DNA of 64,000 bases, from positions 124,001-188,000 of the forward strand of contig WIAF01000002.1 of NCBI GenBank assembly GCA_014055465.1, in the 5' to 3' direction. The DNA comes from Nitrospira sp. CR1.1 (GTDB lineage Bacteria; Nitrospirota; Nitrospiria; Nitrospirales; Nitrospiraceae). Positions 1 through 64,000 of the stretch are shown in pieces. The stretch's first letter is position 1; each line of letters opens with the position of its first letter. The notes below the pieces were generated by a model. It made no database searches and had not been told where the DNA came from. It saw only the letters and a list, made by a program, of their open reading frames with translations. A program made the position numbers and the translations under genes.

Positions 1-2
1 CC

Positions 3-383
<381 letters not shown>

Positions 384-400
384 GGCTCGTCAAAATGGCT

Positions 401-509
401 ACCCAGCGAGGCCGCAGACGAGTCCAAACCGGAGGCGTACCCTCAGGGGCACGTTGAGGATTTGGGCGAGCTGAGAACGAAGCTGGAAGTCATGTTCAAC
501 AGCCGCTGA
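401..509. repeat. Dispersed palindromic repeat, copy A
   Basis: This is a diverged copy of a repeat seen several times in the window. It shares the block CCAGCGAGGCCGCAG (403-417), then a GGCGTAC half-site, a CACGTTGAGG half-site and a GAGAACG block, in the same order as the copies at 1338-1462 and 52150-52277. It fills the gap between thiC and thi4. No ORF or ribosome-binding site is evident inside it. Confidence 0.6.
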
Positions 510-522
510 AGGGAAAAACCGC

Positions 523-1323
523 ATGGGGAAGCCGAAACCTGCGCCATTACGCGAGCGCGACATCACCCGCCAGATTGCGCGGGAATACTATACAGAGTTC
601 GATCAACTGATCGAAAGCGACGTGATCATCGTCGGGGCCGGCCCTTCGGGCTTGATCTGCGCACACGATCTCGCCAGGATGGGGGTGAAGACTCTCATTG
701 TCGAACAAAGCCTTGCCTTGGGCGGAGGATTTTGGTCCGGCGGCTACCTGATGAACAAGGCCACCATCTGTGCTCCGGCCCACAAGATCCTCAAAGAAAT
801 CGGCGTGCCCTGCAAGCAGATCAAGGAATGCCCCGGCATGTACATGGTGGATCCCCCGCATGCCACGGGCGCGTTGATCGCCGCCGCCTATAACGCCGGT
901 GCGAAGATCATGAACCTGACGAGGGTCGTCGATCTAATTCTGCGCCGGGACGGCGTACTCGAAGGGGTCGTGGTCAACAGCACCACCGCCGAAATGGCCG
1001 GTCACGATATTATCCATGTCGATCCGATCGCCTTGGAGAGTAAAATCGTGGTCGACGCTACTGGACATGACGCGGTGGTGGTGAACCTCCTGCATAAGCG
1101 CGGGCTCTATCAACAGGTGCCCGGCAATGGCGCCATGTGGGTGTCGCGCTCGGAAGAAGAAGTGATGGACCGGACCGGAGAAGTCTCCCCCAATTGCTTC
1201 GTGATCGGCCTCGCGGTTGCGGCAGTATTCGGTACGCCGCGCATGGGCCCGGCCTTCGGATCGATGTTACTTTCAGGCCGGTACGGCGCCGAGTTAATCC
1301 GAGACAAGCTGAAGAAGCATTAG
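523..1323 (+). CDS. thi4: Thi4-family thiazole synthase, histidine (sulfide-using) type
   Basis: This 266-residue protein forms the adenylated thiazole precursor of thiamine from NAD and glycine. The dinucleotide-binding motif GAGPSG is at residues 38-43, followed by the family block GGGFWSGGYLMNKATICAPA. In yeast Thi4 a cysteine donates its own sulfur, a single-turnover suicide reaction. At the equivalent place before the DPI motif this protein has histidine (residue 165, IIHVDPI), as in the methanogen enzymes, which use free sulfide and turn over many times. A weak AAGGGA ribosome site precedes the ATG. It sits just downstream of thiC, consistent with a thiamine operon. The family call is firm; the sulfide-using mechanism is inferred from the residue swap. 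Confidence 0.92.
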   Translation: MGKPKPAPLRERDITRQIAREYYTEFDQLIESDVIIVGAGPSGLICAHDLARMGVKTLIVEQSLALGGGFWSGGYLMNKATICAPAHKILKEIGVPCKQIKECPGMYMVDPPHATGALIAAAYNAGAKIMNLTRVVDLILRRDGVLEGVVVNSTTAEMAGHDIIHVDPIALESKIVVDATGHDAVVVNLLHKRGLYQQVPGNGAMWVSRSEEEVMDRTGEVSPNCFVIGLAVAAVFGTPRMGPAFGSMLLSGRYGAELIRDKLKKH

Positions 1324-1337
1324 TTCATACTACCCCC

Positions 1338-1462
1338 TGCGGCTTCTCAAACGGGTTTCCAGCAAGGCCGCAGGAAGCGAAATCGACGAGGCGTACTGTG
1401 TTCGTACGTCGAGTTGAGTGAGCGCCCGAGAACGCAGCCGGAAACCTGTTTCAGAAGCCGCA
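1338..1462. repeat. Dispersed palindromic repeat, copy B, with 23-base terminal inverted arms
   Basis: The arms at 1338-1360 and 1440-1462 are inverted copies matching at 21 of 23 bases. Inside are the block CCAGCAAGGCCGCAG (1359-1373), a GGCGTAC/GTACGTCGAG inner palindrome and a GAGAACGC block. The element begins 14 bases after the thi4 stop and ends one base before the ATG of the TPR gene, so it occupies the place where a ribosome-binding site would lie. As RNA it would fold into a long hairpin next to that start codon. Confidence 0.8.
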
Positions 1463-1463
1463 T

Positions 1464-1979
1464 ATGGATGTACAAGATTTTCTCATACAGGGCGACGGCA
1501 GCGAGGAAGACAAGCGCGAAGCCTGGCAGCTGTTTCAGCAAGCCTACGAACAGCAGATGAAGGGGCAGCTGGAAGAAGCGGTCAGTCTGTACAAATTGTC
1601 GCTGGCGACGCATCAGACGGCTGAAGCCTACACCTTTCTCGGCTGGACCTACAGCTTCATGGGCAAGCTGGATGAAGCCATCGAGGAATGCCATAAGGCC
1701 ATCGCCTGCGATCCGCACTTCGGCAACCCCTACAACGACATCGGCGCCTATTTGATCGAAAAGGGCGACTTGGACGAGGCGATTCCATGGTTTCAAAAAG
1801 CGATGCAGGCCCCACGGTATGAAAGCCCGGCGTTCCCGCACCTCAACCTGGGCCGCGTTTATGAACGTCAGGGCAAGTGGAGCGACGCCATCGACTGCTA
1901 CAAGCAAGCCCTGGCACTCAATCCGGACTATGCTCTGGCTAAGAAGGCGTTGGGACGCCTCATCAGCTCCCTGAATTAG
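1464..1979 (+). CDS. Tetratricopeptide repeat protein
   Basis: This 171-residue, leaderless (cytoplasmic) protein consists mainly of TPR helices. Repeat-like segments run from about residue 50 to the end, with typical TPR consensus positions in AEAYTFLGWTYSFMGKLDEA, ready-spaced NPYNDIGAYLIEKGDLDEA and LNLGRVYERQGKWSDAIDCY. TPR arrays mediate protein-protein contacts, so the partner and role are unknown. No ribosome-binding site precedes the ATG because the repeat element abuts it; an internal start is not excluded. A degenerate receiver gene follows after 9 bases and is probably co-transcribed. Confidence 0.88.
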   Translation: MDVQDFLIQGDGSEEDKREAWQLFQQAYEQQMKGQLEEAVSLYKLSLATHQTAEAYTFLGWTYSFMGKLDEAIEECHKAIACDPHFGNPYNDIGAYLIEKGDLDEAIPWFQKAMQAPRYESPAFPHLNLGRVYERQGKWSDAIDCYKQALALNPDYALAKKALGRLISSLN

Positions 1980-1988
1980 TTTCACGTC

Positions 1989-2375
1989 ATGAACAACACG
2001 ATCTTCGTCGCCGTCACCGACATTTTTTTCTACACGAAGGTACGCGATGCCTTGCGTCCGCAGGGATATACCCTGGAGCGGATTCGCCATCAGGATGAAG
2101 TGGCAGAAAAGGCGGCTTCGGCAAGCCCGCTCGCGTTGATTCTGAACATGAACGACCTAGCGGTCGATGCCTTCAAGGCGCTTGAAACCATTCAGAGCAA
2201 TCCCGCATTGCGTTCGCTGCCTATTCTCGCCTTTGCCAATCACGAGGAAGTGGACACCTGGCGCCGCGCGAAGGAGCTCGGCGTGACCAAAATCGTCTCA
2301 CGAAACGAATTTTCAGCTCGCACGAAAGATCTCGTGGAAGAACTCATTCATCCTCAGCCTTCCGCGCAATTGTGA
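1989..2375 (+). CDS. Degenerate response-regulator receiver-like protein
   Basis: This 128-residue, single-domain protein has the alternating strand and helix pattern of a CheY receiver. It lacks the acidic pocket: the first strand reads IFVAVTDIFFY rather than a DD pair, and the phosphorylation strand reads LALILNMNDLA with asparagine where aspartate is expected. A lysine-like site near the end (TKIVSRNEF) fits the last strand. It is therefore likely a phosphorylation-independent pseudo-receiver, perhaps used for protein contacts with the TPR protein encoded just upstream. The fold call is by pattern only. Confidence 0.65.
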   Translation: MNNTIFVAVTDIFFYTKVRDALRPQGYTLERIRHQDEVAEKAASASPLALILNMNDLAVDAFKALETIQSNPALRSLPILAFANHEEVDTWRRAKELGVTKIVSRNEFSARTKDLVEELIHPQPSAQL

Positions 2376-2409
2376 GGGCGAAGCCAGCTAAAGGATCAGC
2401 GGTCTTTGT

Positions 2410-3501
2410 ATGAAATCATCACGGCTCCATGATCAACACCAGCAGCTCGGCGCCACGTTCGAAGACATCACGGGATGGTCTGTGCCGGCGCACTATGGCG
2501 ACGTCGCGGCGGAACATGCCGCCGTGCGCAACAGCGTCGGGATTTCGGACCTGTCCCACCGCGGGAAATTCCGGGTAACCGGCGATGACCGCATCAAGTG
2601 GCTCCAGAGCATTATCAGCAACGACATTCTTCCCCTTCCTCCTGGACAGGGCCGCTACTCCAGCTTCCTTACTCACAAGGGCAAAATGCTGGGCTATTTC
2701 CGGGTGTACATCCAGAGCGACGCCGTGTGGATCGAAGATGTGGGCGAGGTCGGGGATGCTACGTTTCAAGCCCTGCGCAAGTTCCTGCTTTACGGCACCA
2801 AGGCGAAGATGGAGAACGGTTCCGAGAGCTGGGGACTGCTGCTAGTGAGCGGGCCGAAATCAGCGGAAGTGGTGTCAGCCGCCTTCGGCGTCGAGGTCCA
2901 TGCATTGGAACTCCTGCAGACCATTCCCGCCACGGTCAGCGGCCAGCCGGCGCTGATCATGCGCACGGAAGAAACCGGCGAACAGGATCTGGAAATTTTA
3001 CTGCCCGTCGATGGGCTCGCCACCGCATGGAGTCAACTCATGACTGCCGGAGCGCCTTTCGCTATCAAACCCGTCGGCGCGCAGGCGCGCGAACTGTTGC
3101 GGATCGAGGCGGGTCTCCCCAAGGCCGGACCCGATCTCAATGAAGAAATCGTGCCGCCTGAAGCGAACTTGGAAGGCAAAGCCTTCAGCCTCTCGAAGGG
3201 TTGTTACCCGGGGCAGGAAGTGGTGGCGCGGATGGATACCTATGGGAACGTTCGGCGGCACCTGGTCGGGTTAGTGATTCAGGATCAATCGGTTCCGGCG
3301 AGGGGCTCCAAGTTGTTCAGCGGAGAGCGGGAGGTGGGATGGGTCAGCAGCGCCGTCTTTTCGCCGCAGCGAAATGCCGTACTGGCATTCGGGTTTCCGC
3401 TACGCGATTTTTCTGCGCCGGACACCGACCTCACGGTGGAAGCGGCAGGGAGGCGCCATCAAGCCACCGTCCATGCCCTTCCGTTCTACGTTCGTCCATA
3501 G
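2410..3501 (+). CDS. YgfZ/GcvT-like folate-binding protein
   Basis: This 363-residue protein belongs to the GcvT-like aminomethyltransferase fold. The YgfZ signature KGCYPGQE is at residues 263-270; its cysteine is the hallmark of YgfZ rather than true GcvT. YgfZ proteins bind tetrahydrofolate and support maturation or repair of certain Fe-S enzymes (for example MiaB) in the cytoplasm. There are no glycine-cleavage genes nearby, which favours the YgfZ role. The ATG at 2410 opens the first family-like segment, and the length fits the family. Confidence 0.9.
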   Translation: MKSSRLHDQHQQLGATFEDITGWSVPAHYGDVAAEHAAVRNSVGISDLSHRGKFRVTGDDRIKWLQSIISNDILPLPPGQGRYSSFLTHKGKMLGYFRVYIQSDAVWIEDVGEVGDATFQALRKFLLYGTKAKMENGSESWGLLLVSGPKSAEVVSAAFGVEVHALELLQTIPATVSGQPALIMRTEETGEQDLEILLPVDGLATAWSQLMTAGAPFAIKPVGAQARELLRIEAGLPKAGPDLNEEIVPPEANLEGKAFSLSKGCYPGQEVVARMDTYGNVRRHLVGLVIQDQSVPARGSKLFSGEREVGWVSSAVFSPQRNAVLAFGFPLRDFSAPDTDLTVEAAGRRHQATVHALPFYVRP

Positions 3502-3605
3502 CAGGATGGTAAAAACGTTCGCCGCGGCGTTCACGTAATGCGCTGCATTCAGCGCATCGTGCTCCTCACCATTTCGACGTACGCTTCCTCTCAATCCCAC
3601 TCGTG
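3501..3605. repeat. Degenerate repeat copy E with a hairpin between convergent genes
   Basis: This is a reverse-oriented, decayed copy of the dispersed repeat: GCGGCGTTC, CGACGTACGC and CCTC blocks appear in the order expected for the reverse complement of copy B. Within it 3538-3545 and 3550-3557 form a perfect 8-base-pair stem (ATGCGCTG) with a 4-base loop. It lies between the converging ygfZ-like gene and the gene ending at 3617, so it may also act as a weak two-way terminator, although no T-run follows. Confidence 0.5.
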
Positions 3606-3616
3606 AAGCAAGTTCC

Positions 3617-4099
3617 TTACTTTTCAGGATTGCGCACGGCCGACACGGCTGACGCGAATCCGAGCAAGCTCTTCCGCTCCTCATCGTCCAATGCCAACAA
3701 CAGATGGGTTTCTTCGGCATGCATCAACCGGAGGCTCAAGAACGGCTCCTCACGGCGCTTCTCCCGATTGTCCCACATCGCGTCGATGACCTGCACTTTG
3801 TCCAACTGCCCGACCGACACCACGTCGTAACGGAAATACGAATCTCCGATCACGATATCAAAAATGACATTGCCCGCCGTCAGAAGAAGAAGGTTGAACC
3901 GCCCTTGATCTTCGTACCCTTCGGGTAAGAATTTATTGATGTGGCATCGGGCCACTTTGCGATCGCCCAGGGCAGCCCTAAACTTCAACTGCAGGGCCTC
4001 ATAATCGATCTGGAGCGCCTTCTCGTCCGCATTGGTCGCCCCGACCGCCGCATCCTTCGCCTGTTCAAACACGTCATCCGCCGACAACAACCCTGCCAT
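3617..4099 (-). CDS. Hypothetical protein
   Basis: I do not recognise this 160-residue protein. It has no signal peptide or membrane segment. The N-terminal half is alanine- and acid-rich, and the middle reads as beta strands (FNLLLLTAGNVIFDIVIGDSYFRYDVVSVGQL) that could form a small barrel or PH-like domain. An AAGGAG site about eight bases before the ATG supports the start at 4099. It is a single-gene unit converging with the ygfZ-like gene; the small membrane protein upstream on the same strand is 54 bases away. Coding is supported by length, codon pattern and ribosome site only. Confidence 0.7.
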   Translation of the reverse strand: MAGLLSADDVFEQAKDAAVGATNADEKALQIDYEALQLKFRAALGDRKVARCHINKFLPEGYEDQGRFNLLLLTAGNVIFDIVIGDSYFRYDVVSVGQLDKVQVIDAMWDNREKRREEPFLSLRLMHAEETHLLLALDDEERKSLLGFASAVSAVRNPEK

Positions 4100-4153
4100 A
4101 GCGCTGTACTCCTTCGTTACAAGACTGCCTGATGTGTATGATGTCGTTTACGA

Positions 4154-4408
4154 TCAGAGGCTGCGTGCGGCGCGCCTGGCTCGTATCGACCGGGCCACCC
4201 CGACCAACGCAATTCCCGCCCACGCAAATTCCAGCAGGACGAACCCCACTCGCCGATCTTCAATCGCCACAATCCCCAGCAACAACGACCCGATGATGTT
4301 CAAGGCCAAATACCCTGCATCCAGCTCGCGCCAGGCACCGGCCTGAATGAGGCCATAGGCGATGAGCACCATGAGGGCTCCAACCACCGATATAACCTGC
4401 ATGACCAT
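4154..4408 (-). CDS. Small membrane protein, CBU_0592-like
   Basis: This 84-residue protein has three hydrophobic helices: about residues 3-23 (VISVVGALMVLIAYG), 34-50 (YLALNIIGSLLLGIVAI) and 55-73 (VGFVLLEFAWAGIALVGV), ending in an arginine-rich tail. This matches the small CBU_0592-like inner-membrane family of unknown function. The frame stays open upstream to 4915, but that extension is arginine-rich and unlike any protein, so the ATG at 4408 (or the one two codons later) is preferred. It diverges from the small zinc-finger-like gene at 4634. Confidence 0.7.
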   Translation of the reverse strand: MVMQVISVVGALMVLIAYGLIQAGAWRELDAGYLALNIIGSLLLGIVAIEDRRVGFVLLEFAWAGIALVGVARSIRARRAARSL

Positions 4409-4633
4409 GAATAGGCTCGCGCACCCGGCCCGAAGCTGACTGGAGAACGGGGTACGGTACCTGGCGGCCAGACAGGATTGCAAGCGAAATTCCCTGCGGG
4501 GCGCGAGACGTCGAAGACGCGACGGCGGCGGCATATTGTCCTCCCCTGACAGCACCTCCTCGACTGCGGGATGCCGCATTGCATTTGCACGGTCATCTCC
4601 GGCATACTTTGTGGGAATGACGGGGAGGCACAG

Positions 4634-4870
4634 ATGAGCGGACAGAGCTGTTTGATCGATGGTTGTCAGGCGAGAGTGTATGCGCCGGCGGGCACCCGTT
4701 CCATCTGCAAGGACCATTTCCTGGGATTTCTGACCTGGCGACGGCGGCGAGGGCCGCAGATGTTCCGCAAATACGCAGGGCTGACGATGGAAGAGCGTGA
4801 TGTGGTCGCAGCCGAATGGCTTCAGACGCTCGGCACGAAAGACCTCCCCCACCCTATCCCCGGGTTGTGA
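4634..4870 (+). CDS. Small putative zinc-binding protein
   Basis: This 78-residue soluble protein has four possible metal ligands in CLIDGC (residues 6-11) and CKDH (residues 25-28), followed by an arginine-rich stretch TWRRRRG and a helical C-terminal half (LTMEERDVVAAEWLQTL). The pattern suggests a treble-clef or zinc-ribbon knuckle of unknown role. The upstream in-frame ATG at 4571 adds 21 residues, but the ATG at 4634 has a GGGAGG site about six bases before it. I do not recognise a named family. Confidence 0.6.
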   Translation: MSGQSCLIDGCQARVYAPAGTRSICKDHFLGFLTWRRRRGPQMFRKYAGLTMEERDVVAAEWLQTLGTKDLPHPIPGL

Positions 4871-4954
4871 CCGCTTCGGCTTGACTCGAGGATCCCGTCC
4901 GCACAGCCTGCGCACCAGCCGAAGGCACCGGGTCTTCCAAATAGGCTTCAGCCG

Positions 4955-5305
4955 TTACCTGCCTCCGTCGGAGCGCAGAATTTCATCGCGAGTATGCAGC
5001 AGTTTCCCTTCTAGGGCCGCCTTCAACAACTGGGCGGTGTTTGAGACCCGCAGTTTCTTCATCATGTTGGCCCGATGAGTATCGGCAGTCTTCACGCTGA
5101 TGTGCAGAAGTTTCGCAATGCTGCGATTGGTGTGACCATCCCAGATCAGGCGCAGAATTTCCATCTCGCGCGACGTGAGATCCTCCGGCTTTCGATTCAG
5201 GACGACCGCTTCAGAACCGGTAGACACCTCACGGCTCTTCGCAGACGATCTGCTGACAGCCGGGTCTTCTTTCTCCCCGATCCCGGCTTGTTGTTCGGCC
5301 AACAT
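4955..5305 (-). CDS. LuxR-type DNA-binding regulator without a receiver domain (paralogue 1)
   Basis: This 116-residue protein has a charged, flexible N-terminal 35 residues followed by one LuxR/GerE helix-turn-helix (about residues 40-105). The core reads DLTSREMEILRLIWDGHTNR then SIAKLLHISVKTADTHRANM. It has no receiver or ligand domain, so its activity must be set by expression level or by a partner. It is closely related to the protein at 7104-7424 (shared segments MMKKLRVSN and QLLK.ALE). A small partner gene lies 61 bases upstream, behind a candidate sigma-54 promoter. Confidence 0.88.
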   Translation of the reverse strand: MLAEQQAGIGEKEDPAVSRSSAKSREVSTGSEAVVLNRKPEDLTSREMEILRLIWDGHTNRSIAKLLHISVKTADTHRANMMKKLRVSNTAQLLKAALEGKLLHTRDEILRSDGGR

Positions 5306-5366
5306 TACACACCTCCTTCATATAGCCTGCCCCACCGGCGCCCACGGCCCCACGAGATGCCTTCGG

Positions 5367-5612
5367 TTAATTCTCCCGCGCGGCGACAGGTTTCGAGGTA
5401 TCCCACAGGCGTTGGAGATAACCCAACACGGCCGTAATGGCTTGGGTGCGCGGTTGCCACGTTCCCAGCGCATTCCCGTTCAGTTCAACCCAACAGCCAT
5501 CGACCTTTTGACGCACAATCAATCGTTCAAACATGCCATGCATCGCCGGCTGAATGGCCAATAGATACTCCTGCTCTTCCCGATCTTTCAGCAAAAACCC
5601 TTTCACCGTCAT
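5367..5612 (-). CDS. Small protein of unknown function, partner of LuxR paralogue 1
   Basis: This 81-residue soluble protein of no recognised family reads as alternating strands (GFLLKD, EYLLAIQP, ERLIVRQ, CWVELNG) followed by a helix (RTQAITAVLGYLQRLW). The ATG at 5612 is preferred because a strong AAGGAGG lies seven bases before it. The in-frame ATG at 5681 also has a GGAGGTG site and would add 23 residues. A frameshifted relative lies at 7464-7744, and in both places the small gene precedes a LuxR-type gene. The pair probably works together, perhaps as a regulator and its modulator; that is inference. Confidence 0.7.
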   Translation of the reverse strand: MTVKGFLLKDREEQEYLLAIQPAMHGMFERLIVRQKVDGCWVELNGNALGTWQPRTQAITAVLGYLQRLWDTSKPVAAREN

Positions 5613-5738
5613 GGTCCGTTCCTCCTTGGTACTCCTGCCATAGGGGCTCACTCGTGGACGCTCCTTCACTCCCATCTTCACACCTCCATCCTTTATACTC
5701 CGCAGGGGGTTCGCCTTACGTCATCTGCCGAGCACTCT

Positions 5739-5754
5739 TTCAAAGCCCGTGCCA
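5739..5754 (-). promoter_or_regulatory. Candidate sigma-54 promoter of the 5.6-kb pair
   Basis: Read on the minus strand this is TGGCACGGGCTTTGAA. It has the complete -24 box TGGCACG, a 4-base gap and TTGAA at -12, so the GG and the -12 G are exactly 12 bases apart, as sigma-54 requires. The usual -12 GC is GA here. Start of transcription would fall near 5728, upstream of both candidate start codons. The same element with the same GA variation stands before the related pair at 7782-7797. Confidence 0.6.
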
Positions 5755-5830
5755 TGAGCCCATCATGTGTCCCCTCGCAGAAGAAACAACAACTTGCGCC
5801 ATTCATCTTGGGAAACACAGACGGCTCGCT

Positions 5831-5859
5831 GCTGTGTCACGATCAACAGACCTGTGCCA
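5831..5859. promoter_or_regulatory. Candidate activator site upstream of the sigma-54 promoter
   Basis: The words GCTGTGTCA (5831-5839) and GACCTGTGCCA (5849-5859) recur upstream of the second pair at 7893-7912, where the gap between them is 0 instead of 9 bases, about one helical turn less. The flanking DNA is otherwise dissimilar, so the words look conserved for function. The distance of about 77 bases from the -24 box is typical for an enhancer-binding activator. Confidence 0.45.
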
Positions 5860-6010
5860 AGTCATCATCATGAGACAGGTTGCACAACTGCATAGGCAGT
5901 ACGCTGGCGCTCGTCGGAAGCGTCAGACATCTCAAAGACCCGGTCGACTCGATCGATTTCAGAAGCGGAGAGAAGAAGGCAAGGGGGGAATCACGCCCAC
6001 GAGGCGCCAA

Positions 6011-6409
6011 TCATTCGGCGCAGGCGCACCCGTCGAGTGCACGAGTTGAAATATAGGTGAGATTGTTGGTGTACCGCATAAACCCCTTTTGGCGGCCATA
6101 GAGTCGCAGGAGGCAGCGGTCGCCTGTGAGTTGGACAAAGAAACTGTAGTCTGCGCCGGACGGCGAAGACACTCTGAAGGGACGAGGCCCCAGTGACCCG
6201 GTTGCCAGTACGGCGGTTGTGGTACCGGCGAGGCGATTCGCCATCTCTGGTTGTTCACCCTCTTCTACCAGGATGGATTCAAGCTGGCCGCGCGCCGTCT
6301 GGCGGCAGGATTCATCTGATAAGGTCGTAATGTGAGCCACCGTGGCACAGCCCGACAATAGGACGGCCCACAACCCGACCCACCCTACGGCGAAAGACAG
6401 ACCTGTCAT
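6011..6409 (-). CDS. Putative lipoprotein of unknown function
   Basis: This 132-residue protein has a type-II signal: a hydrophobic segment (LSFAVGWVGLWAVLLSGC) ending in the lipobox LLSGC with the lipidated cysteine near residue 21. The mature part contains TTLSDESCRQTARGQLESIL, a glycine/serine loop and several further cysteines (SCRQ, DRCLLR, CACAE), which could form disulfides in the periplasm. The ATG at 6409 is chosen because it puts the signal at the N-terminus; the frame runs on to 6484 without protein-like sequence. I do not recognise a family. Confidence 0.65.
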   Translation of the reverse strand: MTGLSFAVGWVGLWAVLLSGCATVAHITTLSDESCRQTARGQLESILVEEGEQPEMANRLAGTTTAVLATGSLGPRPFRVSSPSGADYSFFVQLTGDRCLLRLYGRQKGFMRYTNNLTYISTRALDGCACAE

Positions 6410-6561
6410 GCCGAACACGTTTCCATTGAAATCACGCGGACGGGCATAGGCATTCACAGCAGTGGCGCGACCGGCTGGGAACATCTCAGCGGGACATCAT
6501 CGCCTGAGCAGATGCGCTTCGTCGAGAATGACGAGGCCGCCGCCCCTCCACGCCGGGAGCT

Positions 6562-6954
6562 TCACCCCATTACAGGGCTGCCGTGGTGATGAATCATCAA
6601 CCACTCATCACCGATCCGTTCAAAAAGATTGGTCGCGAGCACGCGGGTTTCAACCGGCTGGTCGTCCTGCCGGCTGGTGAGGTGCTCGGTACAGATCACC
6701 CAGCCCAGGTCGCCTGCAACCTGGACCTGCACGTCGGACAGTTCGAATTTCATGGAGAAGGTGTTATTGAAGATGAGCACCCAGGAATCGCGCACTGCGG
6801 GCCAGTCGCTTCGGAGGGTCCAGCCTGGGTGAATGCAGGTAACGTACTCGAGATGCGCCCACACTTTGTCCATCTGGAGCATATCCAGGCTTTCAAAGGC
6901 GGCGTAAAACGCTAGATTCGCGCGGGTGATTTCTTCGATACGTTGTTCGACCAC
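6562..6954 (-). CDS. SnoaL/NTF2-like domain protein
   Basis: This 130-residue single-domain protein fits the SnoaL-like (nuclear transport factor 2) cone fold. It starts with a helix (ITRANLAFYAAFESLD), then has MDKVWAHLEYVTCIHPG, the typical WPAVRDSWVLIFNNT, and strands ending in LFERIGDEWLMIHHHGSPV. The histidine trio near the end is common in the SnoaL_3 group. Members are small enzymes or binding proteins, and the substrate cannot be told here. It is cytoplasmic and lies alone between the lipoprotein and LuxR paralogue 2. The length is typical. Confidence 0.85.
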   Translation of the reverse strand: MVEQRIEEITRANLAFYAAFESLDMLQMDKVWAHLEYVTCIHPGWTLRSDWPAVRDSWVLIFNNTFSMKFELSDVQVQVAGDLGWVICTEHLTSRQDDQPVETRVLATNLFERIGDEWLMIHHHGSPVMG

Positions 6955-7103
6955 GGCTCGCTCCTGCGACGGTGCGGCATTTTACTGCAAACGCCGTCGC
7001 CGGTGCGAGCCTCATTTGTGCTGCGAGGGGACGGACTCGCGGGGGGCCGCCGCACTGCCGGAAGTGGGACTTCCCCCGAGAGTGCGGGCCGCCGCGAATC
7101 CCT

Positions 7104-7424
7104 TCAGCCCGCGTGGGTGGCGAGCAGCCCCTCTTCCAGCGCCGTTTTTAAGAGCTGGGCAATATTGGAGACCCGGAGCTTTTTCATCATATTGGCCCGG
7201 TGCGCCTCCGCAGTCTTGATGCTGATATGCAATTGCTCCGCAATCGTGCGGTTCGTCAATCCCGCCCAGACCAGCTGCAAAATTTCCTGTTCGCGCGGAG
7301 TCAAATCCTCGGGGCGACGTTTCACCCCCATAGTCACACCCGATACAAGACTCAATCCGGATGATCCGTCCCGCGCCTGATCTTCCCGTGCACTCCCCAA
7401 CATATTCTGTTGATCATTCCACAT
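7104..7424 (-). CDS. LuxR-type DNA-binding regulator without a receiver domain (paralogue 2)
   Basis: This 106-residue protein has a short variable N-terminus and then a single LuxR/GerE helix-turn-helix, with core segments DLTPREQEILQLVWAGLTNR and TIAEQLHISIKTAEAHRANM. It resembles the regulator at 4955-5305 over the whole DNA-binding domain, and the two may recognise similar sites. There is no receiver domain. A frameshifted copy of the small partner gene lies 39 bases upstream, and a sigma-54 promoter candidate lies beyond that, so this gene probably still gets its transcription from there. Confidence 0.88.
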   Translation of the reverse strand: MWNDQQNMLGSAREDQARDGSSGLSLVSGVTMGVKRRPEDLTPREQEILQLVWAGLTNRTIAEQLHISIKTAEAHRANMMKKLRVSNIAQLLKTALEEGLLATHAG

Positions 7425-7463
7425 GGCATGCTCTCCTTTGGTTCTAGTTTCGGCTCTTCATCG

Positions 7464-7744
7464 TCAACCCGCCTGGGCAGAAAACCATGCCGAAATTGCC
7501 GACCATCCCTGCAGGGCCGTCAGCACGGCCGCGACCGCAGGCGTCCGGTCCGACCATTTCTTGTGCGGCACTCGCGACATCTCAACCCACTATCCATCAT
7601 GTAGTCTCTCACGTCCGGTTGCTCGAATGGTCCCGGGAGTCGGGGCGGACTGATCACCACGACGTCGTGATCCACGCCATTCAAGATTAACCATCCTTCC
7701 AGATCCAAGTTGCCCTTTGCGTCGCCTGCCCGTCGCTGTTTCAT
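7464..7744 (-). pseudogene. Frameshifted relative of the small LuxR-partner protein
   Basis: Reading from the ATG at 7744, residues such as LEGWLILNGVDHDVVVI and GPFEQPDVRDYMMD align with the intact 81-residue protein at 5367-5612 (KGFLLKD, GMFERLIVRQKVD). The match then jumps frame: WVEMSRVPHKKWSDRTPAVA and AVLTALQGW continue the alignment (WVELNGNALGTWQPRTQAIT, AVLGYLQRLW) in the next frame to a stop at 7464. Between the conserved GTG codon and TGGGTT this copy has one base fewer. Either it is a true one-base deletion or a sequencing error. It sits in the same place before a LuxR gene as its intact relative. Confidence 0.65.
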
Positions 7745-7781
7745 CAGTGTTTCCTAGACACTGTCTTCACAGTAGGCATAT

Positions 7782-7797
7782 ATCAAGGATCGTGCCA
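7782..7797 (-). promoter_or_regulatory. Candidate sigma-54 promoter of the 7.7-kb pair
   Basis: On the minus strand this reads TGGCACGATCCTTGAT: a perfect -24 TGGCACG, a 4-base gap and TTGAT. GG and the -12 G are 12 bases apart. As at 5739-5754 the -12 dinucleotide is GA instead of GC. Transcription would start near 7771, giving a leader of about 27 bases to the ATG at 7744, which has an AGGAA site. Confidence 0.62.
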
Positions 7798-7880
7798 TCA
7801 CTGACGGGAGAGAAAGCCCTATAAAATACTAGGGGCTTAGGCCGAGGACCCCTTCCGCGAGCATGTGATGCGTCAATGAG

Positions 7881-7915
7881 ATGGCACACGGCGCTGTGTC
7901 AGACGTGTGCCATGT
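7881..7915. promoter_or_regulatory. Inverted-repeat activator site candidate
   Basis: ATGGCACAC (7881-7889) and GTGTGCCAT (about 7905-7913) form a perfect 9-base inverted repeat. Within it lie GCTGTGTCA (7893-7901) and GACGTGTGCCA (7902-7912), the two words shared with the region 5831-5859. Its place about 85-115 bases upstream of the -24 box fits a binding site for a sigma-54 activator; the NtrC-type protein encoded at 8065-9459 is the obvious candidate. Confidence 0.5.
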
Positions 7916-8064
7916 GACAACATGCGCAGGGGTGGGATGACAATGGCATCAAACGGGGATATCAGAAAAGGATGAAAGGCGTCTGGAAACGAACGCAACA
8001 GCATCAAGACCTACGTCCAATGAGAGAGGAGAGCGCCTGCGGGTCATCCCGCTCACGCGCCGGT

Positions 8065-9459
8065 TCACTGCAAGGAATCCGTACCGATCTCGGCCGAGGC
8101 GGCTACATCGTATTCAGCCAGACGACGGTAGAACGTTCTCCGGCTCATTCCCAGCAAGCGCGCGGCCTCCGAACGGTTGCCGCCGGTCCGCTGCAACGCC
8201 GCCAGCATGCGGGTTCGCTCGTCCTGACGCTGAAGCGGAACATAGGTCGCCTGTGGCTCCGGACTGCGGACTTCAGGCGGGAGATCCTCCGTCCGCATCA
8301 CGGTCCCTTTGCAGTGAATCAACGCTGACTCCACGGCACTTTTCAACTCACGAACATTCCCTGGCCAGGAATAGCTGGTCAACACCTGGAGCGCCTCGGG
8401 ACTCACTCGGAGCACTGGCTTTTCCATCACGGAACGAAATTGTCCGAGAAACGCATGGACCAGGAGCGGGATATCCGACGGCCGTTCGCGGAGCGGGGCG
8501 AGCCGGAGGCGCGCCACCTTGATCCGATATAGCAAATCCCTCCGGAAGGTCCCTTTCTCCACGTCCGCCGCAAGATTGTGATGGGTCGCGACCACGACCC
8601 GGACGTCGACCTTCCGAGGCTTGGATTCTCCCAATCTCGTCACTTCCCGCTCCTGCAGGACACGCAGGAGGCTCGTCTGTACGGCAGGGGAAATATCGCC
8701 GATCTCGTCCAGAAAAATGGTCCCTCCCCGCGCGGCCTCAAAGACTCCCTCCTGGCTGTCGATAGCCCCGGTAAAGGCCCCCTTTTTGTGACCGAATAGT
8801 TGGCTACCTAGAATCGAATCGGTGAATCCCGCGCAATTGACGGCAAGAAATGTGTGCGGCGCGCGGCGGCTGGAAAGATGGATCGCACGGGCCACCAATT
8901 CCTTGCCCGTGCCGGTTTCCCCCTCGATCAACACCGTCGCATCCACCGCCGCAATCTGTTGAATCTCTTCGTACAACACCACCATAGACGGACTTCGGCC
9001 GATCAGGTCATGAAACTTGCCGTGGTCGGCCAGCTGCGACTGCAGCGCTTGAGCCTCATCTTCAGCCGCGAAGCGGCGCCGCACACTCTCCACCCACTGT
9101 TCGGCAATCGTCAAACGTAATCGTAAGAACTCGACGCCAACGGGCTTGGCCAGATAGTCGTTGACCCCGGCCTGAAGCGCCGCCCGCAATGATTCCGGAG
9201 AGTCGTGTGCGGTGATCATGACGATGACGCAGCGATCTCCGCCGGGACCGGATCGAATACTCCGGCACAGCTGCAGTCCATCCATTCCACCCCCGCGCAA
9301 TTCCCAATCGAGCAGCACCAGATCATATGGCCGCTGGCCATAGGCCTCCGCTGCTGATTCACCATCGGCGCAGGCCATCACCTCATGCCCGCGCGCTCTG
9401 ATCACCTGCTCGAACAGGCACCGGACATCGGGATGATCCTCCACCAGCAATACGCGCAT
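8065..9459 (-). CDS. Sigma-54-dependent response regulator (NtrC family)
   Basis: This 464-residue three-domain activator has a receiver (residues 1-115, phosphoacceptor Asp51 in LVLLDWEL), an AAA+ domain and a C-terminal Fis-type helix-turn-helix. The AAA+ domain carries Walker A GETGTGKE at 180-187, the sigma-54 contact loop GAFTGA near 227 and GGTIFLDEIGDI. The Fis helix reads NRSEAARLLGMSRRTFYRRL. When phosphorylated, such proteins form hexamers and remodel sigma-54 polymerase. The hybrid kinase gene lies 13 bases upstream in the same direction and is the likely phosphodonor. Two sigma-54 promoter candidates lie just downstream. Confidence 0.97.
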   Translation of the reverse strand: MRVLLVEDHPDVRCLFEQVIRARGHEVMACADGESAAEAYGQRPYDLVLLDWELRGGGMDGLQLCRSIRSGPGGDRCVIVMITAHDSPESLRAALQAGVNDYLAKPVGVEFLRLRLTIAEQWVESVRRRFAAEDEAQALQSQLADHGKFHDLIGRSPSMVVLYEEIQQIAAVDATVLIEGETGTGKELVARAIHLSSRRAPHTFLAVNCAGFTDSILGSQLFGHKKGAFTGAIDSQEGVFEAARGGTIFLDEIGDISPAVQTSLLRVLQEREVTRLGESKPRKVDVRVVVATHHNLAADVEKGTFRRDLLYRIKVARLRLAPLRERPSDIPLLVHAFLGQFRSVMEKPVLRVSPEALQVLTSYSWPGNVRELKSAVESALIHCKGTVMRTEDLPPEVRSPEPQATYVPLQRQDERTRMLAALQRTGGNRSEAARLLGMSRRTFYRRLAEYDVAASAEIGTDSLQ

Positions 9460-9472
9460 GCCGTTCTATCCT

Positions 9473-12400
9473 TTACTCATAGATCACGTGCAGCCGAGTC
9501 AGAAACCGGCTGAGCCGTTCCAGAATCTCACGCGCATCGGCGGCATCTTTGCGCACGGCCGCCGTCTCCAATGACCGCCCGTATGCTGTAATCGCTTCAA
9601 CCCCGTACGTTCCGCCGGCGCCCTTGAGACCGTGGCCGATCTCCCGCATCATCTCAAAATCTTCACGGCTCAACGCCTCCGTTATCTGGATCACGTCGTG
9701 GCGCCGATGCTCCAGAAACCCAGGCATGAGCGGTTCAAGCTCCCCGTTGACATGGAGCACGACGACTTCTTCATCAACAGACGGCGTAGGTGGCGCGGAT
9801 GAATCGACGGTTTGGAGATATAATTCAATTGCCTCCAGCAGCCGGGCCTTGCGGATGGGTTTCGTGAGGTGCGCGGTGCATCCCGCATCAAGACTGCGCT
9901 GCACTTCGCTCGGCAACGCATTGGCCGTCAGCGCCAGGATGGCGGTGGGACGGCGGCCCTGGTCTTTTTCCCATGCGCGGATCGCTCTCGTTGCGGCATA
10001 CCCGTCCATCACGGGCATCTGAACATCCATCAGGACCAGATCATAGGATCCGTGCATGAACATCTCGAGCGCAACCTGACCATTCGCCGCCGTCTCCACC
10101 CGGTGCGGCGTCGTCTTGAAATAAAACTCCATCATGCGGCGGTTGTCGACAAAATCTTCAGCCAGAAGAATCTTCAGACCGGACGGTTCAACTACGTGAG
10201 TCCCTGATCGAGGTTGAGTCACTGGCCCAGGGTTCCCGGTTGATGCCGTCCTGCCCATCACGGCCATCATGGCGTTGAACAGATCGGAGCGTCGAAAGGG
10301 CTTCGTGAGAAACCGTACGACCCCATATTCGCGGGCCCGACCCTGGTCACCGGCGCGCCGTTCCGATGTCAGCATGATAATCGACAGTCCGGCCAGACCC
10401 GGCGATCGTGCGATGATCTCGGCCACCTGCCAGCCGCTGAGTTTCGGCATGCGCACATCCAAAATCACCAGACGATAGGGCACGCCGGCCTTGAGCGCAC
10501 GATGCAACTCCATCACCGCCTCGTTCCCTCCAGCCGCCTCCGCCGAAGGAATACCCCAGCCCGTCAGGGTTTCCCGAACAATCAGACGATTGGTCGCATT
10601 GTCGTCGATGATCAAGGTGTGCAACCCTGCGAGTTGTTCCCATTGCGCCGGAGGAATCGCGGAAGCCGGCTGAGCATGCGCGGCAAACTTGGCGGTGAAA
10701 CTGAACATGCTGCCATGCCCCGGCTCGCTCTCCACCCACATTCTGCCACCCATCCGCTCGACCAGACGCCGGGAGATCGTCAGGCCAAGCCCCGTGCCGC
10801 TATAGGGCCGCGTCATCGAAGAGTCCACTTGAGTGAAGCGTTCAAAGATGACGGCTAGCTTGTCGTGAGGAATTCCAATGCCGGTATCACGCACCGTGAA
10901 CAGCAGATTGCCAGGGCCGTCTGCCAGCGGGTCACACTCCACGCGCAAGACGACCTCTCCCTGTTCCGTAAACTTGATGGCATTGCCTAACAGGTTCAGG
11001 AGCACCTGCCGAAGGCGGTTCGGATCACCGACGAGTGAGGTTGGAACATCAGGCTGGATCTGATAGGCCAACTCCAGATTTTTTTCGCTGGCGCGAACTG
11101 CCACCAACTCTGCCGCGCGCTGCACCACGTCACTGAGGTCGAAGTCTGTCAGATCCAAATCCAAATAGCCGGCTTCGATCTTCGACAAGTCGAGCACATC
11201 GTTGATCAAACTCAGCAAGTTACTTCCGGCATCTCGAAAAATCTGGACGTACTCTTGTTGATCCTCATTCAGCGGCGTCTCCGACAGCAGATCGGCCATG
11301 CCGATGATCGCATTCATGGGCGTGCGGATCTCATGGCTCATGGTGGCCAGGAAATCGCTCTTTGCCCGATTGGCGAATTCGGCGGCCTCCTTCGCGGTGA
11401 CCAAGGCCTGTTCCGCTTCCTGCCGTTGCTTCGCCTCATAGGCCAAGGTGACCAAATTCCCGATAGACATGGCGAACTGTGTTTCTTCGTTGCTCCACTT
11501 ACGCGCCCATCCGATTCGTTCGTGGCAGACGACTCCGGCCAGGCGACCGCCGAAGAAAATCGGCACGTCCAACAACGAAACAATCCCCAATGTTTGAAGA
11601 TAGGGCTGCAGTAATTCAGCGGTGCGCGGATCACTGGCGACATCATCCGCATCGACCACTTGCTCCTCCAGCAACTCGTTAAAGTATCGGGGGTACTGCG
11701 CGACATCGAGACGCGCCCCGCGCGAATGCCGAGCCTGGGCTCGTTCATAGAGTTCTGCGCATTCCAGCACCGCTCCGCTACGGTCCAGCAACCAAACACT
11801 GGCGCGGTCCACAGCCATGGTCTCCGCGGAGTTGTACATGAGCTCTTTCAGCGCGGACGGCCAGTTCCCCGAACCGATATGCCGGCTTTTGATTAAACGC
11901 ATGAGTGCCTGCTGATGCGCGTGGAGCACCGATTGGCTGCGACGCAGCGCCGCTTCCGCCTCGGTGCGCCTGGTGATATCCAGCACCAGCGTCAGCACGC
12001 AGTTCTCTTGTCCGATACAGACCGGTTCTACATTGAAGAGGCCGTGCCGAAGTTCGCCGGACTTTGTACGAAACTCTTTCTCCAGCTGCCGGAGAAAACC
12101 GTCCCGCCGTAACGTCTCGGCTAATTGTCGACGGTCGTCCGGATTGACCCACATACCGATATCGAGCGAGGACATGCCGACCAGCTCGTCCCGAGAAAAT
12201 CCGGAGACCCGCACGAACGCCTCATTGACATCGAGCACCCGCCCATCCTCAAGGCGGCTGATGGCCATTCCTGCCGGACTGCTATGAAAAGCCTTTGAAA
12301 ATCGCTCCTCACTCTCCCGCAACGCCTGCTCCACCTGCTTCCGTTCGGTAATTTCGCGCGCCACCACCTGAAAACCGTTGACGGCGTTCCCGTCCATCAA

Positions 12401-13501
12401 CAGTTGCGTATGCTGCCCCAGCCATACTTCCCGGCCATCTTTGGTCGCGACCGGCAACTCGTACACCGTCCGAGACGTTTTACGGATAAACTGTCGGCCG
12501 TAAAACCGCTCGGCCTGAGCACGACTTTGCGGCTGAACAATCTCCAGATAATGGCGGCCGAGAAGTTCCTCCGGCAGATAACCGAGAATTCGCAATGAAG
12601 TAGGATTGCAGTACGTGAACCGCCCGGCGGCATCGGTTCGAAAAATGATATCCCCGGCGTGCTCGACTAAATCGCGGTAGCGCTTCTCGCTCTCCCTCCT
12701 AGCATCATCGGCCTCTTTCCTCGCCGTAATATCCAGATGAATGCCGGTCATCCGAGTCATCCGGCCCTGCTCGTCGCATACCCCCGAGCCCAACGCGGCC
12801 ATCCATCGGTATGAACCGTCCTGATGCCGGAGGCGATGATCCAAGCGATACTGCTTGGTATATCCCTGCTGAAACAGCGCGACCGTTGCCAGGACTTGCG
12901 CCTGTTCATCCGGATGGAGACGCGATTCCCAATCGGCGACCGTAGGACCGATGTCCGACTCCGTGCAGCCAAGCTGACTTTTCCATCGAAGAGAGTAGTA
13001 GGCTGACCCGGTTGCCAGATCCCATTCCCACACGCCCACATCCGCGCATTCCGCCGCCAATTCAAACCGTTGGCGACTCTCATGTAATGCCGCCTCAACC
13101 TGCCGCTGTTCGGTCAATTGCATCGATAGACGATCATCGGCAGCGATCAGATCCTGCGTCTGCTCCGCCACGCGCTGTTCCAACCGGCTATTGGCTGAAC
13201 GAAGCGCACTCTCCACTTCGCGCCGCTGGGAGAGTAGATAGGCCATGCCCCAAAGCAACCCGACTCCCATTGTACGATTAACGATCGCCGTTGCGACTTC
13301 AACACCGGGAGGTGCAAACCAAAGCCCGGCGCCCAGCAAGATCGTACACAACGATGCATAGCGCAGTGAGGCCAGAGGCGAAGCGAACCGCGCAGTCAAC
13401 CACAGTGGAAGCATATACAGAAGCCACATGACATGCCCCAGCGGAATCGCCACATCCAGGGCAAAAATTCCGGCGGTCAGCAGGCCTATAGTGACTAGCA
13501 T
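9473..13501 (-). CDS. Membrane-bound hybrid sensor histidine kinase with PAS, GAF, two receivers and HPt
   Basis: This 1342-residue kinase has about three hydrophobic helices in the first 90 residues and then a coiled coil. Three PAS domains follow (about 140-260, 270-390 and 395-515), then a GAF domain (about 530-685) and the HisKA dimerisation domain with phospho-His723 in ATMSHEIRTPMN. After these come an HATPase domain (DTGIGIPHDK, GTGLGLTISRRL), receiver 1 (LVILDVRMP), receiver 2 (LVLMDVQMPVMDG) and a C-terminal HPt domain (HGLKGAGGTYG). It forms a His-Asp-His relay, most likely to the NtrC-type regulator encoded 13 bases downstream. The signal is unknown; PAS and GAF suggest a cytoplasmic redox or small-molecule cue. 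Confidence 0.96.
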   Translation of the reverse strand: MLVTIGLLTAGIFALDVAIPLGHVMWLLYMLPLWLTARFASPLASLRYASLCTILLGAGLWFAPPGVEVATAIVNRTMGVGLLWGMAYLLSQRREVESALRSANSRLEQRVAEQTQDLIAADDRLSMQLTEQRQVEAALHESRQRFELAAECADVGVWEWDLATGSAYYSLRWKSQLGCTESDIGPTVADWESRLHPDEQAQVLATVALFQQGYTKQYRLDHRLRHQDGSYRWMAALGSGVCDEQGRMTRMTGIHLDITARKEADDARRESEKRYRDLVEHAGDIIFRTDAAGRFTYCNPTSLRILGYLPEELLGRHYLEIVQPQSRAQAERFYGRQFIRKTSRTVYELPVATKDGREVWLGQHTQLLMDGNAVNGFQVVAREITERKQVEQALRESEERFSKAFHSSPAGMAISRLEDGRVLDVNEAFVRVSGFSRDELVGMSSLDIGMWVNPDDRRQLAETLRRDGFLRQLEKEFRTKSGELRHGLFNVEPVCIGQENCVLTLVLDITRRTEAEAALRRSQSVLHAHQQALMRLIKSRHIGSGNWPSALKELMYNSAETMAVDRASVWLLDRSGAVLECAELYERAQARHSRGARLDVAQYPRYFNELLEEQVVDADDVASDPRTAELLQPYLQTLGIVSLLDVPIFFGGRLAGVVCHERIGWARKWSNEETQFAMSIGNLVTLAYEAKQRQEAEQALVTAKEAAEFANRAKSDFLATMSHEIRTPMNAIIGMADLLSETPLNEDQQEYVQIFRDAGSNLLSLINDVLDLSKIEAGYLDLDLTDFDLSDVVQRAAELVAVRASEKNLELAYQIQPDVPTSLVGDPNRLRQVLLNLLGNAIKFTEQGEVVLRVECDPLADGPGNLLFTVRDTGIGIPHDKLAVIFERFTQVDSSMTRPYSGTGLGLTISRRLVERMGGRMWVESEPGHGSMFSFTAKFAAHAQPASAIPPAQWEQLAGLHTLIIDDNATNRLIVRETLTGWGIPSAEAAGGNEAVMELHRALKAGVPYRLVILDVRMPKLSGWQVAEIIARSPGLAGLSIIMLTSERRAGDQGRAREYGVVRFLTKPFRRSDLFNAMMAVMGRTASTGNPGPVTQPRSGTHVVEPSGLKILLAEDFVDNRRMMEFYFKTTPHRVETAANGQVALEMFMHGSYDLVLMDVQMPVMDGYAATRAIRAWEKDQGRRPTAILALTANALPSEVQRSLDAGCTAHLTKPIRKARLLEAIELYLQTVDSSAPPTPSVDEEVVVLHVNGELEPLMPGFLEHRRHDVIQITEALSREDFEMMREIGHGLKGAGGTYGVEAITAYGRSLETAAVRKDAADAREILERLSRFLTRLHVIYE

Positions 13502-13792
13502 GGTCGAATCGCCCCCTCACTGCTCACATCGAAGATCGATTCGCGATTGGGCAGGCTGGAAACAGGCGTAAGATACCCCCTCGAACACATCAGGTAAACC
13601 CCTGACAATCGGCCCTATTATGGCCCTACTGGAATGATGCAGGCGCAGGAAGTGCCTGCCGAAAGATTATGCCCGTGCAGGAATGCCTGATTGACAGAAC
13701 AGGCTCGAACTTATGAGGGAATGAGCATCTCGCCCGGATGGCATTACCAATTCGGCAGGATGACGCAGAGAGGGTGGATGATCAGATCGTTG

Positions 13793-15052
13793 TCAGGAGG
13801 TTCTTTCGAACCGCCAGCTGTGGTCGACGAACATACCCTTTCCTCGCCAGCCATCATGCGGATACATTCGGCCGGTCCCATAATAGTCTCCATCCAATAC
13901 TTGGAGCTCAGCCGCATACTGAACCCAGTCTTGCGTCACGGTATTGTTTTCAATCGCGGCATGGAGGAAGTATCGCCCGCCGCACAACGGCAGATGTGGA
14001 ACATGAAAGTCCACGTAGCCGCTGCCTTCCAGATCCAACGGCGTGCGGCTCACAAGATCCGTCGAAAAAATACAGGTCGCGCGCTCATCACGATTGACCA
14101 CGATCATGACACGCATATCCTTAAACACTTTTCTGACATGGCACCGGTACTGCACGCGAATGACAAGATGTTGCCCGGACACAACCGGCTGCACGGGGTT
14201 GAGCTTCTCGTCCAGGAATGCGATCGCCTGCACCGTAAGTTCGCCCTTGGTGTACCGGTCGGTGCGATCAGCCAGGGAGGTACCGCTGTCTGTAAACGCC
14301 TCGCTCATATATTGCTCGATAATCTGTTGCGGTTGGCCGTCGCCCACGACCCGTCCCTGGCGCAGAAGAATTGCCCGCTGGCACAGACTGGCCACCACCG
14401 GCAAATCGTGACTGACAAGAATGACCGTCCGTCCGTCCCGCCGCACCTCATCCATTTTCCCCATACACTTCTTCTGAAAGGCTCCGTCGCCGACCGACAA
14501 CACTTCATCAACGATCAGAATTTCGGGATCAAGATGCGCCGCCACAGAAAAAGCCAGCCGCACGTACATGCCGCTTGAATATCGTTTGACGGGGGTGTCG
14601 ATAAATTGCTGGGTCCCGGAGAACTCCACGATGGCGTCGAATCGATGGTCGATGTCCACCTTGCGCATGCCCAACATCGCGGCATTGAGGTAGACGTTTT
14701 CGCGCCCCGTGAGTTCCGCATGAAATCCCGTCCCCACCTCCAACAGCGATGTCACGCGCCCGTACAAATCCACTTCTCCGCCTGTTGGTTCCGTGATGCG
14801 GGACAGCACCTTCAAGAGGGTGCTTTTCCCGGCCCCATTATGCCCGATCACTCCCAACACCTCGCCTTCCATGACATCGAACGAGACATCGTTCAAAGCC
14901 TGAAAGGCTCGTGGGGCCACAACCTTCCCGGCCCGTCGTCCTAGAAGAGATCGACAGGCATGGGCGATTCGATCCCGCAGGGTGTCATGATGAATCCCTG
15001 CGATAACATATTCCTTGCTCACATGCCGCGCGGAAATTGCAATATCAGTCAT
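13793..15052 (-). CDS. ABC polysaccharide exporter ATPase, Wzt type
   Basis: This 419-residue ATPase has the nucleotide-binding domain in the first 250 residues: Walker A GHNGAGKST from residue 70, signature YSSGMYVRLAFS and Walker B ILIVDEVLSVGD. A C-terminal domain of about 150 residues follows, rich in strands (VDFHVPHLPLCGGRYFLHAA). That extension is the Wzt carbohydrate-binding domain, which recognises the finished O-antigen-like chain before export. It overlaps the permease gene by one base. With it, the protein should export an undecaprenyl-linked polysaccharide across the inner membrane. Confidence 0.95.
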   Translation of the reverse strand: MTDIAISARHVSKEYVIAGIHHDTLRDRIAHACRSLLGRRAGKVVAPRAFQALNDVSFDVMEGEVLGVIGHNGAGKSTLLKVLSRITEPTGGEVDLYGRVTSLLEVGTGFHAELTGRENVYLNAAMLGMRKVDIDHRFDAIVEFSGTQQFIDTPVKRYSSGMYVRLAFSVAAHLDPEILIVDEVLSVGDGAFQKKCMGKMDEVRRDGRTVILVSHDLPVVASLCQRAILLRQGRVVGDGQPQQIIEQYMSEAFTDSGTSLADRTDRYTKGELTVQAIAFLDEKLNPVQPVVSGQHLVIRVQYRCHVRKVFKDMRVMIVVNRDERATCIFSTDLVSRTPLDLEGSGYVDFHVPHLPLCGGRYFLHAAIENNTVTQDWVQYAAELQVLDGDYYGTGRMYPHDGWRGKGMFVDHSWRFERTS

Positions 15053-15942
15053 CAGATCACGTCCGCAAAGGTGCGTTCCATACGCTTAAAATACACAAGC
15101 CCGCTCACGAACAGAATCAGAACGATGCCGAGGCTCGGGAGAATCGTTTCGAACGAGGGGGCGCGTTGGCCCAGCAGGCTCCATCGAAATCCCTCTACCA
15201 CTCCAACCGCCGGATTCAGACTGTAGAGGGTCCGCCATCGTTCCGGGATGAGACTCGCGGGATACACCACGGGCGACGCAAACATCCAAAACTGTACGAA
15301 AAAGGGGATGACATGCCCGACATCGCGAAACTTCACATGTAGCGCCGAAAACCAGAGACTGACGGCCAGGGCAGCGAGCAACGCCATCAGGACGAAAATA
15401 GGAAAAAACAACAACTGCCAGCCTGGCGTGACCCCGAACCATAGCATGAGCGGAATCATCATCACCAAGGCGCACAGGAGATCAACCGCCGGCGCCGATG
15501 CCGCGGCCAGCGGAATGATCAAGCGAGGAAAATAGACCTTGCTGATGAGATGCGACTCTCCCACCAAGCTGGTGCCGCTTCGGCTAGTCGCTTGCGCGAT
15601 GAAATTCCACGGAAGCAGTCCCGCATAGGCGAACAATGGATAGGGCACCCCATCGGACGGGAGTTTGGCCAGGTTGCTGAACACCGCAGTGAATAACAGC
15701 ATTGAAATCAGCGGCTGGAACACCGCCCATCCTGCGCCGATAACCGCCTGTTTGTAGCGGACTTTTGTATCCCGCCAGACCAGAAAGAGCAGCAATTCCC
15801 GATACAGCCAGACAGACTCCAGATCCAGATGAAACAATCCTCGACTGGGGCGAATTTTGACCGTCGGCGTTCGAACAACCGGCGCGATAGCGCCCGCCGA
15901 CAACCGCGAAGGACGCTGCGCTTCCAACTCATTCATAGTCAT
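15052..15942 (-). CDS. ABC-2 polysaccharide exporter permease, Wzm type
   Basis: This inner-membrane permease of about 296 residues begins with a cytoplasmic stretch (SVWLYRELLLFLVWRDTKVR, typical of the family). Six hydrophobic segments then fill residues 65-290. The segment YPLFAYAGLLPWNFIAQA and the loop SLNPAVGVVEGFRW are family hallmarks. The ATG at 15942 follows the previous stop by ten bases; the frame is open to 16074 but that part lies inside the DUF5672 gene. With the Wzt-type ATPase it forms the exporter of this locus. Confidence 0.93.
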   Translation of the reverse strand: MTMNELEAQRPSRLSAGAIAPVVRTPTVKIRPSRGLFHLDLESVWLYRELLLFLVWRDTKVRYKQAVIGAGWAVFQPLISMLLFTAVFSNLAKLPSDGVPYPLFAYAGLLPWNFIAQATSRSGTSLVGESHLISKVYFPRLIIPLAAASAPAVDLLCALVMMIPLMLWFGVTPGWQLLFFPIFVLMALLAALAVSLWFSALHVKFRDVGHVIPFFVQFWMFASPVVYPASLIPERWRTLYSLNPAVGVVEGFRWSLLGQRAPSFETILPSLGIVLILFVSGLVYFKRMERTFADVI

Positions 15943-15952
15943 CACGATCCAA

Positions 15953-16768
15953 TCACGGTTTGAGGAGATACGGCTCCCAAAAGGAGCGGTCATATCGCGG
16001 CCATGCGTGACAGCCGAAGGGCAAGCGATGTTGATTGAGTTCAAAACAGTGCCGTGGGACCACTTCAAAAGCAAAATCTAATCCGACATGAAAGGGCGCC
16101 ACTTTGAATTGGGAATCATAGCGCACTGCCTCGTCGGCCCAAAAATGATCTTCGTTTCTGGTTCCGTCAGGGCGCAGATGCCAACGTTCCAATTCCCGCT
16201 TCACATTATTAAACCGCTTGATTTGCTTATACCATTTTCTCGGCAACTGGACAGATCGCACATACCAGGACCGGCCGGACGCGATTCGCTGCCAATACAC
16301 TTCGGGATCGACCCAATAGGCATCGGACGCCAGGACGCGTCGAAAGCTGGAGACCTTCCGGAGAGAGAATCCGCCGTTGCCTACACGTGAAGCGCCAACC
16401 CACGGACTGTCGGCACACTGCAACCACGGAGCGCCCACATAATCCCAATCCATTGCGCACCACTCCATCAACCGATCGGAAAAGACCAACGCATCGAGCT
16501 GATAAATCAACACATACTGATAGGCTTGGAATGCATCATAAAACGCGGGCGACAACATCAATCTCGCATTCGCAATGGCGCTTCCAAAATAGGAATCAGA
16601 AAATCGTTGAATCTGAAAGCCGGGCCGCTCAATGGCCAGACTTTGCGGGACGACAAGAAATTTGTCATACCGGCCGAGGTAATGCTCCGCATGTCGGAAG
16701 GACGTCTCCTCATCTTCGGTAAATTCGGCTCTGTTGTATCCCGGCACCACCACTGCCACACGACTCAT
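15953..16768 (-). CDS. DUF5672 glycosyltransferase-like protein
   Basis: This 271-residue soluble protein begins MSRVAVVVPGYNR and contains YQYVLIYQLDALVFSDRL, DYVGAPWL and VGNGGFSLRKV, which are the hallmarks of the DUF5672 family. That family resembles GT-A glycosyltransferases; the QLDA motif would be the DXD-like metal site and GNGGFSLR the acceptor loop. A role in adding a sugar to the exported polysaccharide is inferred from these motifs and the location between the export and deacetylase genes. The start at 16768 is preferred over 16960 because it opens directly with the first strand and has an AGAGA site. Confidence 0.85.
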   Translation of the reverse strand: MSRVAVVVPGYNRAEFTEDEETSFRHAEHYLGRYDKFLVVPQSLAIERPGFQIQRFSDSYFGSAIANARLMLSPAFYDAFQAYQYVLIYQLDALVFSDRLMEWCAMDWDYVGAPWLQCADSPWVGASRVGNGGFSLRKVSSFRRVLASDAYWVDPEVYWQRIASGRSWYVRSVQLPRKWYKQIKRFNNVKRELERWHLRPDGTRNEDHFWADEAVRYDSQFKVAPFHVGLDFAFEVVPRHCFELNQHRLPFGCHAWPRYDRSFWEPYLLKP

Positions 16769-16809
16769 AGCCAGATCTCTTTCTTGTGATACTGTTCTTG
16801 GATGAGGGT

Positions 16810-17556
16810 TCAGGCGGTCGCCAGCGACGGCTTGAACCAAAACGAGCGCCTGGGCCGTCCGGCCTGGAGCAATTCCGGCACGGTTACAAACCGATAGCTC
16901 CCGCACAACTGATCGAGGACCGTCTCCAATGCGCCGAGCATGGCTTGACGGTCTGGCCACGACGTATGTTCCGGATCGACTCCGTGAGCGGGCGCCCCCT
17001 TATCGTACAAGGTGTCGTGGAACAACACGATCCCGCCCGGCGTCACCATTTCCAACAGGTATTTTCCCATGACCGAGGCCTGGGATTCGTACCAATCTCC
17101 GCTGTTCAGATTCCATCCCACAACTTCGTAGCCCATCACGAATGCTTCCAGACGCGACATGACGGTTTGCTCACCATATGGCGGACGAAACAATGGGCTG
17201 ACATATGGCTGTAACGCACGTTCGCATTCCCGGATCTGCCGACGGCGCTGCCGGCTCGACAGTCCGGGAAATGCGCGGTGATCCCAGGAATGGATGCCGA
17301 TGGCGTGCCCTCCCGCCGCAATCCGCCGTACTATATCTGGGTGGGTGGCCGCGGCTTGCCCCACCACAAAAAACGTGCCGTGTGCCCGATATTTTTCAAG
17401 GAGATCCAAGACTTTAGGAGTGTTTTCAGGATCCGGCCCATCGTCAAACGTCAGAGACAGGACCGCTTGAGCGGTGACCACATGGGTGAGGCTGCCCAAC
17501 ACTTTCCTCACTGAGGCCGATACAAAGGATTGAGGATTCATGGAACTGATGCCCAT
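16810..17556 (-). CDS. Polysaccharide deacetylase (NodB/CE4 domain)
   Basis: This 248-residue CE4 deacetylase removes N-acetyl groups from a polysaccharide. The metal-binding TFDDGPD is near residue 35, HSWDHR supplies the two histidines, RPPYGE holds the catalytic-side arginine, and IVLFHDTLYD is the last motif. The N-terminus is only weakly hydrophobic, so its location is uncertain; cytoplasmic or membrane-associated action is possible. The ATG follows the stop of the GT2 gene by one base, so translation is coupled. The enzyme presumably modifies the chain made by this locus. Confidence 0.93.
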   Translation of the reverse strand: MGISSMNPQSFVSASVRKVLGSLTHVVTAQAVLSLTFDDGPDPENTPKVLDLLEKYRAHGTFFVVGQAAATHPDIVRRIAAGGHAIGIHSWDHRAFPGLSSRQRRRQIRECERALQPYVSPLFRPPYGEQTVMSRLEAFVMGYEVVGWNLNSGDWYESQASVMGKYLLEMVTPGGIVLFHDTLYDKGAPAHGVDPEHTSWPDRQAMLGALETVLDQLCGSYRFVTVPELLQAGRPRRSFWFKPSLATA

Positions 17557-17557
17557 G

Positions 17558-18433
17558 TTATTCCACCATCACCGGAGCGGCCCCAAAACGGAGACTTCCC
17601 TTCAGCAGGCCCATCAAACGGCCGAGACGCCAGGCGAACATGGTCTTCCCTTCGGGCGTACGAAGCAATTCCAACATGCGTCCCAGCAGGTTCCGCCAAG
17701 CCTGCAAGTACTTACGCCAGCGCCACCATTCCCACAGATAGCCGGCCCCATACTTTTTATACAGATACACCTCATACTCCGCATACTGCGAAGCTTGGGT
17801 ATAGACGCCCTTCTTGCTTGCGCGGAGGCGGCAGTGAAGTACCGCGTCCGGGACAAATTCCAGTTTTACCCCGTTTTGTTGCACCCGCATACAATAATCG
17901 ATGTCTTCACAAATCGGAATGGTTTCATCAAATCCAGCCACTGCATCATGCAATGCCCGCGTGATACCAAGGGTTCCTGACCCTGCATGAGGGAACGGCA
18001 AAAACCGGAACTGTTGGAGACCTGCGACCTGCGTGCAACCGCGCGCCGATCGAACCGCCGGACTATTGAGTTGTTCGAACTCCAAGCGACAGGCGACGAA
18101 TCCGTGCGCACGTAGTGCCTGTTCCATGGAGATGGCCCAGCCAGGCGCTGGAACATCATCCGCATCACAAAATAAAATCCCCTCACCAGTTGCGGCTTTG
18201 ACCCCTGCATTTCTTGCGTAGGACGCGCCTCGTCGTCCGGAGGCATCAATCAGGCGAAGACACGGCATCTGCGGCATACGCCTGGCGACTACCCTCGCCA
18301 GGTCGTCGGTCGATCCATTATCCGCGACAATGACTTCCCACGCCCCTGGCCAATCCTGGGCAGCAAGCGCGTCCAGCGTTTCGTCGATTGTGCGGCCGGC
18401 ATTGCGACACGGAATGATGACGCTGAGTGTCAT
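17558..18433 (-). CDS. Family 2 glycosyltransferase
   Basis: This GT2 enzyme has about 291 residues. The GT-A fold begins MTLSVIIPCRNAGRTIDETL and has the nucleotide-binding ADNGSTDD and the DXD-type GILFCDADDVPAPGW; a later IPICEDIDYCMRVQ resembles the catalytic ED motif. It transfers a sugar from a nucleotide sugar to a growing glycan on the cytoplasmic face. The ATG at 18433 is chosen since the first 29 codons of the longer frame are not protein-like. It is encoded between another GT2 gene and the deacetylase, apparently in one operon. Confidence 0.92.
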   Translation of the reverse strand: MTLSVIIPCRNAGRTIDETLDALAAQDWPGAWEVIVADNGSTDDLARVVARRMPQMPCLRLIDASGRRGASYARNAGVKAATGEGILFCDADDVPAPGWAISMEQALRAHGFVACRLEFEQLNSPAVRSARGCTQVAGLQQFRFLPFPHAGSGTLGITRALHDAVAGFDETIPICEDIDYCMRVQQNGVKLEFVPDAVLHCRLRASKKGVYTQASQYAEYEVYLYKKYGAGYLWEWWRWRKYLQAWRNLLGRMLELLRTPEGKTMFAWRLGRLMGLLKGSLRFGAAPVMVE

Positions 18434-18468
18434 GGTCCCCCGGACTTCAAGAGCCTCGGCGAACACGG

Positions 18469-19698
18469 CTAGTGTGAGACTCTCGTTGGCTCTCCCGTCG
18501 CAGCAGGCGCTTGAGTCCACGCGCGGTAGAGCGAGCGGAGACGTGCGGGCTGCACCCAGTAGCTGGGATCATTCAGCAGAGCGCTGACGGCCACCAGGGG
18601 GGCCCTTCTTGGAGAACCATGCTTCATACTAATCGCAGCCGCCTCAAGTAATTCTCCGAACAGTCGACGGAATGAACCGGCGCGAACCGTCTCCGCCCCT
18701 TCAACCGCTTGCATGATCTCTTTCCAGAATGTCTTCACAGCAGAGACAGGATGGGCTGAAGCCATCGCAAGGGTGCTGGCGATACGTTTCAACCATTCAA
18801 CCACCGCCGCTTCCTGCAATAACCAAGGGGCTGCGCGCAGGGCTTTCAGTAAATGAGCCTTGGTCGGTTCCAGGCCGCCGCCGGCCCACCAACGCTGGTG
18901 GGCAATACTGGCGCAGACGGCTGCTCTGGCCTTCCGGCGAACGCGATCGGCGTCGGCGGTTGCAGGCAGGCGTGACAAGGCGGCTTCCACAATCATCGGC
19001 AATTGCTGTTCGTTGGTCCCATTGGCAATGGTGCTATACCAGAGCCCTTGCTGGGAGTACCGTCCGCGCGCAACAGGTCCGCCGGGGAGAAACATCCATG
19101 GCGTGAGCGCGGCGATACGAAGCGCCATGTCATAGTGTTCCATTCCGGCCTTGCTCAGGTCGAAAAAACCGGCTTGCTCAAACAACTCACGCCGCACCAG
19201 CCAGGTCGGGGGATGCAGAAAATCGTCGGTTCTCGTAAGAAACTCCTCTAACACATTGCCCGAAGGCCCTGACTGAGGCCAGAGCAAGAGCGGTGTTTCT
19301 CCTCCGGTCACCACGCTCTGCCCATACAGCACACCGATTTCCGGATGCGCTTCCAAAAGCGGAACCTGCACCATCAATTTATGGGTGAGAAACTCGTCAT
19401 CATCATCCAACAGGGCAACATACTTCCCTTTCGCGCGCTTAATTCCGGCATTTCGTGCACCGGATGCACCCCGGTTCTCAGGCAGCCTCAGATATTGCAC
19501 CCCAGGAAATTCGGCCACGACCTTGGCCGTATCGTCAGGAGAGCAATCGTCCACCACGATAATCTCCATGTCGAAAAGTTCCCCGGCCTGCTCTTGGGCC
19601 AGAGCGGACAGAATCGCTTTTCTGAGAAGATGCGCACGCTTGTAGGTGGGGATCACCACGCTCACGAGCGGACGCGCCAAAGAAGGACTTGCCGTCAT
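18469..19698 (-). CDS. Family 2 glycosyltransferase with C-terminal extension
   Basis: This protein has about 409 residues. The N-terminal 220 form a GT2 domain: LVSVVIPTYKRAHLLRKAIL, VVDDCSPDD, GASGARNAGIKRAKGKYVAL and the metal site LLDDDDEFL. The remaining part is helical and alanine-rich with no recognised domain; it may form a membrane-facing or partner-binding region. The ATG at 19698 opens the domain, while the longer frame from 19842 lies in intergenic sequence. It is probably the second gene of the polysaccharide operon, after the oxidoreductase. Confidence 0.92.
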   Translation of the reverse strand: MTASPSLARPLVSVVIPTYKRAHLLRKAILSALAQEQAGELFDMEIIVVDDCSPDDTAKVVAEFPGVQYLRLPENRGASGARNAGIKRAKGKYVALLDDDDEFLTHKLMVQVPLLEAHPEIGVLYGQSVVTGGETPLLLWPQSGPSGNVLEEFLTRTDDFLHPPTWLVRRELFEQAGFFDLSKAGMEHYDMALRIAALTPWMFLPGGPVARGRYSQQGLWYSTIANGTNEQQLPMIVEAALSRLPATADADRVRRKARAAVCASIAHQRWWAGGGLEPTKAHLLKALRAAPWLLQEAAVVEWLKRIASTLAMASAHPVSAVKTFWKEIMQAVEGAETVRAGSFRRLFGELLEAAAISMKHGSPRRAPLVAVSALLNDPSYWVQPARLRSLYRAWTQAPAATGEPTRVSH

Positions 19699-19922
19699 AT
19701 TCACACCTGTTCTTGCTTGACTGAAAGTGAATCGTAATTCATCAGGGCGTTCACCTCCACAATCTCGGCACCCTGAAGGCAATGTTGAACGTCCGGGTGA
19801 CAACCGCAGGGCCCCGTTGCCAAGGGAAATCACAACTCGCATTTCTCCCTGGCTGATGAATTATATAAGTCGTCACGAGGTGGTAGCCTGAAGGATTCTG
19901 AGGGGTCAAGCGTTTCGGTTGC

Positions 19923-21023
19923 CTATTCGCCCGATACGTCGCAGTGGACGCCGGCTTCCAGGGGAATCCAGTGCGGCCGGCAAGCAGATTCTTGTACTGC
20001 CTCCATGGCCCGTTGCACAGCGAGGCCGTCGTAAAAAGACGCATCGACATCCGTGTTCATTCTTTTTCGAAGACAGGCATCCACAAAACTCCGCATCATC
20101 GCCCCAAGACAATGGGAAGTGCCATCGGAGGCTGCTGCCGGTAATGGCACACTTTCCCACGCCGGATGCGTGGGACGAGATACCCGCAACTTATCTATCG
20201 ATCCACGGCTCAAGGAGGCCCGCAGGGCACCTTCCCGTCCCACCACCTCAATGTATGCTCGATCTCCCGAATTCGGCGTGGCGCGACTTGCGAACAGATG
20301 GCCCTGAGTCCCATCCCGGCATACAAACCACGCGGAAGCGATATCATCGGGCTCCACCTGAGACGACGCATCGGTCCGGTGATTGGTCGCCTCGCGCGGA
20401 ACCCACATGGTTCTACCCGCCACCGCCTCGATCGGCCCGATAAGAAACCCTACGAGATCGAACAGGTGAGGTCCCACATCGCTCAAAACTCCGACGGCCG
20501 GGTAATCACGCTGCTCGCGAACACCCATTGTTGAATTTGGCTTCACGGCTTCCCAGAACGCGTACTGGACTCGCACATAGTACGGTTCTCCGATGTCACC
20601 CTTCAGCAGCCGTCGTTTCAGCTCCTGAACGCCGTATAAATACCGGTACGTGAATGCAACCTGGTGAATGGTGCGACTCCGTTCCGCCTCACGCACCATT
20701 TCGATCACTTCCTGCACATTCATGCCGAGTGGCTTTTCGCAAAAAACGTGTTTACCTGCGGCGAACGCGGCCTTGGCCTGGCGAGCATGGGCGTCGTTCT
20801 GAGTCGCGATGGTAACCGCGTCAATATCTTTCCTTGCGCAGACCTGCTTGTAGTCGAGTGAAACTTCCGGTACGCCGAGCCGATCGGCCATCGCTCGAGC
20901 ACGCGCCGCGTTTCTGCCGCACAGCACAACCACTTCCGCATCAGGATGCGATTGCAATCCTGGCACGTGACACACTTCCGCAAATGCCCCCGTCCCGAAA
21001 ACACCGACCCGCAACTTTTTCAT
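19923..21023 (-). CDS. Gfo/Idh/MocA-family NAD(P)-dependent oxidoreductase
   Basis: This 366-residue protein has an N-terminal Rossmann domain (LRVGVFGTGAFAEVCHVPGL), the family signature GKHVFCEKPLGMN around residue 90 and a C-terminal alpha/beta substrate domain. Members oxidise or epimerise sugars, often nucleotide sugars, in the cytoplasm. Its place at the head of the glycosyltransferase and export genes suggests it makes a modified sugar precursor. There are 224 bases before the next gene downstream, so an internal promoter is possible there. Confidence 0.93.
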   Translation of the reverse strand: MKKLRVGVFGTGAFAEVCHVPGLQSHPDAEVVVLCGRNAARARAMADRLGVPEVSLDYKQVCARKDIDAVTIATQNDAHARQAKAAFAAGKHVFCEKPLGMNVQEVIEMVREAERSRTIHQVAFTYRYLYGVQELKRRLLKGDIGEPYYVRVQYAFWEAVKPNSTMGVREQRDYPAVGVLSDVGPHLFDLVGFLIGPIEAVAGRTMWVPREATNHRTDASSQVEPDDIASAWFVCRDGTQGHLFASRATPNSGDRAYIEVVGREGALRASLSRGSIDKLRVSRPTHPAWESVPLPAAASDGTSHCLGAMMRSFVDACLRKRMNTDVDASFYDGLAVQRAMEAVQESACRPHWIPLEAGVHCDVSGE

Positions 21024-21245
21024 AGAATAACCTGATGAGGAAGGACCGGCACTCGGGTTTAGTATGACGAACGGACAGCCGAGATAACCACGGAACGTAT
21101 CCCAAGTTAAACAGGACTCTTACAGCATACCAAACCTCTCGGGCGGAACAAAGGATTTCCTGATACCCGGATTGAATATTCCTGTTCAGAATCAGAGGGC
21201 GGAGAAAACTTCCAACCGTATACGGCCTTCATGCGTTGCAATAAT

Positions 21246-21899
21246 TCATGTATCTGACCGGACCAATCCTGTCCTGATTGCCAGCCGCACAAGGCCGGGC
21301 ACATCGTGGATTTCCAGACGCTCCATCAGCTGAGCACGATGGGTTTCCACGGTTTTCACGCTCAGATCAAGGCGGTGGGCGATTTGCTTTGTCGAACAGC
21401 CCTCAGCGATTAATTGAAGAATTTCGCGTTGACGTCCAGTGAGTTTTCCCAGTGGGCCGGTCGGTGCATCATCCTGGCGACGATAGGCATCCAACGTGAA
21501 CTTGGCCATAGCTGGAGTCAAATAGGTTTCTCCACGACAGACGGCTTTAATGGCCAGTTCCAGTTCCGGACGATCCGCATCCTTGAGCAAATACCCGGAG
21601 GCGCCTGCTCGCAGGGCTTCCTTGAGATATTCCTCATTCGTGTACATGGTCAGCATGAGCACCTTGGTCCCCGGGCACTCCTGTCGCATCCGGCTCGTCG
21701 CCTCCAGACCATTCATGCCAGACATGGCGATGTCCATCAACACGACTTCAGGCTCCAGCTCTTTCGATACCCGCAGCGCATCGCGACCATCACTCACTTC
21801 CCCGATGACCTGAATCCCTTCCAACTTCTCGAGTAGAGCCCGGAAGCCCGCCCGCACCAATGTATGATCCTCTGCCAGCAATACTCTGATTTTTTTCAT
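21246..21899 (-). CDS. NarL/FixJ-family response regulator
   Basis: This 217-residue protein has a receiver (residues 1-120, acidic pair AEDH, phosphoacceptor Asp56 in VVLMDIAMSGMNG, conserved lysine in YLLKDADRPE) and a C-terminal LuxR/GerE helix-turn-helix (LTGRQREILQLIAEGCSTKQ). The gene starts one base after the stop of the sensor kinase gene, so the two form a co-translated two-component pair. Its target genes are unknown; no polysaccharide-specific link is visible apart from proximity. Confidence 0.96.
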   Translation of the reverse strand: MKKIRVLLAEDHTLVRAGFRALLEKLEGIQVIGEVSDGRDALRVSKELEPEVVLMDIAMSGMNGLEATSRMRQECPGTKVLMLTMYTNEEYLKEALRAGASGYLLKDADRPELELAIKAVCRGETYLTPAMAKFTLDAYRRQDDAPTGPLGKLTGRQREILQLIAEGCSTKQIAHRLDLSVKTVETHRAQLMERLEIHDVPGLVRLAIRTGLVRSDT

Positions 21900-21900
21900 C

Positions 21901-23427
21901 TCAATGAGCCTTGGCGCTTGCGGGCGCGGCTACATGCGGAAAGGAGGCACGAATTTCCGTGCCTACTGCAGGAGTTGAATCGATGCTGAACGTCCCTCCG
22001 ACAAGTTGAACCCGCTCTTCCATCCCGGACAGTCCAACGCTGGTACCGACTCTGGCCCCGGATCGGACCGCGTCCCGATCAAACCCGATTCCATTGTCGC
22101 GAATCACCAGGGTCAACTCTTGGGGAGATCGCTCCAACAATACCTCCACCTTCTTCGCCTGAGAATGGCGCACGACATTGGTCAATGCCTCTTGGGCAAG
22201 CCGGAAACAGGCAATTTCAATCTCCGGAGACGGCCTGCTGGTCAGGCCGTCCGCGGAAAACGTCAATTGCCACCCGGCGCGTTCTGCTTGCCTACCAACG
22301 TACCATCTGAGCGCGGGAACCAGGCCCAATTCATCGAGCAAAGATGGCCGCAAATCCAGCGCCAGACTGCGAACGCGTTGGAGGACCTGCGCCAAGATTT
22401 CCAGACTATCCGCAATCTGGTCTTCGACAGGCTCGCAATTAGGATGCGTCCGCAGCTCCCGCAAATTCAATTTAATGGCGGTCAATGCCTGTCCGATCTC
22501 ATCATGCAAATCACGGGCAATCGCGCGACGCTCCAGTTCCTGAATCTCCATCAAGCGACGCGAAAGGACCCGTAGCCGCTCATTGGCATCACGCAGATCT
22601 GACGTGCGCTCCATGACCCGCAACTCCAACTCCTCATGCGCATCTTTCAGAGCTTTCTGCGCCCGTTTTTGCTCGGTAATGTCGGTGTTCAACTCGAGAC
22701 TGCCGCTCGGCATGCCTGCGGCATCCCGCAACAGCGTCCATCGACTGGATACGGTGATTTCTCTCCCGGCGCGAGTTTTGTGCACGAGCTCACCTCGCCA
22801 CAACCCTTGCTCCAAGAATTTCTGCCTAATATCCTCCAACGGAAGGGGAAAACGGGTGTTTAAAAAGTCATGAATATACGCCCCCAGCGCTTCCTCCGCC
22901 GACCACCCGTACAAACGCACGGCGCCTTCATTCCAATACGTAATCGTATCGTCCATGAGATCGCGAACCAGAATGGCATCGTTGGCCAGGTCGAGCAACT
23001 TCGCTTGCCGGCGAAGTAGCGCCTCGGCCTGTAACTGTCCGCGCCGATCCTTGGCGACAAAGCAATATCCAAGAATCCTTCCGACCTCGTCAGGAATGGC
23101 ACTCACGGAGAGAAAGACCGGAAATCGATAGCCGCTGCGATCAAGATACGTCCACTCGTCCTCGGCCACCCGGCCAATACCGGCTCGCGCAACTATGACG
23201 CCGAACGAATCCGGGATAAGGCTTCCCGACTCGGCCGCAAGGGTCTCCCGGCGGCGGCGTAGCTCAGCCGGATCATGAAAGACGGCTGGGGTAACTTTAC
23301 CGACGACCGTATCGGCGCCTACGCCAAGTAATCGCTCGGCTGCGTTATTGAAGCTGGTGATGATGCCGTCCGGCCTGGTCGAGATGACGAGCACTCTGCT
23401 CAAACCGCTGTCTTGATGTTCAACCAT
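21901..23427 (-). CDS. PAS-domain sensor histidine kinase of the NarX/DegS type
   Basis: This cytoplasmic kinase has about 508 residues. Two PAS domains with attached PAC segments occupy about residues 1-260 (FNNAAERLLGVG, RDLMDDTITYWNEGAVRLYG). A coiled coil follows, then the HisKA_3 motif RRAIARDLHDEIGQALTAIK with the phosphorylated histidine, and an HATPase_c domain (VIRDNGIGFD, GLSGMEERVQLVGG). HisKA_3 kinases pair with NarL-type regulators, and one is encoded immediately downstream. The frame is open to 23580, but the first 51 codons carry no domain, so the ATG at 23427 is preferred with modest confidence. Confidence 0.92.
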   Translation of the reverse strand: MVEHQDSGLSRVLVISTRPDGIITSFNNAAERLLGVGADTVVGKVTPAVFHDPAELRRRRETLAAESGSLIPDSFGVIVARAGIGRVAEDEWTYLDRSGYRFPVFLSVSAIPDEVGRILGYCFVAKDRRGQLQAEALLRRQAKLLDLANDAILVRDLMDDTITYWNEGAVRLYGWSAEEALGAYIHDFLNTRFPLPLEDIRQKFLEQGLWRGELVHKTRAGREITVSSRWTLLRDAAGMPSGSLELNTDITEQKRAQKALKDAHEELELRVMERTSDLRDANERLRVLSRRLMEIQELERRAIARDLHDEIGQALTAIKLNLRELRTHPNCEPVEDQIADSLEILAQVLQRVRSLALDLRPSLLDELGLVPALRWYVGRQAERAGWQLTFSADGLTSRPSPEIEIACFRLAQEALTNVVRHSQAKKVEVLLERSPQELTLVIRDNGIGFDRDAVRSGARVGTSVGLSGMEERVQLVGGTFSIDSTPAVGTEIRASFPHVAAPASAKAH

Positions 23428-23834
23428 GGTGCTTTCCGCGCGTGCCGCTCCCCAACACAGCCTGAGAAAACAGATTGGTCTACTCAGTGGCTCAGGTCCA
23501 CGCGCTTGCGAAGACGCCAGCCTGCCGGCCATCATACTACAGAGCCAAAATTCAAGCGACAGCCGGAAAGAACGCATCACATATGTACGGGGAACGGAGG
23601 GAGGAACCCGACGAGCAGGTCATAGATCCGTCACGACGCCGTTACCCCGCCGTATTCATGACGCGTCGTCGTGCAGTCGCCGAGTCACGTCGCAAGACCG
23701 GTGCGCGGAGCCGGCAGGACCCGCGGTCTCTTCGTGCAGGCCGGTGAGAGGCCCACAGGGCGAGCCCGCCGGCCGAAGGCCCATCGCCGCAGTGGATCGG
23801 CAAGTGCAGCAGCAGTGCTCATGCATGCGGCGGG
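23428..23834. other. Intergenic region, nothing recognised
   Basis: These 407 bases lie between the sensor kinase gene and the EamA transporter gene, both on the minus strand. The first 150 could code an N-terminal extension of the kinase. The rest is GC-rich, with several open frames on both strands that lack ribosome sites and domain-like sequence. No terminator, repeat or promoter was convincing. Confidence 0.4.
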
Positions 23835-24731
23835 CTAAGACTCGGTTTGTCGGCCGACTAACCACACGCCCGTGAGAATGAGGAGAATGCCTGCAATTTC
23901 CCGTACCCCAATCGCTTCACCCAAGATCAGGGCGGAGAGCAACAGTGCCGACACAGGAATGAGATTAACGAACACCCCCGCCCGCGAGGGCCCCACTCCT
24001 TGTACGCCATACAACCAGGCCTGTTGGCCGAGCGCCGTGGCGAATACAATGAGATACCCTACTGCCAGCCAGCCGGAAACCGGCACGGCGCTCGCCCCGG
24101 TGAGCAGCATTTTCTGATCGGTCCAGAGGAGAGGAATTTGCAGCAGCAGCGAGAGCAAGAGCGTGGTCCAATTGACGGTCAGCGGTGACAGTCGCTCCAT
24201 CACCTGACGGCCGCCGATTGAGTACAACGCCCAGCTCACCAGCCCCAATAATACAAGCGTCCCGCCTAGCCAGGGATGATCCCCAATGGGAGCATCTCCT
24301 CCCGCCCCCGAGACGAGCGCTACTCCCGCAAACGAGACCGCACACCCGCCCGCGACCTTCTTGAAGGAAATATCGCGTACCAGGAGGGAGGACAAGAGCG
24401 CGGTAACCACCGGGCTAGCGCCGATCAGGACACCGGCGGTTGAGGCGCCGACGTAGCGGAGACCAAACAACGTGAGCAAATGGTTGCCGAGCACCCCCAG
24501 CCCCAACAAGGAGAGCGACTTGAGATCGCGCGGCGTCAAGGTCGTGCGGCCGCCTTCGGTCCACCACCACAAGGGAACCAAAATACCCAGCGCACCGATG
24601 CCGCGTATCAGTGAGGTCTCAACGGCCGAAAACGCCCCCAGCGCCAGCTTTTGCCCGACGATCGACCCGCCCCAGACCAAGGCCGAAATCGTGAGCGCCG
24701 CATAGGCGGCAGGGAGGGAGGGTTTTTCCAT
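23835..24731 (-). CDS. EamA-family (DMT) transporter
   Basis: This 298-residue inner-membrane protein has ten hydrophobic helices in two five-helix halves, the layout of the drug/metabolite transporter superfamily. Typical segments are ALVWGGSIVGQKLALG at the N-terminus, TAGVLIGASPVVTALLSSLL at the end of helix 3-4, and RAGVFVNLIPVSALLLSAL with GVREIAGILLILTGVWL in the second half. Substrates of this family range from amino acids to nucleotide sugars and cannot be told here. It may be transcribed with the O-methyltransferase gene upstream. Confidence 0.93.
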   Translation of the reverse strand: MEKPSLPAAYAALTISALVWGGSIVGQKLALGAFSAVETSLIRGIGALGILVPLWWWTEGGRTTLTPRDLKSLSLLGLGVLGNHLLTLFGLRYVGASTAGVLIGASPVVTALLSSLLVRDISFKKVAGGCAVSFAGVALVSGAGGDAPIGDHPWLGGTLVLLGLVSWALYSIGGRQVMERLSPLTVNWTTLLLSLLLQIPLLWTDQKMLLTGASAVPVSGWLAVGYLIVFATALGQQAWLYGVQGVGPSRAGVFVNLIPVSALLLSALILGEAIGVREIAGILLILTGVWLVGRQTES

Positions 24732-24785
24732 TCGGTCAGTCTTCCTAGGCCGTACACAGACGGCGCGGTCGAGAACCAGCGACCG

Positions 24786-25445
24786 CTAGCGCAACGCGTT
24801 GGGGGTGATCACCCAGATGCCATCCCGAATGGTTGCTAACACGGCCGTCACACGCGCATCAGCCGCCACGATCCGATTGAGGTCCTGAATGGCCGCCGTC
24901 CGTTCATCCGACGGCGGATCGGTGAGGACATCCCCGCCCCACAAGACGTTGTCGACCAGAATGACTCCGCGCGGCGACAGCAACTCCATTGCGCGCCGGT
25001 AATAATTCACATAGTTCAGCTTGTCGGCATCGATAAAAATCAGATCAAACGGTCCGGTCAATGCCGCCATCGTTTCCAAGGCCGGCCCCATACGGATCTC
25101 AATTTGATGGCCGTGCGGCGACTGCGCAAAAAATCGGCGCGCCACCGCGGCAGACTCTTCATCCACCTCGCACGTGACCACCCGGCCCTGCGCAGGCAAT
25201 GCTTCAGCAAAGCAGAGGGCGCTATAGCCTGTGAACATGCCGATTTCCAGGACTCGCTCGGCCCGCACCAGACGGGTCATCACATGCAGGAATGCCCCTT
25301 CCAGCGGACCCACCAACATCCGCGCAGATGTCATCGTGCGTTCGGTTTCCTCGCGGAGAGCCCGGCGAACCGGCGTTTCCGGCAAAGAACTGGCCGCAGC
25401 ATAGGCATCGATATCCGGCAACACGAGATCAGCCATCGGTTTCAC
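24786..25445 (-). CDS. SAM-dependent O-methyltransferase (caffeoyl-CoA type)
   Basis: This 219-residue class I methyltransferase has the SAM-binding motif VLEIGMFTGYSALCFAEALP, the acidic loop VTCEVDEESA, the metal-binding LIFIDADKLNYVNYY and VLVDNVLWGGDV. These residues are characteristic of the divalent-metal O-methyltransferase family that methylates catechol-type or similar small molecules. The native substrate is unknown. It lies 54 bases upstream of the EamA transporter gene on the same strand, so a link between product and transporter is possible. It diverges from the carboxypeptidase gene. Confidence 0.93.
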   Translation of the reverse strand: MKPMADLVLPDIDAYAAASSLPETPVRRALREETERTMTSARMLVGPLEGAFLHVMTRLVRAERVLEIGMFTGYSALCFAEALPAQGRVVTCEVDEESAAVARRFFAQSPHGHQIEIRMGPALETMAALTGPFDLIFIDADKLNYVNYYRRAMELLSPRGVILVDNVLWGGDVLTDPPSDERTAAIQDLNRIVAADARVTAVLATIRDGIWVITPNALR

Positions 25446-25508
25446 TCCGGGAGACAGTTGTGCGACAATTCGCAGCAGCCGCGAATCATACCACGGACCT
25501 TCTAGAGA

Positions 25509-27050
25509 ATGAGCGCAAAGGTGAAGACATTGCAGACTTTGGAACCGTTAACCAGTCGACTCCTGGAAATCCGGCGCATTCAGAGCGCGGCCTCCGTCCT
25601 TTCGTGGGATCAGGAAACCTACATGCCCGCAGGCGGCGGAGCGGCCCGCGCTGACCAAATCGCAACACTGGAAGGTCTGGCCCATGAGAAACTTGTGTCG
25701 CCGCAGATTGAATCCTTGCTGAAGGAATGGATCGACCCCACGTCCGGGGAAGCGACAGACCCCTGGGATGAACCGTCGCGGTCGCTCTTGCGAGAAACGT
25801 GGCGCGACTTCAGTCGCGCGAAAAAACTTCCTTCTGATTTTGTCATCCGCCTCAGCCGCGAATGCTCATTGGCTCAACAAGCCTGGGTGACGGCACGCGC
25901 AGAAAGCCGGTTCTCGAAGTTCCTTCCTTCGCTGAAAACGGTCCTCAGCCTCAAATGTGAAGAAGCCCAGTACTTGGGATACCGGGATTCACCCTATGAC
26001 GCGCTACTGGATGCCCATGAGCCCGGAGCCACGGCAGGTCAACTCACGCCGCTTTTCGCACAACTTCGTGCGCGGCTGGTTCCCCTCTTGCAACGCGTTC
26101 AGGCTAGCGAGGTCATCATCGACGATAGCTGCCTTCACCACACCTTTGATCAGGCGAAGCAGCTGGAGTTCGGACGTCTCGTCCTTGTTGCGATGGGATA
26201 CGACTTCGAGCGCGGCCGACTCGATCTCTCCGCTCATCCATTTACCACCTCGTTTCACCCGACGGATGTCCGGGTGACGACGCGAGTCTTCGAGAAGGAT
26301 TTGCCCTCGTGTCTCTTCAGCTGCATTCATGAAGGCGGGCACGGCTTATACGATCAGGGACTGGACCCGCGATATTATGGATCGCCCCTCGGCGAGTCTG
26401 TATCGCTCGGCTTTCATGAAAGCCAATCGCGGCTGTGGGAGAACTGTGTGGGCCGGTCGCGGGCATTCTGGCAATGCTTTTATCCGATCCTGCAGCACAC
26501 GTTTCCGCAGCAATTGTCGAGCGTACCCCTCGATCAATTTTATGCCGCGATCAACCGCGTCGCCCCCTCGCTCATCCGCGTAGAAGCCGATGAGCTGACC
26601 TACAACCTGCACATCATGCTGCGCGTGGAAATTGAACAGGCCCTCATCGAGGGTCGGGCGCGCCCGGAAGAATTACCCGGCCTGTGGAATGACAGAATGC
26701 AGGCTTACCTGGGCATCACCCCGGAACAGGATGCGGACGGCGTTCTGCAGGACGTCCATTGGTCGATGGGCGCCTTCGGGTACTTTCCCACGTATACCTT
26801 GGGCAATCTGTATGCTGTGCAATTCTTCGAACAGGCGACGCAGGAGGTTCCGCAATTAGAAGAGCATATCGCAACCGGGCAATTGATTCCCCTTCGGCAC
26901 TGGCTGGAACAAAAAATTCACCGGTGGGGCCGCATGTTTACCCCGGACCATCTGGCTCGACGGGTCACCGGCAACGGCGTGAGCCCGGAACCGTTCTTGC
27001 GCTATCTCGAGGCCAAATACGGGACTCTCTACCGGCTCGACCTTGTGTAA
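25509..27050 (+). CDS. M32-family metallocarboxypeptidase
   Basis: This 513-residue protein matches thermostable carboxypeptidase Taq (M32): helical, cytoplasmic, with the zinc site HEGGH at residues 274-278, followed by LYDQGLDPRYYGSPLGESVS and the third ligand region HESQSRLWENCVGRS. It removes C-terminal residues from peptides. The full family length is present. The gene is monocistronic, diverging from the methyltransferase gene. The start at 25509 is the first ATG and precedes the conserved LEIRRIQSAASVLSWDQETY. Confidence 0.95.
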   Translation: MSAKVKTLQTLEPLTSRLLEIRRIQSAASVLSWDQETYMPAGGGAARADQIATLEGLAHEKLVSPQIESLLKEWIDPTSGEATDPWDEPSRSLLRETWRDFSRAKKLPSDFVIRLSRECSLAQQAWVTARAESRFSKFLPSLKTVLSLKCEEAQYLGYRDSPYDALLDAHEPGATAGQLTPLFAQLRARLVPLLQRVQASEVIIDDSCLHHTFDQAKQLEFGRLVLVAMGYDFERGRLDLSAHPFTTSFHPTDVRVTTRVFEKDLPSCLFSCIHEGGHGLYDQGLDPRYYGSPLGESVSLGFHESQSRLWENCVGRSRAFWQCFYPILQHTFPQQLSSVPLDQFYAAINRVAPSLIRVEADELTYNLHIMLRVEIEQALIEGRARPEELPGLWNDRMQAYLGITPEQDADGVLQDVHWSMGAFGYFPTYTLGNLYAVQFFEQATQEVPQLEEHIATGQLIPLRHWLEQKIHRWGRMFTPDHLARRVTGNGVSPEPFLRYLEAKYGTLYRLDLV

Positions 27051-27520
27051 GCGTCGTCTCACGACACCCCTCACACCGAACACCCAGCAACCACAGAAAC
27101 TCCGGCATTTACACGTATTATCACGTCACGAGATTTATCTAGGGCCATAACAGGGCCCTTCAGCCCTGGCGCACTATTTCGCCGACGTGGTATTCCTTAA
27201 CTGCCTAAAATAATAGGAACATTTTCATATTTTTTGCCCTGTTCCTGGCAATGGAAATGACTCGGGTGAGCACGTTGGACTCGAAGGAAAGGCGTCAGCC
27301 TTACGACTTGGCTAGAAGGGGATTTGCTCTGACCCTAGTCAGGGCTGTCGAGGGCCGCAGGAACACGTCCACGACTAGCCGTCATGAAGGAGCACCTGCA
27401 CGGTGATGTTCCCCCATGCCACGTGGACACAGGCAAATCCATGCCAGACCGCGGAACGCAGGCGGGCCACAATCTGCCTCCGTCACCACACAGCGACCCA
27501 CCCAGCCTCGCCACTACACC
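27051..27520. other. Intergenic region with a possible terminator
   Basis: These 470 bases follow the carboxypeptidase gene. AGGGCC (27141-27146) and GGCCCT (27154-27159) can form a short hairpin, but no T-run follows, so terminator function is doubtful. A locally AT-rich stretch (27205-27240) could hold the promoter of the downstream response regulator. No small gene was convincing. Confidence 0.4.
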
Positions 27521-28225
27521 ATGAGGGAACGCGCTACCGTGAAGGCATATGACACGCTGCCCGCCGTCAAAACCGCGCTCAACATCCTGCTTGCTGACGA
27601 CCATGCCCTCCTCCGGCGCGGTCTGAAAGAATTCTTACAGGACTTTCTCATTGAAGACGGATTAACGCCTCACATCACTGAAACAGCCTCGGCTCACAGT
27701 GCTATTGACCACCTGCGAACTGCGGCTTGGGATCTTGTGATCCTGGACTTGAATTTGCCTGACATGCCTGGATTGGAAGTTCTGCGCATTTTGAAATCCC
27801 TTCAACCGGGCTTACCTGTTTTGGTCGTCAGCATTTACGCAGAACAACATTATGCCGCTCGTGCCATTCGAGCAGGCGCCCTCGGATATTTGACCAAGGA
27901 GGCCGGCCCGCAAGAACTTCGCGCAGCAGTGTCTCGAATTCTGCAAGGCGGCAATTATTTCCCGCCGCCCCAGTCGGAACAGGTCTCAGACGCGATAATG
28001 ACCCGCAATGGATCGCGCGCCGACGACCTCCCTGCCGTGTTATCAGACCGGGAGATCGAGGTCCTCCAGTGGATTGCCCAAGGCCGGCGCCTGACTGAAA
28101 TCGCCGAGCACCTCCACCTGAGCATTAAAACCGTGAGCACCTATCGTGCCCGTCTGCTTATCAAGCTTGGAATGAAAACGACCGCAGAATTGATTCGGTA
28201 TGCCCTGGATCAGCAGTTGGTTTGA
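27521..28225 (+). CDS. Orphan NarL-type response regulator
   Basis: This protein has about 234 residues. The receiver starts at LNILLADDHALLRRGLKEF, has the phosphoacceptor aspartate in DLVILDLNLPDMPG and the lysine in GYLTKEAGPQE. The C-terminal LuxR domain reads LSDREIEVLQWIAQGRRLTE and IAEHLHLSIKTVSTYRARLL. No kinase gene is adjacent. The start is uncertain: the ATG at 27521 lacks a ribosome site, while the GTG at 27539 has GAGGG eleven bases before it, and the frame is open to 27416. Confidence 0.92.
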   Translation: MRERATVKAYDTLPAVKTALNILLADDHALLRRGLKEFLQDFLIEDGLTPHITETASAHSAIDHLRTAAWDLVILDLNLPDMPGLEVLRILKSLQPGLPVLVVSIYAEQHYAARAIRAGALGYLTKEAGPQELRAAVSRILQGGNYFPPPQSEQVSDAIMTRNGSRADDLPAVLSDREIEVLQWIAQGRRLTEIAEHLHLSIKTVSTYRARLLIKLGMKTTAELIRYALDQQLV

Positions 28226-28360
28226 CACCCAGTGCGCTATCGAGAGGAGGCACGCCTTCACGACACCACCTCCACCAAAACGGGCAGACATCCCTGAAGT
28301 CCTGTTGGACAGTCGCACGATGATCAATCGCTGTCCATTATCACTTCGCGTGGGGGGACT

Positions 28361-28747
28361 ATGGCCAATATCCTGATTATCAACGCGGACTCGAATCTCA
28401 AACGGCTCATCAAGCTGGCGCTGCCCGGAATGGAACACTTCGTTCAGTATAGTGCCACTTTCCAGAATGCCCCCGCTCAACCTCCCGCATCCCAGCTGGA
28501 TCTGGTGATTGCCCGCCTCGTTGCCGACGATGATCAGGGGCCGGAACATCTGGCCGATCTACGAAACGCCTTTCCTACCGCCCGCATAATCGCTACAGCG
28601 GCCCTGCACGAACCCGCCCTGGAAGGAGAGAAGTTTCAGCGTGTGGTCCGCGAGCTGCAAATCGAGTATTGTCTGCTGGAGCCGGTCGAAACAGGGTCTA
28701 TGTTACACACGATCCAGTCGGCGCTGGCGCTTCCCCGACGCCACTAA
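28361..28747 (+). CDS. Degenerate receiver-like protein
   Basis: This 128-residue protein opens like a receiver (ANILIINADSNLKRLIKLAL) but lacks the acid pair, and the expected phosphoacceptor strand reads QLDLVIARLVADDD with no aspartate in the usual place. The later strands (ARIIATAAL, IEYCLLEPV) fit the fold; EP near the end may replace the KP pair. A GGGGGG ribosome site precedes the ATG. It may be co-transcribed with the orphan regulator 135 bases upstream. Function is unknown; it resembles in type the pseudo-receiver at 1989-2375. Confidence 0.6.
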   Translation: MANILIINADSNLKRLIKLALPGMEHFVQYSATFQNAPAQPPASQLDLVIARLVADDDQGPEHLADLRNAFPTARIIATAALHEPALEGEKFQRVVRELQIEYCLLEPVETGSMLHTIQSALALPRRH

Positions 28748-28867
28748 AACGGACCGTCTCCCGAATCCCTCACCATGGGGAGGTGAAGGGGAGTCTGGCA
28801 ACTTCAGAGCGGAACCTGTACACCTCTCACCCGAGAAGTCCCACTGATCAGGCGAGGAACGTCTATG

Positions 28868-29431
28868 TCAGTAACCCATTGCTGAATTCAGCTTCGCCAG
28901 ATGATTGGCGGGCAGGAGAAACTCGGCTGAAGTTTCGATTCGCGAAGGCACCAGGAGCGTGGTGTGAAACACGATATCGCGGATGGGAATCTTGAAGTCG
29001 GGCTGCTGTGGGGTACTCAATTCCACAGATTCGACGGATTGCATGATGGCCGTGACATCCTGCGGTCCATAGGTGGCGATGACGGCTTGCATGAGGTCAC
29101 GAACCTTTTCATTTGTCTCATTTCCGTCAATCCCTTTCATCAGGAGCGGAAGAGCCTCATCACGAACCTGATCTGACGGGCTGAAGTTTTCAACCCGTTC
29201 CTTGCGCCGGAGAGAGGTCAGGTCATTGTCCAGGTCCCGGCTGAAGGCTCCGTACGCAAACCGGACAAATTCAAAATGAAACCCCTTCAGCCCCTTACCG
29301 AACATCTGAAGCTCGCAGAGAAAACAGAGCTGTTGCAACTTCACGTCGCTCAACAGTCCGTACGGCTCAGCTAGCGAGAGCACATACAGGAGCAGGGCCC
29401 GGTCAACCGTCATTTCATGAGACTTTCGCAA
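28868..29431 (-). CDS. Panacea (SocA-like antitoxin) domain protein, apparently orphan
   Basis: This 187-residue soluble protein resembles the Panacea/SocA domain (formerly DUF4065). The N-terminal helix LLLYVLSLAEPYG is followed by VKLQQLCFLCELQMFGKGLK, matching the family pattern KLQKLLYLA. The segment FEFVRFAYGAFSRDLDNDL corresponds to the family's YGPFS block. Panacea proteins are often antitoxins or adaptors for toxins encoded next to them. Here neither neighbour looks like a toxin: upstream is Fur, divergently transcribed, and downstream is a receiver-like gene. It may act with a distant partner or have another role. Confidence 0.7.
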   Translation of the reverse strand: MRKSHEMTVDRALLLYVLSLAEPYGLLSDVKLQQLCFLCELQMFGKGLKGFHFEFVRFAYGAFSRDLDNDLTSLRRKERVENFSPSDQVRDEALPLLMKGIDGNETNEKVRDLMQAVIATYGPQDVTAIMQSVESVELSTPQQPDFKIPIRDIVFHTTLLVPSRIETSAEFLLPANHLAKLNSAMGY

Positions 29432-29526
29432 CGATCAAATCTCCTCAGCATCGGCAGCAACGGGGAGGACTATAAACAGGCTACTTCCGATTCGTCAATC
29501 GACGAACGTCTCCCCTGCGAACCCTC

Positions 29527-29556
29527 TTGACCCATCGAGGCAGTTTCGTCTTTAAT
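29527..29556 (+). promoter_or_regulatory. Candidate sigma-70 promoter of the fur-type gene
   Basis: TTGACC at 29527-29532 and TTTAAT at 29551-29556 are 18 bases apart and resemble the -35 and -10 boxes. Transcription would begin near 29563. That is downstream of the ATG at 29555, so the ATG at 29588 must be the start of the Fur-family protein if this promoter is used. Confidence 0.5.
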
Positions 29557-29587
29557 GAGCCTCTTTTTTCACGCCGGGTCACACGCC

Positions 29588-30019
29588 ATGAGTAAAATCC
29601 TCAAAGAGATGGACGTGCTTCGCCAGCATCTGGCCAAGCATCAGTTAAAGCTGACCCGCCAACGCGAGTTGATCCTGACGGCATTCCTCCGGCAGGAACA
29701 CGTCACGGCCGAAACCATGTACCATCAACTCGCGAAGAAGGATCCTCATCTCGGCCTCGCCACCATCTACCGCACGCTGAACTTGTTTTGCGAAGCCGGC
29801 ATTGCCCAAGCCAGACACTTCGGCACCCAGACGCAGTACGACAACATCTCCCACAAAGGTCATCACGATCATCTCATCTGCACGGGGTGCGGTACCATTG
29901 TGGAGTTCGAGAATTGCGAGATCGAACGGCTGCAAGAGGAAGTCGCAACGAAGAATGGGTTTGTCATCCAGACCCATCGATTGGAATTGTACGGCCTCTG
30001 CGCGCGCTGCCGCCATTGA
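29588..30019 (+). CDS. fur: Fur-family metal-dependent regulator
   Basis: This 143-residue protein has the Fur layout: a winged-helix DNA-binding domain (residues 1-85, KLTRQRELILTAFLRQEHVT and LATIYRTLNLFCEAGIA) and a C-terminal dimerisation and metal domain. HKGHHDHLICTGCG holds the regulatory histidines and the first zinc cysteines, and CARC at the end holds the second pair. It leads an iron-uptake region, which favours iron-responsive Fur over the zinc or peroxide relatives; that choice is inference. The start at 29588 is preferred because the likely promoter -10 box overlaps the upstream ATG. The ABC importer genes follow 94 bases later. Confidence 0.9.
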   Translation: MSKILKEMDVLRQHLAKHQLKLTRQRELILTAFLRQEHVTAETMYHQLAKKDPHLGLATIYRTLNLFCEAGIAQARHFGTQTQYDNISHKGHHDHLICTGCGTIVEFENCEIERLQEEVATKNGFVIQTHRLELYGLCARCRH

Positions 30020-30112
30020 CGGATTCCCGTCACATCCGGTATCATCTTGAGACGGCTTATCAATTTCAACTCGGACGCCCACGGGATGTCCTCATACGTG
30101 GAGGCACGCTGC

Positions 30113-31144
30113 ATGGCTGTATTCTCTCGCATCCTGTTCGCCCTGATGCTGACCGTCTCAGCGTTGGTCCTGTCGCAGTGGCCCGCACGGATCGCGGAAG
30201 CGGCCGACAAACTCGTCGTCTATTCAGGTCGCGCGGAGCGGTTGATCAAGCCGGTTCTTGACGAATTCCAATCCAAGAGCGGTATTCAGATCGAACTCCT
30301 GTCATCTGGGACCACCGAGCTGGTCAACCGGTTGCAGGCCGAGGGGGACCATACCCCTGCGGATGTCTTTCTGACCAACGATGCCGGCAGCCTCGAGCAT
30401 GCGCGAGAGCTCAAACTACTCCGTCCCATGAATATGCGTGAGGTCGAGCGGGCCATTCCCTCCCAATTCCGCGCGTCGGACAACAGCTGGATCGGGCTTT
30501 CCGGCCGATTCTGGATCGTTGTCTACAATACAACCATGGTGAAACCCGAGCAAATCAAGTCGCTGCTCGACCTGGGCCAGCCCCAATGGAAAGACAAAAT
30601 CGCCATCCCAAATTCAGGGAGCGAGTACCTTCAGGCCGGCGTTTCGGTCATTAAGACCACCGTCGGCGACGAACGCACCAAACAATTCCTCCAAGGGCTG
30701 AAGACCAATGCCGGGTCGCAGGTCTACCAGAAAAGCTCGCAAATTGTGGAGGCAGTCGCCAAAGGCCAGGTCGCGGCGGGGATCGTCAACCATTACTATA
30801 TTTATCGTCATCTGGCAGCGCAACCGACGGCGCCTATCGCTGCCATTATGCCCGATCAGCAGGAAGGCGGCATGGGAGCCATCATGAACGTGACCGGCAT
30901 TGGAGTCACCCGTGCCTCGAAACATGTCGACAGCGCCAAACTGTTGATCGAGTTTCTGGTTGCCCAGGCCGGACAAAAACTATTTGCAGACCTGGACAAG
31001 GAATATCCGCTGCATCCGGACGTGAAAGCCGACCCGGCGCTCGTCGACCGGCACAGCTTCCGCGCGGCACTCGTTCCTCTGGCCAGGCTCGCTGAATTGC
31101 GGGAGCCCACGCTGACGTTGATTGAGCAGGTCGGCCTTCGCTGA
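30113..31144 (+). CDS. Ferric-iron ABC transporter, periplasmic binding protein
   Basis: This 343-residue protein has a signal peptide (SRILFALMLTVSALVLS, cleavage after AEA near residue 31) and then a type-2 binding-protein fold. The mature start DKLVVYSGRAERLIKPVLDE is typical of FbpA/FutA/AfuA proteins. Tyrosines in VYQKSSQI and NHYYIYRHL correspond to the iron-binding tyrosine pair of that family. It captures ferric iron in the periplasm and delivers it to the permease encoded next. The ATG at 30113 has GGAGG nine bases upstream and gives a proper signal peptide; the frame is open to 30047. Confidence 0.92.
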   Translation: MAVFSRILFALMLTVSALVLSQWPARIAEAADKLVVYSGRAERLIKPVLDEFQSKSGIQIELLSSGTTELVNRLQAEGDHTPADVFLTNDAGSLEHARELKLLRPMNMREVERAIPSQFRASDNSWIGLSGRFWIVVYNTTMVKPEQIKSLLDLGQPQWKDKIAIPNSGSEYLQAGVSVIKTTVGDERTKQFLQGLKTNAGSQVYQKSSQIVEAVAKGQVAAGIVNHYYIYRHLAAQPTAPIAAIMPDQQEGGMGAIMNVTGIGVTRASKHVDSAKLLIEFLVAQAGQKLFADLDKEYPLHPDVKADPALVDRHSFRAALVPLARLAELREPTLTLIEQVGLR

Positions 31145-31147
31145 TCG

Positions 31148-32764
31148 GTGTGGCCGAGCATGCTTACCGCAACCAGAGCCTCGGGGCCGTCTTCACTCCA
31201 GTGGATAAGCCTGCTCACCGCCGCATTTCTGGTTCTCCCTACCGGGTACATCGTCTATGTGGCGGTGACCGCTACGCCAGCCGTATGGACTCGGCTCTGG
31301 TCCACGCGCATTCCGGAACTGCTGGGAAACACGCTCTCGCTGGCCGTCGGTGTCGCGCTGGCCACTTTGGTGCTGGGTGTATCACTGGCCTGGATTACCG
31401 TCCGGTACGATTTTCCAGGCCGGCGCATGTGGGAATGGGCGCTCGCACTGCCTCTTGCCATGCCAACCTACGTGCTGGCCTACGTCTATGCCCACTTACT
31501 GGGAATGGGCGGCCCGGCTGAACAGTGGTGGCAACTGTTCTTCGGGCCCGATGCTCGACTGCCATCGCCCCAAAGCTTTGTCGGCGTTACCATGATCATG
31601 GCCCTCGATACCTTTCCCTTCGTCTATCTGCTCGTACGCGGAGCCCTTCAGAATCTCAATATCTCGTTTGAAGAAGTGGCGCGCGCCTGCGGCATCTCTC
31701 CCTGGGCGACACTCCGCCGGGTCACGCTCCCCCTCATCCGCCCTGCCATTGCGGCAGGTCTGGCACTGGTCATTTTGTACGTGATTTCGGATTTCGGCGC
31801 AGTCTCCTTGCTCCGGTATCAGACACTGACCTATGCGGTCTACCAACAGATGACCAGCCGATACGACCACAGTGCCGCCAGTATTCTTAGCCTACTGCTC
31901 GTCGTGATGGCCATCATCTTCCTTGTGACCGAACGGTGGTTTCGCCAACGCAGTCGCTTCTATCAGACATCAGGCCGGTACCGACGGTCAACCCGCCAGC
32001 ATGCAGGCCCCCTCGGAACAGCACTGATCACCGGCTACGTCGTCCTCGTCTTCGGAGCCGCGTTTGGTGTTCCGGCGGCAATGTTGGTCCAATGGAGTGC
32101 AGAGGCCATTTCGCAAGGCGCGTTGGATGCACGGTTCCTGGGATTCATCTGGAATAGCAGTTTTCTCGCAGCACTGGCAGCCTCCGGCGCCGTGATCATC
32201 GGACTCCCGCTGGCCTACCTCGCCAGCCGCCGCCCCTCACGACTGAACATTGCCTGCCTCCAAGCCGCGTATGCCGGCTATGCCCTGCCGGGACCGGTAG
32301 CCGCACTGGCAGTTCTCGTCCTTTTCACCCACTTCGCGCCGGCATTCTATGGGACAGTGGTCGTGTTGATCATCGCCTATATTCTCCATTTTCTCCCGGT
32401 TGGCCTTCAATCCATGGAGCCGGCTCTGCAGCAAGTCACTCCCAATGTCGAGGAAGTCGCGCGGACCCTCGGATATACGACGCACCAAAGCCTTCGGCGC
32501 GTGACGCTGCCGCTCGTCCGCAACGGGTTTATTGCCGCATGGGTGCTAATGTTCCTTCAAACCATGAAGGAACTTCCGGCCACATTGCTGCTGCGGCCGG
32601 TAGGATTTGATACACTGGCCATTCGCGTATGGTTGGAAGCCAGCGAAGAGTATTATCAACTGGCGGCGCCTGCCGCGCTGCTCATCGTCCTTTTGAGCCT
32701 TCCAGCGCTGATGTTGCTGGTTTCCAAAGACTGGCGCGGACAGGCGCAAGAGGACGCTAAGTGA
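31148..32764 (+). CDS. Ferric-iron ABC transporter permease (fused two-half type)
   Basis: This 538-residue inner-membrane protein has about twelve helices in two homologous halves, each with an ABC permease loop: EEVARACGISPWATLRRVTL in the first half and EEVARTLGYTTHQSLRRVTL in the second. These are the EAA motifs that dock to the ATPase. The fused arrangement is characteristic of FbpB/AfuB/SfuB iron permeases. The start is a GTG at 31148 three bases after the preceding stop; an ATG four codons later is an alternative. It overlaps the ATPase gene by four bases. Confidence 0.94.
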   Translation: MWPSMLTATRASGPSSLQWISLLTAAFLVLPTGYIVYVAVTATPAVWTRLWSTRIPELLGNTLSLAVGVALATLVLGVSLAWITVRYDFPGRRMWEWALALPLAMPTYVLAYVYAHLLGMGGPAEQWWQLFFGPDARLPSPQSFVGVTMIMALDTFPFVYLLVRGALQNLNISFEEVARACGISPWATLRRVTLPLIRPAIAAGLALVILYVISDFGAVSLLRYQTLTYAVYQQMTSRYDHSAASILSLLLVVMAIIFLVTERWFRQRSRFYQTSGRYRRSTRQHAGPLGTALITGYVVLVFGAAFGVPAAMLVQWSAEAISQGALDARFLGFIWNSSFLAALAASGAVIIGLPLAYLASRRPSRLNIACLQAAYAGYALPGPVAALAVLVLFTHFAPAFYGTVVVLIIAYILHFLPVGLQSMEPALQQVTPNVEEVARTLGYTTHQSLRRVTLPLVRNGFIAAWVLMFLQTMKELPATLLLRPVGFDTLAIRVWLEASEEYYQLAAPAALLIVLLSLPALMLLVSKDWRGQAQEDAK

Positions 32765-33912
32765 GCCCCGTGAACGAATCCGTCACCCGTGAACAACACA
32801 CCAAGTCCGGAGGGATGATTCCGAACGCGCTGGACACGACAGCCGAACGCTCGGCCGTTCTTGAATTGCGGGACGTGTCTTGCGCGTATGAGCCCAGCAG
32901 ACCGGCCGTCGAGGGCATCACGTTTACCGTCCACCAAGGAGAAATCCTCTGCCTTCTGGGACCTTCTGGTTGCGGCAAGACGACCATCCTTCGCGCAATT
33001 GCAGGATTTGAGCGGGTTATCGCGGGCAGTATTGCGCTATCCGGCCAACTGGTCTCCTCGCGGGACACCATGATTCCGACCGAACAGCGGCACATCGGCA
33101 TGGTCTTCCAGGAGTACGCGCTGTTCCCCCATTTACGGGTCGAGAAGAACATTGCCTTTGGCCTGCGCCACTTTTCACGAGCCCAGCAGCGTACGATCGT
33201 CGACGACCTCCTCACCTTAACCGGACTGCGTGGATTAGAGCACCGCTATCCGCACGAACTCTCCGGCGGTCAACAGCAACGCGTCGCCCTCGCCCGCGCG
33301 CTTGCCCTTCGCCCGGTGCTCCTGCTCCTCGACGAACCCTTCAGCAATCTCGACCCCGATATGGCCAGTCGTATGCGCCAGGATCTTCACACTCTGTTGA
33401 GACAAACCAAAACCACAGCCATTCTTGTCACCCATGATCATGATGAGGCATTCTCCATGGCTGACCGTGTGGCAGTCTTAAATAAAGGGCGCCTGGAACA
33501 ATTCGATACACCCGAAGCTATCTACCACCTCCCTACGACCCCCTTCGTGGCCGACTTTGTCGGACAGGCGGACTTTATCCCCGGAGTCGTCACACACCAC
33601 CTGGTGACGACCGAAATCGGAGACTTTCCAAATACTCAGAACCTCGCGACGGCCACGCCCGTCGTCGTGATGATTCGCCCAGACGACATTCACATCGTCC
33701 CGACCAAGGGGGCCGATGCGCGGATCCTTGCACGACAATTCAAGGGGTCGGAAAATGTCTACACAATCCAACTGCCGTCAGGCCAAATCGTGCATAGTAG
33801 CGAATCATCGCTGAGCATCTATCAGGTTGGGACTGCCATTGCCCTGCGCGTAGTGGCGACCCACACGGTCTTGTTCCCGAAGCCACCTGACTCGCCGCAG
33901 GTGGGGTCGTAA
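32761..33912 (+). CDS. Ferric-iron ABC transporter ATPase
   Basis: This 383-residue ATPase of the FbpC/PotA type has Walker A GPSGCGKTT from residue 67, the Q-loop MVFQEYALFPHL, signature LSGGQQQRVALARAL and Walker B VLLLLDEPFSNLD. A C-terminal TOBE-like regulatory domain (about residues 270-380) contains VVVMIRPDDIHIV. It powers import of iron through the permease. The GTG start lies in the overlap GTGA with the permease stop. There are about 35 extra residues before the first strand, longer than in most relatives, so an internal start near residue 19 is possible. Confidence 0.94.
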   Translation: MSPVNESVTREQHTKSGGMIPNALDTTAERSAVLELRDVSCAYEPSRPAVEGITFTVHQGEILCLLGPSGCGKTTILRAIAGFERVIAGSIALSGQLVSSRDTMIPTEQRHIGMVFQEYALFPHLRVEKNIAFGLRHFSRAQQRTIVDDLLTLTGLRGLEHRYPHELSGGQQQRVALARALALRPVLLLLDEPFSNLDPDMASRMRQDLHTLLRQTKTTAILVTHDHDEAFSMADRVAVLNKGRLEQFDTPEAIYHLPTTPFVADFVGQADFIPGVVTHHLVTTEIGDFPNTQNLATATPVVVMIRPDDIHIVPTKGADARILARQFKGSENVYTIQLPSGQIVHSSESSLSIYQVGTAIALRVVATHTVLFPKPPDSPQVGS

Positions 33913-34024
33913 CATCGGGACCAATATCCTGACGCCAGACCGAACGAGACGCACGAAGGATCAGGGTCGATGTCATACGGACGTCCCCAGGGAGCAACAA
34001 CAGTGAGAGGTGGAGGATCGACGA

Positions 34025-34456
34025 ATGGACGTGCTGAAGAATGCGGTTGAGTACGGGATCATTGGCCTGTTGATCGCTCTGAGCGTGTGGTCGGTAGCTG
34101 TCGCGGTCGAGCGATGGCTGTACTACCGACGCGTAGACCTGGCGCAGTTTACAGACGTTCAAACCTTTGAAATGGCACTGACCAAGCGGCTCGTCATCAT
34201 CGGCACCGTCGCGGCAAATGCGCCATACATCGGATTGCTGGGCACGGTCCTCGGGATTATGATGACCTTTCATACGATGGGCACCTCTGGAACGATGGCC
34301 GTGAACACCATCATGATCGGCCTGAGCCTGGCCCTGAAGGCGACGGCCGTGGGTCTCCTCGTGGCAATTCCCTGCGTCGTCATGAACAATATTCTTCGCC
34401 GACGCGTCGCTGAACTACTGACAACGTATAAGGTGCACCATGGAACGCGAGGTTAA
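34025..34456 (+). CDS. exbB: TonB-system proton channel ExbB (short type)
   Basis: This 143-residue protein has three transmembrane helices: IIGLLIALSVWSVAVAVERW, GTVAANAPYIGLLGTVLGIM and MIGLSLALKATAVGLLVAIP. It is the MotA/TolQ/ExbB family in its short form, without the extra cytoplasmic part. The NAPYIGLLGTVLGIM segment is diagnostic. The complex uses the proton gradient to energise TonB. The ATG at 34025 has GGAGG eight bases upstream. The reading frame overlaps exbD by 17 bases, so the two are coupled. It follows the iron importer after 112 bases. Confidence 0.93.
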   Translation: MDVLKNAVEYGIIGLLIALSVWSVAVAVERWLYYRRVDLAQFTDVQTFEMALTKRLVIIGTVAANAPYIGLLGTVLGIMMTFHTMGTSGTMAVNTIMIGLSLALKATAVGLLVAIPCVVMNNILRRRVAELLTTYKVHHGTRG

Positions 34457-34814
34457 TCAGATCAACGTCATTCCGCTGGTTGATGTGATGTTGGTGCTGC
34501 TCGTCATCGTCCTGACTACCGCAACCTTCATCAGCACAGGGCAAATCCCCGTCAACCTCGCGAAGGCTAAGGAGGCCGGGGATCATAAAGATGTTCCCGT
34601 GGTGGTGACCTTGACCGCGAATGGAGACCTGTTTCTCAATGATCGTCCCGTCCCGGCGGATGGCCTCAAAAGCATGCTGCTGGCCCACCCCCGAGAATCC
34701 CTGGTTGTCGTGCGGGCGGACAAAGTCACGTTGCTTGAGCGCTTTGTCTCGGTTGTGGATGAGATTCGTGGCCTGGGATTCCAATCTGTCAGCCTGGAGG
34801 TCGTGCGCCTGTGA
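34440..34814 (+). CDS. exbD: TonB-system protein ExbD
   Basis: This 124-residue protein has a single N-terminal helix (VIPLVDVMLVLLVIVLTTATF) whose aspartate (in PLVDVML) is the conserved proton-carrying residue of ExbD and TolR. A periplasmic domain of about 85 residues follows (ITVTLTANGDLFLNDRPVP-like strands and VVRADKVTLLERFVSVVDEI). The length matches the short ExbD2 type and suits the short ExbB. It overlaps exbB upstream and tonB downstream by four bases, so all three are translated together. Confidence 0.94.
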   Translation: MEREVNQINVIPLVDVMLVLLVIVLTTATFISTGQIPVNLAKAKEAGDHKDVPVVVTLTANGDLFLNDRPVPADGLKSMLLAHPRESLVVVRADKVTLLERFVSVVDEIRGLGFQSVSLEVVRL

Positions 34815-35773
34815 CCGCTTCCCATGCCGGCACGCCGGACGCCTTCGTCCGCTTGCGTGCGAGCGGGTGGATCATTTCGCTCTGCCTGCATAGTGCAGCC
34901 GTCTTCTTAGCCGCACTGCTCGCCGCCAAAGTCGGGCTAGCCCCGCCCTCCTCGTCGTTCCAGTGGGACGTAACTATCGTCACCCCATCAGTAATGCCGT
35001 CTGCGTCAACTCCCACGCTCGACAAACCGCAAGTTGGCTCAACTCCTGCGCGCATGACAGCGCGTAGCACGCCAATACCCTCTCCGCGCCCGGCGTCCTC
35101 TGATGTACAACATTCCACGAAATCGGCCCCGGTCTCTAACACTGGTGTCCATGAACCGCAGACATCCATCCCCGTTCCTCCACCGCCGCCACAGGCTATC
35201 GAGCCAACACCTCAACACTCTCTCGCACCCCCTCTTCCTGAGGCAGTGGAAGCCGCTCGACCGCAGCCGGCAACGGAGCCTTCCCCCACGCCGCCGGTCC
35301 CTTCCCTGGCGGAAGTTCATCAACAGCAAGCATCAGTCACTTCCCCAGCCAAAGATCATGAAACCCCAGCTCAACTAACGTCGCCTCTTCCAGCTGCACA
35401 GCAATCCACTGAACAGACCCCAGCCCCTACCTCAACCGCCGCGCTCGCCCCATCAGCGAGCGACGTTCCGGCACCAAAAAAGGTCGATTATGGCTGGCTT
35501 GCAGGCATTCTCTTGCCACGCATTGAAGCGCAGAAAGAGTACCCCATGGATGCACGGCTCAAGCACGTGGAAGGGAGAGTGGTCGTCCGGATTGTGATTC
35601 AGGAAGATGGCCAAATCGTGTCCGCCGCGGTCGCAAAAAGTTCCGGGCATGACACTCTCGATCAAGCCGCACTTGAAACGGTTCGAAAGATTTCACCAAT
35701 CGCGCTGACGCAGCCTCTCGAACAATCACCAGTCACCCTCCATATCCCTATCCGCTACCAGCTAGGACCATAG
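34811..35773 (+). CDS. tonB: TonB energy transducer
   Basis: This 320-residue protein has one N-terminal membrane helix (WIISLCLHSAAVFLAALLAA). A long proline-, serine- and threonine-rich linker (about residues 60-225) spans the periplasm. The C-terminal TonB domain reads YPMDARLKHVEGRVVVRIVI and ALTQPLEQSPVTLHIPIRY. TonB links ExbB-ExbD to outer-membrane receptors. The helix keeps the histidine that is essential in TonB (CLHSA). No TonB-dependent receptor is encoded in the window, so its receptors must be elsewhere. The GTG start overlaps the exbD stop. Confidence 0.94.
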   Translation: MTASHAGTPDAFVRLRASGWIISLCLHSAAVFLAALLAAKVGLAPPSSSFQWDVTIVTPSVMPSASTPTLDKPQVGSTPARMTARSTPIPSPRPASSDVQHSTKSAPVSNTGVHEPQTSIPVPPPPPQAIEPTPQHSLAPPLPEAVEAARPQPATEPSPTPPVPSLAEVHQQQASVTSPAKDHETPAQLTSPLPAAQQSTEQTPAPTSTAALAPSASDVPAPKKVDYGWLAGILLPRIEAQKEYPMDARLKHVEGRVVVRIVIQEDGQIVSAAVAKSSGHDTLDQAALETVRKISPIALTQPLEQSPVTLHIPIRYQLGP

Positions 35774-35853
35774 CCTGGTTGATGCCGGCCCTTCGCTCAG
35801 CATGCTTCACGCTCGCGCCTCCGACTGGGACTCACGCTGAAGCTATGACAACA

Positions 35854-36960
35854 CTAGTCGACACCGTCTTTGATTCGGACTCGCCCTTTGAGGGAGGAGG
35901 ACACCCAGACCTTTCCGTCACGATCGACGATCACTGCGCCGACACCCGGCAGCGTTTCCACTAGCGCGAGCCCCCGTTCTCGCCCCATCACAAAAATGCC
36001 TGTATCCAGTCCATCCGCCGTCAGGCCGTCTTTGGCTACTACCGTGACACTTTGACAGTCACGTGCCGGCTGCAACGTCACTGGGTCAAGGACATGATGA
36101 TACCGGACTCCATCCCGCTCGAAATAACGTTCATAATCGCCCGCCGTTGAAATCGCCTCGTTCTGAAGATCAATAACTGCCAGCACCGCTCCTTCGTGCC
36201 GTGGATGCCGGATACCGAATGGAAATGTCGTACCGTCGGGCAATTGGCCAAACGTTCGAATATCCCCGGATAACGCCACGACTCCTGCGGTTGCGCCAGC
36301 CTTTTGCATCGCCTCAACCGCCAGATCGGCCGCAAAGCCCTTACCGATGCCTCCGACATCCACTCGCATTCCTGGCTTGGCGAGATAGACCGTTCCCTGT
36401 GCCTGGTTCAATTGCAACGCATTCAGATTCGTGAGTGGACGGATTTTCTCCAGATCATCCTCCGACGGAATCTGCTGGCGATCCAAAACGCTCCAGGCCT
36501 CGACCGCGGGACCGACAAGAATATTGAAGCCCCCTTTCGTAAGCCGAGCCATCCCAACTGAGGCTTGAAGAACTTTCATCGTATCGGGACTGACCGAGAC
36601 GGCTCCCTTTCCTGCAGCTCCATTTACCCGTGACAGCTCGCTGCCCTCAATCCAGGTGCTCAATAATTCTTCCACGCGATGAATTTCCTGGAATCCCGCG
36701 GATGTGGCATCCTGAGCCGTCTGCCGATCCGAAGCGACTGCCGTAATGCTCACCCACGTGCCCATATGCATCTGTGTGCGCTTTACGAGAATAGGAGTGG
36801 CTCCAGAGTTTCCAGCAGCACATCCCAGCCCTAGCGATAATAGAAAACAGATGCCCGCATTCGTCGCGACTGCATATCTGCGCCGTAGGACAGCGTCCGT
36901 TACGAAAATGAATCCAAATGCTCTCAGGGCGTCAGAAATAACGGACAACTTCATCGGCAT
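35854..36960 (-). CDS. apbE: FAD:protein FMN transferase ApbE (lipoprotein)
   Basis: This 368-residue ApbE transfers FMN from FAD to a threonine of secreted flavoproteins. The mature sequence has MGTWVSITAVASDRQTAQDA, the flavin-binding RVDVGGIGKGFAADLAVEAM, GVVALSGDIRTFG and YHHVLDPVTLQPARDCQSVT with the metal-binding region. A lipobox-like LLSLGLGCAAG near residue 47 would place it on the periplasmic membrane face, though the 30 residues before it are unusually long for a signal; a later start is possible. It diverges from a Fur-box promoter whose gene set encodes an FMN-binding protein with the ApbE target motif, the likely substrate. Confidence 0.93.
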   Translation of the reverse strand: MPMKLSVISDALRAFGFIFVTDAVLRRRYAVATNAGICFLLSLGLGCAAGNSGATPILVKRTQMHMGTWVSITAVASDRQTAQDATSAGFQEIHRVEELLSTWIEGSELSRVNGAAGKGAVSVSPDTMKVLQASVGMARLTKGGFNILVGPAVEAWSVLDRQQIPSEDDLEKIRPLTNLNALQLNQAQGTVYLAKPGMRVDVGGIGKGFAADLAVEAMQKAGATAGVVALSGDIRTFGQLPDGTTFPFGIRHPRHEGAVLAVIDLQNEAISTAGDYERYFERDGVRYHHVLDPVTLQPARDCQSVTVVAKDGLTADGLDTGIFVMGRERGLALVETLPGVGAVIVDRDGKVWVSSSLKGRVRIKDGVD

Positions 36961-37154
36961 GATCCTTTCTCAAGGGGAACCTGCAACGCGGCATATTGTC
37001 CGGCATAAAATAAAATTGCAAATAATGCTAGCCCCTGCGGGGCCCAGTTTTAGCCAGGCCAGGCGCTCACACTCTTACCCAATCCTCGATCCGTGGCATT
37101 CTAGCCACTTCCTGCTGACACTCTGATCGCCACAGCGAAGCCGTCTAATTCGAC

Positions 37155-37184
37155 TTGACATTTTTCTACTGATCGAGATATTAA
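37155..37184 (+). promoter_or_regulatory. Promoter overlapped by the Fur box
   Basis: TTGACA at 37155-37160 is a perfect -35 box. With an 18-base spacer the -10 hexamer is TATTAA at 37179-37184, inside the Fur box, so bound Fur would block polymerase. It points to the com-like gene at 37221 and the porin gene set. Confidence 0.62.
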
Positions 37185-37195
37185 TAATCGTTCTC
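37177..37195. promoter_or_regulatory. Fur box
   Basis: The 19 bases GATATTAATAATCGTTCTC match the classical Fur consensus GATAATGATAATCATTATC at 15 positions. The box lies 25 bases before the ATG of the com-like gene and overlaps its promoter. It stands in the 260-base gap between divergent apbE and the com-like gene, so it could control both. Confidence 0.75.
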
Positions 37196-37220
37196 AATTC
37201 AGTAGGCGCAACGCTAGGCT

Positions 37221-37400
37221 ATGACACCAACTAAGAACGCAACACACTCCTTATGCCAGGACAGCGAAACACGCTGCGAATGCGGCCAGCTGATCGCCAA
37301 AGTTGGAGGACAGGGGCTAGAGCTTAAGTGCAAGCGCTGCAAACGCATTGTCGTCATCCCTTTCACCTCGATTGAAGGGTGGGGCACGGTGCCAGCATGA
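37221..37400 (+). CDS. Com-like zinc-ribbon miniprotein
   Basis: This 59-residue protein has its cysteines at 19, 21, 37 and 40 in RCECGQLIAKVGGQGLELKC and KRC, with a further cysteine at 12. The layout (CxC, a 15-residue spacer, CxxC, then KRIVVI) resembles phage Mu Com, a zinc-ribbon protein that activates translation by binding mRNA, and small cellular relatives. The frame sits 25 bases after the Fur box and 134 bases before the porin start. A role as an RNA- or DNA-binding regulator or a metal-linked factor is inferred; no strong ribosome site precedes the ATG. Confidence 0.68.
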   Translation: MTPTKNATHSLCQDSETRCECGQLIAKVGGQGLELKCKRCKRIVVIPFTSIEGWGTVPA

Positions 37401-37534
37401 TTCGATTCACGAAAGGAGGCCTCGTTACCGGAAAACATCCAGGGCTTCAGTCGCATCCACATGCTTTCATCACAGACCAGAGACCATCGAGTCCCGAGTC
37501 ATACCATAACTTTACTCGCGGATGGAGGATACCC

Positions 37535-39013
37535 ATGAAAATCCGGGCAATCCTCGGGGCTCTAGTCCTGGCCAGTCTACCGGTGATGCCGGCGTTGGCA
37601 GAAAACTTGACCCCGGAGGAGATCAAGAAGCTAGTTGACGAAGCGGTTGAAAAACGATTGCAGGATCATGAACGCCGAGAAGGCGCCGGTTCCCACAGGG
37701 AAACAGTGGGCGACCCCGGTGATGAACCAGGCATAGGCTCCCTTCCAGAAGTCGGAAAAGAACGGCGAACCAAAACCCAAGCGGCATTGTCGTTCGGGTC
37801 GACGGGGTCTGGCCGATTGGTCTATGCCAAGCCCTTTGTCGCCTCACCGAAAGCGATCGTCGGCGGGTACATGGACATACAGTACCGTTCACACCGAAAT
37901 GCCGTTCTTGAATCGGGCATGGGGAGTGGCACCACCAACGGATTTGATCAACAACGGTTTGTTCCATTCATCTATGCTGACATCACCGAACATGTGAAGT
38001 TCGCGGCGGAAATCGAAATCGAGCATGGGATACGTGAGGATGCGACGCAGGGGGCAGAAATCGGTCTGGAGTTTGCCCACATCGACTATTTGGTCAAAGA
38101 GCCGTTCAATCTTCGTGCGGGAATTCTCTTGGTTCCGATCGGCAAGTTCAACTTGCTGCACGATTCGCCGCTCAACGACCTCACCGACCGACCGCTCGTC
38201 AGTCGCCTCGTGATTCCCTCCACGATGGCCGAGACCGGTGCTGGCTTCTACGGCACTTTGTACCCAGGCCGAACCAGCAAACTCGATTATGAGTTCTACG
38301 TCACCACCGGCCCCTGCGGATACAACGGAGACGGAAGCCCCCGCATTCGTGAGGAAGACGGTACCCGCCGCTCCCGCCAGCGGAAATGCCCCTCCGATGA
38401 CGGATTGGACATCAATAACGGAAAAGCCGTCTCGGGACGCGTAGCCTTTAGCCCGATGTTGGGCGTTGAAGTGGCTGGCTCCAGCTACTTCGGGAATGCT
38501 TCTCCGGTCAGCTACAACCCTCTGAGCATTACCGCTATCGACTGGACCTTTCAACGTGGCCCCTTCGAGCTCTTGGGAGAAGCGGCCTGGGCCTACGCAC
38601 GCGGCAATTCCCGCGCAGTTCAGGGGGCAACCTTCGCCACGCCTGGCTCGCTGCTCAGCGGGCTCAATACCTTGAACTCATTTGCCGCCCCTCCGCAGCG
38701 TATGCAGGGGTTCTATGTCCAGGCTAATTATCATTTCATGCCCGCGTTCCTAACTGCCTTATCGCCTAAACGATTTGGTGAGGGCTCAACGTTCACCGCC
38801 GTGTTCCGTTATGACCGGGTCAATCTCAACATGGATAATCGTGGAGAGAACTCAGGTGAATTAGAGCAATTTTCGTTCGGTCTCAATTATCGGCCTATCG
38901 AAGACGCCGTGTTCAAGGCCAGTTACCAGTACATGCCGAAATCGTTTAATCCCAATACTGGTCAGCGCATTCATGACAGCGCATTCGTGATTTCCGCAGC
39001 AACGTATTTCTAA
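37535..39013 (+). CDS. Outer-membrane porin-like beta-barrel protein
   Basis: This 492-residue secreted protein has a signal peptide (MKIRAILGALVLASLPVMPA, cleavage after ALA), a short coiled-coil-like helix (TPEEIKKLVDEAVEKRLQDH) and then alternating strands. The strands include GGYMDIQYRSHR, VKFAAEIEIEH and FNLRAGILLVPIGKFNLLHD, and the protein ends in the aromatic residue FVISAATYF expected of outer-membrane barrels. Two cysteines in a charged loop (GPCGYNGDG and RKCPSDDG) could form a disulfide. It resembles phosphate-selective or DcaP-type porins. The ATG at 37535 has GGAGG upstream. It is the first large gene behind the Fur box. Confidence 0.85.
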   Translation: MKIRAILGALVLASLPVMPALAENLTPEEIKKLVDEAVEKRLQDHERREGAGSHRETVGDPGDEPGIGSLPEVGKERRTKTQAALSFGSTGSGRLVYAKPFVASPKAIVGGYMDIQYRSHRNAVLESGMGSGTTNGFDQQRFVPFIYADITEHVKFAAEIEIEHGIREDATQGAEIGLEFAHIDYLVKEPFNLRAGILLVPIGKFNLLHDSPLNDLTDRPLVSRLVIPSTMAETGAGFYGTLYPGRTSKLDYEFYVTTGPCGYNGDGSPRIREEDGTRRSRQRKCPSDDGLDINNGKAVSGRVAFSPMLGVEVAGSSYFGNASPVSYNPLSITAIDWTFQRGPFELLGEAAWAYARGNSRAVQGATFATPGSLLSGLNTLNSFAAPPQRMQGFYVQANYHFMPAFLTALSPKRFGEGSTFTAVFRYDRVNLNMDNRGENSGELEQFSFGLNYRPIEDAVFKASYQYMPKSFNPNTGQRIHDSAFVISAATYF

Positions 39014-39022
39014 ATTCACCAC

Positions 39023-39056
39023 CCGGCGGCGCTCTCTCTATAGGGAGGGCCGCCGG
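39023..39056 (+). terminator. GC-rich hairpin between porin and lipoprotein genes
   Basis: CCGGCGGC (39023-39030) and GCCGCCGG (39049-39056) pair perfectly over 8 bases around an 18-base loop. Only ATTTA follows, not a T-run, so it may be a partial terminator or an mRNA-stabilising stem that lowers expression of the downstream genes relative to the porin. Confidence 0.5.
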
Positions 39057-39078
39057 ATTTACAAGGGGCAGGATTTCA

Positions 39079-39540
39079 GTGCAAAGGGCACACGTATTTA
39101 TCGCGACAACAGCCTTCCTCACCATGGGTTGCGCTTCGCTGAGCGGCAGTCACGAGCAGACTTATTCCTGCTCACAGGACGTCGTCTGGGATGCAGCGAT
39201 GGACACTATGAAAAGCTATTCGATCACATCCCAGGACAAAACCAAAGGCGTCATCGAAACCGGGTGGCTAGAGATGGATGGAAAAGAACGGAGTTATGGC
39301 ATCTTCGGACGCACGGGATTCGGGAATAGGGAGCGCGCGCGTATGAGTCTCGTCGTAAAGACATCGAATGGCGCTGTCTCCGTCAGTGTGCTGGAAACAC
39401 GCCAGCGCTGGCATTCTCGCGGAGGGGTCACCTCTCAAGCCACTAAATGGTGGCCTGTTGAACCATCCGAAGAGGCGACAACGGAGGTCACCACTCGACT
39501 AAACGAAAAATTACAAGAACAGGGGTGTTCGCCGCTATGA
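39079..39540 (+). CDS. BamC/NlpB-like lipoprotein
   Basis: This 153-residue lipoprotein has signal segment HVFIATTAFLTMGC with lipobox LTMGC near residue 18. The mature domain (CSQDVVWDAAMDTMKSYSIT, then KGVIETGWLEM) is like the NlpB/DapX (BamC) or lipoprotein helix-grip fold, ending TTEVTTRLNEKLQEQGC. It probably faces the periplasm from a membrane. The GTG at 39079 has a GGCAGGA site seven bases before it. Its stop codon overlaps the ATG of the FMN-binding protein gene (ATGA), so the two are translationally coupled, suggesting a physical partnership. Confidence 0.75.
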   Translation: MQRAHVFIATTAFLTMGCASLSGSHEQTYSCSQDVVWDAAMDTMKSYSITSQDKTKGVIETGWLEMDGKERSYGIFGRTGFGNRERARMSLVVKTSNGAVSVSVLETRQRWHSRGGVTSQATKWWPVEPSEEATTEVTTRLNEKLQEQGCSPL

Positions 39541-40214
39541 TGCTTTTATTGCTGCTGCTCATCCTCACTGGTTCCTTCGCTCTCGCCCCAATGAACGCCC
39601 AGGCCGAGCGTGTATGGGACAGTGAGCTTAAACGCTATTTGACAGAGCAGGAAATGTCCCTGGCCGAAGTCTTTCTCACCGAGGAAGAAGCGGTCAAACT
39701 CATGTTTCCAAAATCGGAACGCGTGAAGAAGGAGCTGGTGACTCTCCCCCAGGACAAGAAAACCCTTATCGAAACTCGCATCGGATGGAAATTTCCCGAG
39801 GAATCCTTCGAAGTGTATATCGGTGAAACCGGCACACACATTGACGGGTATGCCCTCGTCCAGAACACCATCGGCAAACACAAGCCCATGACCTACATGG
39901 TCGGCGTGGATGCTCACGGCCTTGTTTCCAATGTTGAATTACTTGTCTTTCGAGAAGCGCGAGGCAGCGAGGTGCGGACCAAACGATTTAACGTTCAATA
40001 TGAGGGGAAATCGGTTCTCGACCCTGTCCGGATCAACAGAGATATCATCAATATCAGCGGCGCCACGATGTCCGTCCGGTCTATGACGGCAGGAATCAAA
40101 CGCGTCCTTGTCCTCGTCGACGAATTTTACTTAAAACCGCAAGGACGCGGCAGCGACACTGTGACCGCTCAAAAGACCGAGAAGGGCTTCTTCAAGTCGA
40201 TTTTCGGAAACTGA
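39537..40214 (+). CDS. Secreted FMN-binding domain protein, likely ApbE substrate
   Basis: This 225-residue protein has a leader of leucines (residues 2-17) and cleavage near AQA (residue 23). The FMN-binding domain is similar to those in RnfG and NqrC: GTHIDGYALVQNTIGKHKPM, MVGVDAHGLVSNVELL and the target site INISGATMSVRSMTAGIKRV. In SGAT (residues 174-177) the threonine T177 would carry a phosphodiester-linked FMN added by ApbE. ApbE itself is encoded nearby at 35854-36960. The ATGA overlap with the upstream lipoprotein gene fixes the start. Confidence 0.88.
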   Translation: MMLLLLLLILTGSFALAPMNAQAERVWDSELKRYLTEQEMSLAEVFLTEEEAVKLMFPKSERVKKELVTLPQDKKTLIETRIGWKFPEESFEVYIGETGTHIDGYALVQNTIGKHKPMTYMVGVDAHGLVSNVELLVFREARGSEVRTKRFNVQYEGKSVLDPVRINRDIINISGATMSVRSMTAGIKRVLVLVDEFYLKPQGRGSDTVTAQKTEKGFFKSIFGN

Positions 40215-40226
40215 TTTTCAGCCGAC

Positions 40227-40745
40227 ATGCGCAATTTCAACACCCGCTTTCGCCTCCGCGACTCAGATCGCCACATTAGGCTCGTCTACACATTCTTTCT
40301 CTTATTGATGCTTGCCGGCTTCACGTTCTCATTCTTCTGGGCGCACAATATGACTGGATTGTCCCCCCAAGGAATTGCAGATCATTACCGCGGCTCCAAT
40401 GCGACCTTCGGCGAGCCGATGTCGTTTCGTGAACTCGCTGAAATTACCCACTTTCACCTCTTCACTATGCCCGTCGTGTTCATGATTCTGGTCCATGTCC
40501 TCTATTTGACGAACGCCAGCAACCGGCTAAAAATTGTTACGACCTGGATTTCTTTCGGAGGAGTCATTCTCGATCTCCTTTCGCCCTGGCTGATTAGTTA
40601 TGTTTCCCCCGTCTTTGTATTAACCATGCTGACAGGCGATACGTTCATGACGGCAGGATTTTTGGTCATGCTGGTCATCCCTCTCCACGAAATGTGGATT
40701 TTGAAACAACCGTTGATGGCGGGCAAACGCGGAGAGCACGGATGA
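40227..40745 (+). CDS. Four-helix membrane protein, possible heme or quinone partner
   Basis: This 172-residue protein has four membrane segments, about residues 19-41, 74-98, 104-124 and 128-152 (LVYTFFLLLMLAGFTFSFFW; FHLFTMPVVFMILVHVLYLT; WISFGGVILDLLSPWLI; VFVLTMLTGDTFMTAGFLVM). Histidines lie in helix 2 (ITHFHLF and LVHVL) and at the end of helix 4 (IPLHEMW), which could bind heme b. I do not recognise a named family. It is the last gene before a strong terminator and 12 bases after the FMN-protein gene, suggesting electrons pass between membrane and flavin domain. Confidence 0.7.
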   Translation: MRNFNTRFRLRDSDRHIRLVYTFFLLLMLAGFTFSFFWAHNMTGLSPQGIADHYRGSNATFGEPMSFRELAEITHFHLFTMPVVFMILVHVLYLTNASNRLKIVTTWISFGGVILDLLSPWLISYVSPVFVLTMLTGDTFMTAGFLVMLVIPLHEMWILKQPLMAGKRGEHG

Positions 40746-40798
40746 CCTAGCGTTGCACACCTGATGCTCACCTCATGTGCGGCCAGAGGTATTCAGCC

Positions 40799-40835
40799 CA
40801 GAGCCCAAGATCATTCCCCATGATCTTGGGCTCTG
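40799..40835 (+). terminator. Perfect 16-base-pair hairpin terminator
   Basis: The arm at 40799-40814 pairs perfectly with 40820-40835 across a 5-base TCCCC loop, followed by ACATTTT. It ends the Fur-box gene set after the four-helix protein, and the HD-GYP gene starts only 19 bases later with its own ribosome site, so that gene probably has some read-through or a promoter inside the stem region. Confidence 0.82.
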
Positions 40836-40853
40836 ACATTTTGGAGGACTCCT

Positions 40854-41609
40854 ATGCATCGTTCGACACGACCGAAACCTAGCGCGACTCAGTTCATCCA
40901 GGACCTCGGGCGCCAGCTCTTCGCCCTCAATGCCCTGCAGCTTCCCCATGAGTCACTCGAGGCCGTCCGGGTACTTCAACTTCGGCGTCTGGCGCGACAG
41001 ATCGAAAGCACCATCCCCGGACACTTCGGGCATGGCGAACGCACCGCGCACTATGCCCTATTGCTGGCTCAACGCCTCGGACTCACCAGAGAACAGCGCC
41101 TCGACTTGCACTATGCGGCATTGCTGCATGACATCGGACTCCTGATGATGCCTGAGCACCTGCTCGGCAGGGCAGCCCCTCATACGCTGAACGACTATGC
41201 CCTGATCCAAAGCCATCCTAGGGAAGGGGCCACCCTCCTAAGCTCCTACTTATTCCTCCAGGAGCCGGCACGGCTGATCGCCCATCATCATGAGCGCTGG
41301 GACGGGGCCGGTTATCCTTATGGACTTCGCGGTGAGTACATCCCCGGCTCGGCAAGAATTCTCGCCATCGCCGATGTATTTGATAGCATCGCCAGCCGCA
41401 CCAATTCATGGGACAGCGCTCTGCGAACTCTTCGCGCCTCGGCCGGATCCCAATTTGATCCAACTTTCTGCGCTACGTTCTGCGACCTGCTACGCAATCA
41501 CGATCACTGTCCCTCACTCCATATTCCCAATCCAGTCACCGCCGCCATGCGCGCCGAACCAGAGGTAGAAAATTCCATCTACACGCATATGACCGGCTCA
41601 GGCATCTAA
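40854..41609 (+). CDS. HD-GYP domain phosphodiesterase
   Basis: This 251-residue protein has one HD-GYP domain in the last 190 residues. The metal-binding LHYAALLHDIGLLMMPEHLL is near residue 85 and the GYP block HHERWDGAGYPYGLRGEYIP is near 142, followed by ARILAIADVFDSIASR. HD-GYP enzymes hydrolyse cyclic di-GMP or related dinucleotides in the cytoplasm. There is no sensor domain, so regulation must be by expression. The ATG at 40854 has GGAGG seven bases before it. The gene sits between the flavin module and an AraC-type regulator. Confidence 0.93.
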   Translation: MHRSTRPKPSATQFIQDLGRQLFALNALQLPHESLEAVRVLQLRRLARQIESTIPGHFGHGERTAHYALLLAQRLGLTREQRLDLHYAALLHDIGLLMMPEHLLGRAAPHTLNDYALIQSHPREGATLLSSYLFLQEPARLIAHHHERWDGAGYPYGLRGEYIPGSARILAIADVFDSIASRTNSWDSALRTLRASAGSQFDPTFCATFCDLLRNHDHCPSLHIPNPVTAAMRAEPEVENSIYTHMTGSGI

Positions 41610-41672
41610 CGGATTGTCTTGTCAGGACCACGACCATACTGTGGGTTCTGTGAACTCGCAACGGAGGACATT

Positions 41673-42200
41673 ATGTCAGGAAGATCATCTGCCTCGGTTA
41701 TGTCGTTTGATCGTCTGCGCACCTTCTCCTCCGAGCTTCGAGGAGAGTCTCCGCAGTGGGCCGACCGATTAGAGCAGGTCAGAACGGAACAGGATCTCGG
41801 CGACCTCATATGCGATCTGTTTAACCTGTCACATGCCATTCCGCCGGAGAAGCAGGCCTCGCCTACACCTCGCATATTGCCCGCGCGTATCACAGCCTTT
41901 ATCAACGAGAACCTCCACCGTGGCATGACGCTGAAAGTCTTGGCGAACTTCCTGGGCTACTCGGAAAAGTATTGTTCGGATCTGTTTTACCGCGTCATGG
42001 GTGAACCGTTTTCCAGGTACCTTCGGCGGCAGCGCGTTGAACGCGCCAGTGCACTCCTGACGACTACCGGACACACGCTGGCAGAAATTGCATCAGCACT
42101 TGGATTCAGCGATCAATTCGCGTTCAGCCATTTCTTCAAGCGTGCTACGGGACAGTCTCCCATGAACATTCGCTCGATGAGGGCTCGGCAGCATAGGTGA
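41673..42200 (+). CDS. AraC-family regulator with short N-terminal part
   Basis: This protein has about 175 residues. The N-terminal 80 residues have no cupin domain, only helices (LRTFSSELRGESPQWADRLE). The C-terminal AraC/XylS DNA-binding region has two helix-turn-helix motifs: MTLKVLANFLGYSEKYCSDL and TLAEIASALGFSDQFAFSHF followed by FKRATGQSPMNIRS. A ligand is not obvious. The ATG at 41673 has GGAGGAC five bases before it, which makes the longer frame from 41619 unlikely. It may respond to iron or to the signalling by the HD-GYP protein upstream; that is inference. Confidence 0.92.
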   Translation: MSGRSSASVMSFDRLRTFSSELRGESPQWADRLEQVRTEQDLGDLICDLFNLSHAIPPEKQASPTPRILPARITAFINENLHRGMTLKVLANFLGYSEKYCSDLFYRVMGEPFSRYLRRQRVERASALLTTTGHTLAEIASALGFSDQFAFSHFFKRATGQSPMNIRSMRARQHR

Positions 42201-42281
42201 ACGTATCAAGGCATTCAGCGGGGTCCTTACGGTCCCGCCCGAGAGGAGAGCGCTGCTATCGCTGGAAGGAATTGAGCCTTA

Positions 42282-42303
42282 TCTCCCTGATTAATCAGGG
42301 AGA
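42282..42303. repeat. 22-base perfect palindrome
   Basis: The sequence around TCTCCCTGAT, followed by its exact complement in reverse, forms a 22-base perfect palindrome. It lies 80 bases after the AraC gene and 60 before the terminator. It could be an operator or a terminator stem; no T-run follows. Confidence 0.6.
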
Positions 42304-42366
42304 AAGAGAACAGACTGATGAACGCTGTGTGTGTCCGACTGAAAAATGCGGATGGGGAACAAGAAA

Positions 42367-42405
42367 GGCGGGTCGGCCAGTTCTCTCTGAACTCGCAGAC
42401 CCGCC
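42367..42405 (-). terminator. Two-way terminator between AraC and bacterioferritin genes
   Basis: GGCGGGTC (42367-42374) and GACCCGCC (42398-42405) form an 8-base-pair stem, with an inner AGTTC/GAACT stem. On the minus strand the stem is followed by TTTCTT, so it best terminates the bacterioferritin pair; on the plus strand it may also stop the AraC transcript. Confidence 0.75.
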
Positions 42406-42424
42406 CTCATCTTATTACTATTGG

Positions 42425-42904
42425 CTAAGACTTGTCGGAGGTGAATTGCTCCGCCAGATACCGCTCTTCTCCAACTTGCTTGATGGTGCGAAGCTGAATT
42501 TCAAACCAATCGATATGTTCTTCCGTGTCGATGATCATATCCTCCAGTCGATGCCGGGTGGTAAAATCACCGACTTTCGCGCAGTGTGCGATGCCTTGAC
42601 GAAGCGCATCTGCGTCCTCACGCTCAAACGCCACATCTGCCTCTAAGAGTTCCGACACTTTCTTCCCCGACGCCACGGCATCCAAGTGATCCATCGTTGG
42701 AGCACCGCCGAGGTACAGGATATGATCGATCAAACCAGAGGAATGGCTGACTTCCTCGTGAGCCAGATGACTAAAATGCTCGTGGAGTCGACCATACCCC
42801 CAATGTTTGCAGAGCGCCGCGTGCAGTAGATACTGATGCACCGCGGTCAGTTCGCTGACCAACACCTTATTCAAAATATCGAGGACGCCCTCTTTCGCTT
42901 TCAT
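42425..42904 (-). CDS. bfr: Bacterioferritin subunit lacking the heme methionine
   Basis: This 159-residue four-helix protein stores iron in a 24-subunit shell. By register with E. coli Bfr it keeps most ferroxidase ligands: E18, E51, H54, E94 and H130. Position 127 is threonine (DTEEH) instead of glutamate, with glutamates at 128 and 129. The heme-binding methionine 52 is valine, so this subunit should not bind heme in a homodimer. The ATG at 42904 is chosen over 42910 because the GGGAGG site is then about nine bases away and the start matches MKAKEGV. It follows the other Bfr gene by 35 bases in one operon. Confidence 0.92.
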   Translation of the reverse strand: MKAKEGVLDILNKVLVSELTAVHQYLLHAALCKHWGYGRLHEHFSHLAHEEVSHSSGLIDHILYLGGAPTMDHLDAVASGKKVSELLEADVAFEREDADALRQGIAHCAKVGDFTTRHRLEDMIIDTEEHIDWFEIQLRTIKQVGEERYLAEQFTSDKS

Positions 42905-42939
42905 GCCCATTCCCCTCCCTGCGCCGTCCCGGCGCGGGC

Positions 42940-43416
42940 CTAACTATCTTTCTTGATTTGCTCAGCCAGGTAATTCTCGAGCCCCACCTGCTTGATTGTT
43001 TCCATCTGAGTCTCGATCCAATCGATATGCTCATCCACGTCCTTCGCCATATCCTCGAGCATGTGTCGCGTCGTAAAATCCGCGACCTTCGCGCAATGCA
43101 CGACCCCTTCGCTCAGTAGGGCAAGCATTTCCTGCTCGGCCTTCAGATCAAGTTTCAACTGCTCGGGAACGGTTTCACCGATATGCACCGTGTTCATCCG
43201 CTGAACATTGGGCACACCTTCCAAATAGAGTATATGGCTGATCAGTTCGTCCGCGTCTTTCATCTCATCGATACTGCGCTCCCTGACTGTGTGATGGAGC
43301 CGGTCATAGCCCCAATTCGCACACATCTTGGCATGGACAAAATACTGATTGATGGCGGTAAGGTCCGCCGTCAACACCTTATTTAGCAATTCTATGACGC
43401 CTTGTTTTGCTTTCAT
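42940..43416 (-). CDS. bfr: Bacterioferritin subunit with heme ligand but degraded ferroxidase site
   Basis: This 158-residue bacterioferritin keeps the heme ligand methionine 52 (IDEMKDA). Compared with E. coli Bfr its ferroxidase centre is weakened: position 18 is aspartate, position 54 is aspartate instead of histidine, and position 127 is valine instead of glutamate. E51, E94 and H130 remain. With the gene downstream, which has the opposite pattern, it probably forms a mixed shell in which one subunit brings heme and the other most of the iron-oxidising site. It is the first gene of the operon, and an AGGAGG-like site precedes the ATG. Confidence 0.92.
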   Translation of the reverse strand: MKAKQGVIELLNKVLTADLTAINQYFVHAKMCANWGYDRLHHTVRERSIDEMKDADELISHILYLEGVPNVQRMNTVHIGETVPEQLKLDLKAEQEMLALLSEGVVHCAKVADFTTRHMLEDMAKDVDEHIDWIETQMETIKQVGLENYLAEQIKKDS

Positions 43417-43725
43417 ATCCCCCTCCTCTGGCCCTAGCGTATCTCATGGCCTGTGGACCAATCATTGGTTCGAACGCTGAACGCTCGCTGTTTACTTGGA
43501 AATTGTACTCCTTACTTAGAGATTCTCGAAAGCCTTGTCAACCATTGAGATACGTATTTATGAGGGCGGTTATCAACATCGCCGAGAACGCTTCTCATTG
43601 TCCTCATCAGAATATGCAGAATGACGCGAGCAGAGCGGTGAACTCCGACTGGATCGGAGCGAATCGGCAACCGAAATGCGACGACAACGAGTGGGGAATT
43701 CTGACGGGCGGGAGCTGCGCTGCGG
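43417..43725. other. Upstream region of the bacterioferritin pair
   Basis: These 309 bases separate the first bacterioferritin gene from topA. A palindrome ACCAAT-C-ATTGGT lies at 43457-43469, 40 bases before the start codon. A minus-strand TTGACA lies at 43536-43541, but its -10 partner is poor. No classical Fur box, gene or clear topA terminator was found. The palindrome may be an operator. Confidence 0.45.
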
Positions 43726-46065
43726 TTATCCGGCTTCGCGATAGCCGCACTCTTCTTCGTTGCGGCACTGTATGGAGCGGCCGGCCTGCTTACTGACCTT
43801 CTCAATGAGAAACGGTGCCTGACACTTGGGGCACGGCTTATTGATCGGGCGATCCCAGAGCGCATATTCACACTCAGGGTACCGGCTGCACGAATAAAAA
43901 TTCCGGCCTTTTTTCGTACGCTTCTGAACCAGGTCTCCCCCGCAGCCAGGTTGCGGACATTTCACCCCCAAGGCAATTGCCTTGGTCGTTTTGCATTCTG
44001 GATAGGCGGAACAGGCCAGGAACTTTCCGAAGCGGCCGGATTTGACCACCATGGGGCTTGAACACTTCTCACACTTTTCGTCCGTCGTCTCCTCCAGCTT
44101 CGGAACAATCTTGATCGTCCCGTCGGGGAGTTTTTCGAAGTTCTGTGTATTCTTGCAGGGAGGATCTTCCTTGTACCCGGGACAGGCCAGAAACTTCCCG
44201 TTTCGCCCCCACTTGATCTCCAACATGCGACCACACTTCTCACAAGGCAGGTTGGTCGGCGGCTCAACGATGTCTTTCGGCCCCGGAATGCTTTGCGCCA
44301 GTTCCATTTCTTTGACAAAAGGGGCATAAAACTCTCTGACCGCTGAGACCCACGGCTTCGTCCCCTCTTCAACTTCGTCGAGTTGCTCTTCCATGTGAGA
44401 GGTGAATTCCGTATCCAGCAGGTCCGGAAACCCCTTCAACAAAAAGTCGTTGACCGTCCGGCCCGTTTCGGTAGGCAGAAAACGGCCCTCGATCTTCTCG
44501 ACATATTTCCGATCCTGAATCGTCGAAATGATGGCCGCATAGGTGGAAGGACGACCGATGCCCTTTTCTTCCAGTTCACGGATCAGCAACGCCTCGTTGT
44601 AGCGGGGCGGCGGTTGGGTGAAATGCTGCTTCGAGATAAGGCCCGGCAGGGTCTGCTCCTCCTGCGCCACCAACTGCAGAGACTCGCCCTCCCGAAGCAC
44701 AGGAAGCTGCCGATCCGACTCGTCCTCGGGTTCCTGTTCACTTTTCGGCTTCTGTGACGGCGATTCTTTGTCGATCCCCTCCAGATAGACGGCCGTATGG
44801 CCGGGGAATTTGACGACGGTGCCGGTCGTGCGAAACACATAAGGCACCGATACTCCTACCGGACTCGAATCGACACGCGTCACATCCAGGATAGCCGGAA
44901 CCATCTGCGAGGCAATGAATCGATTCCAGATCAGCTTATACAAGTTATATTGATCCTGTTCCAAAAATTGCCTAATGGATTCAGGATCACGAGCCGCCAC
45001 CGTCGGCCGAATGGCTTCGTGAGCTTCTTGCGCCGCCTTTTGCGTCTTGTACACATTCGGGGTCGCCGGCAAATACTCCTCCCCAAATCGCTCCCGGATC
45101 ACCAGCCTTGCATCCTCGGTCGCCTCCTGCGAGATTCTCGGCGAATCGGTTCGCATATACGTAATGAGGCCCGTCTGACCTTCCGCCCCGATTTCCACGC
45201 CTTCATACAACTGCTGCGCCAGGGTCATGGTCTTTTTGGGCGTGAAATGTAATTTCCTGGCGGCTTCCTGCTGAAGTCGGCTGGTGATAAAGGGCGCAAC
45301 GGGGTTTCGTTTTTTTTCTTTCCGCTCGATCGATTGAACGACGAACGATTTTCCCTGCACGGCGTTGAGAATTTCTTCGGCCTGCGCACTCGTGCCGATG
45401 TCGGCATCCTGTCCGTTGATGGAATGCAATTTCGCCTCGAAGGCCGGCGGGTTGTCTCCGCGCAGGAGTGCGACAATGGACCAATATTCTTCCGCTCTGA
45501 ACTTTTCGCGTTCCTGTTCCCGGTCGCAAATAAGTCGCACCGCGACGGATTGGACTCGCCCCATACTGAGACCACGCCGCACCTTTTTCCACAGCAACTG
45601 ACTGCCCTGATACCCCACGATCCGATCAAGCACCCGGCGCGCCTGCTGAGCCTGGACCAGCTTCATATCGATTTCGCCCGGAGCCTTCAACGCGCGCTTG
45701 ATGGCCGATTCCGTAATTTCATTAAAGAGCACGCGGTAGACCTTGCCGTCCTTTTTCTTTCCCTTGCCGTGCAGTTCCTGTGCGATATGCCAGGCAATCG
45801 CCTCGCCTTCACGATCGGGGTCCGGCGCTAAATACACCGTATCAACTTGCTGGGCTTTCTTCTTGATGTCTGCAAGAACTTTGGATTTGCCCTTGATCGT
45901 GACGTACTGAGGCTCAAAATCGTGTTCGAGATCGACGCCCAGCTTGCTGGTCGGCAAATCTTTCACATGTCCGACGGAGGCCATAACGGAATAGCCGCGA
46001 CCGAGATACTTAGTGATCGTTCGCGCCTTCGTTGGGGACTCAACAATGATCAAAGATTTCGCCAT
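43726..46065 (-). CDS. topA: DNA topoisomerase I
   Basis: This 779-residue type IA topoisomerase relaxes negative supercoils. It starts with the TOPRIM domain (KSLIIVESPTKARTITKYLG and DPDREGEAIAWHIAQEL). The catalytic tyrosine lies in GLITYMRTDSPRIS around residue 310. The C-terminus carries four zinc ribbons of the CxxC type beginning CEKCGRMLEIKW, CEKCSSPMVV, CPQPGCGGDL and CPKCQAPFLI. Full length is present. dprA lies 82 bases upstream in the same direction, a common arrangement, so the two are probably co-transcribed. Confidence 0.97.
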   Translation of the reverse strand: MAKSLIIVESPTKARTITKYLGRGYSVMASVGHVKDLPTSKLGVDLEHDFEPQYVTIKGKSKVLADIKKKAQQVDTVYLAPDPDREGEAIAWHIAQELHGKGKKKDGKVYRVLFNEITESAIKRALKAPGEIDMKLVQAQQARRVLDRIVGYQGSQLLWKKVRRGLSMGRVQSVAVRLICDREQEREKFRAEEYWSIVALLRGDNPPAFEAKLHSINGQDADIGTSAQAEEILNAVQGKSFVVQSIERKEKKRNPVAPFITSRLQQEAARKLHFTPKKTMTLAQQLYEGVEIGAEGQTGLITYMRTDSPRISQEATEDARLVIRERFGEEYLPATPNVYKTQKAAQEAHEAIRPTVAARDPESIRQFLEQDQYNLYKLIWNRFIASQMVPAILDVTRVDSSPVGVSVPYVFRTTGTVVKFPGHTAVYLEGIDKESPSQKPKSEQEPEDESDRQLPVLREGESLQLVAQEEQTLPGLISKQHFTQPPPRYNEALLIRELEEKGIGRPSTYAAIISTIQDRKYVEKIEGRFLPTETGRTVNDFLLKGFPDLLDTEFTSHMEEQLDEVEEGTKPWVSAVREFYAPFVKEMELAQSIPGPKDIVEPPTNLPCEKCGRMLEIKWGRNGKFLACPGYKEDPPCKNTQNFEKLPDGTIKIVPKLEETTDEKCEKCSSPMVVKSGRFGKFLACSAYPECKTTKAIALGVKCPQPGCGGDLVQKRTKKGRNFYSCSRYPECEYALWDRPINKPCPKCQAPFLIEKVSKQAGRSIQCRNEEECGYREAG

Positions 46066-46147
46066 GTGGCTCCACGTTCCTCAGTGTCTTGGTCCAGACT
46101 ACCACACCCACTATAACAAATATCGAGACTCTGTCAGCTTGAATCTC

Positions 46148-47281
46148 TCAATGAGTGCCTGTCGAGAGACGCACATACTCATTGCCGGGCAACTGACGAA
46201 CACAATGTTTCAGTTCCAAGGAAAGCAACAATGCGGTGACTTGCGCAGCCGGAAGCCCGCTGCGTCGAATGACATCATCGATCGACTGCGGCAACACCGA
46301 CAAGGCATCATACACCACCGCCTCCTCGGCGCCGAGTTGCGCCATCGGTCGCTCGATCTCGGCGCGAGCACCGAGCCGTTCGCGAAAGGCAGCATCCAGT
46401 TGGGGCAACAATTCATCCAGAATATCCTGCGCCGACTCGACGAGTCTCGCACCGTCTTTGAGCAAGCTATGGGGCCCGCGACTGTTCTCCGCCTTCACAA
46501 AACCAGGCACTGCAAATACTTCCCGGCCCTGCTCGCCGGCCAATCGCGCGGTAATGAGGGACCCGCTTTCCACAGCGGCTTCTGTCACCACGACGCCTAG
46601 CGATAGCCCGCTGATGATGCGGTTACGCCGGGGAAAATGATAGCTATGCGGCGCGGAGCCGAGCGGAAGCTCTGAGAGTACCGCTCCTTGCCGCTCGATC
46701 GCCGCGCGGAGCTGCCCATGATCGGCGGGATACGTACGATCCAACCCGCACCCCATGACTGCGAGCGTCCGTCCCTTGCCGGCAAGAGCGCCGCGGTGCG
46801 CGGCGGCATCCACTCCGCGTGCCAAACCGCTGACAATCGTAAACCCCATGCCGGCCAATTCACAGGCTAATTCCTCGGCCAGCACTCGGCCGGCGGCACT
46901 CACCTTCCTCGTCCCGACTATCGCCACAGCCTGCCGATCGCTCTCCAGTAATGTTCCCTGGAGATACAGCAGCGGAGGAGGGTCCGGAATCGTCCGGAGA
47001 AGCGCAGGATACTGCGGATCGAGATACGTCAATACGTCGATCTGGCGATGGTGCAACGCCGCCAGTTCCCGGTCAAGCTGTTCGACTGCATCCGGATCGG
47101 GCCCGCGGCCAATTGCTTCGATCAACGGGGGCCGGCAACCGACCTCTGCCAACCTCGCCTGGGTCGCCGACAGCACCGCGTCCGCAGATCCCATCGCCTG
47201 CACCAGCTTGAGCAGAATGGCATCCCCCACACCGGAGATCGCGCGGAGCATCAGCCAGGGGCGGAGAGATCGACTATTCAC
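46148..47281 (-). CDS. dprA: DNA-processing protein DprA
   Basis: This 377-residue protein protects incoming single-stranded DNA and loads RecA during natural transformation. An N-terminal helix-hairpin-helix or SAM-like part is followed by the Rossmann core with VAIVGTRKVSAAGR, GFTIVSGLARGVDAAAHRGA, GCGLDRTYPADH and FPRRNRIISGLSLGVVVTEA. A winged-helix DML1-like domain ends it (about 310-377). The GTG start at 47281 lacks a clear ribosome site; the ATG at 47251 is an alternative. It is encoded just upstream of topA. Confidence 0.95.
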   Translation of the reverse strand: MNSRSLRPWLMLRAISGVGDAILLKLVQAMGSADAVLSATQARLAEVGCRPPLIEAIGRGPDPDAVEQLDRELAALHHRQIDVLTYLDPQYPALLRTIPDPPPLLYLQGTLLESDRQAVAIVGTRKVSAAGRVLAEELACELAGMGFTIVSGLARGVDAAAHRGALAGKGRTLAVMGCGLDRTYPADHGQLRAAIERQGAVLSELPLGSAPHSYHFPRRNRIISGLSLGVVVTEAAVESGSLITARLAGEQGREVFAVPGFVKAENSRGPHSLLKDGARLVESAQDILDELLPQLDAAFRERLGARAEIERPMAQLGAEEAVVYDALSVLPQSIDDVIRRSGLPAAQVTALLLSLELKHCVRQLPGNEYVRLSTGTH

Positions 47282-47396
47282 TATCGTCCAAGCTCATCAC
47301 ACTTGGTCGGGACGACTCAATGACCGTTGTACTGGGGAAGCCGCTGTCAGGGACGGGACTTTCGCGCGAACTCAGCCAGGGCGGAGCTTTGCCGTA

Positions 47397-48908
47397 TTAC
47401 ATCACGACTAAGTCGAACTGTTCCAGATGCAGCCGATCATCCGGAGTCACCAGAATCTTGGCGCTATACCGCCGCTCAAGCTCTTCCACACCGGGCTGTT
47501 CCTGTTCCTGTAACAGCAGGGCCACCGCGGGATGCGCGCCGACGACGACACGTTGCTGCTCAATTTCGTGGCCAAGCCGCCGCACTTCCCTGAAAATTTC
47601 GTAGGCCACCGACATAGGAGATTTCGTATACCCCCGCCCATCGCAGTAGTGACAGGGTTCTGACAGCGCACGAAGTAGATCCTCGCGCACCCGTTCGCGG
47701 GAAATTTCGATCAATCCAAGATCGGAGACTCTGGAAATCCTGGTCCTGGCCTTGTCCGAAGACATCGCATCCACCAAGGCATGGTAAACCTTGTCGCGGT
47801 TCTTTTCCCGCTCCATATCGATGAAATCGACGATGATGATCCCGCCGATCCCTCTCAATTTGACCTGGTAGGCAATCTCTCTCGCCGCTTCCAGATTGTT
47901 ACGCAGAATGGTTTCTTCCTGATCGCGTTTGCCGACAAACCGACCGGTATTCACATCGATCACCGTCATCGCCTCAGTGTGATCGATCACCAAATATCCA
48001 CCGGACTTGAGCCACACTTTCCGGCTCATCGCGCGAGCGATTTCCTGTTCAACCCCCAGGTAATCAAAGAGGCTCTCTTCCTTATCGTAGAAGTGAATGC
48101 GGGATGTCTGTTCCGGAGAAAACCGCTGCACAAACCCTCTGATCGCGTTGTATTCCTCGCGCGAATCAATCAACAACCGATCGACTCGACGTCCGAACAG
48201 ATCGCGCACCACACGGAAGCTCAAGCTCAAATCGCTGTGCAAGAGGCTCGGGGCGGGCTGCTGGTCACGCTTGGTCAACACGTCCTGCCAGAGGACATGC
48301 AGAAACTCGACGTCTGAACGCAATTCTTCTTCCTTCACCCCTTCGCTCACCGTCCGCACAATGTAGCCGAACCCAGGGCGTCGGGCTCGTTTCATAATTT
48401 CTTTTAAGCGCGCGCGTTCTTCATCGCGAGGAATGCGGCGGGATACGCCGATATGCTCTACTGTCGGCATGAACACCAGATAGCGCCCGGGCAACGATAC
48501 ATATGTCGTCACCCGCGATCCCTTCGTGCCGATCGGACCTTTGGAAATCTGCACCATGAGTTCCTGCCCCTCAGATAGCAACTCTTCGATGGGCTTTGAG
48601 CTTTGCCGTTTGGGCTTGGGAACCTCCGAGTCCTTATTGTCGTCGTCGTCCCCCTCTACGAGGGTATCCCCCGGCTCGACATCCATGGACAGGTCGGAGA
48701 CGTGCATAAACGCCGCCTTCTCCAGCCCGATATCGATGAAGGCCGCCTGCATACCAGGCAGCACTTTCGCCACCCGCCCTTTATAAATATTGCCGACATA
48801 ATCCTGATCTTTGGCGCGATCGCCATACAGATCCGTGACGACGCCATTATCCAGCACAGCGACACGGGTTTCTTCCCGCGCAATACTGATTGCTATCTCC
48901 ACACCCAT
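47397..48908 (-). CDS. rng: Ribonuclease G/E family protein
   Basis: This 503-residue endoribonuclease is of the RNase G type, lacking the long C-terminal scaffold of RNase E. It has an S1 RNA-binding domain at about residues 35-120 (YVGNIYKGRVAKVLPGMQAA). The S1 domain is interrupted by an acidic insert (VEGDDDDNKDSEVPKPKR) that is unusual for RNase G. The catalytic metal site is VIDVNTGRFVGK and IIVDFIDM, and the zinc-link motif CHYCDGRG is at about 410. The ATG at 48908 has AAAGGAG before it; the frame from 48992 is not needed. It follows rodA on the same strand, as is common. Confidence 0.95.
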   Translation of the reverse strand: MGVEIAISIAREETRVAVLDNGVVTDLYGDRAKDQDYVGNIYKGRVAKVLPGMQAAFIDIGLEKAAFMHVSDLSMDVEPGDTLVEGDDDDNKDSEVPKPKRQSSKPIEELLSEGQELMVQISKGPIGTKGSRVTTYVSLPGRYLVFMPTVEHIGVSRRIPRDEERARLKEIMKRARRPGFGYIVRTVSEGVKEEELRSDVEFLHVLWQDVLTKRDQQPAPSLLHSDLSLSFRVVRDLFGRRVDRLLIDSREEYNAIRGFVQRFSPEQTSRIHFYDKEESLFDYLGVEQEIARAMSRKVWLKSGGYLVIDHTEAMTVIDVNTGRFVGKRDQEETILRNNLEAAREIAYQVKLRGIGGIIIVDFIDMEREKNRDKVYHALVDAMSSDKARTRISRVSDLGLIEISRERVREDLLRALSEPCHYCDGRGYTKSPMSVAYEIFREVRRLGHEIEQQRVVVGAHPAVALLLQEQEQPGVEELERRYSAKILVTPDDRLHLEQFDLVVM

Positions 48909-49050
48909 TACATGCTCCTTTAACCCAGACCGGCTGGATCGGCAGACATACGCGGACGGTTGTCCGGGCTTTCTCGCCTTGCCGGTAGCCAAGCGCTAAT
49001 CTGGTTCACATGGTTATTTCACAACAAGTCGGCCCCTGTCCAGGCATCGC

Positions 49051-50172
49051 CTAGTAAAACAGCTTCAGCCGACGTCGCTTCACATTCAATAACAGCCCCA
49101 ATGACGCCATTGTCATGATGGTCGCGCTGCCTCCATAACTCACGAGAGGAAGCGGAATCCCCACGATGGGAAACATTCCCGCGGTCATTCCAATATTGAC
49201 CACCACGCAAAAACACAACATGGCGACGATGCCTGCCGCAAGTAACGCCCCCAGCGTGTCCTTCGCACGAGCGGCAATTTCCAATGACACCCAGATCAGC
49301 GCGATAAACAGGGCTAACAACACCAGAACCCCGACAAAACCCCATTCCTCCGCATAGACCGCGAACACAAAATCAGTATGGCCTTCGGGAAGGAACTTCA
49401 GCTGACTTTGGGTGCCGCCGTAGAGTCCCTTCCCCGACAGTTCACCTGAACCAATGGCAATTCTCGATTGCAGCGCATGGTAGCCTTTGCCTCCCGGATC
49501 ATAGTCCGGATCCACGAAGGCCATGACCCGTTCGCGCTGATAATCGTGCAGTGACGCCCAGACCATTTCCCATACAAATGGGAAGAGCATGACTGAGAGT
49601 AACAAAATGATGCCCAACGCCTTCGAGCGAACGCCGACCATCAATAACATGGCCGCATAGACGGCCAGGAAGCTCAACCCGCTACCCAAATCTGGCTGTT
49701 TGAGGATTAACAACAGCCCGGGCAAGACGATCAGCCCCGGCAGCACCACCCGGTGCAACCACCCCACGCGCGATGCACGAGAGTAATAATTGGCCAGGAC
49801 CAGAACCAGCACCAACTTCGCAAATTCGGACGGTTGAAAGGCAAATGGCCCGATGGGAATCCATCGCTGAGCCCCCCGGCTTGATTTCCCCATGAACAAC
49901 ACAATCGCCAGCATGATCAAAATGACCGCATAGGTCGGATAGGCCAAGCGCGCAATCTTGTGATAATCCGACAAATACATCACCAGGAAGGCGACGGTTC
50001 CCAGAAGAATCCAGACGAGCTGTTTGAGGTAAAAGGGGAAGGCCGTGTCTTGAGAATGCGTCACGCTGTAGATCGACAGCACCCCGACCGACAGGATGAC
50101 TGCGATCAATCCCATGAAGCGAAGATCGAAACTATCCAACCCTCGACTGTCTATCACCCGATCAATCATCAC
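49051..50172 (-). CDS. rodA: Rod-shape peptidoglycan polymerase RodA
   Basis: This 373-residue SEDS-family membrane glycosyltransferase makes peptidoglycan strands for cell elongation. About ten helices are visible; typical segments are FAFQPSEFAKLVLVLVLANY, QPDLGSGLSFLAVYAAMLL, and LPEGHTDFVFAVYAEEWGFV, with PLVSYGGSATIMTMASLG at the end. The gene overlaps mrdA by four bases (ATGA), so RodA and its partner PBP2 are co-translated. Confidence 0.97.
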   Translation of the reverse strand: MMIDRVIDSRGLDSFDLRFMGLIAVILSVGVLSIYSVTHSQDTAFPFYLKQLVWILLGTVAFLVMYLSDYHKIARLAYPTYAVILIMLAIVLFMGKSSRGAQRWIPIGPFAFQPSEFAKLVLVLVLANYYSRASRVGWLHRVVLPGLIVLPGLLLILKQPDLGSGLSFLAVYAAMLLMVGVRSKALGIILLLSVMLFPFVWEMVWASLHDYQRERVMAFVDPDYDPGGKGYHALQSRIAIGSGELSGKGLYGGTQSQLKFLPEGHTDFVFAVYAEEWGFVGVLVLLALFIALIWVSLEIAARAKDTLGALLAAGIVAMLCFCVVVNIGMTAGMFPIVGIPLPLVSYGGSATIMTMASLGLLLNVKRRRLKLFY

Positions 50173-52052
50173 GTCTTCGGCCGCGCATCCACCGGCACAG
50201 CAGGCGGCTTGGCTCGCCCATTTGCCGGAGCCCCCTGCAGCACCTGGGGATAGGCTTTCACATAGGCTTCAATGACATCCTTTGCCAGGGGCGCAGCAGC
50301 CGACCCACCATGGCCCATGTGCTCGGCCAAAACAGCCACAGCAATCCGCGGCGCCTCGACCGGAGCAAACGCCACAAACCAAGCATGGTCACGTAATCTC
50401 TTCGGAATGTCCTTCTCGGGTCCCGTACGTAACGCCGCCGTCTGAGCGGTGCCGGTTTTCCCTCCGATCGTCACCAACGGGGACTTCGCTCGTGTCGCCG
50501 TTCCTTTTGTCACCACATCGGCTAGCGCTGCCTTGATGAGCGCAAGCGTCGCCGGCTTGACCGCCACTTTCCCTCGCACCGTAGGCGGAAACTCCGCCCG
50601 TTCTCCCGTCGTGCGATTCATCACGGCCTGCACCAGGCGCGGTTTGATCGACACTCCGTCGTTCGCCACCGTTCCGATCACACTGGCCATCTGCAAGGGC
50701 GTCACCGTGACATACCCTTGTCCGATCGCGGCGGATATGGTTTCCCCCGGATACCAGGGCTGATTTCGCGCCTTCTGTTTCCAGGCGGTAGATGGAACGA
50801 TGCCCACACGTTCCGATGGCAACTCGACTCCCGTCTCCTGCCCGAGTCCAAATTGCTTCGCATATTCGGCAATCGTGTCGATGCCCATGCGCTGCCCGAC
50901 CGTATAAAAATACACGTCGCAGGAGTGTATCAAGGCCTCATTCATGTCAACTGAACCATGCCCCCCTTGTTTCCAGTCGCGGAACAATCGATTGCCGAAT
51001 TGATAGCCGCCGTTGCATCGCACCATCGTCGAGGGCGTCACGGTGTTGGATTCGAGAGCGGCCGCCGCCATAACGACCTTGAATGTCGATCCCGGGGGAT
51101 ATTGACCTTGGGTCGCTCGATTGTTCAGCGGCCGCCGTTCATCCTGAACGATTTCAATCCATTGCTTGTTCGTTAATTCTTTCGACAACACGTTCGGGTC
51201 GAAGCCTGGGCGGCTGGCCATGGCCAACACATCGCCATTCGTCGGATCCAGCGCCACGATGGCGCCTGATTCCTCACCCAACAGGTCCTCGGCAACCTTC
51301 TGTAGTTTGGCATCGATCGTCAAGTAGAGGTCATCACCCGCGAGAGGTTTGTCCGACACAATGGCACGCTTTTCATGGCCGAGCGCGTCCACTTCGACAC
51401 TCTTTTCCCCCGCGCGACCGCGTACCTGTCGGTCGAACCATTTTTCTACGCCATACTGTCCGACGATGCTGCCCTGATGCAGATCCGCGAAATCCGGCTT
51501 TTCGAGTTGATCAGCAGACACTTCCCCGACATACCCTAACAAGTGCGCCGCAACACCTCCCGCAGGATAGTTCCGCTGCGACTCGACCTGGATCATCACG
51601 CCGGGCAAATCCAACCGGTGGGACTCGATCAGTGTGGCCTCGCGCAACGTGAGCCGGTCCCTGACCTTACGGGGCTGCAATTTCCCGCCCTTTCCAGTCG
51701 ACAGTTTTTTCTGGATTACGTCCTGGTCGAGGCTGAGGAGCGAAGCCAGTTGCGCCACTAACGCCTGACGATCTTTGACGTCTTCAAGTGTCACATACAA
51801 GGCAAAACTCGGCACATTGTTCGCCAGCAACACGCCGTTCCGGTCGAAAATCAAACCACGCGCCGGCTCAAGGACCACGGAACGCGTCCGGTTATTCTCA
51901 GACAGATCTCGATAGTAGGGGCCTTCCCGAATCTGGAGATGCCACAGGCGCAAGGCAAGCAATGCCACGACCAGCAGCAGGCCCACACGCAGAATGACCA
52001 ACCGCCGCTGAAGATCCAGGAGATCGGAATCGTTGAATCCTACCGTCGCCAT
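50169..52052 (-). CDS. mrdA: Penicillin-binding protein 2
   Basis: This 627-residue class B transpeptidase crosslinks peptidoglycan during elongation with RodA. One N-terminal membrane helix (LLLVVALLALRLWHLQI) is followed by the dimerisation domain and the transpeptidase domain. The domain holds the nucleophile motif STFK (in GSTFKVVMAAAAL), SCDVYF and the KTGT motif (GGKTGTAQT). The order mreB, mreC, mreD, mrdA, rodA is the standard cell-shape cluster. A repeat copy separates mreD and mrdA. Confidence 0.97.
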   Translation of the reverse strand: MATVGFNDSDLLDLQRRLVILRVGLLLVVALLALRLWHLQIREGPYYRDLSENNRTRSVVLEPARGLIFDRNGVLLANNVPSFALYVTLEDVKDRQALVAQLASLLSLDQDVIQKKLSTGKGGKLQPRKVRDRLTLREATLIESHRLDLPGVMIQVESQRNYPAGGVAAHLLGYVGEVSADQLEKPDFADLHQGSIVGQYGVEKWFDRQVRGRAGEKSVEVDALGHEKRAIVSDKPLAGDDLYLTIDAKLQKVAEDLLGEESGAIVALDPTNGDVLAMASRPGFDPNVLSKELTNKQWIEIVQDERRPLNNRATQGQYPPGSTFKVVMAAAALESNTVTPSTMVRCNGGYQFGNRLFRDWKQGGHGSVDMNEALIHSCDVYFYTVGQRMGIDTIAEYAKQFGLGQETGVELPSERVGIVPSTAWKQKARNQPWYPGETISAAIGQGYVTVTPLQMASVIGTVANDGVSIKPRLVQAVMNRTTGERAEFPPTVRGKVAVKPATLALIKAALADVVTKGTATRAKSPLVTIGGKTGTAQTAALRTGPEKDIPKRLRDHAWFVAFAPVEAPRIAVAVLAEHMGHGGSAAAPLAKDVIEAYVKAYPQVLQGAPANGRAKPPAVPVDARPKT

Positions 52053-52149
52053 CGCTGACCTTTGCTCGCCTAGCAGGCTGCGGAAAAACTCGGTTTTTGC
52101 ACGCTACGCCGCGATCAGCTCACGTGGCGTGCTGGTATCAGGATAGTAC

Positions 52150-52277
52150 GCAGAATGCGCAAAAAGGTCATCCAGCAAGGCCGCAGCGAGTGAAGCGGCT
52201 CAACGTACTCTTGTCGTACGTTGAGCCGCTGAACGAGGCGAGAACGCCGCTGGTGGACTTTTTCCGCATTCTGCTAG
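52150..52277. repeat. Dispersed palindromic repeat, copy C, inside the cell-shape operon
   Basis: The outer arms GCAGAATGCG (52150-52159) and CGCATTCTGC (52265-52274) match exactly. The inner stem 52194-52208 with 52216-52230 is a perfect 15-base-pair palindrome around a 7-base loop. It shares CCAGCAAGGCCGCAG (52172-52186) and GAGAACGCCGCTGG with the other copies. It fills the mrdA-mreD gap, and its last base is the first base of the mreD stop codon. Upstream, 52079-52110 holds another small fragment (AAAAACTCGGTTTTT) that may belong to it. Confidence 0.82.
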
Positions 52278-52774
52278 AGCGCTCCCTCCGTAACCATACG
52301 ATCATCAGACCAGCGTTGGCGAAACAACAGATACAGACCTGCACCGACGGCCGCGTCGAGCCCAGCCTGCACCAGCACGGTCGATCGCACGCCCAGCCAG
52401 ACCTCATCAAGACCAGCCGGATTCATCGAATAGAGAAACACGGCGCTCGAGAGACAGGAAATGATCGCGAGGCCGGCGGTCATCACCGCAGGGGTAATAT
52501 GGGCCATGTGCCGCCCGGCCAGGCCGGCGAGAAACCCGCTCCCGCCCTTCGTCACCACATTGATCCACAGATCTCCCGCCGACAGCATATCTTGGAAACA
52601 CCCCAGAATGAGGCCAAGAATCAACCCATCGAGCTCTCCGCCGAGAAATCCCACCAGACAAGCCGCCACCAGCCCGAGATCGGGACGCACACCAAAGACG
52701 CTGGCGTAGTGCAACAACGTCGTTTGCAAGGGGACCACGACCAGCGCCAAGAGCAGATATAACAGGAACTTCAT
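52274..52774 (-). CDS. mreD: Rod-shape determining protein MreD
   Basis: This 166-residue inner-membrane protein has about five helices (LLYLLLALVVVPLQTTLLHY, DLGLVAACLVGFLGGELDGL and others). MreD links the elongasome to the membrane. It overlaps mreC by four bases, and the next gene mrdA lies beyond a repeat element. The last codons run into the repeat arm. Small size and helix pattern fit the family, which is poorly conserved in sequence, so the call leans on its place between mreC and mrdA. Confidence 0.93.
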   Translation of the reverse strand: MKFLLYLLLALVVVPLQTTLLHYASVFGVRPDLGLVAACLVGFLGGELDGLILGLILGCFQDMLSAGDLWINVVTKGGSGFLAGLAGRHMAHITPAVMTAGLAIISCLSSAVFLYSMNPAGLDEVWLGVRSTVLVQAGLDAAVGAGLYLLFRQRWSDDRMVTEGAL

Positions 52775-53652
52775 GGTTTCTTTCGATCTCCATGAATGGC
52801 CTGGAGCAGTGTCTGCGCGGCGTCGGCATCCTCATAGGGAGCGGTGATGATCAGCACCTCGTCCAGCTTCGAGAGATCCACCTCCGGCTCGATTTCCGCA
52901 GACTGAAAGAGATCCCCTTCCGATTTTTCGACCTGAATCAAGCTTCCGATAGCCAGGCCCCGCGGAAACGCCCCGGTCAGGCCCGACGTGACCACGCGAT
53001 CGCCGGCCTGCACGCTGGATAACAACGGGATGTATTTGAGTCGCGCCCGGCCGTGGCTGGTGCCTTCGACAATCCCTTCATCACGGGTCCGTTGCACGAC
53101 ACCGGCAATCGCATTGTTCGGGTCTGTGACTAACAGCACCACCGACGAGGTCGAATTGGTTTTCACCACCCGGCCAACAACACCGGCCGGGGTGACCACG
53201 CCCATTTCGGTTCTCACCCCATCGCTCTCGCCTTTATTGAGAATCATCCCGCGGTACCAATTTGTGGCATCACGGCCGATGACTTGCGCCGCCAGAGTTT
53301 GGGACGGTGATTGCTGCTTAAAGCTCAGCAAGGTCTCATACCGTTGCACGGCCGTCACCGATTCCCGCAGCTGATTATTCTGCCCCTTGAGGAGTTCGAT
53401 GTCGCGAAGAAGCTGGCGGTTTTCCTCATGCACGCTCTGCAAGGCGACATATCCGTTCCACATGTCGGCAATGCCACGATCCACTGAGGAAAATGCGGCG
53501 AGCGGAAGACCGAGGACCTGCCCGAGCGGTCCACCGACGTACTGCAGCAACCTCTGGCTTTGACTCGGAAGCAGAAAGAGAGCAATGAGCAGGCAGGCAA
53601 AAAGCACGATGGCGAGACGCCGGGTGCCGTATGTTGAGCGCGATATAGCCAT
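52771..53652 (-). CDS. mreC: Rod-shape determining protein MreC
   Basis: This 293-residue protein has an N-terminal helix (LAIVLFACLLIALFLLPS), a coiled coil (about residues 70-115, SVHEENRQLLRDIELLKGQN) and a beta-rich periplasmic core (VIGRDATNWYRGMILNKGES; GDRVVTSGLTGAFPRGL). MreC organises the peptidoglycan synthesis complex from the periplasm. The gene lies 18 bases after mreB and overlaps mreD, as expected in the cell-shape operon. Confidence 0.96.
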   Translation of the reverse strand: MAISRSTYGTRRLAIVLFACLLIALFLLPSQSQRLLQYVGGPLGQVLGLPLAAFSSVDRGIADMWNGYVALQSVHEENRQLLRDIELLKGQNNQLRESVTAVQRYETLLSFKQQSPSQTLAAQVIGRDATNWYRGMILNKGESDGVRTEMGVVTPAGVVGRVVKTNSTSSVVLLVTDPNNAIAGVVQRTRDEGIVEGTSHGRARLKYIPLLSSVQAGDRVVTSGLTGAFPRGLAIGSLIQVEKSEGDLFQSAEIEPEVDLSKLDEVLIITAPYEDADAAQTLLQAIHGDRKKP

Positions 53653-53670
53653 CCACGTTCGGGATGGAGG

Positions 53671-54750
<1,080 letters not shown>

Positions 54751-54768
54751 TCAGCAACATCAAGGTAT

Positions 54769-55386
54769 TCAGTCCGATACATCCAGCTGTCCGCTCTCCA
54801 GCACCTGCGTCTTGGCAATCTCATCGCCCAAGCGACGCCCTTGCTCATTTCCGATCACCAACAATCCTTCCAGCGACAACACCGCGCCCCATCCGATCCA
54901 GCCCACATACGGTATTTCAAACGTCAGCTGAGCAAGACCACAGGGCAGATTGCGAACGATCGACTCCCGGAATCCCGCCGGGTCCCGCGTGCGTGGGACG
55001 ATGGTTTGGAGTCCGATCAGCCGCTTTCCGACACTGCGCCCACCACCAAACCCGTCGGCCAACAGGATATAGGCAAGTCCGGCCAGGACACCGATTGGAG
55101 GGACCAGTTTGCTCACCGCCGCAACGATCAGGAGATCGATCATTTTCGCGATGAAGCGATTCAGCACCTGGGCCTTGGGATAGACGCCCAGTTCCACCGG
55201 GCTGCGCCCGATTGCCTCCTCCGCCACCGGAAATCTCCCCAATTCTTCGACACTATAGCAAATCTCTTTGACCTGCACAAACAAAGTCGCAATCTTCCCG
55301 CACCCGCTCTCCACGCACTTCTTCCTCTTGCCTTTGTTGTCGCCGCCTGAGTAGAATTCGCGAAACCCTGCCGAGAAGAGGCGCAC
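54769..55386 (-). CDS. RDD-domain membrane protein with N-terminal cysteine motif
   Basis: This 205-residue protein has two to three membrane segments in an RDD domain (RFIAKMIDLLIVAAVSKL, VGWIGWGAVLSLEGLLVI and the region RSVGKRLIGLQTI). The N-terminal part has cysteines in CVESGCGKIATLFVQ, which may bind metal. RDD proteins are small inner-membrane proteins of mostly unknown function, some linked to transport. The GTG start at 55386 is only three bases from the divergent ATG at 55390, so the true start may be internal; the cysteine motif argues for a start upstream of it. Confidence 0.8.
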   Translation of the reverse strand: MRLFSAGFREFYSGGDNKGKRKKCVESGCGKIATLFVQVKEICYSVEELGRFPVAEEAIGRSPVELGVYPKAQVLNRFIAKMIDLLIVAAVSKLVPPIGVLAGLAYILLADGFGGGRSVGKRLIGLQTIVPRTRDPAGFRESIVRNLPCGLAQLTFEIPYVGWIGWGAVLSLEGLLVIGNEQGRRLGDEIAKTQVLESGQLDVSD

Positions 55387-55389
55387 TCG

Positions 55390-56088
55390 ATGATCAAATT
55401 ATTACGCGAAGCTGCTCACGACTACCCATGGTTCCTCAAATCCATCATGGGCACGCTGGCCCTGGCGTTCGTCATTACGATGGGCTGGTGGGGATTCGGC
55501 GATCAAGGCGGTAACGTCGTGGCGTCCGTCGGAGACCAGATCGTCCCGCTGGATGAATATCGTCGCGCCTATGAAAATACGTATCGCTTTTACAAAGACA
55601 AAGGCCAGAACGACATCAAGGATGAATTCCTCAAGCAGTTTGTGCTGGAGCAACTCATCGATAACCGCATGTGGCTGCATGTGGCCAAGGAAATGGGACT
55701 CTCGGTGTCGGACGAGGATTTGCGGAAGGCGATTATGCAGCGAACGGAGTTTCAGAAAAACGGCAGCTTCGACCCAGAGGCCTATCGTCGGCTGCTGGCA
55801 GCCAATCGCTTGACCCCTGCCTCGTTCGAGGCTATGGAAACCAAGGACATCCTCACCAATAAAGCCCGGCTGGTCATCATGGACGCCGTGGCCCTGACGC
55901 CTTCTGAATCTGCAGAGGCACAGACGCTTGTTTCACGCGAAGGTGAGTCCGATCCGGCCAAAGCCGCCATTGCGAAAGAACGGATTTTCCAAAACCTGTT
56001 GTTTCAAAAACAACAACGGGCATTGATGGCCTATTCGGAATCGATGAAGAGCAAGGTTCCGGTGAAGATTCATAAAGAGCTTATGTAG
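55390..56088 (+). CDS. SurA N-terminal-domain chaperone-like protein
   Basis: This 232-residue protein has one N-terminal membrane anchor (SIMGTLALAFVITMGWWGFG) and a SurA_N-like chaperone domain (VASVGDQIVPLDEYRRAYEN and QFVLEQLIDNRMWLHVAKEM, then LSVSDEDLRKAIMQRTEFQK). This is the layout of PpiD/SurA, but it stops where the peptidyl-prolyl isomerase domain would begin. It therefore likely acts as a periplasmic chaperone without isomerase activity. It diverges from the RDD gene and converges with queA, overlapping its end by eight bases. Confidence 0.88.
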   Translation: MIKLLREAAHDYPWFLKSIMGTLALAFVITMGWWGFGDQGGNVVASVGDQIVPLDEYRRAYENTYRFYKDKGQNDIKDEFLKQFVLEQLIDNRMWLHVAKEMGLSVSDEDLRKAIMQRTEFQKNGSFDPEAYRRLLAANRLTPASFEAMETKDILTNKARLVIMDAVALTPSESAEAQTLVSREGESDPAKAAIAKERIFQNLLFQKQQRALMAYSESMKSKVPVKIHKELM

Positions 56089-57121
56089 CGGCAGTCACTC
56101 CCTTTCCGATCAACATCGCATCCCCGTAACTATAGAACCGATACCGTTCAGCCACCGCCTCCTCATAGGCGGCCCGAAGCGGTTCAAGTCCCACAAACGC
56201 AGATACCAGCATGAGCAGCGTCGTCCGCGGCAGATGGAAGTTTGTCACCAGCGCGTCGATGACCTGAAACTCAAACCCCGGGGTGATGAATAACTCGGCC
56301 GGCCCCTGAAACGGCTGGATGCCGCGACCGCCGCGCCCCGCCGTTTCCAGTGCGCGCACGACCGTCGTCCCGACCGCCACCACCCGATTTCCTCGCGTCT
56401 GCGCCAGGCAAATCTGCTCAACAGTGGGAGCGGCCACCTCCACGTGCTCAGCCAGCATACGGTGCTCCTCAATCCGGTCGCTCTTCACACTGCGAAACGT
56501 ACCGGGCCCCACGTGCAACGTCACCTGCGCCAGTTCAATGCCCCTGGCGGTCAGGGCCTGCACCAATTCACGCGTAAAATGAAGTCCCGCAGTCGGTGCC
56601 GCTATCGCCCCCTCCTGTTGAGCAAACATGGTCTGATACCACTGCTGATCCTCCTGCGAGGGTGGGCGCTTGATATAGGGAGGAAGCGGCATCGTACCAG
56701 CGGCATGCATGAGGTCATAGACGCTTGTCACACCCGTCACCTTCACGGTCGTCCTGACCTGACTTCGCTCCCCAATTTCACCGCACCCGCCGCCCGGAAA
56801 ATCAATCATGGCTCCCGGCCTGAACCGTCCTTTGATCAACACCTCCCACACGCCCTGCCCCAGATCCTGCACAAACAGCAGATCGAGCAGTCTCTTGGTA
56901 GCGCGAATCCGACCCGGCACCCGCGCGGGCATGACCCTGGTATTATTCACCACGATGAGATCCCCAGGCTGGAGAAGCGACGGAAGATCCACCACCCGAC
57001 GGTGCATCCGTGCATGACTGTCGCGCTCCATGACCAGTAACCGCGCATCATGGCGTGGAATGACCGGATGGTCGGCCACCAGCGCCGGATCAAATGGGAA
57101 ATCGAACTCGCTGAGCAGCAT
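56081..57121 (-). CDS. queA: tRNA ribosyltransferase-isomerase QueA
   Basis: This 346-residue enzyme transfers the ribosyl part of SAM to preQ1 in tRNA, making epoxyqueuosine in the wobble base. Typical family segments are FDFPFDPALVADHPVIPRHD, LVVNNTRVMPARV, PLPPYIKRPPSQEDQQWYQT, GAIAAPTAGLHFTRELVQAL and VTLHVGPGTFRSVKSDRIEE. Length matches the family. It overlaps the SpoIID-like gene upstream by one base, so the two are coupled, although their functions are not known to be linked. Confidence 0.97.
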   Translation of the reverse strand: MLLSEFDFPFDPALVADHPVIPRHDARLLVMERDSHARMHRRVVDLPSLLQPGDLIVVNNTRVMPARVPGRIRATKRLLDLLFVQDLGQGVWEVLIKGRFRPGAMIDFPGGGCGEIGERSQVRTTVKVTGVTSVYDLMHAAGTMPLPPYIKRPPSQEDQQWYQTMFAQQEGAIAAPTAGLHFTRELVQALTARGIELAQVTLHVGPGTFRSVKSDRIEEHRMLAEHVEVAAPTVEQICLAQTRGNRVVAVGTTVVRALETAGRGGRGIQPFQGPAELFITPGFEFQVIDALVTNFHLPRTTLLMLVSAFVGLEPLRAAYEEAVAERYRFYSYGDAMLIGKGVTAAT

Positions 57122-58329
57122 CAGGGGGTTGGGACGACCGGCATCATCAATTGCGATAACGCCGAGTTACGTAATTCGGTTCCAGGATAGTAATACTGCA
57201 GAATACTGTTGTACGAATAGCCCAGTTCAGCCAGTTCTTTGGCGCCCCACTGGCACAATCCCACCGCATGGCCTGCGCCGTACCCGGCGAACACCACCTC
57301 GGCGCCGATCGATTCGACCTCGAATTGCGTACTCGGGATGACGGTATATCCCGCCGCTTTGCGGAGGTCTTCTCCCCGCAACAGCGTTTCGCCTCCGGAA
57401 TGCAGAATCCGTAAGCGGGCGACCCGCCCGGCGCGACTGTACGCGATCGGCGTAATCGTGGCGATGGTGCCGACTGTGAATCCCTGGTGCCGTAGATTCT
57501 TCTCGAGCTGTTCGATCTTCACACTGGCCTTCCATTGATAATACGGCGACTCGAGATCGAAAGGACATTCGACACCCTTGAGGTAAGGGAGGTCTTTATT
57601 GGCCCACACATTCACCGCATCTTCCGTCGGCCCTGCGGCAGTGGAGGAGAAGGCGGCATAGATCGGCGCCTGCTGATGCGTGACCACAATGCCCCTGGTG
57701 GATTCGACGGCATCCTCAACTCGATGATCGACCCCGGTACGGCCCCGATAGACCTGATCTTGAATGGTGGCCATGACGTCATAGTCCCGCGCGGCGCTCA
57801 GCATTTTGTTATACAGCGCGTATGTCCGCGCCGCCACCGCCTGCACCTTCAGCATCTCCGGATGCCAGGCTGAACTGACTTCAGAGGGCACGACTCCCTT
57901 CACATACTCCTCCAAATCCACCTGGTTGACGACGGAGACCGCATGTCCTTTGCGCGACACCCGCACGATGCCGCTGAGAGGAAGCGGTGCCCCCGCAGCT
58001 CCTCCGTCTTTCCCCACGACCAAGGTCAGACTGTTCCGGAGGGAGCGGATGAGCACATGTCCGCCCGTGAGACGTCGGCCGTCGACATGCAATCCGTCCG
58101 CACGCGCCGTAAGATGGATGGGGCCATGCAGCGTCCTGGTGTCGCCTGTCTCCATCACAAGAGCCAGTGGACCATCGGAGCGCACGTCTACGGACGGCGC
58201 TTCCTGTACAAGTAAGACACGAACGGATTCGGCTGAAGCGGATTGCGCGCAGACGAGAACCAGGAGCGCCATGACTCCCACTCCAACCAAATTGACAACG
58301 CGATGTGGAATCAGCGGCGAAAGAGCCAT
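57121..58329 (-). CDS. SpoIID/LytB-domain protein
   Basis: This 402-residue secreted protein has signal peptide NLVGVGVMALLVLVCAQSAS, with cleavage after ASA or AES near residue 33. The SpoIID/LytB domain fills about residues 130-390: VSVVNQVDLEEYVKGVVPSE, MLKVQAVAARTYALYNKML, and the C-terminal GYGAGHAVGLCQWGAKELAE. SpoIID is a peptidoglycan lytic transglycosylase in sporulating bacteria; relatives in non-sporulating ones act on the cell wall, and LytB enhances amidase. It overlaps the DUF2905 gene upstream by 19 bases. Confidence 0.94.
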   Translation of the reverse strand: MALSPLIPHRVVNLVGVGVMALLVLVCAQSASAESVRVLLVQEAPSVDVRSDGPLALVMETGDTRTLHGPIHLTARADGLHVDGRRLTGGHVLIRSLRNSLTLVVGKDGGAAGAPLPLSGIVRVSRKGHAVSVVNQVDLEEYVKGVVPSEVSSAWHPEMLKVQAVAARTYALYNKMLSAARDYDVMATIQDQVYRGRTGVDHRVEDAVESTRGIVVTHQQAPIYAAFSSTAAGPTEDAVNVWANKDLPYLKGVECPFDLESPYYQWKASVKIEQLEKNLRHQGFTVGTIATITPIAYSRAGRVARLRILHSGGETLLRGEDLRKAAGYTVIPSTQFEVESIGAEVVFAGYGAGHAVGLCQWGAKELAELGYSYNSILQYYYPGTELRNSALSQLMMPVVPTP

Positions 58330-58565
58330 GAAAGGATATACAACACGACGCTCAGCAGAAGGCTGAGCACAAGACTGGTTGCAATCGGAACGTACAGACT
58401 GAACCGCTCTCGCGTCATCGAGAGGTCGCCGGGCAATTTACCGACCCACCCGAACGCCGCACCGAAACCGGGCCATCTTTCAACCAGAGTCAGCAGCACT
58501 CCGACGGCGGCCAGAGCAAGTCCACCGATGATCACTAGGCGACCGATCCCGTTCCCGCCATCCAT
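58311..58565 (-). CDS. DUF2905 small membrane protein
   Basis: This 84-residue protein has two helices: GRLVIIGGLALAAVGVLLTL near the N-terminus and PIATSLVLSLLLSVVLYILS at the C-terminus. The middle has GWVGKLPGDLSMTRERFSLY, which is diagnostic for DUF2905. The function of this common small membrane family is unknown. Its end overlaps the SpoIID-like gene by 19 bases and its start is three bases after the asd stop, so it belongs to the same long operon. Confidence 0.92.
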   Translation of the reverse strand: MDGGNGIGRLVIIGGLALAAVGVLLTLVERWPGFGAAFGWVGKLPGDLSMTRERFSLYVPIATSLVLSLLLSVVLYILSWLFRR

Positions 58566-58568
58566 AGG

Positions 58569-59588
58569 TTATTGTATCAAACATTCGGCAATTTGAACGG
58601 CATTCAGCGCGGCGCCCTTCCGAAGATTGTCGCTCACGACCCAGAGATTCAATCCATTGGTGATCGACTCATCAACCCGCACCCGTCCGACGTACACCTC
58701 GTCCTTGCCGGACACATCAAACGGCATCGGATAGAGCTTCTTCAGCGGATCGTCATAGACGATGACGCCGGGCATCTCTGCGATCGCGGCTCTCGCGTCA
58801 TTGGCCTTCAGCGGGCGCTCGAGTTCCACGTTGATCGCTTCGGAATGGCAGCGCAGCACCGGGACACGCACGGTGGTCGCGGTCACTCGAAGCGCGGGCA
58901 TGTCCAGAATCTTCCGTGTCTCCTGAACAATCTTGACCTCTTCCGAACAGTCACCACCGTCCCCGAACGACCCGACCTGCGGTAAGAGATTAAAGGCGAT
59001 TTGATACGGGTAGACCTGCACCTTCACATCCTGAAACGAAATGAGTGCCTTGGTCTGGTCCACCAATTCATCCATGGCGGCCGACCCGGTGCCGGACACC
59101 GACTGAAAGGTGGTCACCACGACCCGTTTGATGCCGGCGACATCGCGAAGCGGCTTGAGCGCCATCACCAGCGGAGTCGTCGTGCAGTTCGGAATGGCCA
59201 CGATGCCCCGCTTCATGGACTGCAGCGCCGCAGCATTCACTTCCGGGACCACGAGCGGGACGCTCGGATCCATCCGAAACACTGCGCTATCATCGATCAC
59301 GACCACACCAGCCGCGCCCAATCGCGCGCCGTAGTCGCGGCTAATGGCGTCGGTGGCGGAGATCAACGCAATGTCCACTCCGGCAAAGGAAGAAGCCTCC
59401 GTCAGTTCCTCCACCTTGTACTCTTTGCCCTGGCACGAGAGCACTTCGCCGGCTGAACGCTTCGAGGAAAAGAGCCGAAGCGTCTCGACCGGAAAATTGC
59501 GCTCTTCCAAAATCTCGAGACTTTCTTTCCCGACGGCTCCGGTCGCCCCCAGCACCGCCACTGTATACGCCTGCTTCTTCTTCAACAT
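58569..59588 (-). CDS. asd: Aspartate-semialdehyde dehydrogenase
   Basis: This 339-residue protein reduces aspartyl phosphate to aspartate semialdehyde with NADPH, feeding lysine, methionine, threonine and cell-wall diaminopimelate. The nucleotide motif VAVLGATGAVGKESLEILEE opens the protein, and the catalytic cysteine is in AIPNCTTTPLVMAL. The late histidine is in LRCHSEAINVELERPL. The start at 59588 gives the family N-terminus; the longer frame to 59744 is not protein-like. It is encoded after the NHL protein, with eleven bases between. Confidence 0.97.
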   Translation of the reverse strand: MLKKKQAYTVAVLGATGAVGKESLEILEERNFPVETLRLFSSKRSAGEVLSCQGKEYKVEELTEASSFAGVDIALISATDAISRDYGARLGAAGVVVIDDSAVFRMDPSVPLVVPEVNAAALQSMKRGIVAIPNCTTTPLVMALKPLRDVAGIKRVVVTTFQSVSGTGSAAMDELVDQTKALISFQDVKVQVYPYQIAFNLLPQVGSFGDGGDCSEEVKIVQETRKILDMPALRVTATTVRVPVLRCHSEAINVELERPLKANDARAAIAEMPGVIVYDDPLKKLYPMPFDVSGKDEVYVGRVRVDESITNGLNLWVVSDNLRKGAALNAVQIAECLIQ

Positions 59589-59598
59589 GATACTGTCC

Positions 59599-60813
59599 TT
59601 ACGCAGTCGCCGGGAGAACTCTGATGCGATGATTGAACGTGTCCGCCACATACACAGTTCCGACCGCATCGACCGCGACACCGAATGGATAACTGAGGCT
59701 GCCTGCCAACGCATCGCCACCGTCGCCGCCGAACTGCGCGACACCGGTCCCTGACAGGCGCGTGATGGTCTTCGTGCACCCGTTCCACACCCGAATCAAA
59801 TGACTGTCTGAATCCGTCATATACACCTTGCCGTCATGACTCACGGCAATACCGGCCGGGCGCGAAAGGCTTGGTGAAGAGGATTCTTCAGGCCCCTGAT
59901 ACCGGTAGGTGCCGCCGTCTCCCGCTACGGTGGCAATCTCCCCCGTTGCCGGATCGACCGATCGTATCCGGCTATTGAAGGTATCCGCGACATACAACAA
60001 CCCGTCACCGCCCACAGCCACGCCGCTCGGTCCCGCCAAACTGGCCTGCACGGCAGGAACTTGGTCGCCGCTGTACGCCGCCCATCCGTCACCGGCCGCC
60101 GTCGTGATGATCCCGGTCACCAAATCCACCCGTCGAACACGATTGTTGCTTTGGTCTGCAACATACAACGCCTCGTCAGTGACGGCTAACCCGGTCGGTT
60201 CATTGATCGCCGCCTGAACCGCCGGCCCGCCGTCGCCGGAATAACGCGCCTGACCTGTGCCTGCCACGTGCGTGATGATTCCCGTTTTCGCATCAACCTT
60301 CCTGACCCGATGGTTCATCGTGTCGGCAATGTACACATTCCCGAGACGATCCACGGCCACGGCACTCGGGAAGTTGAGCCGCGCACGGCGAGCCGGTCCG
60401 CCGTCTCCTGAGTCCTGCTCAATCGTCAGACGGCCGCCGGTCACATACCGGACTGTGCCGCTCAGGTCGGTCACCTGTGTGTAGGCTTTTGTGCTGTCCG
60501 TCGAAGTGTCGGCAAAGGGATCCTCGTCTTCATCCGGCTGCGCTGCGACAGGTTCCGGCAACATCATCGGTGTGGTCGTGCCGCCTGGTCCCACTCCAGC
60601 CACCGTCGTGATAATTCCCGTCTCTCGATCGACGCGGCGCACGACGTGATTTTCAGAGTCAGCAATATAGAGATTTCCCTGACGGTCCACACAGAGCCCT
60701 TTCGGCTCATTCAATGAAGCCGCTCCGGCTGGTCCGCCATCTCCCGCATAACCAGGCTCACCGTTTCCCACGAGGGTCTCGATGATCCCGGATGGTGTCG
60801 CGCCGATCGTCAT
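59599..60813 (-). CDS. NHL-repeat beta-propeller protein
   Basis: This 404-residue protein contains about six NHL blades with the repeat GLCVDRQGNLYIADSENHVV, AVAVDRLGNVYIADTMNHRV, GLAVTDEALYVADQSNNRV, GVAVGGDGLLYVADTFNSRI, GIAVSHDGKVYMTDSDSHLI and GVAVDAVGTVYVADTFNHRI. GDGGPA linkers occur between several blades. An acidic insert (DEDEDPFADTSTDSTKAYTQ) lies between blades 1 and 2. NHL propellers bind partners; no signal peptide is visible, so it seems cytoplasmic, unlike many relatives. Its place between leuB and asd is unexplained. Confidence 0.92.
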   Translation of the reverse strand: MTIGATPSGIIETLVGNGEPGYAGDGGPAGAASLNEPKGLCVDRQGNLYIADSENHVVRRVDRETGIITTVAGVGPGGTTTPMMLPEPVAAQPDEDEDPFADTSTDSTKAYTQVTDLSGTVRYVTGGRLTIEQDSGDGGPARRARLNFPSAVAVDRLGNVYIADTMNHRVRKVDAKTGIITHVAGTGQARYSGDGGPAVQAAINEPTGLAVTDEALYVADQSNNRVRRVDLVTGIITTAAGDGWAAYSGDQVPAVQASLAGPSGVAVGGDGLLYVADTFNSRIRSVDPATGEIATVAGDGGTYRYQGPEESSSPSLSRPAGIAVSHDGKVYMTDSDSHLIRVWNGCTKTITRLSGTGVAQFGGDGGDALAGSLSYPFGVAVDAVGTVYVADTFNHRIRVLPATA

Positions 60814-60816
60814 GGC

Positions 60817-61893
60817 CTACGCAGGAAGGTTCTGCACGATTGCATCGCCCATCTCGGTCGTTCCGACCAACCGCATGCCTTCGGCATGAATGTCTTTGGT
60901 GCGGAATCCCAGTTCAAGGGTCTTCACAATCGCCTGTTCAATGACTGCCGCTTCCTTGTCCAACTGAAACGCGTAGGACAACATCATGGCGCCGGAGGCA
61001 ATGGTTGCAATCGGATTGGCGATATTCTTTCCGGCGATATCCGGCGCGCTGCCATGAATCGGCTCAAAGAGCCCGACCTTGGCGCCGACGCTGGCGGAGG
61101 GCAACATGCCGATCGATCCGGTGAGCATCGCAGCCTCGTCGCTCAAGATATCGCCGAAGATATTGTTACATAACAGTACATCGAATTGACGCGGATTGCG
61201 CACCAACTGCATGGCGCAATTGTCGACATAGATGTGGCTCAAAGCCACGTCGGCATAGGCTTTGTGAACGTCCGTCACGACCCGCCGCCACAATTCGGAA
61301 GACTCCAGCACATTGGCCTTGTCGACCGACATCACCTTCTTGCGGCGCTTGCGCGCCGATTCGAACGCGACCACCGCAATGCGGCGAATTTCTTCGGTCG
61401 TATAGACCTCCGTATTAAACCCGCGCTCTCCACCGCCGGGCATTTTTTCCACCCCCTTCGGTTTCCCGAAATAAATGCCACCGGTCAGTTCGCGGATGAC
61501 GAGCATATCGATTCCCTCGATCACCTCCCGCCGCAAGGTGGAGGCATCGGCGAGCATGGGATAGAGTTTCGCCGGGCGTAAATTTGCATACAGCCCCAGC
61601 TGCTCGCGGAGGCCGAGCAAGGCCCGCTCAGGGCGAATGCTGTAGTCCAGACCTTCCCATTTCGGTCCGCCGACCGCGCCCAACAATACGGCATCGCTGT
61701 GCTTCGCGAGAGCGAGCGTCTCTGCAGGAAGCGGGACCCCGACCTTATCGATGGCATGGCCGCCCACATCCGCGGCCTGGAATTCAAAGCTGTGCCCGAA
61801 TCGCTCCGCCACCGTCTTTAAGACCTTGACCGCTTCGGGGACAATTTCACGGCCGACTCCATCTCCGGCCAGGACTGCAATTTTCGCTTTCAC
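60817..61893 (-). CDS. leuB: 3-isopropylmalate dehydrogenase
   Basis: This 358-residue enzyme oxidises and decarboxylates 3-isopropylmalate in leucine synthesis. The family signature is [20 protein letters not shown] followed by [17 protein letters not shown]; the cofactor region has [20 protein letters not shown]. The start is a GTG at 61893 with GAGGAG upstream, giving [20 protein letters not shown]. It stands three bases before the NHL gene and 19 bases after the cupin gene. No leuC or leuD is seen in the window. Confidence 0.97.
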
Positions 61894-61911
61894 GTCGCGC
61901 TCTCCTCTTGG

Positions 61912-62274
61912 CTATTCAACGACCGCCTCATCTTCCGCCTTCCAGGCGGGATCGACCAGGCAGAGAAACTCAATGGGATCCGTTCCGGTATTGACCAGCG
62001 ACTGCTTGGCGCCCGGCGGCACATAGATCACCGTGCCTGCCTCAACCGCCATGGAGGCGTCTTCCACCTTCATCACGCCGCGCCCGGCGATGAAGTAGTA
62101 CACCTCGGACGATTTCAGTCGATGCCAGAGCGATTGCTTGCCCGGATCAAGCAGTCCATGGGCCAGGCTATAGCCTAACTTCAGCTCGGCCTTGGCCGGG
62201 TGCAGCAGTTCCCGTAACCGCGTGTGATCCCCGGCTAAAAATTCAGGGCATTGCTTCAGATGCATGCCGAACAT
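61912..62274 (-). CDS. Cupin-domain protein
   Basis: This 120-residue protein has one cupin barrel. Metal-ligand motif 1 is in GKQSLWHRLKSSEVYYFIAG, where the histidine and glutamate are visible, and motif 2 is in EAGTVIYVPPGAKQSLVNTG, where the usual histidine is replaced, so metal binding is doubtful. Similar small cupins bind sugars or regulate enzymes. The ATG at 62274 is chosen because AGGGA stands five bases before it; the longer GTG frame to 62301 lacks this. It is encoded between leuA and leuB, so a link to leucine synthesis is possible but unproven. Confidence 0.85.
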   Translation of the reverse strand: MFGMHLKQCPEFLAGDHTRLRELLHPAKAELKLGYSLAHGLLDPGKQSLWHRLKSSEVYYFIAGRGVMKVEDASMAVEAGTVIYVPPGAKQSLVNTGTDPIEFLCLVDPAWKAEDEAVVE

Positions 62275-62373
62275 ACGGTTCCCTGATACTGCCGGATGCA
62301 CGGGCTGAGGTCGCTCCGTCCGATCAGCACATTTGTACCGACCGAACGGAGGAATCTACCGTGCAGGTTGGGA

Positions 62374-63921
62374 TCAAATCAAGCTGACCTTGTGAATCCC
62401 CTCGGCCTGCTTGGCTGCAAAATAGGCGAGCTTGTTGAGTGCATTCAGATAGGCCCTCGCCGCCGCGGTGATGATATCCGTATCGGCGCCGTGGCCGGAG
62501 ACTGTTCGGCCATCTTCTTCGAGCCGCACCGATACTTCTCCTTGCGCATCCGTTCCACCCGTAATGGCATTGACCCCGAACATCAACAACTTGCTCTTCG
62601 TCTGCGTCATCGCGGCAATCGTCCGATAAACCGCATCCACCGGTCCATCGCCAGTTCCGTTGTGAGAGACCAACTTTCCATCAATCTCCAATTCGACCGT
62701 GGCTTTCGGCGTCCGATTCGTTCCACTTTCGACCTGAAACGACTTCAAGACAACCCGTTCGGACATCTTCGCCACTTCTTCGGAGATAATGACCTCGAGG
62801 TCCTCCTCATAAATTTCCTTTTTCTGGTCCGCCAGCCGCTTGAAGCGTTCAAAGGCGTGATTGACCTCATCTTCTGTCAGCTTGTAGCCCAGGTCTTCAA
62901 GACGTTGTCTGAACGCGTGGCGCCCTGACAACTTGCCCATCACTAATTTGACCTGCTCCAACCCCACCGATTCCGGCCGCATGATTTCATAGGTGGTCTT
63001 ATCCTTCAGCAACCCGTCTTGATGAATGCCCGACGTATGAGCGAAGGCATTCGCGCCGACGATCGCCTTGTTGGGCTGGATGACCATGCCGGTAATCTTG
63101 CTCACCAGGCGACTGGTTTTTGAGATCTCCTCCGTCACCACCTTCGTGTCGGCCCCATACCAATCCCTGCGCGTCCGGAGGCCCATCACAACTTCTTCCA
63201 GCGAGGTATTGCCGGCCCGTTCGCCAATGCCGTTGATGGTGCATTCTACCTGACCGGCCCCCGCCACCACCGCGGCGAGACTATTGGCAACTGCCATGCC
63301 CAAATCGTTATGGCAGTGGACGGAGATGACCGCCTGGCCGCTGTTCGATACCGTGTCTTTAATTCGCTTGATCAGGCCACCGAACTCTTGCGGAACGGCA
63401 TACCCCACCGTGTCGGGAATATTGATCGTTCCCGCCCCGGCGGCTATCACCGCTTCGATCACTTCACAGAGGTATGCCGGATCGGAGCGGCTCGCATCCA
63501 TAGGGGAAAATTCCACATCGTCCACGTAGGTACGGGCCAACTGCACCATCTCCACCGCCCGTTTTTTCGCCTCTTCGCGCGTCATGCGAAACTGATGCTT
63601 CAAATGAATATCCGACGCAGAGAGAAAGGTGTGGATACGGACCCGGGGCGCCCCCGTCAAAGCCTCCGAGGCCCTGGTGATGTCTTCCGGCCGTGCCCGC
63701 GCCAGGCTGCATACGACTGGCCCCTCGACCTCCATCGCGATCCGTCGCACCGCCTCAAAGTCTCCCGGTGAACTATAGGCAAAGCCGGCCTCAATAATAT
63801 CCACGCCGAGGCGCGCCAGCTGCTTGGCGATCATAAGTTTCTCTTCGACGTTCATGCTTGCCCCCGGCGATTGCTCGCCGTCCCGCAACGTCGTGTCGAA
63901 TATTCTGATCATCCTCGTCAT
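62374..63921 (-). CDS. leuA: 2-isopropylmalate synthase
   Basis: This 515-residue enzyme condenses acetyl-CoA and 2-oxoisovalerate in the first committed step of leucine synthesis. The TIM-barrel start RIFDTTLRDGEQSPGASM is the family signature, with the later motif VISVHCHNDLGMAVANSLAA holding metal-binding histidines. The C-terminal part (about 390-515, with VELEIDGKLVSHNGTGDGPV) is the LeuA regulatory dimer domain for feedback by leucine. The ATG at 63921 has GGAGGAGGG nine bases before it, so the frame to 63948 is not used. Confidence 0.96.
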   Translation of the reverse strand: MTRMIRIFDTTLRDGEQSPGASMNVEEKLMIAKQLARLGVDIIEAGFAYSSPGDFEAVRRIAMEVEGPVVCSLARARPEDITRASEALTGAPRVRIHTFLSASDIHLKHQFRMTREEAKKRAVEMVQLARTYVDDVEFSPMDASRSDPAYLCEVIEAVIAAGAGTINIPDTVGYAVPQEFGGLIKRIKDTVSNSGQAVISVHCHNDLGMAVANSLAAVVAGAGQVECTINGIGERAGNTSLEEVVMGLRTRRDWYGADTKVVTEEISKTSRLVSKITGMVIQPNKAIVGANAFAHTSGIHQDGLLKDKTTYEIMRPESVGLEQVKLVMGKLSGRHAFRQRLEDLGYKLTEDEVNHAFERFKRLADQKKEIYEEDLEVIISEEVAKMSERVVLKSFQVESGTNRTPKATVELEIDGKLVSHNGTGDGPVDAVYRTIAAMTQTKSKLLMFGVNAITGGTDAQGEVSVRLEEDGRTVSGHGADTDIITAAARAYLNALNKLAYFAAKQAEGIHKVSLI

Positions 63922-63957
63922 GGCGTACCCTCCTCCTGAGTTACTCACAGTCTACTG

Positions 63958-64000
63958 GATGCTCAAACAGGTCGGCCGGCAAGGCCGCAGGCGAAGGAAC
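63958..64000. repeat. Dispersed palindromic repeat, copy D, cut by window edge
   Basis: The last 43 bases carry CGGCAAGGCCGCAG (63977-63990) and the start of a GCGAAGGA arm, matching the left half of the repeats seen at 1338-1462 and 52150-52277. The copy runs out of the window upstream of leuA. Confidence 0.55.

Follow-up and report, generated by a model that had tools for sequence, protein, structure and literature searches.

The window analysed here is a stretch of 64,000 nucleotides from Nitrospira sp. CR1.1, whose genus comprises nitrite-oxidising bacteria. On its minus strand lie, in order, genes for a hybrid histidine kinase and an NtrC-type sigma-54 activator; a promoter, A, followed by the remnant of a small gene (smallA) and by luxA; genes for a SnoaL-like protein and a putative lipoprotein; and a second promoter, B, followed by smallB and luxB. 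The kinase (1342 aa; 9473-13501) carries PAS/GAF, HisKA, HATPase, two receiver and Hpt domains by Pfam. A first-pass annotation, made from the sequence alone, had called the adjoining gene (464 aa; 8065-9459) an NtrC-type activator with GAFTGA, correctly: the motif is present in the sequence, and Pfam identifies a receiver, an AAA+ domain and a Fis-type helix-turn-helix (HTH). Between the two promoter units are the SnoaL-like gene (6562-6954), whose product is 92-100% identical across relatives, and the gene for the putative lipoprotein (157 aa; 6011-6484). A 67% copy of the SnoaL-like protein is encoded near a distant kinase/activator pair in another genome, G169.

Both LuxR-type proteins are short: LuxA (106 aa; 7104-7424; PF00196, E=8.9e-20) and LuxB (116 aa; 4955-5305; E=2e-17). 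Their PF00196 scores, 70.5 and 63 bits against a gathering score of 23.5, place them in the LuxR/GerE HTH superfamily. They share the GerE HTH with the output domains of FixJ/NarL-type response regulators, but Pfam finds no receiver (PF00072) in either, which sets them outside that type. The LuxA HTH is nearly invariant over the genus, and the recognition helix of LuxB differs by few residues (KTAEAHRAN vs KTADTHRAN or SN).

The small genes are paralogues with about 40% identity. smallB (5367-5612, the ATG at 5612 being chosen by conservation) encodes an 81-aa orphan protein that matches no Pfam or NCBIfam family; in its predicted fold (mean pLDDT 80), one helix accompanies four strands, and the PDB contains no significant match. 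smallA (7470-7705) is frameshifted in the window genome, where family-model matches at 7601-7705 and 7470-7610 fall in different frames, and has TTG where relatives carry ATG. The frameshift could be either real decay or an assembly error. Elsewhere, many relatives have an intact smallA, whereas in several genomes it is damaged or was not detected. In G036 and G037, promoter B is followed by luxB with no small gene in between, and G020 likewise yielded none behind promoter B. Of 175 genomes from the taxonomic family, 28 have the small-protein family, mostly in two copies, and almost all of these belong to this genus. Thus, of the pair that the first-pass annotation placed behind each promoter, a small gene and a receiver-less LuxR gene, the second member stands and the first is optional. 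Because small genes are damaged or missing in several genomes, the LuxR genes are treated as the core output: what is conserved there is a pair of LuxR (GerE-domain) proteins without receivers.

Each promoter contains the core TGGCACG-N4-TTGA on the minus strand: core A at 7783-7797 (TGGCACG-ATCC-TTGA, TGGCACGATCCTTGA) and core B at 5740-5754 (TGGCACG-GGCT-TTGA, TGGCACGGGCTTTGA). The first-pass annotation had found both, and the matches are exact (7797-7783 and 5754-5740), although its intervals were one base too long. Both cores agree with the sigma-54 promoter pattern TGGCAYR-N4-TTGC/A at the fixed −24/−12 spacing, and both are conserved in relatives. Majority frequency is 0.99 for core A over 15 loci and 0.88 (mean, alignments) for core B, which departs from the consensus in some relatives: CGGCACG (L039/L040), TGGCATA (L042/L043) and AGGCCTG (G020). 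The G020 core B is degenerate (AGGCCTGAAGTTTGA), yet the words upstream of it are kept. The genome encodes one rpoN gene, and no sigma-70-type consensus promoter was found in 4700-8300.

Upstream of the cores, also on the minus strand, are clusters of a half-site, TGRCACA, whose positions are counted here from the first T of the core. The putative activator sites of promoter A (7869-7912) comprise TGGCACA at −115 (7912-7906); TGACACA at −104 (7901-7895); an inverted copy, TGTGCCA, at −91 (7888-7882); and a variant, TGACGCA, at −78 (7875-7869), which reads TGACACA in one relative (L038). They are conserved in relatives, and within the genome the arrangement occurs only here. The putative sites of promoter B (5833-5859), identified by conservation and genome-wide site counts, are TGGCACA at −105 (5859-5853) and TGACACA at −85 (5839-5833). 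Beyond them, at −123, is the word TGTCTCA (5871-5877), an inverted half-site variant (TGAGACA) with a majority frequency of 0.99. An extra half-site copy is present at −115 of promoter B in G036, G037, G020 and G011.

The promoters therefore carry differently spaced half-site pairs: TGGCACA-N4-TGACACA at A (7912-7895) and TGGCACA-N13-TGACACA at B (5859-5833). Recurring upstream words had been reported at both promoters, with a 9-base shift in spacing from one to the other. The words are real, but their positional pairing was wrong, the partner being at −115 in A and at −85 in B, and the half-site common to both promoters is at −104/−105, so the 9-base difference reflects a differently placed partner half-site. 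Exact TGRCACA occurs 50 times in the 150 bp upstream of 19 A cores, versus 2.1 in shuffles, and 36 times upstream of 18 B cores over the same length, versus 1.95.

Fourteen relatives of the locus (L032-L045) were collected through the activator gene and then compared. Both promoters are found in 13 of them; the last, L045, shows A alone within the available DNA. Nearly all close relatives in the genome collection bear the label Nitrospira. Cores and half-sites recur at the orthologous positions of Nitrospira relatives and of one further genus, whereas the surrounding intergenic DNA has diverged; the mean majority frequency of the upstream words is 0.88-0.99, versus 0.61-0.62 for other columns. 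The adjacency of kinase and activator is likewise conserved in relatives. Four more distant genomes keep the arrangement: G036 and G037, with A and B about 8 kb and about 24 kb apart, respectively; G020; and G011, which belongs to another genus.

Pattern searches of the 4.44-Mb genome (31 contigs) underlie all genome-wide statements. The exact core, TGGCACG-N4-TTG[AC], occurs at four places, two of them cores A and B; the remaining two (C8:117748 and C19:31023) were rejected as regulon members, being without half-sites. Allowing one mismatch yields 151 matches, versus 147 for a reversed-pattern control. Accordingly, the one-mismatch core on its own was rejected as evidence: it is no commoner than the control and amounts to little proof, so the case must rest elsewhere. 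Requiring a suitably spaced CACA upstream of the core gives four places, versus none for the reversed control, and two of the four are promoters A and B. C4:282081 and C18:31675 were also set aside as further members, TGRCACA half-sites being absent.

The word pair TGRCACA-N4..13-TGRCACA occurs at four places, versus none for the control, and two of these are A and B. The other two, C2:396707 and C3:245178, were rejected as members because neither has a suitably placed sigma-54 core; the former overlaps the beginning of a peptidyl-prolyl isomerase-like gene. When 29 genomes of the genus are taken together, 34 of the 35 occurrences of TGRCACA-N4/N13-TGRCACA are at promoters A and B; the N4 form is at A or B in 19 of 19 cases, and the N13 form at B in 15 of 16. 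Since these spacings are almost confined to A and B, the predicted regulon consists of these two units. Conservation, whole-genome site counts and co-occurrence with the activator all support what the first-pass annotation predicted: twin sigma-54 promoters that share activator sites, an NtrC-type activator next to them, and a small regulon whose output layer is of LuxR type.

Two other sigma-54-like arrangements were observed. At C18:31675-31782 (G000, L079), a promoter TGGCATG-N4-TTGC with a CACAGC..AAAATAACGAAC stretch upstream turns up in numerous genomes of the genus; without TGRCACA words, it is likely a target of another activator. At L003 (positions 338 and 1500; G000 contig C8, the second core being 117748), a pair of sigma-54-like cores is separated by about 1.2 kb. 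Each has GATCCGATACA-type words upstream, and the pair is possibly a second twin-promoter set, belonging to another activator.

Further conserved blocks accompany the two promoters on the minus strand. Between the activator sites and core A, the block TAAGyCCCTAGTATTt (7824-7839) has a mean majority frequency of 0.88, versus 0.61 for other columns, and is a weak candidate for an IHF-like or LuxR site. A hairpin-like block at 7817-7834 was considered as a terminator and rejected on inspection of the alignment, the stem not being held in all relatives. The corresponding interval of promoter B contains an IHF-like stretch, CAAGTTGTTGTTTC (5783-5796); its TTGTTT part is conserved (majority frequency 0.90). 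Between promoter B and smallB/luxB lies a leader element, CGTAAGGCGAACCCCCTGCGGAGT (5697-5720), conserved in relatives. Its consensus finds its best match in the genome here, with 2 mismatches, and one other place with 3. It might serve as a binding site for a LuxR protein or as an element of control at the RNA level. An Rfam search of 4800-8200 returned nothing.

The distribution of the activator parallels that of the promoters. Orthologues of at least 77% identity are present in G020, G011 and G032, all of which have the module; none was found in G018, G025, G030 or eight sampled other genera, which are module-less and have a best full-length match of about 45%. Among the genomes compared, orthologues at this level co-occur only with the promoters. 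G169 has a distant kinase, an activator relative of about 57-58% and a SnoaL neighbour; no twin promoters were found there, and its weak small-protein match is at a locus without the other genes.

The cores and half-sites, their conservation, the gene order, the confinement to two promoters and the co-occurrence with the activator make it likely that the locus encodes a local two-tier switch, in which a phosphorelay acts through an NtrC-type activator and sigma-54 on twin stand-alone LuxR regulators. In the NtrC family, the phosphorylated activator assembles on its sites and remodels the sigma-54 polymerase through the GAFTGA loop. Here, the hybrid kinase, the presumed phosphate source, would phosphorylate the adjacent activator, which would bind the half-site clusters about 75-125 bp upstream of both promoters and drive open-complex formation by RNA polymerase-sigma-54, probably with DNA bending. 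LuxA and LuxB would each be made from one promoter, often with the small orphan protein ahead. Lacking both receiver and ligand domains, they presumably have their activity set mainly by the amount made; the sigma-54 layer would thereby turn a phospho-signal into amounts of two related regulators, which in turn would act downstream.

Three other explanations deserve consideration. The sigma-54 promoters could be real and the TGRCACA sites serve a different activator, the adjacent one regulating something else. With about 27 full sigma-54 activators, the genome offers others that could bind the half-sites. However, in the relatives examined, the other genus included, promoter A comes directly after the activator gene, and the sampled genomes that lack the module also lack the activator orthologue; we consider a different activator unlikely. 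Less likely still is that the conserved words are sites for LuxA, LuxB or another repressor, with the cores not used as sigma-54 promoters. Blocks 7824-7839 and 5697-5720, which have no assigned binder, would fit such a scheme, but the spacing within each core is right for sigma-54, few blocks are as well conserved as core A, and the upstream clusters lie at a distance typical of activator sites.

Points against the switch include the departures of core B from consensus in some relatives and the likeness of the half-site TGGCACA to a −24 element. On the latter ground, the upstream repeats might be extra sigma-54 holoenzyme sites, forming tandem or decoy promoters. In keeping with this, TGGCACA-N4-TGGC resembles the −24/−12 spacing, and some relatives have TGGCACA-GGTC-TGGCACA as their pair. 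Yet a −24 element cannot do without its second G, which here is freely replaced by A (TGACACA); promoter A carries a conserved inverted copy; and the spacing in B is N13. Of the three explanations, this one is the hardest to credit.

The local switch remains the preferred reading, and it has known counterparts. ZraSR with zraP and AtoSC with the ato operon are local NtrC-family two-component/sigma-54 modules. As in those systems, a kinase and a receiver-AAA+-Fis activator are encoded beside the controlled sigma-54 promoters, with (here putative) activator sites upstream. In contrast, two transcription factors are the outputs here, where those systems have enzymes or transporters; the kinase is of the hybrid type and includes Hpt; and the activator, whose solved relatives are ZraR, NtrC and NtrC1, falls below the NCBIfam equivalog cut-offs for AtoC (385.9 vs 714), NtrC (347.8 vs 558.6) and ZraR (338.8 vs 760). 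In Vibrio quorum sensing, a phosphorelay hybrid kinase controls the NtrC-type activator LuxO, which acts with sigma-54 to make small RNAs. The predicted chain here resembles LuxO in joining a phosphorelay to a regulatory, not metabolic, output; unlike LuxO, that output is protein regulators, and the activator scores 293.6 against the LuxO equivalog cut-off of 800. LuxA and LuxB, as short stand-alone LuxR-type HTH proteins, are akin to the thioredoxin-responsive PedR of Synechocystis, likewise a small regulator of LuxR type (PMC4361706). They differ in their predicted sigma-54 promoters and in scoring 48 and 44.5, respectively, against the PedR equivalog cut-off of 120 (NCBIfam). Our literature searches retrieved no description of the module; a transcriptome paper on N. 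moscoviensis discusses other sigma-54 regulators, near nxr (PMC6606698).

The predicted sigma-54 regulon is small, local and well supported, and its parts are all of known kinds. More tentatively, and somewhat short of probable, the module could be a Nitrospira-specific relay: a two-promoter regulon whose twin LuxR proteins, with slightly different recognition helices, control genes important for nitrite oxidisers. Regulation in Nitrospira is little known at the level of promoters and sites, and here the whole predicted chain (kinase, activator, site sequence, promoters and outputs) comes with exact bases. The interest lies in an unusually clean two-target regulon and in the targets of LuxA and LuxB. 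These two strongly conserved LuxR proteins may form a second layer of regulation in a nitrifier of global importance.
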